Source of the DNA: Comamonadaceae bacterium
GTDB lineage: Bacteria > Pseudomonadota > Gammaproteobacteria > Burkholderiales > Burkholderiaceae_C
Reading direction: 5' to 3'
Assembly: GCA_947503685.1 (NCBI GenBank)
Contig: CANNEW010000003.1
Location: 1-33,499, forward strand
DNA length: 33,499 nt
Position 1 is the stretch's first letter. Every line of letters begins with the position of its first letter. The translations under genes and the position numbers were made by a program. The notes beneath the pieces are model-generated. The model saw only the letters and a list, made by a program, of their open reading frames with translations. It did no database searches and was not told the DNA's origin. Shown piece after piece: positions 1-33,499 of this stretch.

Positions 1-120
1 CAACAAGGTACCCAGTGTTTGGGCGCAGATGACGCCCAGAGCCATCACCACCACAATCCGCCACAGCAGGCGGTCAAAGCAGCTGTTGCGCTTGTTCTCG
101 CGCGGCTCAGGCGCCGCCAT
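1..120 (-). CDS. N-terminus of probable sensor histidine kinase (truncated by window edge)
   Basis: Minus-strand ATG at 120 gives MAAPEPRENKRNSCFDRLLWRIVVVMALGVICAQTLGTLL, basic N-terminus then a TM helix, overlapping the stop of the response regulator; position and TM fit a cognate kinase. Confidence 0.6.
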   Translation of the reverse strand, partial: MAAPEPRENKRNSCFDRLLWRIVVVMALGVICAQTLGTLL

Positions 121-826
121 GCTTTGCAACCTCGGTTGAAAGTACATAACCGTTACCCCGAACGGTTTTGATCAACTTGGGGTTTTTGCCATCGTCGTTC
201 AGGCGCTGACGCAAGCGGCTGATTTGCACGTCCAAAGATCGGTCAAAGGGCCCCAGGTCACGACCGCGCGTTTGCTCCATCAGTTGCTCGCGCGTCAGGG
301 TTTCACCAGCGTGCTCGGCAAAAAAACGCAGCAAATTAAAGTCCATGCTCGTCAAGATGACGGTCTCACCGTGTGCGTCCGTGAGTAGGCGCTCGACCAG
401 GTCTATCGAAAAACCGGCAAATCGCAAATACCGCACCGACTCTGGATGCTCGGCTAAGGGAACGCGTCGATGAATCGCCTTGATGCGCGCCAACAATTCG
501 CGCGGGTTATAGGGCTTGGCAATGTAATCATCGGCACCTATTTCCAGGCCCACAATGCGGTCGGTTTCATCGGCGCTGGCGGTCAACATAATGATGGGCA
601 CTTGGGATTGTTGGCGTACCGTTTTACACAAGGTAAAGCCGTCGGTATCTGGCAGCATGACGTCCAATATCACCAGACTGAGCTCGGCCTTAAAAATTTC
701 AAATGCTGACAAAAAACTGGCTCCGTCATGCGCGGCATGTACTTCGTACTGTTGCTTTTCCAAATAGGTCTTGAGCAACAATCGGGTTTTTTGATCGTCA
801 TCGACAAGAAGAATTGAGCGGCGCAT
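107..826 (-). CDS. OmpR/PhoB-family two-component response regulator
   Basis: Receiver domain (ILLVDDD, VILDVMLPDTDG, IIMLTA, GADDYIAKPY) plus winged-helix C-terminus (LTREQLM, DVQISRLRQRL, IKTVRGNGYVL). Internal ATG at 826 (MRRSILLVDDD) preferred over the upstream ORF start at 934. Confidence 0.93.
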   Translation of the reverse strand: MRRSILLVDDDQKTRLLLKTYLEKQQYEVHAAHDGASFLSAFEIFKAELSLVILDVMLPDTDGFTLCKTVRQQSQVPIIMLTASADETDRIVGLEIGADDYIAKPYNPRELLARIKAIHRRVPLAEHPESVRYLRFAGFSIDLVERLLTDAHGETVILTSMDFNLLRFFAEHAGETLTREQLMEQTRGRDLGPFDRSLDVQISRLRQRLNDDGKNPKLIKTVRGNGYVLSTEVAKHGGA

Positions 827-855
827 AGGGGATCCTGTTCTGTTAGTCGCCAAGC

Positions 856-2121
856 CTACGGGGCGCTTACCGCTAAAGCCAGGCGACGTTTGGCTTCGTT
901 GGCCTGCATTTGAGGGTTGATCAAGAAGCGCCAAAGAACATGCGCCACCGCGTCTTTGGTGGCTTCATCTGCCGCCATGCGGTGCGCCAAGCTCGGCACC
1001 AGTGCGGCATCGCGGGCGGCAAACGCAGTCCAGGAGTCGCGCGCGCAAGGGTCTAAGTTCGCCGGATCAATATCATTACGCACAGGCACCGAGCCTTTAA
1101 TGCGGTTATATGCCAGTTGGGACTGTGCAGTCGTTAGGACTTCTGCCAATTTTTCTTGCGCCGCTGTGCGCTTGCGCGGGTTGCGCAACATCGCCAGCGT
1201 GTCCACGCTGTACAGGTGCATCTTTCGGGTTCCGGGGACGGCGACACAACCAAAGTCGCGCTCTGGGCTAGCGCCCAAAGCCATCAGCTCACCCTTGGCC
1301 CAGTCGCCCATGATGAACATGGCGGCAGTTTCGGAGGTGATCTCCCGGGCCGATTCGTTCCAGGGTCGTTCGCGGGGCAGGTCACCGCTGATGGTGCGCA
1401 ACCAGCGCAAGCGGTCCAGTGCTTTGTCGATGTCAGGGGACAACCACGCGCTGCTTTTGCGATTGACGATCAGTTCGCGATATCGTTTTGGGCCTACTTC
1501 CCCCAATAAAACAGCTTCGAAAACGGTTGCGATTTGCCATGCCTCGTCGCTCCAGGCTAAGGGCTTGATTCCCTGCGCACTGAGTTTTTGTGCTACTACC
1601 GCAAACTCTTCCCAGTTGGTGGGGGGTAGCAAGCCCAGGCGCGTGAAAACATGGCGGTTGTAGAGCAGCGTGTTGATGCGATGGATGCCCAAGGGCGCTG
1701 CGATCACCACGCCGTTGTAAGTGATCAAATTCAATACCGTGGGAAATACCGTCTGGGCCCATTGCTGGCGGCTGGCCACGGCTGTCAACGGCATAACCAA
1801 ACCCACGTCGTCCCAGTCCTTGAGGGTGGCACCGATGAGTTGCGCAGCATCAGGCGGGTCGCCCATGAGGACGCGGCTCTTAAGCACCTTGACTGCCGCC
1901 ATGCCGCCGCCACCTGGTATCGCGACGTCCTTCCAGCGTACGCCATTGAGCAACAATTGCGTATGCAACTGCTCTACCGCGAGTCGCTCGCCCGCCGATG
2001 TCCACCAATGCAGTACATCAATAGGCAAGGGTTGCGCAAGCGTACTTACGCACTGCGCACCGAGCAAGGCCGGCAATAAGAGCAATCGTATGGCCCGCTG
2101 ACATGCATGAGCCAGGTTCAT
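856..2121 (-). CDS. ABC-type carbohydrate substrate-binding protein (periplasmic), no permease/ATPase nearby
   Basis: Signal peptide; VLHWWTSAGERLAVEQL and AAMFIMGDWAKGEL motifs typical of sugar SBPs (GtsA/MalE-like). Confidence 0.85.
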   Translation of the reverse strand: MNLAHACQRAIRLLLLPALLGAQCVSTLAQPLPIDVLHWWTSAGERLAVEQLHTQLLLNGVRWKDVAIPGGGGMAAVKVLKSRVLMGDPPDAAQLIGATLKDWDDVGLVMPLTAVASRQQWAQTVFPTVLNLITYNGVVIAAPLGIHRINTLLYNRHVFTRLGLLPPTNWEEFAVVAQKLSAQGIKPLAWSDEAWQIATVFEAVLLGEVGPKRYRELIVNRKSSAWLSPDIDKALDRLRWLRTISGDLPRERPWNESAREITSETAAMFIMGDWAKGELMALGASPERDFGCVAVPGTRKMHLYSVDTLAMLRNPRKRTAAQEKLAEVLTTAQSQLAYNRIKGSVPVRNDIDPANLDPCARDSWTAFAARDAALVPSLAHRMAADEATKDAVAHVLWRFLINPQMQANEAKRRLALAVSAP

Positions 2122-2210
2122 TGGAAGTGCCTCTGGTATTAGACAGCTCGAGCCGTTTTACAGGTTTGCCAGCTCGCTAGGCATGTATCGATGCCGGTCG
2201 ATTTGTAATT

Positions 2211-2288
2211 TTTCCTTACGGCGCCTATCGGTCTAAGCAAAGGCAGGAGGGCGCCGCCCTGTGAGGACGGCCCATCCGAGTAAGGAAA
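2211..2288. promoter_or_regulatory. Structured intergenic element: 9-bp perfect outer inverted repeat enclosing GC-rich inner palindromes
   Basis: TTTCCTTAC (2211-2219) and GTAAGGAAA (2280-2288) are exact complements; inside are two GGCGCC copies (2220-2225, 2250-2255) and AGGGCG-C-CGCCCT. Confidence 0.5.
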
Positions 2289-2341
2289 CGTGCACATACG
2301 CAATTACATTTATGTGAAAAAGTCGTTATAAATCAATACCT

Positions 2342-2378
2342 TGAAAAATATATATAAATTTTTCATGATAATTATCAT
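2342..2378. promoter_or_regulatory. AT-rich double palindrome, possible Fur-like operator
   Basis: TGAAAAAT-N8-ATTTTTCA (2342-2365) followed by the 14-bp perfect palindrome ATGATAATTATCAT (2365-2378), between divergent genes. Confidence 0.5.
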
Positions 2379-2482
2379 AACGTTGAGTTTACACATCAAA
2401 ACGCATAACCTGCGCTTCACTAATAGGTATCCCCATTGCCAACCATGGCAAGAGCTATTCGTTCAGTAAGCACAGGAGTTTC

Positions 2483-3646
2483 ATGATGTCTATTTCAAGC
2501 GCCTCCAATTTGAATCTCGTCAGCCCAATGTCACTGGGTCGTCGATGCATCGAAGGCCTCGCTCGACTCAGCGCAAAGGCTGCCATAGCCACTTGCTCCC
2601 TGGTGCTTTGCTGGGGTGCTGCTTGGTCAGAGGAAATACCGTGGCATTTGGGCCGCGTCGATGGAGCGCAAGCCTCCCCTTCGGCGATCAACACGGCAGG
2701 TAACCAACCCGGACCGCACCGCATAGTGGTGGCGGTGATCGACAGTGGCGTGATTGCCAGCCACCCCAGCCTCAAGGGGCGCTTATTGCCCGGTTATGAC
2801 ATGGTCTCTGCAAATTTGAACTTTCGCAAAACCAGATCACCAGATTTCAGTCCTGAAGAGCGCGATACCCGGTGCGGCGAAAAAGTCCCGCCCGCTTCTT
2901 TTCGAACGCACGGCACCGAGGTGGCTAGCTTGATCGCTGGCAACGGCGTGGACGGAGTACTGGGCGTAAACCCGCAGGCACAGATTGTGCCCGTACGATT
3001 GTTTGGCGCTTGCGCCACCTCGCGTCATGATCTGCTAGATGCGATTACCTGGTCAGCAGGCCTGCCCGTTAAGGACGTCCCTGACAACCCCAACCCGGCG
3101 CGCATCATTAATCTCAGTCTGTCGGGTGGATTTTCAGTCTGTAGCGAGGAGTTACAAAATCTAATTTATCGGGTGACGGAGAAAAACATCTTTGTCGTCG
3201 TTGCTGCAGGCAACAATTTTCAGAAAAAATTGCAAGAACCTGCCAATTGCCAAGGCGTGATTTCGGTAGGCGCCTTGGATGCACAAAACCGGATTGCTGA
3301 CTACTCGGCTCTGGATCCGCGCACCGTCATCTATGCGCCAGGTGGTGGACCGGCCTTGTCAGGTAACGAGCAATGGTCGATGAACAAATTGAAAGTCGCC
3401 AGTTACGAACACCTCATCAACGGCCAAGATCGCCCCTCCGCACCCTACGGTGGCGTGGGTACCAGTTACGCCGCACCTATCGTAGCGGGCTATATTTCAC
3501 TTTGGCTATCCCACTGGCCCGAAAAAACAAGGGCGGACTTTTTGAATGAATTAGACCGGTTTACGCGCCGCGTACAACCGGTGCCGGCCTGCTCTAGTTG
3601 TGTGCCACGTGGCTTAGCCAGCATGAGGGACCTGAAGGCCTCTTGA
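2483..3646 (+). CDS. S8 family (subtilisin-like) serine peptidase with N-terminal signal/TM segment
   Basis: Catalytic motifs VVAVIDSGV (Asp), THGTEVASLIAG (His), GVGTSYAAPIVAGY (Ser). Confidence 0.93.
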   Translation: MMSISSASNLNLVSPMSLGRRCIEGLARLSAKAAIATCSLVLCWGAAWSEEIPWHLGRVDGAQASPSAINTAGNQPGPHRIVVAVIDSGVIASHPSLKGRLLPGYDMVSANLNFRKTRSPDFSPEERDTRCGEKVPPASFRTHGTEVASLIAGNGVDGVLGVNPQAQIVPVRLFGACATSRHDLLDAITWSAGLPVKDVPDNPNPARIINLSLSGGFSVCSEELQNLIYRVTEKNIFVVVAAGNNFQKKLQEPANCQGVISVGALDAQNRIADYSALDPRTVIYAPGGGPALSGNEQWSMNKLKVASYEHLINGQDRPSAPYGGVGTSYAAPIVAGYISLWLSHWPEKTRADFLNELDRFTRRVQPVPACSSCVPRGLASMRDLKAS

Positions 3647-3710
3647 TCCCAGGCTGTGGTTCAACTGGTTGCGAGGCCTATCGGCCCAGCACACCCAGGT
3701 GAGGGGCCCA

Positions 3711-3836
3711 ATGAAAAAGCACTGGATTTCAGTGATTTTGCAGATTTGGAGGGCTGTCATCCAAGATTCACCGGCTTGCATCATCATGGGCGGGCGGCGA
3801 CTTGCCGTGATTCAATCAAGAAAGATTAGGCCATGA
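3711..3836 (+). CDS. Small 41-aa ORF, translationally coupled (ATGA overlap) to the downstream gene
   Basis: GAGGGG upstream; MKKHWISVILQIWRAVIQDSPACIIMGGRRLAVIQSRKIRP; its TGA overlaps the ATG at 3833. Below the size cutoff of the ORF track. Confidence 0.4.
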   Translation: MKKHWISVILQIWRAVIQDSPACIIMGGRRLAVIQSRKIRP

Positions 3837-4117
3837 CCGAAAACAACGCCCCCACGATGGATGACGCTTTTGATGAAGATTCAGACACCATCGGAGACTA
3901 TCACCGTATGGCAGCACATCATTTCCAGGCCAGTGCCAAGCACCACATGGCTGCAGCTACCGCTGATGATGATGGTAACGATGAGGCCGCAGCCCGCCAT
4001 GCCTACTTGGCTTATCGCCATCAGCTCAACGGCGTCCAATATGCAGAAATTGCCGCTATGGAAAGTGAGAGCCTCGAAGATGAGTTTGACGTTCCGACGG
4101 AGCTTGAAGCAGATTGA
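3833..4117 (+). CDS. Hypothetical acidic protein with His-rich helical segment
   Basis: ORF of 94 aa with HRMAAHHFQASAKHHMAAA...ARHAYLAYRHQLNGVQYAE pattern. Confidence 0.7.
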   Translation: MTENNAPTMDDAFDEDSDTIGDYHRMAAHHFQASAKHHMAAATADDDGNDEAAARHAYLAYRHQLNGVQYAEIAAMESESLEDEFDVPTELEAD

Positions 4118-4191
4118 TAGCTATGCAGTGAGGATCGCCGGTCACTTTGAGGCATTGCAAAGTTGACCGGTAGCCCCGAATTGTCCCCAGC

Positions 4192-4848
4192 CTAAAACAA
4201 GGGTATTTGCCGCGACTGCAGCAAATAGTCCGCTACCAACTGCGCCAGCAGGACATGGTGCTGGTTGGCGTGCCATTGGGGCTGCATGTACTTTTTGGTG
4301 TACCAATGTGCCTGGCTCTCCAAGTGACACCCCACAAGGCCCACCGCGCCTTGCACCATAGCCATAGGGTCGCCGTTGGCATAGGTGGCAAGGGTGTCAA
4401 ACTGGCCGTTGACGAAGGTGGGGCCGTCATAAAAATACATGCGCTGCGCCTGGCCGCGCCATTGGACCGGAGCCGTGGTGCCATAAGAGGCGCGGATATC
4501 GGCGCCAGGGCGCTTGATGTATTGCACACAGCGCGTGCTTTTCAGTAAATTGAAATAATAGGCATCAGCCCAATACGCACCCATACAAATCCCCAGGTAT
4601 TTGCCGCCGCGCTGCATATAGGCCCGCACATCGGGCATATTGGGTTTGAGAAGGCTGCGAAATAGGGTGGCCTCGCCGTCGCCACCGGGGAATACGACTA
4701 AGTCAACATCGTCAAAAAAACCCTGCTGCACTTTATGGCGGGTGAATAACTTGACATGCGCAAGGGGCGACAGTGCGGCGATCACCCCGTTGACCGAATC
4801 GGTCGAACACGTGGGATGGTGTATGAAAAGGGCAATGGTTTTCTTCAT
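4192..4848 (-). CDS. BPL_N-domain (biotin-protein-ligase N-terminal / glutamine-amidotransferase-like) protein
   Basis: LVVFPGGDGEATLF, YLGICMGAYWA, YFYDGPTFVNG motifs; start MKKTIALFIHH at 4848. Confidence 0.8.
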   Translation of the reverse strand: MKKTIALFIHHPTCSTDSVNGVIAALSPLAHVKLFTRHKVQQGFFDDVDLVVFPGGDGEATLFRSLLKPNMPDVRAYMQRGGKYLGICMGAYWADAYYFNLLKSTRCVQYIKRPGADIRASYGTTAPVQWRGQAQRMYFYDGPTFVNGQFDTLATYANGDPMAMVQGAVGLVGCHLESQAHWYTKKYMQPQWHANQHHVLLAQLVADYLLQSRQIPLF

Positions 4849-4993
4849 GCCGGCACGCAGGTTTGCATGGGTTTCCTTGACCTGAGGGGCCAGGACGGTG
4901 CATGCACCTGCATCTAGTTTAAGCCCACTGTCACGCAATATTCATTAAATTCACCTAAATTCGCAAGGAAATCCAAACAATCCCAAACATCCA

Positions 4994-5920
4994 TTGAATT
5001 ACTTTTCCGCCTCCAGTAGCAGCATCCTTCAAGGTGGGCTTGAAAAGCGATTTGTTTGTGTTGTCATTGCAGCGCTGGCCTTGGTTCTTAGCGGCTGTTC
5101 GCCCATGGCACTGATTAAAAGAAGCCTTGGCGACGAATTGGCAAAACAAGGCCAGTCCCAGGAGGACGACCCGGGTCTGGCGCGCGAAGCCAGTGCTTTT
5201 TACTTAAAACTATCGGAATCGCTACTGGCGGACACGCCTGACAACCTGAAGTTGGCCGAGGCGGTGGCGGCCGGTTTAAGCCAGTACACCTATGCCTATG
5301 TTGCTTTTGAGGCGGAGCGCCTGGCGGTAAGGGATGCCCAGGGCGCCTACCGCATCAATGAGCGCGCCAAGCGGCTCTATTTACGGGCCCACCGCCACGC
5401 TCTGCGGGCTTTGGAACTGGCATCGCCAGGCTTTGGGGCAAAACTTGCCCAGCCCGATGCCAAACAGTGGCCTCTGATTTCCCAGGATCAGGTAGGCCTT
5501 GCCTATTGGGCCGCTGCATCCTGGGGAGGCTATATTTCAATGTCTAAAGACGCCCCTGAAGCGGTTGCAGATTTCCCCCTGGCCTACCGCTTGGCCACAT
5601 TGGCCTGGAAGGCCAACCCGAACTATGGCAACGGAGGGCTTGCCAGCTTGATGGGAAGCTTTGAGTCTGCGCAACCAGGCGGTTCCCTGGTAAAAGCGGA
5701 GCAGTATTTCGACGCGGCCATCACCATCAGCCAGGGCAAAAACGCAGGCCCGTACATCGCAAAAGCGGAAGGCATTGCCTTGGCCCAAGGCCAGCGGGAA
5801 GCTTTTGAAATTTTGCTCAAAAAAGCGATGGAGACCAGTGACAAACACCCCGACCTCAGCAATACCCTGATGCGCGAACGGGCACAGTGGCTGCTGCAAA
5901 CCGCTGACGACTTGTTTTGA
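4994..5920 (+). CDS. TRAP transporter TatT-component family lipoprotein
   Basis: Lipobox LVLSGCSP, helical repeat protein, immediately upstream of TRAP P and QM genes. TTG start uncertain. Confidence 0.82.
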   Translation: MNYFSASSSSILQGGLEKRFVCVVIAALALVLSGCSPMALIKRSLGDELAKQGQSQEDDPGLAREASAFYLKLSESLLADTPDNLKLAEAVAAGLSQYTYAYVAFEAERLAVRDAQGAYRINERAKRLYLRAHRHALRALELASPGFGAKLAQPDAKQWPLISQDQVGLAYWAAASWGGYISMSKDAPEAVADFPLAYRLATLAWKANPNYGNGGLASLMGSFESAQPGGSLVKAEQYFDAAITISQGKNAGPYIAKAEGIALAQGQREAFEILLKKAMETSDKHPDLSNTLMRERAQWLLQTADDLF

Positions 5921-5921
5921 A

Positions 5922-6965
5922 ATGCCCACCTCTATGAACCTCTTTGCAAATCCTTCCAGGCTCTTGGCTGGCTTTTTCTTTTTGGCTATTGCCTTGACAA
6001 GCATGCGCGACGGCATAGCGGCGGATAAGCAACTGCGTATCGGGTCGCTGGTACCCAAGAACTCCCTGTACCACCGCCAGCTCATGGACGTGGGCGAATC
6101 CTGGCGGGCCGCGCAAGGAGAGAACAGCAAATACGTGGTCTATCCGGACGGAAGCCAGGGCGGCGAAGCGGAAATGGCGCGGCGCATGCGCATCGGCCAA
6201 TTACAAGGCGCCTTGCTTTCCGTGGTGGGATTGCAAGAGATTGAGCCCTCGATCAACGCGCTGCAAGTCATACCCATGCTGTTTAGATCCTGGGAGGAAG
6301 TGGACTATGTGCGCGAGAAGATGCGCGCATCCATGGAGAAAAAATTCTTGGATAAAGGCTTTGTCGTTTTGGCCTGGGGAGATGCCGGCTGGGTGCGCTT
6401 TTTCTCCAAAGACCCGGCAGTTCGGCCTGACGATTTCAAGAAAATGAAATTTTTCACTTGGGGCTCGGAGCCTGATCAGCAGGCGATCATGAAAAGCCTG
6501 GGCTACACACCGGTACCCCTGGAAACTTCGGACATTCTTCCGGCTATCCAGACCGGAATGATCAACGTAGTGCCCTCGACGCCCTACTACGCCTTAGCCA
6601 CGCAAATTTATACCTCAGCACCGCATATGTTGGAGATCAACTGGGCGCCGATTGTGGGCGCATTGGTGCTCACCAAGAAGGCCTGGGACGATATGAGCCC
6701 CGCCACCCAGGCGGCCATGCGCGCGGCAAGCGAAAAGGCCGGCGTGCAAATTCGCGCCAAAGCGCGGCAGGAGGTCAATGACGCGGTCGATGCCATGAAA
6801 AAGCGGGGGCTGACGGTCAATCGCCCCAACGCCGAGCAAATGCGGGAATGGACCGAGTTCGCTGAAAAGCTGTATCCGCGCATTCGCGGCACCATGGTGG
6901 CGGCCGACACATTTGATGAAGTGCTGGCCCATTTGAAAGACTTCCGCTCGGGCAAGGCAAAGTGA
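5922..6965 (+). CDS. TRAP transporter substrate-binding protein, DctP family
   Basis: Signal peptide; LRIGSLVPKNSLYHRQL, GDAGWVRFFS, SDILPAIQTGMINVVPSTP. Confidence 0.92.
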   Translation: MPTSMNLFANPSRLLAGFFFLAIALTSMRDGIAADKQLRIGSLVPKNSLYHRQLMDVGESWRAAQGENSKYVVYPDGSQGGEAEMARRMRIGQLQGALLSVVGLQEIEPSINALQVIPMLFRSWEEVDYVREKMRASMEKKFLDKGFVVLAWGDAGWVRFFSKDPAVRPDDFKKMKFFTWGSEPDQQAIMKSLGYTPVPLETSDILPAIQTGMINVVPSTPYYALATQIYTSAPHMLEINWAPIVGALVLTKKAWDDMSPATQAAMRAASEKAGVQIRAKARQEVNDAVDAMKKRGLTVNRPNAEQMREWTEFAEKLYPRIRGTMVAADTFDEVLAHLKDFRSGKAK

Positions 6966-8785
6966 CTATGACAAGCCTGGGCGCGCTTCGCTCTTGGTTG
7001 GGTCGCATCGATGAACAAATTGCCGCCCTTGCTTTAGGGCTGATGATGCTCATTCCAGTGATCGAGATAGCGATGCGACCCATGATGGGCAGCGGCATTG
7101 CCAATGCGCCGGTCGTCGTACAGCACTTAGGGCTGGTGCTTGCGATGTTTGGCGCGCTTGCCGCAGAAAGGCACGGCCATCTTACGTCCTTTAGCTCCAA
7201 TGATGGTAGCAAGGGGCTGGCGCTTGCGTGGCGCTTGGCTCAGCTTCTTGCCGCTGTGGTGTGTGGCATGCTGGCATATGCGAGCTGGCAATTCGTGCTC
7301 ACGGAGCGCGATGCCGCACACACCTTAGCCTATGGCCTGCCCATCTGGACGCTGCAAGCGTGCATGCCCTTGTGCTTTTTGTTGCTGGGTTTTAAATTGG
7401 GTGCTAGGTGTGCAAAGCATTTCAAACTGGGCTACCTCTTGTCCGCAGCGGCGCCCTGCCTGGGCTGGGTCATCGCAGGCCAGTTGGAAGGAACGGCTTT
7501 CTCCCCCTGGCCCGCTTTAGCCTTGCTGGCCGCAGCATTGGTAGCGGGGGCACCGATATTCACTGTTTTGGGTGGCCTGGCCCTTGTGCTTTTCTGGAGC
7601 GAGGGCATGCCCTTGGCTTCGGTGGCCTTGTCGCACTACCAAATTACGGTCAACCCCTCCTTACCCGCGCTGCCATTGTTTACTTTGGCAGGGCTGCTCT
7701 TTGCCCGCACCGGGGCCACGCAAAGGCTCGGCAACTTGTTCCTTATTCTGTTTGGTGGGGGCCTTAAAGGGTCCGTCATCGCGGTCGCATTGTTATGTTC
7801 GTTTTTCACTGCATTTACTGGGGGCAGTGGCGTTACCATTTTGGCGCTTGGCGGACTGATGCTGCCGCTGCTGCGTAATGCGGGTTATCCGGAGAACAAA
7901 GGCATAGGGCTGGTCACCAGCGCCAGCGCCTTAGGCGTGCTGCTGGCCCCTTCCGTGCCGCTCATCATGTACGCGATTGTGGCGCGCGTGCCCATTAGCA
8001 CGATGTTTTTAGCCGGCGCAATACCGGCCTTGGTCATGGTCGTGACTTTGCTGATTTTTGGTGGTTTTTTGCAAACCAAGGCGGATGCGCCCCGCTTGGC
8101 CACCGGGGCAGCAAACGCCGCCCTCTGGCCGACCATTTGGCTCGCGAAATGGGAGATTATGGCGCCGGTGGTGGCGATCGGCTCGCTCGTCAGCGGCTTG
8201 GCTACGCCCATGGAAAGCGCCGCACTGACCGCGACTTATGCCGTGCTGACCCAGGCCTTAGCGCACCGCGAATTGACATGGAAGATATTTTTCTCCTGCC
8301 TGAGTGACGCCGCCCAAATCATTGGCGGGGTACTCCTCATCCTAGGCATGGCGCTGGCACTGACCAATTTCCTGATTGATGCAGGCATTCCCGATGCCGC
8401 GATTACAGCAACGCAAAGCCTGATCCCTAGTAAAGAAATGTTTCTGGCCGCTTTGGTGGTTTTTTTGCTTTTCGCCGGAGCGTTGATGGAAATATTCGCA
8501 GCCATCGTGGTGCTGGTACCTTTGTTGCTGCCCGTAGCCCAAAGCTATGGTATCGAACCCGTGCACTTTGGCATCTTGTTTTTGGCGGCCATGGAGATGG
8601 GCTTTTTGTGCCCACCGGCGGGCATGAATATTTTCTTTGCTTCCGCAATGTTCGGCAAACCCCTCAGCGCAGTCGCCGCCTCGGTAACCCCCGCCTTGAT
8701 GGCCATTTTTGTCGGCAGTTTGCTCATCGCCCTGGTACCCGCATTGTCAACCGCCCTGCCGAAATTTCTGGGATTGATGGCTTAA
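6962..8785 (+). CDS. TRAP transporter permease, fused DctQ-DctM
   Basis: N-terminal four-TM DctQ-like region (VEIAMRPMMGSGIANAPVVVQHLGLVLAMFGAL, AAERHGHL) followed by DctM (FTAFTGGSGVTILALGGLMLP, LAPSVPLIMYAIV, GFLCPPAGMNIFFASAMF). GTG start overlaps the dctP stop by 4 nt. Confidence 0.92.
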   Translation: MTMTSLGALRSWLGRIDEQIAALALGLMMLIPVIEIAMRPMMGSGIANAPVVVQHLGLVLAMFGALAAERHGHLTSFSSNDGSKGLALAWRLAQLLAAVVCGMLAYASWQFVLTERDAAHTLAYGLPIWTLQACMPLCFLLLGFKLGARCAKHFKLGYLLSAAAPCLGWVIAGQLEGTAFSPWPALALLAAALVAGAPIFTVLGGLALVLFWSEGMPLASVALSHYQITVNPSLPALPLFTLAGLLFARTGATQRLGNLFLILFGGGLKGSVIAVALLCSFFTAFTGGSGVTILALGGLMLPLLRNAGYPENKGIGLVTSASALGVLLAPSVPLIMYAIVARVPISTMFLAGAIPALVMVVTLLIFGGFLQTKADAPRLATGAANAALWPTIWLAKWEIMAPVVAIGSLVSGLATPMESAALTATYAVLTQALAHRELTWKIFFSCLSDAAQIIGGVLLILGMALALTNFLIDAGIPDAAITATQSLIPSKEMFLAALVVFLLFAGALMEIFAAIVVLVPLLLPVAQSYGIEPVHFGILFLAAMEMGFLCPPAGMNIFFASAMFGKPLSAVAASVTPALMAIFVGSLLIALVPALSTALPKFLGLMA

Positions 8786-8862
8786 ATTCAGGCAGCGGGT
8801 GGACGCGGGTTTGCAAGCCCTGGCAACACGCCGCCTATACTTTGTGCCACGAAGGAACCCCT

Positions 8863-9813
8863 ATGCGCACATCCCCCTTTGAGCATATTGCCGTTGTAGG
8901 CGCGGGCGCCGTTGGTAGTTTTTGCGGCGCCATGCTGGCGCGCGCCGGGCATCAGGTCACGCTGATCGGCCGGCCCGCGCATGTGAAGGCGATACAGAAC
9001 CATGGCTTGCAACTGGACTTGGCCCACGCCGCAGGCGTAGAAACCGTCCGCCTGGACGCCAGCACAGATTTCGCAGCTTTGCGCACAGCGGATCTGGTGT
9101 TGTTTTGCGTCAAGTCCACCGATACCTCAGCGCTAGCCCACAGCATGGCCGCCCACGTGGCACCTCAGGCCATCATCATGAGTCTGCAAAACGGCTTAGA
9201 AAATGTAGCCCTTATCGCGAGCGAACTACCCAATCCAGTGGTTCCAACGGTGGTGTATGTGGCCACTGAAATTACAGCGCCCGGCTGCATCAAACACCAT
9301 GGCCGGGGGGAGTTGCTTATAGGCAGCATGCAAGCTTGCAGGCTTGACAATGCGCCAGAAGCCTTCGCGCGCATCGTCGAACTTTTTGCCAGCGCCCAGG
9401 TGCCCGTGCGCATCTCGCAGAACGTGATGGCCGACTTGTGGTCCAAGTTGCTGATTAACTGTGTGTTGAACGCAATTTCCGGCTTGACCCAAACCAGCTA
9501 CGGCCAACTGGCCGCTGTGGACGGGATACAGACCACCCAAAGCGCTCTGTTGCGCGAGGTGCTGGCCGTGGCCCGTGCCGATGGCACAGCACTCGACGAG
9601 GCCACTGCGATGCAAGCCGTGGCCCATATTTCCAAGACTATGGCAGGGCAAAAGTCCTCCACCGCGCAAGACATGGCGCGCCACAAACTCAGTGAGATCG
9701 ACCACCTCAATGGCTTTGTGGTGCGCCGCGGTCAGGCGCTGGGCGTGCCCACGCCGGTGAACCAAGCCATGGTCGCACTGGTTAAATTGGTCGAGTCGAC
9801 CTATATCGCGTAA
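8863..9813 (+). CDS. panE: 2-dehydropantoate 2-reductase family (ketopantoate reductase, PanE/ApbA)
   Basis: N-terminal Rossmann HIAVVGAGAVGSFCGAMLARAGHQVTLIGR; LWSKLLINCVLNAISGLT; SSTAQDMARHKLSEIDHLNGFVVRRGQALGVPTPVN. Confidence 0.9.
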   Translation: MRTSPFEHIAVVGAGAVGSFCGAMLARAGHQVTLIGRPAHVKAIQNHGLQLDLAHAAGVETVRLDASTDFAALRTADLVLFCVKSTDTSALAHSMAAHVAPQAIIMSLQNGLENVALIASELPNPVVPTVVYVATEITAPGCIKHHGRGELLIGSMQACRLDNAPEAFARIVELFASAQVPVRISQNVMADLWSKLLINCVLNAISGLTQTSYGQLAAVDGIQTTQSALLREVLAVARADGTALDEATAMQAVAHISKTMAGQKSSTAQDMARHKLSEIDHLNGFVVRRGQALGVPTPVNQAMVALVKLVESTYIA

Positions 9814-9835
9814 GGCTGACACAAAAGGCCTGGCC

Positions 9836-9849
9836 TTGATGCACATCAA
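9836..9849. promoter_or_regulatory. Candidate FNR/Anr box TTGAT-GCAC-ATCAA
   Basis: Exact match to TTGAT-N4-ATCAA, symmetry extends to CTTGATG-CA-CATCAAG; upstream of the Rieske oxygenase gene. Confidence 0.6.
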
Positions 9850-10006
9850 GCCCTCAGCAGCCCGATAACCTAGGCTTGACAGCATGCGCGCCTACTGGCG
9901 GCGCAGCGCTGATTGCGCGCTGGCTAGAATCAATTGTGCCAACCCCTTGTCTGGGTGCCGCATGCCCGCCCGAGCGGCGGCGGCGTCCTTTGTTTGCGGA
10001 GCCTTG

Positions 10007-11230
10007 ATGAAACACGAACGGCAGGTCGAGCTACTGAAACAAACTTTTGCGCACATTGACGCCAAGACCACGCCTTTATGGGACGCACCCTATTGGAATC
10101 CGGCCGAGCGCTATACCAGTCCAGACCACTTTCAGCGCGAGCTAAGTACGCTGTTTGGCGGGCAAGTGCCCCTGTTGGCCGGCTTCTCGCCAGACCTGCC
10201 TGCCCCCGGGGACTGGTTCACCTGCGATCTGCCCGGTGCGCCCATTTTTTTGACGCGCACCGCCGGGGGAAGCGTCAAAGCGTTTTTGAACATCTGCCGC
10301 CACCGGGGCTCGCGCCTGGTCGGTTTCGCGTTGGATGCCCAAGGCCATTTTTTGCAACACCGCGGCCGGCACCAACACAGCTTTAGCTGCCCCTACCACG
10401 CATGGACCTATGACAACAGCGGCACCTTGATACGCCACACCAATGACATGGGTGGCTTTGCCCAATTGCAAACCCGCATGGAATGCGGACAGTTCAACCT
10501 GATAGAAGTGCCCTGCCTGGAAACCGCTGGCATGCTGCTGGTGCGCCCCCAAGGCAAGGAGCCCATAGATGCCGAGCGCGATACCTTTGGGATGCACAGC
10601 CGCATGGGCGAATTTGGGTTTGCCAATTTTCATTTTTACCAGGAAGTGTTTTGGGACTTTGCCGCCAACTGGAAGCTCTTGCTGGAAACCTTTATGGAGG
10701 GCTACCACATAGCAGCGCTGCATCGTAATACCCTGGCGCCGCGCTTTCGCTGCTACCCGGTGATTTACGAATGCTTCGGCCCGCATGCCCTGTTCCCACT
10801 GCCGCGCAAAAGCATTGACGAGCAGCGCCACTTGCCAGAGGCCCAATGGTCGGTGCTGAAACATGCTTCCACTATTTTTTCGGTCTCGCCGCATGCGGTG
10901 CTCAACATCCCCATGGACGGGCATATGGAGTTGTGGGATTTTCAGCCTCTGGACGTAGGCCGCACCAGGGCGCGGGTACGGTTTTACATACCCCAAGCCA
11001 TTGCCAGCGAGGCCGATGCGGCGCGGTGGAACAAGAGCTGGAAAGTCTCCACCGAAGTGATTTCAGGCGAAGACTTCACCCAGCAACAAAATATCCACAT
11101 CAACCTGGCCAGCGGCCGCCTTCCCGGTGTCGTCTTCGGACAGAACGAGCCCATGCTGTCGCACTTTCACCGGGAATTGGGCAAGCTCACCGGTGTACCG
11201 GATGCACCGCTGCCGGAATCGTTTTTTTGA
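10007..11230 (+). CDS. Rieske (2Fe-2S) aromatic-ring-hydroxylating oxygenase alpha subunit
   Basis: Rieske ligands CRH...CPYHAW; mononuclear Fe motif NWKLLLETFMEGYHIAALH. Start at MKHERQ (10007) preferred over 9884. Confidence 0.92.
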   Translation: MKHERQVELLKQTFAHIDAKTTPLWDAPYWNPAERYTSPDHFQRELSTLFGGQVPLLAGFSPDLPAPGDWFTCDLPGAPIFLTRTAGGSVKAFLNICRHRGSRLVGFALDAQGHFLQHRGRHQHSFSCPYHAWTYDNSGTLIRHTNDMGGFAQLQTRMECGQFNLIEVPCLETAGMLLVRPQGKEPIDAERDTFGMHSRMGEFGFANFHFYQEVFWDFAANWKLLLETFMEGYHIAALHRNTLAPRFRCYPVIYECFGPHALFPLPRKSIDEQRHLPEAQWSVLKHASTIFSVSPHAVLNIPMDGHMELWDFQPLDVGRTRARVRFYIPQAIASEADAARWNKSWKVSTEVISGEDFTQQQNIHINLASGRLPGVVFGQNEPMLSHFHRELGKLTGVPDAPLPESFF

Positions 11231-11262
11231 TGCGCTTGGACGCGCTCTAGGCGCTGCCCCGA

Positions 11263-12171
11263 TCAATACGCTATTGGCACATGCATCGCCGGCTCCTTAT
11301 GCCAGGCCCAGTAGGTATCGGAAAGCTTGCGGGTGAGCGGACCGATGGCGCCATCGGCCACATTGTGCCCATCGACGCGCGTGACCGGCAACACACCACC
11401 ACCAGAGCTGGAAATAAAGGCTTCGTCGGCAGCGCGAAATTCGGTGGCGCTGACGGGACGTATCTGCACTTGCAAGCCCAGTGACTGCGCAATCTCTATG
11501 ACGGTGCGGCGGGTTATGCCTTCCAGCATGCCCTGGTCCGGCGTAATCAACTGGCCTCCAGCCACACAAAACACATTAAAGCCCGGCCCTTCCACTACGT
11601 GGTCTTTGTCATCCACCAGCACCACGCTGTCGGCACCGCCGTCCAGGGCATCGAGCAAGCCCATGGTCAGGTCATTCCAGTGGTAGTTTTTGGTCGTCGG
11701 GTCCACCGAGGCCGCCGGTATGCGCTGCACGTGGCTGATGCGCAAATGTAGGCCGGTGGCGCGTTGCTGCGCGTTTGCAATCCAGACAAAAGGCACAGCA
11801 AACGCATAAAACTGGTTTACCGCCTGGCGCGGATCGCGCGAGCCCCAAGGCGTTTGCCCGCGCGTGCATAGCATTTCCACATACGAGGCCCGCAAGCCGC
11901 TGCGGCGCACACACTCGCTCAGGATGGCGGTAATTTGCGCATCATCCACGCCGGGGTCCAAGCGCCAGCGCTGGCAACTGCGCGCGAAGCGCTCAAGATG
12001 TGTATCCAAGCGAAAAAACGCACCGTCCCATACAGTGACTACATCGTAGGTGGCATCCGAGTGCAAAAAACCCAGGTCGGTGATCGGAATACTGGCATCT
12101 GCAATGGGCACGTACTGGTCGCGCACATAGGCGCAGCCTTTGGAGAAATCTGGGGATTCATGGTCGGGCAT
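11263..12171 (-). CDS. Class IV PLP aminotransferase (D-amino-acid / branched-chain aminotransferase-like)
   Basis: VPIADASIPITDLGFLHSDATYDVVTVWDG, HLERFARSC, GPGFNVFCVAGGQLITPDQGMLEGITRRTVIEIA. Confidence 0.92.
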   Translation of the reverse strand: MPDHESPDFSKGCAYVRDQYVPIADASIPITDLGFLHSDATYDVVTVWDGAFFRLDTHLERFARSCQRWRLDPGVDDAQITAILSECVRRSGLRASYVEMLCTRGQTPWGSRDPRQAVNQFYAFAVPFVWIANAQQRATGLHLRISHVQRIPAASVDPTTKNYHWNDLTMGLLDALDGGADSVVLVDDKDHVVEGPGFNVFCVAGGQLITPDQGMLEGITRRTVIEIAQSLGLQVQIRPVSATEFRAADEAFISSSGGGVLPVTRVDGHNVADGAIGPLTRKLSDTYWAWHKEPAMHVPIAY

Positions 12172-12482
12172 GGCGGAACTCCTGCTTTTGAACCTGGGCG
12201 CGCGCAGTGTCGCCGAAAAACGCGCGGTTCAGATCTTGCAATTAGAGAGCAGCGTTCCCGCTTTGGCCTGCAAACGGCCAGTGGAAGCCCATTTTTGCCA
12301 CTCAACGGGGCTGACTCGGCCAACACCTAGGGTTTGCGTTGCTCTAGCTTGAGCCCTAAATGCGACAAGCCAAATAAACATAGAGCCTGCAGCAGGCCTT
12401 CAAAACAGTGTCCTACACACGGAGTGCCTCTTGGCGCTTGCGTGGGCAAGTCAACATCGCGGGGTTGGCGTTCGCTTGTACG

Positions 12483-12640
12483 CTAGTCGTAATGCGTCCA
12501 CATCCGCAAGACACGAACCGTGCGCTGCTCCGAAAACACTTCATAGACCAGACGGTGTTGGATGTTGATCCGTCTCGAATACGCACCCGAGAGGTCATCC
12601 ACCAGCTTCTCAAAGGGCGGCGGGTTTTGGAAAGGATCTG
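12483..12640 (-). pseudogene. Truncated Txe/YoeB-family toxin remnant (C-terminal ~52 codons)
   Basis: Minus-strand translation ending at 12483: DPFQNPPPFEKLVDDLSGAYSRRINIQHRLVYEVFSEQRTVRVLRMWTHYD*. No start and the expected N-terminal half is missing; not in the ORF track. Confidence 0.8.
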
Positions 12641-12642
12641 AG

Positions 12643-12666
12643 AAGTGTCGGGTCAAACCGACACTT
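12643..12666. repeat. Perfect 9-bp inverted repeat at the end of YoeB homology
   Basis: AAGTGTCGG-GTCAAA-CCGACACTT. Confidence 0.75.
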
Positions 12667-12767
12667 GCACATCAGGTAGTAGCTTTCTGCGGGGTGACCA
12701 GTACCAGGACACGCGAAGGCGACGATCCTGGCAAGGGCCCAGAGCGAATAGGTGGCCCCTTACCCAA

Positions 12768-13421
12768 TCAATTTAAAAGATGTCCTGTCTTCACAAAGAT
12801 AGTGCAGCCCTCTTTGCTGAAGGGCTGGTGCAGGCTCATGTGAGGACTTCTGATCCATGAGCCGGCCCGATAGCGTCCATACTCATCTTCAAACACGCCA
12901 TCGACTACAAAGATCTCTTCCCCGCCATGGTGTCTGTGTGGATTGAAATAGGTTTGAGGTGCCCACTTCACTAAAGTAGATCCACTGCCCTGTCGCATCA
13001 GCGGCATGACATTCAGACCGGGCACCATACCTTGAAACCAAGGCGCAGTTTCAGTATTCAGCACTTCTCGCTCTACTTGATCCGGACCAAGGTGGCGTAA
13101 CTTTACAAAAAGAATACAGCCGGTCTTGCTATAGGGTGCATGTGAAGAGCCGGGAGGATTCATGATGTAGGTGCCAGCGGGATAGTCGCCAGCCTCATCG
13201 CTGAATACTCCATCCAGCACCAATATCTCTTCACCATACTCATGGCTATGGGTTTGAAACTTAGATCCAGGTTGATACCTAACGATAGATGTTGCTTTTG
13301 CGACCTCATCACCAGTGCGCTCAAGCATTCGCCTCTCAACCCCAGACTCAGGGCTGGGAATCCAAAATAAATCATTGTGGTTAATCACCACCCTCTTGCT
13401 GTAATCGGCATTGATATCCAT
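12768..13421 (-). CDS. Bicupin, ChrR-like cupin domain protein
   Basis: Two cupin repeats: FQTHSHEYGEEILVLDGVFSDEAGDYPAGTYIMNPPGSSHAP and FNPHRHHGGEEIFVVDGVFEDEYGRYRAGSWIRSP. Confidence 0.88.
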   Translation of the reverse strand: MDINADYSKRVVINHNDLFWIPSPESGVERRMLERTGDEVAKATSIVRYQPGSKFQTHSHEYGEEILVLDGVFSDEAGDYPAGTYIMNPPGSSHAPYSKTGCILFVKLRHLGPDQVEREVLNTETAPWFQGMVPGLNVMPLMRQGSGSTLVKWAPQTYFNPHRHHGGEEIFVVDGVFEDEYGRYRAGSWIRSPHMSLHQPFSKEGCTIFVKTGHLLN

Positions 13422-13635
13422 TTATTACATCTCAGAAATTTTGGAAAAGCACTAAAGCATAGCAACAAACTAGCATGGCTATGCGGCCCGACCCAATGTC
13501 ATCTTGCGTCCGGTAGCGGAGTTGCATTTTTCGCTGAACTTTAAGCTATGTCGGCCAGCGTCGAGCATGATTTGACCTTTTAGGCACTAACCTGGAGGGG
13601 ATACTTGGTAGTCTTTGCCTGCTCAATAACCTGCC

Positions 13636-13857
13636 ATGAATCCCCTGAACCCCAAGAAACTGCTGCTGAGCAAATGGACTGCCGTGACGCCCGTGGCCAA
13701 GCAAAAGCACTACCTTGTCAGTCGGGTGATCAAAACAGACTCGCCCACCGATCCTATTGAATTGGTGGAAATCGAATCCGTGTTTTCCAAGGCAACCCAG
13801 GTCATCCCCTGGCGCGATCTGCAAGACGCTGACATCTGGCGCCAGGGTTGGGTTTGA
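13636..13857 (+). CDS. TIGR02450-type small Trp-containing conserved protein
   Basis: NPKKLLLSKWTAVTPVAKQKHYLVSRV...VIPWRDLQDADIWRQGW. Confidence 0.8.
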   Translation: MNPLNPKKLLLSKWTAVTPVAKQKHYLVSRVIKTDSPTDPIELVEIESVFSKATQVIPWRDLQDADIWRQGWV

Positions 13858-14112
13858 ATTGCAAATTCCCCCACTGACCATTTGAAGAGGACTGGGAATC
13901 CCCGCGGCACACCTGCGCTAACTGAGAAAAGTCGATCTGCTTCAAGCTCTAAGGTCCAAAACCCCAGCTTAGCTTCGAAGTTTGGCCAGGGCAACCGGAA
14001 CTCATACTACGCAGTGCGCGCGCATTAATATGAAACAGGCCCGGTTAGCATTAGGCACCAGACAATCGATGCGCAAGCGCCTATGCCATAATGCCCGTCT
14101 TCGCTGCACACT

Positions 14113-14197
14113 GCCCGGGTGGTGAAATTGGTAGACGCAGGGGACTCAAAATCCCCCGCCGCAAGGCGTGCCGGTTCGATTCCGGCCTCGGGCACCA
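14113..14197 (+). tRNA. tRNA-Leu (anticodon CAA)
   Basis: GCCCGGG acceptor, anticodon arm GGGGA-CTCAAAA-TCCCC, variable arm CGCCGCAAGGCG, T arm GCCGGTTCGATTCCGGC, encoded CCA. Confidence 0.95.
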
Positions 14198-14248
14198 CAA
14201 GCTAAGTCTTGTTGCAAAGCGCTCAGTCGCTTTGAGTCGCACAATCAG

Positions 14249-14277
14249 CCGTTCTCCAATGGGAGAACGGTTTTTTT
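14249..14277 (+). terminator. Rho-independent terminator downstream of tRNA-Leu
   Basis: CCGTTCTCC-AAT-GGGAGAACGG followed by TTTTTTT. Confidence 0.9.
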
Positions 14278-14406
14278 CGCCCAATTGACTCGGTGTGAGT
14301 CGACTCGACTAATGTCGAAAAATGTTGAGTCGCGTACTAGAATTACCCGTAATTCCCCCGACGACGGGGAAACAACTCAGGGTAATAGCATCCATCCGCA
14401 TTGGTC

Positions 14407-14476
14407 CCACCAGCATCTACTTGCTGCCCGAAAGGCGCAAAAAAATAGCGGCCATCGAGACTTTGGAAGTGAATAA
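14407..14476 (+). pseudogene. Tyrosine-recombinase/integrase 3'-end remnant, copy A (frameshifted)
   Basis: PTSIYLLPERRKKIAAIETLE; near-identical to copy B at 15222 but GAGAGACTT is GAGACTT (2-nt loss), so the frame runs past the original stop. Confidence 0.7.
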
Positions 14477-14507
14477 AGCGGGCGACCAAGCCCGCGCCCT
14501 GCCTGCA

Positions 14508-14828
14508 TTAAATTACCCCCACAACCAGCAGCAACGCTCTATCAACCGCCCGCATTCGGTCATCCTCAAGACCGCCAAACGGTGCGCTTATTTTTGAGCG
14601 AGGCAGTGTGGACAATTTGTCCACCATCACCTGAGACAATACGCGAAGCCCATTGTGTGTTGTGGGCTCTACCGTCACCCGGAATGCCGCTGTACGCAGT
14701 TCACTGGTGACTGGGCATAACACCACACTTTCCAACTCAGCTAGCAAATCAGTTTGGACAATCAGCGCCGGGCGCGGCTTGCCATAATCACCTTGAAGCG
14801 AAACAGTCACCAAATCCCCACGCTGCAT
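14508..14828 (-). CDS. MazF/PemK-family type II toxin
   Basis: MQRGDLVTVSLQGDYGKPRPALIVQTD, VVLCPVTSEL, LSQVMVDKLSTLPRSKI. Confidence 0.9.
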   Translation of the reverse strand: MQRGDLVTVSLQGDYGKPRPALIVQTDLLAELESVVLCPVTSELRTAAFRVTVEPTTHNGLRVLSQVMVDKLSTLPRSKISAPFGGLEDDRMRAVDRALLLVVGVI

Positions 14829-15052
14829 TACTTCCAGCCCTCGATATGGCCAGCGGCTTCCTCGGCAAAACGGATTGCCTCAGTTTCATGAGCCTCGCCC
14901 TTGAGCAACAGGCATTGCATCCTCACATCGGCGGCAAAACTGGCCAGCCGGGTATCGGGTACCCAAAATTGAACCGGGCGCAGTCCTGCCGCCCGCATGC
15001 GCTCGCGTGAGAGTGTGACCTTGGATGTAGAAAAGTTAGCTGAGGGCATCAT
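14828..15052 (-). CDS. MazE-type (DUF3018-like) antitoxin
   Basis: RERMRAAGLRPVQFWVPDTRLASFAADVRMQCLLLK; stop/start contact with the MazF-like gene. Confidence 0.85.
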   Translation of the reverse strand: MMPSANFSTSKVTLSRERMRAAGLRPVQFWVPDTRLASFAADVRMQCLLLKGEAHETEAIRFAEEAAGHIEGWK

Positions 15053-15150
15053 TCACTCCTTAATCGAAAAATCATGCAAAGTAACATGATACTATGCATG
15101 AGATGTTCATTGGACAGCCGTCGGCTTTTGCGCCGAGGCAGGCTTGGCGC

Positions 15151-15289
15151 AACGCCGCAAGTTGCCCGCGGCGTCCCGCTAGACATTTTGAGCGACAACC
15201 TGGGCCACTCCGGCTTGGGCACCACCAGCATCTATGTGCTGCCCGAAAGGCGTAGAAAAATGGCGGCGATCGAGAGACTTTGGAAATGA
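15151..15289 (+). pseudogene. Tyrosine-recombinase/integrase C-terminal remnant, copy B
   Basis: QVARGVPLDILSDNLGHSGLGTTSIYVLPERRRKMAAIERLWK*: has the GH box and catalytic Tyr, lacks the Arg boxes and the N-terminus. Confidence 0.8.
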
Positions 15290-15294
15290 AAAAA

Positions 15295-15323
15295 GGGGGG
15301 TGTTGTTCGAAACAACACCCCCC
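15295..15323 (-). terminator. Hairpin consistent with an intrinsic terminator on the minus strand
   Basis: GGGGGGTGTTGTT-CGA-AACAACACCCCCC, 13-bp arms, preceded on + by AAAAAA (U-tract on the minus strand). Confidence 0.7.
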
Positions 15324-15595
15324 TGCTCTAGCCAGCCTAATATCAAGAAATTAGCGTCTTAATAGCTTGCTCCACGGCCTGCATTTGGCTGGGCTACAGC
15401 GTGCGCGGCCCCGTAAGGCGCAGTGTCGCGTGAGGCCACAAATAGGACTCCGCCCTAAAGGCCGTGCGGTCCTTGGCCGCCCAGCAGGGCGCTCGCCAGG
15501 CAAATAATTTCAACCCTGCCAAGTCAGTTTTCACTTTGCAAGTTGGCGCGCGGCATTACTATCGCGCCTTCATATACGTTCATTGCGACGAGCCC

Positions 15596-16750
15596 ATGCC
15601 TGTAATCACCAACATCGAAGACTTACGCGTTTTGGCCCAAAAGCGGGTGCCGCGCATGTTTTATGACTATGCCGACTCCGGCAGCTGGACCGAGGGCACG
15701 TACCGCGCCAATAGCGAGGATTTTCAAAAAATCAAGCTTCGCCAGCGGGTAGCCGTCAATATGGAAAACCGCAGCACCGCCACCCGCATGGTGGGTGTGG
15801 ATGTAAAAATGCCCGTGGCGATTGCGCCGGTGGGCCTGACTGGCATGCAATGCGCGGATGGCGAAATTAAAGCCGCGCGTGCAGCCGAAAAATTCGGGAT
15901 TCCCTTCATGCTGTCGACCATGAGCATTTGCTCCATCGAAGACGTGGCGGCCAACACTACCCGCCCTTTCTGGTTTCAGCTCTACATAATGCGCGACCGC
16001 CAGGCCATGGTGAAAATGATCGAGCGCACTCGCAAAGCCGGTTGCGACGCGCTGGTGCTGACCCTGGATTTGCAAGTGATAGGCCAGCGCCACAAAGACC
16101 TCAAAAACGGCCTGACCGCGCCGCCCAAGCCGACGCTGTCCACCATCCTCAACCTGCTGACCAAACCGCGCTGGTGCCTAGGCATGGCCGGCACGCGCCG
16201 CCATAGCTTTGGCAACCTGGTGGGGCACGTCAAAGCGGTCAGCGATATGAAGTCGCTAGCGGCCTGGACCAATGAACAGTTTGACCCGCGCCTGTCCTGG
16301 GCCGATGTGGCCTGGGTGAAGGAGCAATGGGGCGGCAAGCTCATTCTCAAAGGCATACAAGACGTAGAAGACGCCAAACTGGCAGTCCTGAGCGGCGCCG
16401 ACGCCATCGTGGTCAGTAACCACGGCGGGCGCCAGTTAGACGGCGCGCAGTCCAGCATTGAAGCGCTGCCGGCCATCGTCGAGGCGGTGGGCGACCAGAT
16501 CGAAGTCTGGATGGACGGCGGCATCCGCAGCGGGCAAGACGTTCTCAAGGCCTGGGCCCTGGGCGCGCGTGGCACCTTAATAGGCCGCGCCATGGTTTAT
16601 GGCCTGGGTGCCATGGGCGAGGCCGGCGTGACCAAAGCCCTGCAAATCCTGCACAAAGAGCTGGACATCACCATGGCCTTTTGCGGCCACACCGATTTAC
16701 AAAACGTCGATAAATCGATTTTGTTGCCGGGGACTTTTCCTACAACTTGA
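15596..16750 (+). CDS. FMN-dependent alpha-hydroxy-acid oxidase/dehydrogenase (LldD-like)
   Basis: VPRMFYDYADSGSWTEGTYRAN, IVVSNHGGRQLDGA, EVWMDGGIRSGQDVLKAWALGARGTLIGRAMVYGL. Start MPVITN at 15596. Confidence 0.93.
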   Translation: MPVITNIEDLRVLAQKRVPRMFYDYADSGSWTEGTYRANSEDFQKIKLRQRVAVNMENRSTATRMVGVDVKMPVAIAPVGLTGMQCADGEIKAARAAEKFGIPFMLSTMSICSIEDVAANTTRPFWFQLYIMRDRQAMVKMIERTRKAGCDALVLTLDLQVIGQRHKDLKNGLTAPPKPTLSTILNLLTKPRWCLGMAGTRRHSFGNLVGHVKAVSDMKSLAAWTNEQFDPRLSWADVAWVKEQWGGKLILKGIQDVEDAKLAVLSGADAIVVSNHGGRQLDGAQSSIEALPAIVEAVGDQIEVWMDGGIRSGQDVLKAWALGARGTLIGRAMVYGLGAMGEAGVTKALQILHKELDITMAFCGHTDLQNVDKSILLPGTFPTT

Positions 16751-16759
16751 TGCAAAAAC

Positions 16760-16781
16760 ATCTGATGTAATTTCATCAGAT
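16760..16781. promoter_or_regulatory. Probable VapBC autoregulatory operator
   Basis: Perfect inverted repeat ATCTGATG-TAATTT-CATCAGAT abutting a TACAAT -10-like box just before the antitoxin ATG. Confidence 0.65.
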
Positions 16782-16792
16782 ACAATGCGCTG

Positions 16793-17053
16793 ATGCGTAC
16801 GACTTTTGATCTGGACGACGATGTGCTGGCGGCGGCTAAAGCCCTGGCAAAAGCGCGCCAAACCACGGCGGGACGGCTTATTTCAGACACCATGCGCCGG
16901 GCTATTCAAATGGGATTGGCCGACGAAGCAGCCCCCGCACCGGTTGGCGCGGCATCGCTTGGGGTGTATGGTTTCAGGCCACTGAGCCCCGCAGGCCAAC
17001 ATATAGTGACCAGCGAAGAAGTGCGCAGCCTGCGCGAAGAAGCCGGCGACTGA
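16793..17053 (+). CDS. VapB-type ribbon-helix-helix antitoxin
   Basis: MRTTFDLDDDVLAAAKALAKARQTTAGRLISDTMRRAI. Confidence 0.85.
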   Translation: MRTTFDLDDDVLAAAKALAKARQTTAGRLISDTMRRAIQMGLADEAAPAPVGAASLGVYGFRPLSPAGQHIVTSEEVRSLREEAGD

Positions 17054-17055
17054 GC

Positions 17056-17484
17056 ATGCGCGCCCTGCTCGACACCAGCGTGCTGATTGCGCTGTTGGAC
17101 GCCAACCACTTACAACACCCACTGTGCACGCGATGGCTTGCGACGCAGCAAGATGGCTGGGCCAGCTGCCCCATCACGCTCAATGGCTGCATCCGCATTC
17201 TTTCGCAGCCCCAATACCCTAACCGCTTGCCTATGCAAACCGTGGCCAAGGGCCTTCAAGAGGCCATGGCCCACCCCATGCACCGCTTTTGGCCGGACGA
17301 GATCAACCCCTTGGCCGCCGACGCGCTGGATTGGCAACGCTTGATGCGGCCTGCCGAAATCACCGATGCCTATTTGTTGGCACTGGCGGTGCACCACCAG
17401 GCTTGTCTGGTCACCTTAGACCAGGGCATTTCGCTGGCCTGGGCGCACGGAGCCAGCGCTGCGAATTTGCGGGTTTTGGTGTGA
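17056..17484 (+). CDS. PIN-domain VapC-type toxin
   Basis: MRALLDTSVLIALLDANH, EITDAYLLALAVHHQACLVTLDQGI; acidic PIN residues, adjacent to VapB-like gene. Confidence 0.9.
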   Translation: MRALLDTSVLIALLDANHLQHPLCTRWLATQQDGWASCPITLNGCIRILSQPQYPNRLPMQTVAKGLQEAMAHPMHRFWPDEINPLAADALDWQRLMRPAEITDAYLLALAVHHQACLVTLDQGISLAWAHGASAANLRVLV

Positions 17485-17560
17485 GCCGAGCGACCTGCAT
17501 CGGCCGGTGGGTGCAGCCCCTTGTGCGCGCAAGGTACAGCACATAAATTTGGCAAGGCCT

Positions 17561-18772
17561 GTGACGCTGCGCCGCATCGCCCACCTGGACATGGACGCGT
17601 TTTATGCGTCGGTGGAGTTATTGCGCTACCCACAGCTCAAGGGTTTGCCCGTGGTCATTGGTGGCGGGCGCCGCAAGATTGACGAAGACCTGATGCTGGG
17701 CGATACCAGCCGCGCTTTGCATGAAATCCCGGTGTCCGAGTTTCCGCTGCTGCGCGACTACACCGGCCGCGGCGTTATCACGACGGCCACCTATGCGGCC
17801 CGCCAGTTTGGTGTGGGCTCGGCCATGGGCTTGATGAAGGCGGCCAAACTTTGCCCGCAGGCCGTACTGCTGCCGGTGGACTTTGCGCAATACCGGCATT
17901 ATTCGCAGCGCTTTAAATCCATCATTACCGAGATTGCACCGCTGATGGAAAACCGGGGGGTCGATGAGGTGTATATCGATTTCACCGGCGTACCCGGCGG
18001 CCAGCGCGAAGCTGGTCGCGTGCTGGCGCGCTTGATACAGAAGGCGATTTTTGAAGACATAGGCCTGACCTGCTCGGTCGGCGTCGCGCCCAACAAGCTG
18101 CTGGCCAAGATGGCCAGCGAATTCAACAAACCCAATGGCATCTCCATCGTCATGGAAGCAGACTTGCAGCCCCTGGTCTGGCCGCTGGCCTGCCGCAAGA
18201 TCAACGGCATTGGCCCCAAAGCCGATGCCAAACTCAAAAGCCACGGCATTGAAACTATTGGCCAGTTGGCGCAGCGGGACCCGGCATGGCTAGTGCAAAC
18301 CTTTGGTAACAAAACCGGCGCTTGGCTGCATGAGGCCGCCTGGGGCCGCGACAGCCGAGCGGTAGTCACCGAAAGCGAGCCGGTCAGCATGAGCCGCGAA
18401 ACGACTTTCGACCGGGATTTGGATGCGGTGCACGACCGTGCCGAGTTAGGCGCGGTGTTCACCCGCTTGTGCGAACAAGTCGCCGCTGACTTGCAGCGCA
18501 AAGGCTATGTCGGCCGGACGATAGGTATCAAGCTGCGCTACGCCGATTTCCAAATTGCCACGCGCGACCACAGCCTGCCCCATTACACCGCCGACCCCAT
18601 AGAAATTCGCCGCGCAGCGGGGCTGTGCCTCAAGCGCGCGCCGCTGCAAAAGCGCTTGCGTCTCCTCGGTGTCAGGGTGGGCTCGCTGCTGCGCGCCGAG
18701 GACGCTAAGCTACTACCCACCGAACCGGAGACCCCCCATGAGCGCAATGCATTGCTTTTCCCTGACGATTGA
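17561..18772 (+). CDS. dinB: DNA polymerase IV (Y family)
   Basis: HLDMDAFYASVELLRYPQLKGLPVVIGG, GVDEVYIDFTG, LTCSVGVAPNKLLAKMASEFNKPNG. GTG start at 17561 inferred. Confidence 0.93.
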   Translation: MTLRRIAHLDMDAFYASVELLRYPQLKGLPVVIGGGRRKIDEDLMLGDTSRALHEIPVSEFPLLRDYTGRGVITTATYAARQFGVGSAMGLMKAAKLCPQAVLLPVDFAQYRHYSQRFKSIITEIAPLMENRGVDEVYIDFTGVPGGQREAGRVLARLIQKAIFEDIGLTCSVGVAPNKLLAKMASEFNKPNGISIVMEADLQPLVWPLACRKINGIGPKADAKLKSHGIETIGQLAQRDPAWLVQTFGNKTGAWLHEAAWGRDSRAVVTESEPVSMSRETTFDRDLDAVHDRAELGAVFTRLCEQVAADLQRKGYVGRTIGIKLRYADFQIATRDHSLPHYTADPIEIRRAAGLCLKRAPLQKRLRLLGVRVGSLLRAEDAKLLPTEPETPHERNALLFPDD

Positions 18773-19580
18773 AAACCACATCGCCCATTTGGTGCTCAAG
18801 CGCGCCGAGGCGCTCAACACCATGGGGCCACGCTTTTGGGGTGAGTTGGATACCGTGCTCACCGATTTGCACAAAAACAATGCCGCCCGCGCGCTGGTCA
18901 TCAGCAGCACCGGCAAGCATTTCAGCGCCGGCATGGCCCTGGACGCTTTCGCCGGCTCCGTGCAGATGGACGACCAGTCGCCCGAAGGCCGGGCCGCGAT
19001 TTTTGATAGCTTGAGCGCCATGCAGGCCACCTTTACCAAACTGGAGACGCTGCGCATTCCCGTGATTGCGGCTTTGCAAGGCGGTGTCATTGGCGGCGCG
19101 GTGGACATGGTGACCGCCTGCTGCATTCGCTATGGCAGCAAAGATACGTTTTTCTGCATCCAGGAGATCAATATCGGCATGGTGGCCGATGTCGGCACCT
19201 TGCAGCGCCTGCCCAAACTGGTGCCTCTGGCAGTGGTCAAAGAACTGGCCTACACCGGAAGGCGTATGGGTGCCGACAAAGCGCTGGGCTATGGCCTGCT
19301 CAACGCGGTGTTTGACACCCACGAGCAAACGGTGCAAGCGGCCTTGCAATGCGCCGCCGAGATTGCATCCAAACCGCCTGTTGCCATCTGGGGCACCAAG
19401 CAAGCCGTGCACTACGCGCGCGACCACACCGTGGATGAAGCGCTCAAGCAAATGGGCTGGCTACAAGCAGCCATCTGGAGCAACCGCCATGTGGGTGAAG
19501 CGGTGACCGCGTTTCAAGGCAAACGCACCGGTAACTACCCGGACCTGGCCGAACTCAAGTCCTTTACCGATTTGGCCTGA
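18738..19580 (+). CDS. Enoyl-CoA hydratase/isomerase (crotonase) family
   Basis: ISSTGKHFSAGMALDAF, IPVIAALQGGVIGGAVDMVTACCIRYGSKDTFFCIQEINIGMVADVGTLQRLPKL. Confidence 0.92.
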   Translation: MSAMHCFSLTIENHIAHLVLKRAEALNTMGPRFWGELDTVLTDLHKNNAARALVISSTGKHFSAGMALDAFAGSVQMDDQSPEGRAAIFDSLSAMQATFTKLETLRIPVIAALQGGVIGGAVDMVTACCIRYGSKDTFFCIQEINIGMVADVGTLQRLPKLVPLAVVKELAYTGRRMGADKALGYGLLNAVFDTHEQTVQAALQCAAEIASKPPVAIWGTKQAVHYARDHTVDEALKQMGWLQAAIWSNRHVGEAVTAFQGKRTGNYPDLAELKSFTDLA

Positions 19581-19586
19581 GCCCGC

Positions 19587-20450
19587 TTACTGCCGCGCCG
19601 TACGCGTATTGGCCGGGGGCTTTTGCGGATGGCTGGTACGAAAGGGGTTGATGTCCAGGCCACCGCGTCGGGTGTAGCGGGCATAAACCGATAGCTTAAT
19701 CGGTTTGCAGCGCGTCCATAGGTCCATGAAGATGCGCTCCACGCACTGCTCATGAAATTCATTGTGGTTGCGAAAACTGACCAAATACTGGAGCAGGCCT
19801 TCTTGGTCGATGGCGTCGCCGGTATAGCTGATTTGCACACTACCCCAATCGGGTTGGCCAGTGACTAGGCAATTGCTTTTGAGCAAATTGCTTACCAACA
19901 CTTCGCTCACCGGCGCCTCGCCTTGCATTACGCGCAGTAAATCCGGCGCTGGGCTGTAGCGGCTGCATTCAATGTCCAGCCGGTCCAGGCTCAGACCGTC
20001 TAATTCGTAAATGGGTTCGCGGTCAAACAGCTCAGGCGCAATCAAGCGCAGGCCCACCGTGCCCTGTACCGGCGCGCCACGCCACAAGGCCTCGGATACG
20101 TCTTTGCGCAGACAAGCCAAAACCGCCTCGCTGTCGGCAAACACGGTGTTATTTAAGCTGTTGAGGTAGAGCTTGAAGGACTTGCTCTCCACGATGTTGG
20201 GGCTTTCGCAAGGCACGGTGAAATGCGCCAGCGCCAGTTGGGGCTTGCCGCGCGGGTTGAGCCAGCTCAGCTCAAACGCCGTCCACATATCAGCGCCAAA
20301 AAATGGGGGGTCACCGGCGATACCCAATTCGCTACGCTTATCCGCACGCGGCAGCGGGAATAAAAGGCTGGCGTCGTACTGGTCTATGTAGCTGGAGGCT
20401 TTGCCCAGTGGGGACTGCTCGGGTTTGGCCGAGGCGGATGTGGTGTTCAT
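19587..20450 (-). CDS. queF: NADPH-dependent 7-cyano-7-deazaguanine reductase QueF
   Basis: [67 protein letters not shown]. Confidence 0.96.
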
Positions 20451-20456
20451 AGCTCT

Positions 20457-21236
20457 TTAGGCGCCCGCCAGTTTGCGGCGAAAGACCAGACGCTCTGGCG
20501 TGGACACTTTGGCTGCCAGGTTGTAGCCGTCGCCCGCGAACTGCCGCAATTGCTCCGGTTTTTCTACGCGCTGCTCAATCGCAAACCGCATCATGGCGCC
20601 GCGCGCGCGTTTGGCATTGAAACTGATAATTTTGTACACCCCGTTTTTATAGTCTTCAAACACACATTCAATCACCCGCGCTTTAAGCAACTTGGGCTTG
20701 ACGGATTTGAAATACTCTTGCGAGGCCAGGTTCACCAGCACCGGCTCGGCATCGCCATGCAAGCGTTCATTGAGGTAATCGGTGATGCGGCTACCCCAAA
20801 ACTGGTACAGATCAGCCCCTTGCTCGGTGGGCAAGCGTGTTCCCATTTCAAGGCGGTAGGGCTGCATCAAGTCCAAGGGCCGCAGCACGCCGTACAAACC
20901 GCTGAGCACGCACACATGCGCTTGCGCCCAGGCCAGCGCCTCCTCATCCATGGCGCGGGCGTTCAGGCCGTCATAGACATCGCCATTAAAGGCCAGCAGC
21001 GCCTGGCGGGCATTTTTTTCGGTCGCGCGCGGCGACCAGGCGTGGTAACGCGCCACGTTCAGTCCGGACAGCGCGTCGCTCAAATCCATTAACTCGGAAA
21101 TTTGCGGTGGGGTGTATTGGCGTAAGACCTTGATCAGGGATTGCGACTGTTTCACAAACAGGGGCGCCGAATGCGTCTGCACCTTGAGCGGCGTTTCGTA
21201 ATCCAGGGACTTGGCGGGCGAGAGAACAAACTGCAT
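20457..21236 (-). CDS. yaaA: Peroxide stress protein YaaA (DUF328/UPF0246)
   Basis: MQFVLSPAKSLDYETP, FNGDVYDGLNA, LSGLYGVLRPLDLMQPYRLEMGTRL, ISFNAKRARGAMMRF. Confidence 0.95.
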   Translation of the reverse strand: MQFVLSPAKSLDYETPLKVQTHSAPLFVKQSQSLIKVLRQYTPPQISELMDLSDALSGLNVARYHAWSPRATEKNARQALLAFNGDVYDGLNARAMDEEALAWAQAHVCVLSGLYGVLRPLDLMQPYRLEMGTRLPTEQGADLYQFWGSRITDYLNERLHGDAEPVLVNLASQEYFKSVKPKLLKARVIECVFEDYKNGVYKIISFNAKRARGAMMRFAIEQRVEKPEQLRQFAGDGYNLAAKVSTPERLVFRRKLAGA

Positions 21237-21299
21237 GGTCTTAGAAAGGTGCGAAGGGCAAAGCCTGATTGTCGCCGCAAGCGCGGCAGCGCTGCTCGC

Positions 21300-21566
21300 T
21301 TACTGGGGCATTTCAACCACGGCAGCCGTCAAGCGGCGCACTAGCGGCAACACCGCCAACAAGGTCGGGAAGGCGATCAACCAGGACAAGCCCCAGGAGC
21401 CTAACCATAGTTGCAGCACGCCAGGCGCAAAGCCCACGCCGCGCAAGGTACTGATTCCTGAAATCAAGCAAGTCATGATGCAGGAAAGAAGCAAGGGCAA
21501 GACGATTACGGCATAGCGCGCGGGCAGTTTGCGAAAGGCGGACGGCTGTGATGGCGAATTTTCCAT
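21300..21566 (-). CDS. DUF2798-like small membrane protein
   Basis: 88 aa: [34 protein letters not shown]...[27 protein letters not shown], two TM helices. Start at 21566. Confidence 0.8.
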
Positions 21567-21717
21567 GGGCGCGATGGTAACTGCCAAGCGGCCAAGCGAG
21601 CACCCGCACCCGCAGCCGTATCTGACCCCGACCGCCCGTGGCAGTCTCCTCTGTAAAATTGACGCTCTTTCCCCTGCAGCACCGCCCTGCGGCGACTGCC
21701 ACCCAAACCAAAGCCCC

Positions 21718-24700
21718 ATGTCCACACCACCTCCTGACCAGCCCGGATTGCAATCCCTGTCCAAGTCTTTTGAGCCTGCCGCCCTAGAGGCGCATTGGGG
21801 TCCCGAGTGGGAAAAACGCGGTTACGGCCTAGCGGGCGTACGCGGCAGCGGCCAGGCAGACGCCAGCCAGCCGTCTTTTGCGATTCAGCTACCACCACCC
21901 AATGTGACCGGAACGCTGCACATGGGCCATGCGTTTAACCAAACCATCATGGACAGCCTGACGCGCTACCACCGTATGCGCGGCCATAACACCGCCTGGG
22001 TGCCGGGCACCGACCATGCGGGCATCGCCACCCAAATCGTGGTGGAGCGCCAACTGCAAGACAAGGGCATCAGTCGCCACGCCATGGGCGCTACTCCAAC
22101 CGAGGCACGCAAAAACTTTATCGCCAAGGTGTGGGAGTGGAAAGAAGAATCGGGGAACACGATCACCCGCCAGATGCGCCGCATGGGCGACAGCGTGGAC
22201 TGGAGCCGCGAGTACTTCACCATGGACACCAAGCTTTCGGGCGTGGTCACCGAAACCTTTGTGCGCCTGTATGAACAAGGCCTGATTTACCGGGGCAAGC
22301 GTTTGGTGAACTGGGACCCGGTGCTCATGAGCGCGGTCTCTGACCTGGAAGTCGAAGCCACCGAGTCCGAAGGCAAGATGCATTACATCTGCTACCCCTT
22401 TGCTGATGGTCCGCAGTTGATTGACGGCGTGCTGCAAAAAGGCATGACGATTGCCACCACCCGCCCCGAAACCATGATGGCCGATGGCGCGCTGGCGGTA
22501 CACCCCGAGGACGATCGCTACCAACACCTAGTAGGAAAAATGGTCGATCTGCCCTTGTGCGACCGGCAAATTCCCATCATCGCCGACGACTTTGTAGACC
22601 GCGCTTTTGGGTCGGGCTGCGTCAAGATCACGGGCGCGCACGACTTCAATGACTACGCCTGCGCGCAAAGGCACGATCTGCCACTCATCACCATCTTTAC
22701 CCTGGATGCCAAAGTCAACGAAAACGGCCCACCGGCCTACCAAGGTCTGGACCGCTTTGACGCGCGCAAGGCAGTAAACCGCGATCTGGAAGCCCAAGGT
22801 TTGATGCTGGAAATCAAACCGCACAAAATGATGCTTCCGATTTGCGCCCGTACCGGCCAGGTGGTAGAGCCCATGCTGACGGACCAGTGGTTTGTGGCCA
22901 TGAACAAGGTCAGCGACAAAGACCCCACCGGAAAAAGTATCGCGCAAAAAGCGATTGACGCAGTGCAGTCGGGCGAAGTGAAATTTGTGCCCGAAAACTG
23001 GGTCAATACCTATAACCAATGGATGAACAACATCCAGGACTGGTGTATCAGCCGCCAATTGTGGTGGGGTCATCAGATACCTGCCTGGTACACCGATGGC
23101 ACCTTGGTCGATGGCGCAAATTTCATTGTGGCCACCACGCAAGAGGCCGCGCTTGCCAAAGCCCAAGCAGCCGGTTACCAAGGCCCCCTGCGTCGCGACG
23201 AAGACGTCCTGGACACCTGGTACTCCAGCGCCCTCGTACCCTTTAGCACCATGGGCTGGCCCAATAGCGCGCCGGGGGCTGACGATGGGGTCGGAACCGG
23301 TCTTGCTCCTACTCGCTCCGCTCGAAATGTCGCTGCGACCGGCTCCGACCCCATCGCCAGCGGCGACACGAGCGGCGATGCCAACAACCCGCAGGAGCGC
23401 GCCGGGCTTGGACGCAGCGATTTGGCGCGCGAAGCACGTATGAGCAAGACCGAGTCCGGTGCGCTCCGGAGCGACAGCGAAAACACCGCGAGTGACTACG
23501 ACCTCTACCTCCCCAGCAGCGTATTGGTCACCGGCTACGACATCATCTTCTTCTGGGTCGCCCGCATGATCATGATGACCACGCACTTCACCGGCCGCGT
23601 GCCCTTCAAAGACGTGTACATCCACGGCCTGGTGCGCGACGCACAGGGCAAAAAAATGAGCAAGTCCGAAGGCAATGTGCTCGATCCGGTGGACCTGATC
23701 GACGGCATTGCCCTAGCACCTTTGCTGGACAAGCGTAGCCTAGGTTTACGCAAACCCGAGACTGCGCCGCAAGTGCGTAAAAACACGGAGAAAGAATTCC
23801 CCGAGGGCATCCCGGCCTACGGCGCAGACGCCTTGCGCTTTACCTTTGCCGCGCTGGCCAGCCTAGGCCGCAATATCAACTTTGACAGTAAGCGCTGCGA
23901 AGGCTATCGCAATTTTTGTAACAAGCTGTGGAACGCCACCCGCTTTGTACTGATGAATTGCGAAGGCCAGGACTGCGGCTTGCAAGAGCACACCAAAGAA
24001 CAATGTACTCCCCCGCGCATGGGCGCCGATGGGCAAGATATTGCCGCCGGCCCTTTCTACCAATACCTCAAATTCAGCCAGGCCGACCGCTGGATTAGCT
24101 CGGTATTGCAGCAAACCGAAGACCAGGTAGCCAAAGGCTTTGCCGAATACCGGCTAGACAATGTAGCCACCGCCCTCTATGAGTTTGTGTGGAACGAATA
24201 CTGCGACTGGTACCTGGAAATTGCCAAAGTGCAAATCCAAAATGGCGACTCAGCGCAGCAGCGCGCAACCCGCCGCACGCTGATTCGAACCCTGGAAGCC
24301 ATCTTGCGTCTGGCGCATCCGGTCATTCCGTTTATCACCGAAGAACTCTGGCAAAAAGTCGCACCCGTGGCCGGTCTGGGCGGGCCTTCAGTCAGCATTG
24401 CGCGCTACCCAGAGGCGCAACTGAACAAGGTGGACCTGCAAGCCATTGCCAATGTCAACCAGCTCAAAGCCCTGGTTGATGCCTGCCGCAATTTGCGTGG
24501 CGAAATGAATGTGTCCCCAGCCACCAAAATGCCGCTGTTCGCGCTGGGCAATGCCGACTTTATGCGCGCCAATGCCAAAGTTTTACAAGCGCTAGCCAAG
24601 CTCAGCGATGTGAAAGTGTTTGACGACGAAGCCGCTTGGCAAAGCGCAGCGCAAGCCGCGCCCGTGGCCGTAGTGGGCGAAATACGCATGTGCTTGTTCA

Positions 24701-24909
24701 TCGAGGTAGATGTGGCTGCAGAAAAAGTGCGCCTGTCCAAAGAAATCGCGCGCTTAGAAGGCGAAATATCCAAGACCCAGGGCAAGCTGTCCAATGAAGC
24801 CTTCGTGGCGAAAGCACCGCCCACTGTGATCACCCAAGAGCGCCAGCGCATGGCAGATTTTGAAAGCACCTTGTCCAAGGTGCGGGGGCAACTGGAGCGC
24901 CTGGCTTAA
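21718..24909 (+). CDS. valS: Valyl-tRNA synthetase with an in-frame insertion
   Basis: [15 protein letters not shown] (HIGH), [27 protein letters not shown] (KMSKS), C-terminal coiled coil. Start [10 protein letters not shown] at 21718. Confidence 0.96.
23284..23355. repeat. Long inverted repeat inside the valS coding region
   Basis: GATGGGGTCGGAACCGGT (23284-23301) versus ACCGGCTCCGACCCCATC (23338-23355): 17 of 18 positions complementary, 36-nt loop. Confidence 0.9.
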
Positions 24910-24994
24910 AGGTGCTGCGCCCCTGAAGTCCCCAATGATGGGCGGGGATCAAGCCGTAACCAGTACGCTAAGGCATTGATTTGATTGGTATTTT

Positions 24995-25023
24995 TTGACG
25001 TAAATGAATTTACTCAATACAAT
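24995..25023 (+). promoter_or_regulatory. Sigma70-like promoter without an obvious long downstream gene
   Basis: TTGACG-17 bp-TACAAT, overlapped by direct repeats TTACTCAAT at 25010-25018 and 25032-25040. Confidence 0.55.
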
Positions 25024-25145
25024 GAGATAAATTACTCAATGTACTGCGCAAATACAAAATGCCCATCGCCCGTTGGCGGTGCGTCATGCCCACAGTGAAA
25101 TAAAGCACCGGCAACTGGCATCACGTCCGCCTGGAGTTGGCGTCT

Positions 25146-25721
25146 TCACTTGTCCCCACTAGCCAACTTGTGAAGCCGCTGCAACAATTCCCCCGCATCC
25201 GTACCCAGCTGCAATAGCCCGCGCACCGCGGAGTTAAGAAAACCTTGCGCCACCATGCTGTCCAGCATGACGATCAGCGGGTCGTAGTAGCCGGCCACGT
25301 TGAGCAAGCCAAAGGGCTTGTGGTGCATGCCCAGTTGGTACCAGGTCCAGATTTCAAACAGTTCTTCAAAAGTACCTATGCCGCCGGGCAGGGCCACAAA
25401 CGCATCGGCGCGCTCGAACATCATGGTTTTGCGGGTGTGCATGTTGTCCACTACATGCAACTCGGTCAGGCCGGTGTGGCCCACTTCTTTTTCTATCAGG
25501 GTTTGTGGAATCACGCCGTACACCGTGCCCCCTGCGGCCAGTGTGGCATCGGCCACCATGCCCATCAACCCAACGTTACCGCCGCCATAAACCAACTCCC
25601 AGCCCTGGCTACCGATCAAGGCTCCGGTATCGCGCGCCGACTGTGCAAAGCGCGGATCGGCGCCTGGGCGCGAACCGCAATAGACACAAATCGAGAAGTT
25701 GGCGGACTGTGCGGTGGACAT
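25146..25721 (-). CDS. LOG family protein (TIGR00730 Rossmann fold)
   Basis: ICVYCGSRPGADPRF, LVYGGGNVGLMGMVADA, MHTRKTMMFERADAFVALPGGIGTFEELFEIWTWYQLG. Confidence 0.95.
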   Translation of the reverse strand: MSTAQSANFSICVYCGSRPGADPRFAQSARDTGALIGSQGWELVYGGGNVGLMGMVADATLAAGGTVYGVIPQTLIEKEVGHTGLTELHVVDNMHTRKTMMFERADAFVALPGGIGTFEELFEIWTWYQLGMHHKPFGLLNVAGYYDPLIVMLDSMVAQGFLNSAVRGLLQLGTDAGELLQRLHKLASGDK

Positions 25722-25761
25722 AGCAATTTCGGGCAAGGGGTTCACATTGATGACGCCCGGC

Positions 25762-26001
25762 TCAACGCCTGCGCATCAGGTGAATAAATTCCTTGTCCAC
25801 AGTTTGCTGATCCAACAAGGTATTGCCGGTTTGCTTGGCAAAGGCTTGGAAGTCGCGCACCGAGCCGGGGTCGGTGGCGATGACTTTGAGCACTTCTCCG
25901 CTTTGCATATCGGCCAGCGCGCGTTTGGCTTTGAGTATGGGCAAGGGGCAGTTCAGACCTCGGCTGTCCACTTCTTTGGCGATGGTGTATTCGGTGCTCA
26001 T
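25762..26001 (-). CDS. TusA/SirA-family sulfurtransferase-like protein
   Basis: VDSRGLNCPLPILKAKRALADMQSGEVLKVIATDPGSVRDFQAFAKQTG. Confidence 0.93.
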   Translation of the reverse strand: MSTEYTIAKEVDSRGLNCPLPILKAKRALADMQSGEVLKVIATDPGSVRDFQAFAKQTGNTLLDQQTVDKEFIHLMRRR

Positions 26002-26016
26002 GGTGCCCTTGGGAAA

Positions 26017-26574
26017 TTAAGTTTCAGAACGCGGGGCGGCGCTTTCCTCGCGCTTGGCCCACTCAATAAATTGCGGTGTGTGCCCGCGCGAACGCAGCCA
26101 ATCGGCTAGCGCATAGCCAGTGCCTGCAGGCCAGCATTTCAAATCCTCGGGCGCGTACATCCGGTAGTCCACTAGCTCGGGCGATAGCCGCACTTCACCG
26201 TGGCAGACCGCGTGGTAGGCAATGATGATTTGGTTCATACGCTGAAAATCGTACACGCCGATCAGGTTCAGGGCATCTGTAGTCAGTGCGGTTTCTTCAG
26301 CAATTTCGCGGGCAATGCCTTCTTGGGGTGTTTCGCCTGATTCCATAAAACCGGTAATCAGCGCATACATCTTGCCTGGCCAGGCGGCATTGCGCGCCAG
26401 CAGGATGCGGCCGTCGATTTCAATTACCCCGGCCAATACCGGCGTGGGGTTGTTCCAATGGGTAAAGTCGCAGGCGGTGCAGCGCAAGCGCGACTTGTCA
26501 CCGCCATCTTCCGCTTGCGTCACCCAGGCCAGTGCGGTGGCGCACTGGGGACAAAACTTAAATGCGTGGGTCAT
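26017..26574 (-). CDS. NUDIX hydrolase with N-terminal zinc ribbon
   Basis: FCPQCATAL...LRCTAC ribbon; GFMESGETPQEGIAREIAEETAL Nudix box. Confidence 0.93.
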   Translation of the reverse strand: MTHAFKFCPQCATALAWVTQAEDGGDKSRLRCTACDFTHWNNPTPVLAGVIEIDGRILLARNAAWPGKMYALITGFMESGETPQEGIAREIAEETALTTDALNLIGVYDFQRMNQIIIAYHAVCHGEVRLSPELVDYRMYAPEDLKCWPAGTGYALADWLRSRGHTPQFIEWAKREESAAPRSET

Positions 26575-26589
26575 GGCGTGCTGAGGGGC

Positions 26590-27495
26590 TCAAGCGGGGA
26601 AAACTCCTGTGGACAGGTAACGATCGCCCCGGTCGCAGACGATAAAAACAATCGTCGCATCTTGCACTTCGCTGGCGATTTGCTGGGCGATCCAGCACGC
26701 ACCTGCCGCCGAAACACCGGCAAAAATGCCTTCCTCACGGGCCATGCGACGGGTCATGTCTTCGGCATCCATTTGGCTGACCAAACGGATTTCATCGACA
26801 TAGCTAGCGTCGTAAATTTTGGGCAAATAGTCGGGTGACCATTTGCGTATGCCAGGGATGCGCGAGCCTTCGGCGGGCTGCGCGCCGATGATGCGAATGG
26901 CCGGGTTTTGCTGCTTAAGGTAACGCCCTACCCCGGTGATGGTGCCGGTAGTGCCCATGGCACTGACAAAGTGGGTAACGCCACCTGCTGTGTCGCGCCA
27001 AATTTCTGGGCCTGTCGTTTCGAAATGGATGCGCGGGTTATCGCCATTGGCAAACTGGTCCAGCACGCGGCCTTTGCCCTCGGCCTGCATGCGGTCGGCC
27101 AGGTCGCGCGCATGTTCCATGCCGCCTGTCTTGGGGGTGAGTATGAGTTCGGCGCCAAAGGCCTTCATGGTTTGGGCGCGCTCTATGGACAAGTCCTCGG
27201 GCATGATGAGCACCATGCGGTAGCCCATGATGGCGGCGGCCATGGCCAGCGCAATGCCGGTGTTGCCGGAAGTGGCCTCTATCAAGGTATCGCCGGGCCG
27301 GATGTCGCCGCGCTCTTGCGCGCGGCCGATCATGGAGACCGCAGCGCGGTCCTTTACCGAACCAGCCGGGTTATTGCCCTCCAACTTGCCCAAAACGATG
27401 TTGCGGCGCGCTTGGTTGTCCGTTGCACCTATGCGCTGCAAGGCCACCAGGGGCGTATTTCCGATAAGATTTTCGAGTGTGCGGTACGTGCTCAT
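26590..27495 (-). CDS. cysM: Cysteine synthase CysM
   Basis: LIGNTPLVALQRI, KLEGNNPAGSVKDRAA, EATSGNTGIALAMAAAI, SAMGTTGTITGVGRYLK. Confidence 0.92.
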   Translation of the reverse strand: MSTYRTLENLIGNTPLVALQRIGATDNQARRNIVLGKLEGNNPAGSVKDRAAVSMIGRAQERGDIRPGDTLIEATSGNTGIALAMAAAIMGYRMVLIMPEDLSIERAQTMKAFGAELILTPKTGGMEHARDLADRMQAEGKGRVLDQFANGDNPRIHFETTGPEIWRDTAGGVTHFVSAMGTTGTITGVGRYLKQQNPAIRIIGAQPAEGSRIPGIRKWSPDYLPKIYDASYVDEIRLVSQMDAEDMTRRMAREEGIFAGVSAAGACWIAQQIASEVQDATIVFIVCDRGDRYLSTGVFPA

Positions 27496-27563
27496 GGGGC
27501 TAACTTTGCCACAAAGGCTTTACACCAGGTGAGCGCAAGGACTCGGCGCAGGCAAAACGGTTT

Positions 27564-28988
27564 TTACAGCGCAAATATTTTTCCGGGATTCAAAATATTG
27601 TGCGGGTCTAATGCCTGCTTGATAGCACGCATCATGGCCACCGCACCCGCGCCGGCTTCGTGCACCAGAAACTCCATTTTGTGCAGGCCCACGCCGTGCT
27701 CACCGGTGCAGGTGCCCCCCAGACGCAATGCGCGGGCCACCAGTTGCGCATTAAGTTGTTCGGCGGTTTCGCGCTCTTTGGCGTTGTCCGGGTCTATCAG
27801 GTAGCCCATATGGAAATTGCCGTCACCAACGTGGCCGACCATGAAGTAAGGTATGCCCGCCGCATTGGCTTCGTCCACTGAATCGAGCAGCGCATCGGCC
27901 AGTTTGGAAATGGGCACGCAGGTATCGGTAGTCACGCAACGGCAACCCGGGCGAGACTGTATGCCGGCAAAGTAGGCGTTGTGGCGCGCGGTCCATAAGC
28001 GAGTGCGCTCTTCGGGCGTGTCGGCCCACTGAAAGCCATGGCCGCGGTTGTCGCTGACGATTTCTTGCACCGTGGCAATTTGCTCCTGCACACCGGCAGG
28101 TGAGCCATGGAACTCCATCAGCATCATCGGCCCTTCGGTCAGGTCCAGTTTGGAATGCTGGTTGACCATGCGCACGGTATTGCCGTCGAGCAATTCGCAG
28201 CGCGCAATCGGCACGCCGAGCTGAATAATTTGGATAGGGGTGTTGACCGCGTCGGCTAATGACGAAAAAGCGCAGGTCGCGGCCATTACCGCCTCGGGCA
28301 AGGGGTACAGCTTGAGCGTGATTTCGGTGATCACGCCTAGCGTGCCTTCGCTACCCACCATCAGGCGCGTCAGGTCGTAGCCCGCCGAGGACTTTTTCGC
28401 ACCGGTGCCGGTGCGTATGACTTCGCCGCTGGCAGTGACCACTTGCAGCGCCAGCACGTTTTCGCGCATGGTGCCGTAGCGCACGGCGTTGGTCCCGCTG
28501 GCGCGGGTGGCGCACATGCCGCCCAGGCTGGCGTCCGCGCCGGGGTCAATCGGGAAAAACAAGCCTGCCGATTTCACCGCTTCATTAAGCTGCTTGCGGG
28601 TGACACCCGGTTGCAAGGTCACGGTCAAGTCATCGGCATGGATGGACAGCACCTGGTTCATGCGGCTGAGGTCCAGGCTGATGCCACCCTGTACGGCCAG
28701 CAAATGGCCCTCTAGCGAAGAGCCCACGCCAAATGGAATGACTGGCGCACCGAATTGCGCGGCCAATTGCACCGCGGCAGCGACGTCCTCGGTGGACTGT
28801 GCAAACACCACGGCTAGCGGGGGCGGGGCTTGCATGGCCGATTCGTCGCGCCCGTGCTGCTCGCGCACCGCCATGGCGGTGGAGCATTGGGCGCCAAAAC
28901 GCGCTTGCAATTGCTCTAAAAACGCCGGCGCGATAGCGCGCTCGGCAACCGATGGCATGAGCGAAACGGCAGTCAGTGGTGCGTTCAT
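27564..28988 (-). CDS. FAD-linked oxidase, D-lactate dehydrogenase (cytochrome)/GlcD-like
   Basis: VIPFGVGSSLEGHLLAVQGGISLDLSRM, VGSEGTLGVITEITLKLYP, GGTCTGEHGVGLHKMEFL. Confidence 0.92.
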   Translation of the reverse strand: MNAPLTAVSLMPSVAERAIAPAFLEQLQARFGAQCSTAMAVREQHGRDESAMQAPPPLAVVFAQSTEDVAAAVQLAAQFGAPVIPFGVGSSLEGHLLAVQGGISLDLSRMNQVLSIHADDLTVTLQPGVTRKQLNEAVKSAGLFFPIDPGADASLGGMCATRASGTNAVRYGTMRENVLALQVVTASGEVIRTGTGAKKSSAGYDLTRLMVGSEGTLGVITEITLKLYPLPEAVMAATCAFSSLADAVNTPIQIIQLGVPIARCELLDGNTVRMVNQHSKLDLTEGPMMLMEFHGSPAGVQEQIATVQEIVSDNRGHGFQWADTPEERTRLWTARHNAYFAGIQSRPGCRCVTTDTCVPISKLADALLDSVDEANAAGIPYFMVGHVGDGNFHMGYLIDPDNAKERETAEQLNAQLVARALRLGGTCTGEHGVGLHKMEFLVHEAGAGAVAMMRAIKQALDPHNILNPGKIFAL

Positions 28989-29126
28989 AGCCTAAATCCT
29001 TCTAATTAGGGCTGCGGGTAGCTAAGAGTGCCAAGCATAACGCCAGCCCCACCCGCCATTGCGGGGGTCGCTAAGATAGCGGCGCGCCAAATCGGCGCCA
29101 GCCATCCCTTACCCGAGACACCTCCC

Positions 29127-29633
29127 ATGACGATTTCCATGTACCACGCCAGCGCGCCGCGCCTGGTCAATGCCTTGACCAATTTGTCCGCCCTCCTGAG
29201 CAAAGCCCAAGCCCACGTGGACGCCAAAAAAATAGACCCAGCCGCCCTCATCGATTTCCGGCTCTACCCCGACATGTTGAGCTTTAAGCGGCAAATTCAG
29301 ATCGCTAGCGACACCTGCAAAGGCGTGATAGCCCGCCTGGCCGGGGTAGACATCCCCGCCTACGAGGACACAGAGCAAAGCTTTGCAGACTTGCAAGCGC
29401 GCATCGCCAAGACCATCGCCTTCATCGAAACCTTTACCCCGGCGCACATTGACGGCACCGAGGACAAAGATATTGTGACCAAGCGCGGCGATACCGAAAC
29501 CCACTACAAAGGCATGCAGTTTTTGCTTGGGCACGCCTTGCCCAATGTGTACTTCCATGTAGCCATGGCCTATAGCATCCTGCGCCACAATGGGGTGGAA
29601 GTTGGCAAACGCGACTACCTCGGCAAAATCTAG
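29127..29633 (+). CDS. DUF1993 domain-containing protein
   Basis: MYHASAPRLVNALTNLSALLSKA...LPNVYFHVAMAYSILRHNGVEVGKRDYLG. Confidence 0.87.
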   Translation: MTISMYHASAPRLVNALTNLSALLSKAQAHVDAKKIDPAALIDFRLYPDMLSFKRQIQIASDTCKGVIARLAGVDIPAYEDTEQSFADLQARIAKTIAFIETFTPAHIDGTEDKDIVTKRGDTETHYKGMQFLLGHALPNVYFHVAMAYSILRHNGVEVGKRDYLGKI

Positions 29634-29700
29634 AACCCTCCGATCTCGGCCTCGGCATTGGACCGGGTTGGCTGCACAACACCCACCACAGGAGACGCCT

Positions 29701-30732
29701 ATGTTCCCCACCGCGATTGCCGGCAGCCTGCCCAAACCCGATTGGCTTGCCGAGCCGCAAAAGCTCTGGCCCCAATGGCGCGCCAGCGGCCAAGCCTTGG
29801 AGCAAACCAAGGCCGATGCCACGCTGCTTTGGATTAAAACCCAAGAGGACGCGGGCCTGGACGTCATCGGCGATGGTGAACAGGCGCGCCAGCATTTTGT
29901 GCATGGCTTTGTCGAACAGGTCGAAGGCATCGACTTTGAAAACAAAGTGCGCATGGGCATACGCGACAACCGCTACGACGCTATGGTGCCACAGGTGATG
30001 GGGCCGCTGCGCCTCAAAGGCCGGGTGCATGCGATGGAGGCGCAACTGGCCCGGGCGCATACCAAACGCACCCTGAAATTCACGCTGCCCGGCCCGATGA
30101 CGATTGTCGATACCGTAGCCGATCAGTACTACGGCGGCGGGCGCGAAGGCCGCATCAAAATGGCGTTTGCCTTTGCCGAACTCCTCAATGCCGAGGCGCT
30201 CGCGCTGCAAGCCGATGGCGTGGACATCGTGCAATTTGACGAGCCGGCTTTCAATGTCTATATGGACGAAGCGGCCGACTGGGGCGTGCAAGCGCTGGAG
30301 CGCGCCGCCCAGGGCTTGACCTGCAAAACGGCGGTGCATATTTGCTACGGCTACGGCATCAAAGCCAACACCGATTGGAAAACCACCCTGGGCCATGAAT
30401 GGCGCCAGTATGAAAAAGTGTTTCCAGCGCTCGCCAAAAGCAGCATCGACCAAGTCAGTCTGGAATGCGCGCATTCGCACGTACCCATGGATTTGATGGC
30501 TTTGCTGGAGGGCAAGGAAGTGATGGTCGGCGTGATTGATGTGGCCTCCGACGTGGTAGAGACGCCCGAGGAAGTGGCCGACACCATCGGCCGCGCCTTG
30601 CAGTTTGTGCCCAAAATGAAGCTCACTGCCTGCACCAACTGCGGTATGGCGCCTATGGACCGCAGCATTGCCACGCGCAAGTTGTACGCCCTGGCCCAGG
30701 GTGCTGAGCTCGCGCGCCAGCGCCATGGTTAA
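29701..30732 (+). CDS. Core-MetE type methionine synthase (UROD/MetE-like, MesD-like)
   Basis: AGSLPKPDWLAEP, VIGDGEQARQHFVHGF, LPGPMTIVDT, IVQFDEPAFNVYMDEA, VHICYGYGIKANTDWK, TNCGMAPMDR; lacks the N-terminal half of full-length MetE. Confidence 0.88.
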   Translation: MFPTAIAGSLPKPDWLAEPQKLWPQWRASGQALEQTKADATLLWIKTQEDAGLDVIGDGEQARQHFVHGFVEQVEGIDFENKVRMGIRDNRYDAMVPQVMGPLRLKGRVHAMEAQLARAHTKRTLKFTLPGPMTIVDTVADQYYGGGREGRIKMAFAFAELLNAEALALQADGVDIVQFDEPAFNVYMDEAADWGVQALERAAQGLTCKTAVHICYGYGIKANTDWKTTLGHEWRQYEKVFPALAKSSIDQVSLECAHSHVPMDLMALLEGKEVMVGVIDVASDVVETPEEVADTIGRALQFVPKMKLTACTNCGMAPMDRSIATRKLYALAQGAELARQRHG

Positions 30733-30785
30733 AGCTCCTTAGCAATCAACCCCTTGGCAAATCATTAACCGCAAAAACAGCGCCC

Positions 30786-31376
30786 ATGTCCAAAACCATT
30801 GAGTTCTTTTTTGATTTCGGCAGCCCTACCACCTACCTGGCGAACACCCAGTTACCCAAGTTGGCGCAACAATGCGGCGCACACCTGGTCTACCGACCCA
30901 TGCTGCTAGGCGGCGTGTTCAAAGCTACCGGCAATGCCAGCCCCGTCACCGTGCCGGCCAAGGGCCGCTGGATGGGCGTGGACATACAACGCTGGGCTGA
31001 GCACTACGGCGTGCCCTTTGCCTTCAACCCGCATTTCCCTATCAACACCCTGCCCCTGATGCGCGGCGCCTGCGGCATGCAAATGCGCCATCCCGATGCT
31101 TTGGGGCGCTATATCGATGCGGTTTTCGAGGCTATGTGGGTCAAGCCCTGCAATATGGGCGACCCGCAGGTGTTGGCGCAAGTACTGGGCGCCGTCGGTT
31201 TTGAGGCGCAGGCATTTATGGACTTGATTGCAGACCCGCAGGTTAAGGCCCAACTCATCAGCAACACCGACGAAGCCGTGGCGCGCGGGGTGTTTGGTGC
31301 ACCCACTATGTTTGTGGGTGACCAACTATTTTTCGGTCAGGACCGGTTCGATTTTGTGCGCCACGCCCTGGCCTGA
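30786..31376 (+). CDS. 2-hydroxychromene-2-carboxylate isomerase-like (DsbA-type thioredoxin fold)
   Basis: IEFFFDFGSPTTYLANTQLPKLA, RPMLLGGVFKATGN, ARGVFGAPTMFVGDQLFFGQDRFDFV. Confidence 0.93.
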   Translation: MSKTIEFFFDFGSPTTYLANTQLPKLAQQCGAHLVYRPMLLGGVFKATGNASPVTVPAKGRWMGVDIQRWAEHYGVPFAFNPHFPINTLPLMRGACGMQMRHPDALGRYIDAVFEAMWVKPCNMGDPQVLAQVLGAVGFEAQAFMDLIADPQVKAQLISNTDEAVARGVFGAPTMFVGDQLFFGQDRFDFVRHALA

Positions 31377-31417
31377 AAAACCTACGCGCTGCCCCTGCCA
31401 AAGATTAAGGAAACCCT

Positions 31418-32536
31418 ATGCATCGCGTTGCCATCAGCAGCACCGGCCTGTTTACCCCGCCACACACCATCAGCAACGAAGAGTTGGTGCAGGCCTATAA
31501 CGACTACGCCGCGCTAGAAAACACCCGCCATGCCGAGGCGATTGCCGCCGGCACGCACAGCGCTCTCACTGAGTCGAGTGTCGAGTTCATCGAAAAAGCC
31601 TCGGGCATCAAAAGCCGTTACGTCATGGAAAAACTTGGCGTGCTGGACCCGGAGCGTATGCGTCCGCGCTTTACACTCCGCCCAGATAGCGAGATTTCTA
31701 TGATGGCTGAGATCGGCGTGCAAGCCTGCCAGGAGGCATTGCGCGCGGCCGGTAAGACAGTTGCCGATGTGGACGGCCTGATTTGCGCCGCCGCCAATAT
31801 GCAGCGCCCCTACCCGGCCATGGGTGTGGAAATTCAGACGGCGCTGGGCGTCCATGGGTACGCCTTTGATATGAACGTGGCTTGTTCCTCGGCCACGTTT
31901 GCTTTGGAGCTGGCCTACAACGCGGTGCGCACCGGCCAGTCGCGTGCGGTACTGGTGGTCAACCCGGAAATTACCTCGGCGCATTTGGCCTGGAAAGACC
32001 GCGACTGCCATTTCATCTTTGGCGACGTCTGCACCGCCATCTTGGTGGAGCGCCTCGACCTGGCGCCGCAGGGCGCTTTTGAGATTCTGGGCACGCGCTT
32101 GCTCAGTACGTTTTCGAACAATATCCGCAACAACCAGGGTTTTATGTCGCGCGCCGAAGACCGCGACCCGGACGACCGGGACCAGCTCTTTCGCCAGGAA
32201 GGGCGCAAAGTCTTCAAGGAAGTCTGCCCCATGGCGGCCGAGCACATCGAAAGCCACTTACAAAGCCTGGACTTGACACCCGCGCAGGTGCGCCGCTTCT
32301 GGCTGCACCAGGCCAATTTGTCCATGAACCAGTTCATCATCCGCCGCCTGCTCGGGCGCGATGCCAGCGCCGACGAAGCGCCCGTCATATTGGACGAATT
32401 TGCCAACACCGCCTCGGCCGGGTCGATCATCTCTTTTCACCGCAACAAAGCGGACATCCAAAGCGGCGAAACCGGCGTCATTTGCTCCTTTGGCGCGGGT
32501 TATTCGATCGGCAGCGTGATTGTGCGCAAGACCTGA
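31418..32536 (+). CDS. Beta-ketoacyl-ACP synthase III-like (FabH family)
   Basis: DMNVACSSATFALELAYNAV (Cys), FWLHQANLSMNQFI (His), FANTASAGSIISF (Asn), SFGAGYSIGSVIVRK. Confidence 0.92.
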   Translation: MHRVAISSTGLFTPPHTISNEELVQAYNDYAALENTRHAEAIAAGTHSALTESSVEFIEKASGIKSRYVMEKLGVLDPERMRPRFTLRPDSEISMMAEIGVQACQEALRAAGKTVADVDGLICAAANMQRPYPAMGVEIQTALGVHGYAFDMNVACSSATFALELAYNAVRTGQSRAVLVVNPEITSAHLAWKDRDCHFIFGDVCTAILVERLDLAPQGAFEILGTRLLSTFSNNIRNNQGFMSRAEDRDPDDRDQLFRQEGRKVFKEVCPMAAEHIESHLQSLDLTPAQVRRFWLHQANLSMNQFIIRRLLGRDASADEAPVILDEFANTASAGSIISFHRNKADIQSGETGVICSFGAGYSIGSVIVRKT

Positions 32537-32586
32537 GCCGCGGACATCAGCGCGGGCCGCAATCCCCGCGCAAGGCCGGCACAGGT

Positions 32587-33114
32587 TTAAATCAGTGTCC
32601 GCTGCAAACGCAGCTCGGCGATGGTATGACCTACTACTTGCACTTCGCGCTCGGCACCCGGTTCGCGCTTGAAGCCAGCCAGTTCAAAAAAGCGCAAGGC
32701 CGTTTTGTTGCGTGCTTGCATCCACAAGGTGACGTCGATACAACCTTCGTCATGTAAACCCTGGCGCGCCGAATGCCACAAAGACAGGCCCACGCCCAGG
32801 CCCTGGAAATCCGGGTGCACATAGATGTCGGTAATCTCACCGGTAGTTTGGCGGCTGGCCTCGTCGCGGCTGCGGTCAAAGCCGACAAAGCCGACGATGC
32901 GCTCGCCGTGCATGGCCGCCATCACCTGGGGCTCGGCAAACTCAATCGCCTCGCGCCAATAGGCCTGGCGCTTGTCCTGGCCCAAGGGAGCTAATTGGTC
33001 GGTGCCCAATAAGGACTGGTAGGTTTCAAGCGCTACCTGCGCATACAAATCACTAATCGCTTTGGCATCGCGCACGACGGTGGCGCGTACCGGAAAAACA
33101 GAGGTGCTGGACAT
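32587..33114 (-). CDS. GNAT-family N-acetyltransferase
   Basis: ITDIYVHPDFQGLGVGLSLWHSARQGLHDEGCIDVTLWMQARNKTALRFFELAGF. Confidence 0.92.
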   Translation of the reverse strand: MSSTSVFPVRATVVRDAKAISDLYAQVALETYQSLLGTDQLAPLGQDKRQAYWREAIEFAEPQVMAAMHGERIVGFVGFDRSRDEASRQTTGEITDIYVHPDFQGLGVGLSLWHSARQGLHDEGCIDVTLWMQARNKTALRFFELAGFKREPGAEREVQVVGHTIAELRLQRTLI

Positions 33115-33218
33115 GGGAACTGCAATCACAAAAAAACGAAACAAAGGCCAAGCCGATTGTCGCAGGATTGCGAGGGGCTTGAAGCGCCCTAACCGTGCAG
33201 GGCGTTAAGCTTTGCCCC

Positions 33219-33499
33219 ATGCGCCAGGATAAAACAAGCCCCCTACTGAGCCCGCTTTGGCGCCTGGCGCTGTGTTGCTGGCTGCTAGGCGTGTGCCTGG
33301 TAGCACAGGCTGCTCCGTTTGAGGACAGCATGGCCCAGCGCGCCTTGGCGTGCACTGGCTGCCACGGACCCCAGGGGCGCTCTGGCCCTGACGGTTACTA
33401 CCCACGCATAGCTGGCAAGCCCGCAGGCTATTTGTATAACCAGTTGGTCAACTTGCAACAAGGGCGGCGCAACTATCCGCTGATGCAAAGTCTGCTCGC
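33219..33499 (+). CDS. N-terminal part of a class I cytochrome c (runs off the window)
   Basis: Signal peptide then ALACTGCHGPQGRSGPDGYYPRIAGKPAGYLYNQLVNLQQGRRNYPLMQSLL; CXXCH. Absent from the ORF track because it is open at the edge. Confidence 0.88.
   Translation, partial: MRQDKTSPLLSPLWRLALCCWLLGVCLVAQAAPFEDSMAQRALACTGCHGPQGRSGPDGYYPRIAGKPAGYLYNQLVNLQQGRRNYPLMQSLL

Follow-up and report, generated by a model that had tools for sequence, protein, structure and literature searches.

How a complete toxin-antitoxin (TA) pair came to lie between two leftover recombinase gene ends, close to a tRNA gene, is the question raised by this locus of a Comamonadaceae bacterium. The window, i.e. the whole stretch of 33,499 nucleotides that was analysed, belongs to contig 3 of a draft genome of 2.64 Mb in 312 contigs, which is 81% complete.

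Two recombinase ends and the mazEF pair

Two direct repeats, 84% identical, are located on the same strand at nt 14398–14482 (copy A) and nt 15213–15299 (copy B). They align in two registers, the first covering 63 nt (14398–14460 and 15213–15275, 84%) and the second, after a 2-nt offset, 26 nt (14457–14482 and 15274–15299, 88%). A previous sequence-only reading had described near-identical repeats of about 70 bp, coding for the C-terminus of a tyrosine recombinase and spaced by about 815 bp. These repeats are indeed real, with homologous blocks slightly longer than claimed and a spacing of 815–817 bp. Within its own genome the second copy was retrieved as a match with E = 9e-20, and sequence search of the 2.64-Mb draft yielded no third copy, thus indicating that the repeat is not due to chance.

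Copy B (nt 15140–15289, plus strand, the part repeated in A being nt 15213–15299) preserves the final 49 codons of a gene for a tyrosine recombinase, including the GH box, the catalytic-Tyr box and the native stop codon. Its C-terminal translation reads TSIYVLPERRRKMAAIERLWK-stop, and a longer reading gives RGVPLDILSDNLGHSGLGTTSIYVLPERRRKMAAIERLWK-stop. The two boxes that had been assigned to this copy are present (NLGHSG...TSIY), and NLGHSG and TTSIY are in register with those of intact homologues, as in tyrosine recombinases (PF00589), the Pfam score alone being sub-threshold (13.5 bits). Copy A (nt 14398–14482, plus strand) is truncated upstream and retains approximately 25 recombinase codons. 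It is translated as TSIYLLPERRKKIAAIE, after which the frame is shifted before the stop by the loss of two nucleotides (GAGAGACTT to GAGACTT) and reads through past the stop codon, as had been proposed; the translations quoted for both copies were also the same as those read here. Upstream, copy B is longer than A by about 70 nt, and in that part the two are not significantly similar. Upstream of nt 14398, LRVIASIRIGPTSIY was considered as a vestige of the GH box of copy A and discarded, its similarity to B being not above that of shuffled sequences.

Past each end lies a hairpin on the minus strand, and then a minus-strand gene or a possible relic of one. The hairpin just past copy B (nt 15294–15324) is a strong terminator with a 14-bp stem followed by TTTTTT (z −5.2), whereas the terminator-like hairpin after A, 3' of mazF (nt 14478–14495), is weak by folding (z −0.5). 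Beyond the strong hairpin, nt 15346–15471 might represent the relic of another minus-strand coding end, interrupted by one in-frame TAG, for which only weak matches and no relative were identified. Two ends, each with its own hairpin and neighbour, would fit two related recombinase genes having different neighbours.

Between the repeats, the only intact genes are a MazF/MazE pair in the opposite orientation, in agreement with the sequence-only reading, and these are also the only complete genes of the inserted block described below. The mazF/pemK toxin gene (nt 14508–14828, minus strand, 106 aa) codes for a complete PF02452 domain (E 6.5e-21, profile positions 1–108 of 109). The mazE-like antitoxin gene (nt 14828–15052, minus strand, 74 aa), directly upstream and overlapping by one base, codes for a complete PF11455 domain (E 1.1e-23, profile positions 2–65 of 65). 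When compared with its relatives, mazF has a dN of 0.12–0.14 with a dS of 1.7 or saturated, and is under purifying constraint; mazE is looser (dN 0.30–0.43, dS 1.3–1.9). Since both frames are intact and the replacement divergence of mazF is low, the pair is probably functional.

Excision of the TA pair by recombination between the repeats had also been suggested. RecA recombination usually needs roughly 25 bp of identity, and the longest identical run between A and B is of 16 nt only, thus making such an event unlikely. The pair may have been kept because its loss would expose the cells to the toxin; the established TA biology behind this idea is reviewed in PMC12548467.

The inserted block and the tRNA-Leu(CAA) gene

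The repeats and the TA pair are part of a block of about 1.2 kb (nt 14287–15489, right edge approximate), having the tRNA-Leu(CAA) gene on one side and an FMN-dependent dehydrogenase gene on the other. As the sequence-only reading had advised, the tRNA-Leu(CAA) locus was compared among sister strains for occupied and empty sites. Two sister genomes, G070 and G072 (loci L042 and L043), lack the block, and in them the DNA to the left of nt 14286 (or 14282) joins that to the right of nt 15490 via approximately 65 bp. A loss in the sisters would be the alternative to an insertion; nevertheless, short spacers were also found in further relatives sharing this gene order (L045, L050, L051 and L053), which favours an insertion.

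The tRNA gene itself (nt 14113–14197, plus strand, predicted by ARAGORN) flanks the insertion and is followed by an intrinsic terminator (nt 14247–14272, plus strand), which is common to both sister loci and hence lies outside the insertion. In 4 out of 29 sister loci (L046, L049, L060 and L062) an integrase is found directly downstream of tRNA-Leu(CAA), which we take to be P4-like from reading its sequence rather than from a family search. The tRNA-Leu(CAA) gene is thus an integration hotspot in the genus. Moreover, both sides of the tRNA gene are variable among relatives. On the left of it, nt 12248–14077, containing a cupin and a DUF2389 gene, are missing in the sister locus L043, where an aminotransferase gene adjoins the tRNA.

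The sequence-only reading had interpreted the locus as the residue of one or more elements integrated at tRNA-Leu. The insertion and the hotspot sustain this interpretation, but not the use of this tRNA by the integrase. Two elements with related integrases might have targeted tRNA-Leu in succession as tandem genomic islands, and then decayed to their integrase 3' ends and mazEF, an explanation in line with the P4-like integrases of the sister loci and with the variable DNA around the same tRNA gene. However, the left junction (around nt 14287) does not coincide with the tRNA 3' end but is about 90 bp past it and beyond the tRNA terminator, and the far edge has no direct repeat of this end (att repeat). 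Inside the insert, copies of the tRNA 3' end were limited to short matches, the longest exact one being of 9 nt; one 16-nt imperfect match (nt 15214–15229, within copy B) falls on conserved recombinase codons. In addition, by its sequence the remnant recombinase is of another class than the tRNA-adjacent integrases. We therefore consider tandem tRNA islands an unlikely origin of the block.

No recognisable rep, par, relaxase or transposase remnant was detected in the insert, and no long inverted repeats were found at its edges. For the possible relic at nt 15346–15471, 41 nt matched at 80% a gene identified from its translation as pyrB, which was judged to be due to chance.

Relatives of the recombinase and origin of the block

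Using copy B as a protein query, long recombinases were matched in 50 out of 401 family genomes, with best matches of 46–59% identity over 37–49 aa and open frames mostly above 550 codons. Two matches, one of them from the same genome (contig 16), were put through Pfam and both contain PF12482 (DUF3701) and PF00589 (Phage_integrase). In the literature, recombinases with DUF3701 are assigned to the TnpR subgroup of the simple tyrosine recombinases, which takes its name from the protein of Tn4401 (PMC8138268). With those of Burkholderiales plasmids the fragments share the C-terminal boxes (LGH.SL.TTSIY...E[KR]RRRM.A.E.FW), and the stop codon lies at the same place; they differ in having only 49 and about 25 codons left, in their 46–59% identity and in the lack of par genes alongside. 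The assignment to the DUF3701 class comes from C-terminal best matches, the N-terminal part being absent from the window, and thus from a stretch of 49 aa with no relative above 59%.

Of 27 full-length recombinase genes with usable neighbourhoods (our own tally, which omits loci truncated at a contig end and includes two apparently from the same Hydrogenophaga strain), 20 have ParA and/or ParB within approximately 8 kb. Recombinases of this type adjoin parAB, for example, on C. necator pHG1 and on a plasmid of Hydrogenophaga PBL-H3. The search for par genes gave nothing in the other seven neighbourhoods, some of which are on megabase contigs, indicating that the family is not only plasmid-borne. 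The 20 neighbourhoods with ParA/ParB make recombinases of the plasmid type a likelier source of the fragments than an integrase targeting a tRNA, which corrects the likely source of the scar. On contig 16 of the same genome (L093), probably a plasmid or chromid contig, ParA, ParB and a 708-aa DUF3701 recombinase are encoded side by side. In another locus (L097, G205 contig 2, nt 5679–11348), a DUF3701-type recombinase gene is split by an insertion of about 4.6 kb which includes an IS21-type IstB gene.

The search for a full-length integrase, also advised by the sequence-only reading, did return tyrosine-recombinase homology but not the source gene. Nothing closer than 59% identity was retrieved from 103 genus genomes (DNA), 401 family and 369 class genomes (protein), GTDB contigs (peptide patterns and a degenerate pattern), viral contigs, plasmids and phages (DNA). 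The degenerate pattern gave zero matches on GTDB contigs, a weak evidence as the window's own genome was also not returned and is perhaps not in that collection.

Whether the two ends come from two genes or from one was evaluated at codon level. Over 19 aligned codons, 8 differ between A and B, 4 of which are synonymous and 4 not, the last two being at the frameshift and the replacements conservative. These differences suggest two diverged genes, not a fresh duplication. A single recombinase 3' end could otherwise have been doubled around mazEF when the pair inserted, or was rearranged, beside the recombinase gene, with subsequent drift. Such an event would be consistent with the homology of both copies stopping at nearly the same position shortly after the stop codon, and with the failure of the search to find a third copy. 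It would agree as well with a locus of genome G476 (L112, contig 11, nt 2820–5520), where a full DUF3701-type recombinase gene is followed, 143 bp on, by a diverged, approximately 80% identical 3'-end fragment of a related gene; tandem recombinase ends are therefore not unique to the window. The G476 locus is equally in line with the two plasmid-like elements proposed below. Nevertheless, given the type of A/B differences and the longer upstream part of B without similarity in A, we regard a single-gene duplication as improbable, to much the same degree as the tRNA islands.

Elements of another type, i.e. transposons that encode a tyrosine resolvase and carry a TA pair as passenger, might also have left such a relic. 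The domain class matches, as it includes TnpR of Tn4401 (PMC8138268), and Tn3-family transposons often bear TA pairs beside their resolvase (PMC7157771), as a TA pair here lies beside a site-specific recombinase. Furthermore, mazEF relatives on an IncP plasmid sit between two recombinase-family genes. On the contrary, Tn3-associated TA pairs are mostly upstream of the resolvase and not on the 3' side as in the window, no terminal inverted repeats bracket the insert, which is also devoid of a transposase, and the recombinase relatives sit by par genes. The Tn3 transposase (PF01526) gave no match in the 81% complete genome. A transposon relic thus appears quite improbable.

Taken as a whole, we slightly incline to the view that plasmid-like elements, one or more likely two related ones, decayed here to the present block, with a TA pair as the last intact genes. 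One or two such elements would have inserted between tRNA-Leu(CAA) and the FMN-dependent dehydrogenase gene, each bearing a DUF3701-type tyrosine recombinase, of the kind usually found beside parA/parB on Burkholderiales plasmids. Successive deletions would then have left the two recombinase 3' ends and the complete PemK/MazF-MazE pair in opposite orientation. Both the plasmid origin and the derivation of the ends from two sources, rather than from one duplicated end, are what we infer from the comparisons above.

Known counterparts and a second TA-like pair

Pairs of PemK/MazF (PF02452) and MazE-like (PF11455) proteins are found on IncP and other plasmids, with both genes complete, in the same order and with about 70% DNA identity to those of the window, which are instead chromosomal and between recombinase remnants. 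Relatives of mazEF in the genus do not adjoin a DUF3701-type recombinase, and two of them have a distant (about 25%) tyrosine recombinase at approximately 2 kb. The locus is a mobile-element scar of an ordinary, known kind in which a TA pair has survived, and represents a small case, absent from sister strains, where such a pair has lasted longer than the element that carried it in.

If tandem recombinase ends were to recur across the family, they could point to the recombination site of DUF3701 recombinases. It is conceivable, but highly improbable, that the recombinase has its own site at or beside the 3' end of its gene, with related elements repeatedly recombining there and tandem ends trapping a cargo such as mazEF; were this true, the same process would also have given rise to the G476 locus.

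A second TA-like pair is present in the window at nt 16793–17484, between the FMN-dependent dehydrogenase gene and a DinB-type polymerase gene. Its PIN-domain toxin is above the Pfam cut-off and its VapB-like antitoxin is sub-threshold. The surrounding region (nt 16743–17557) is absent from the sister locus L042, so that it either was inserted here too or has been lost from the sister.
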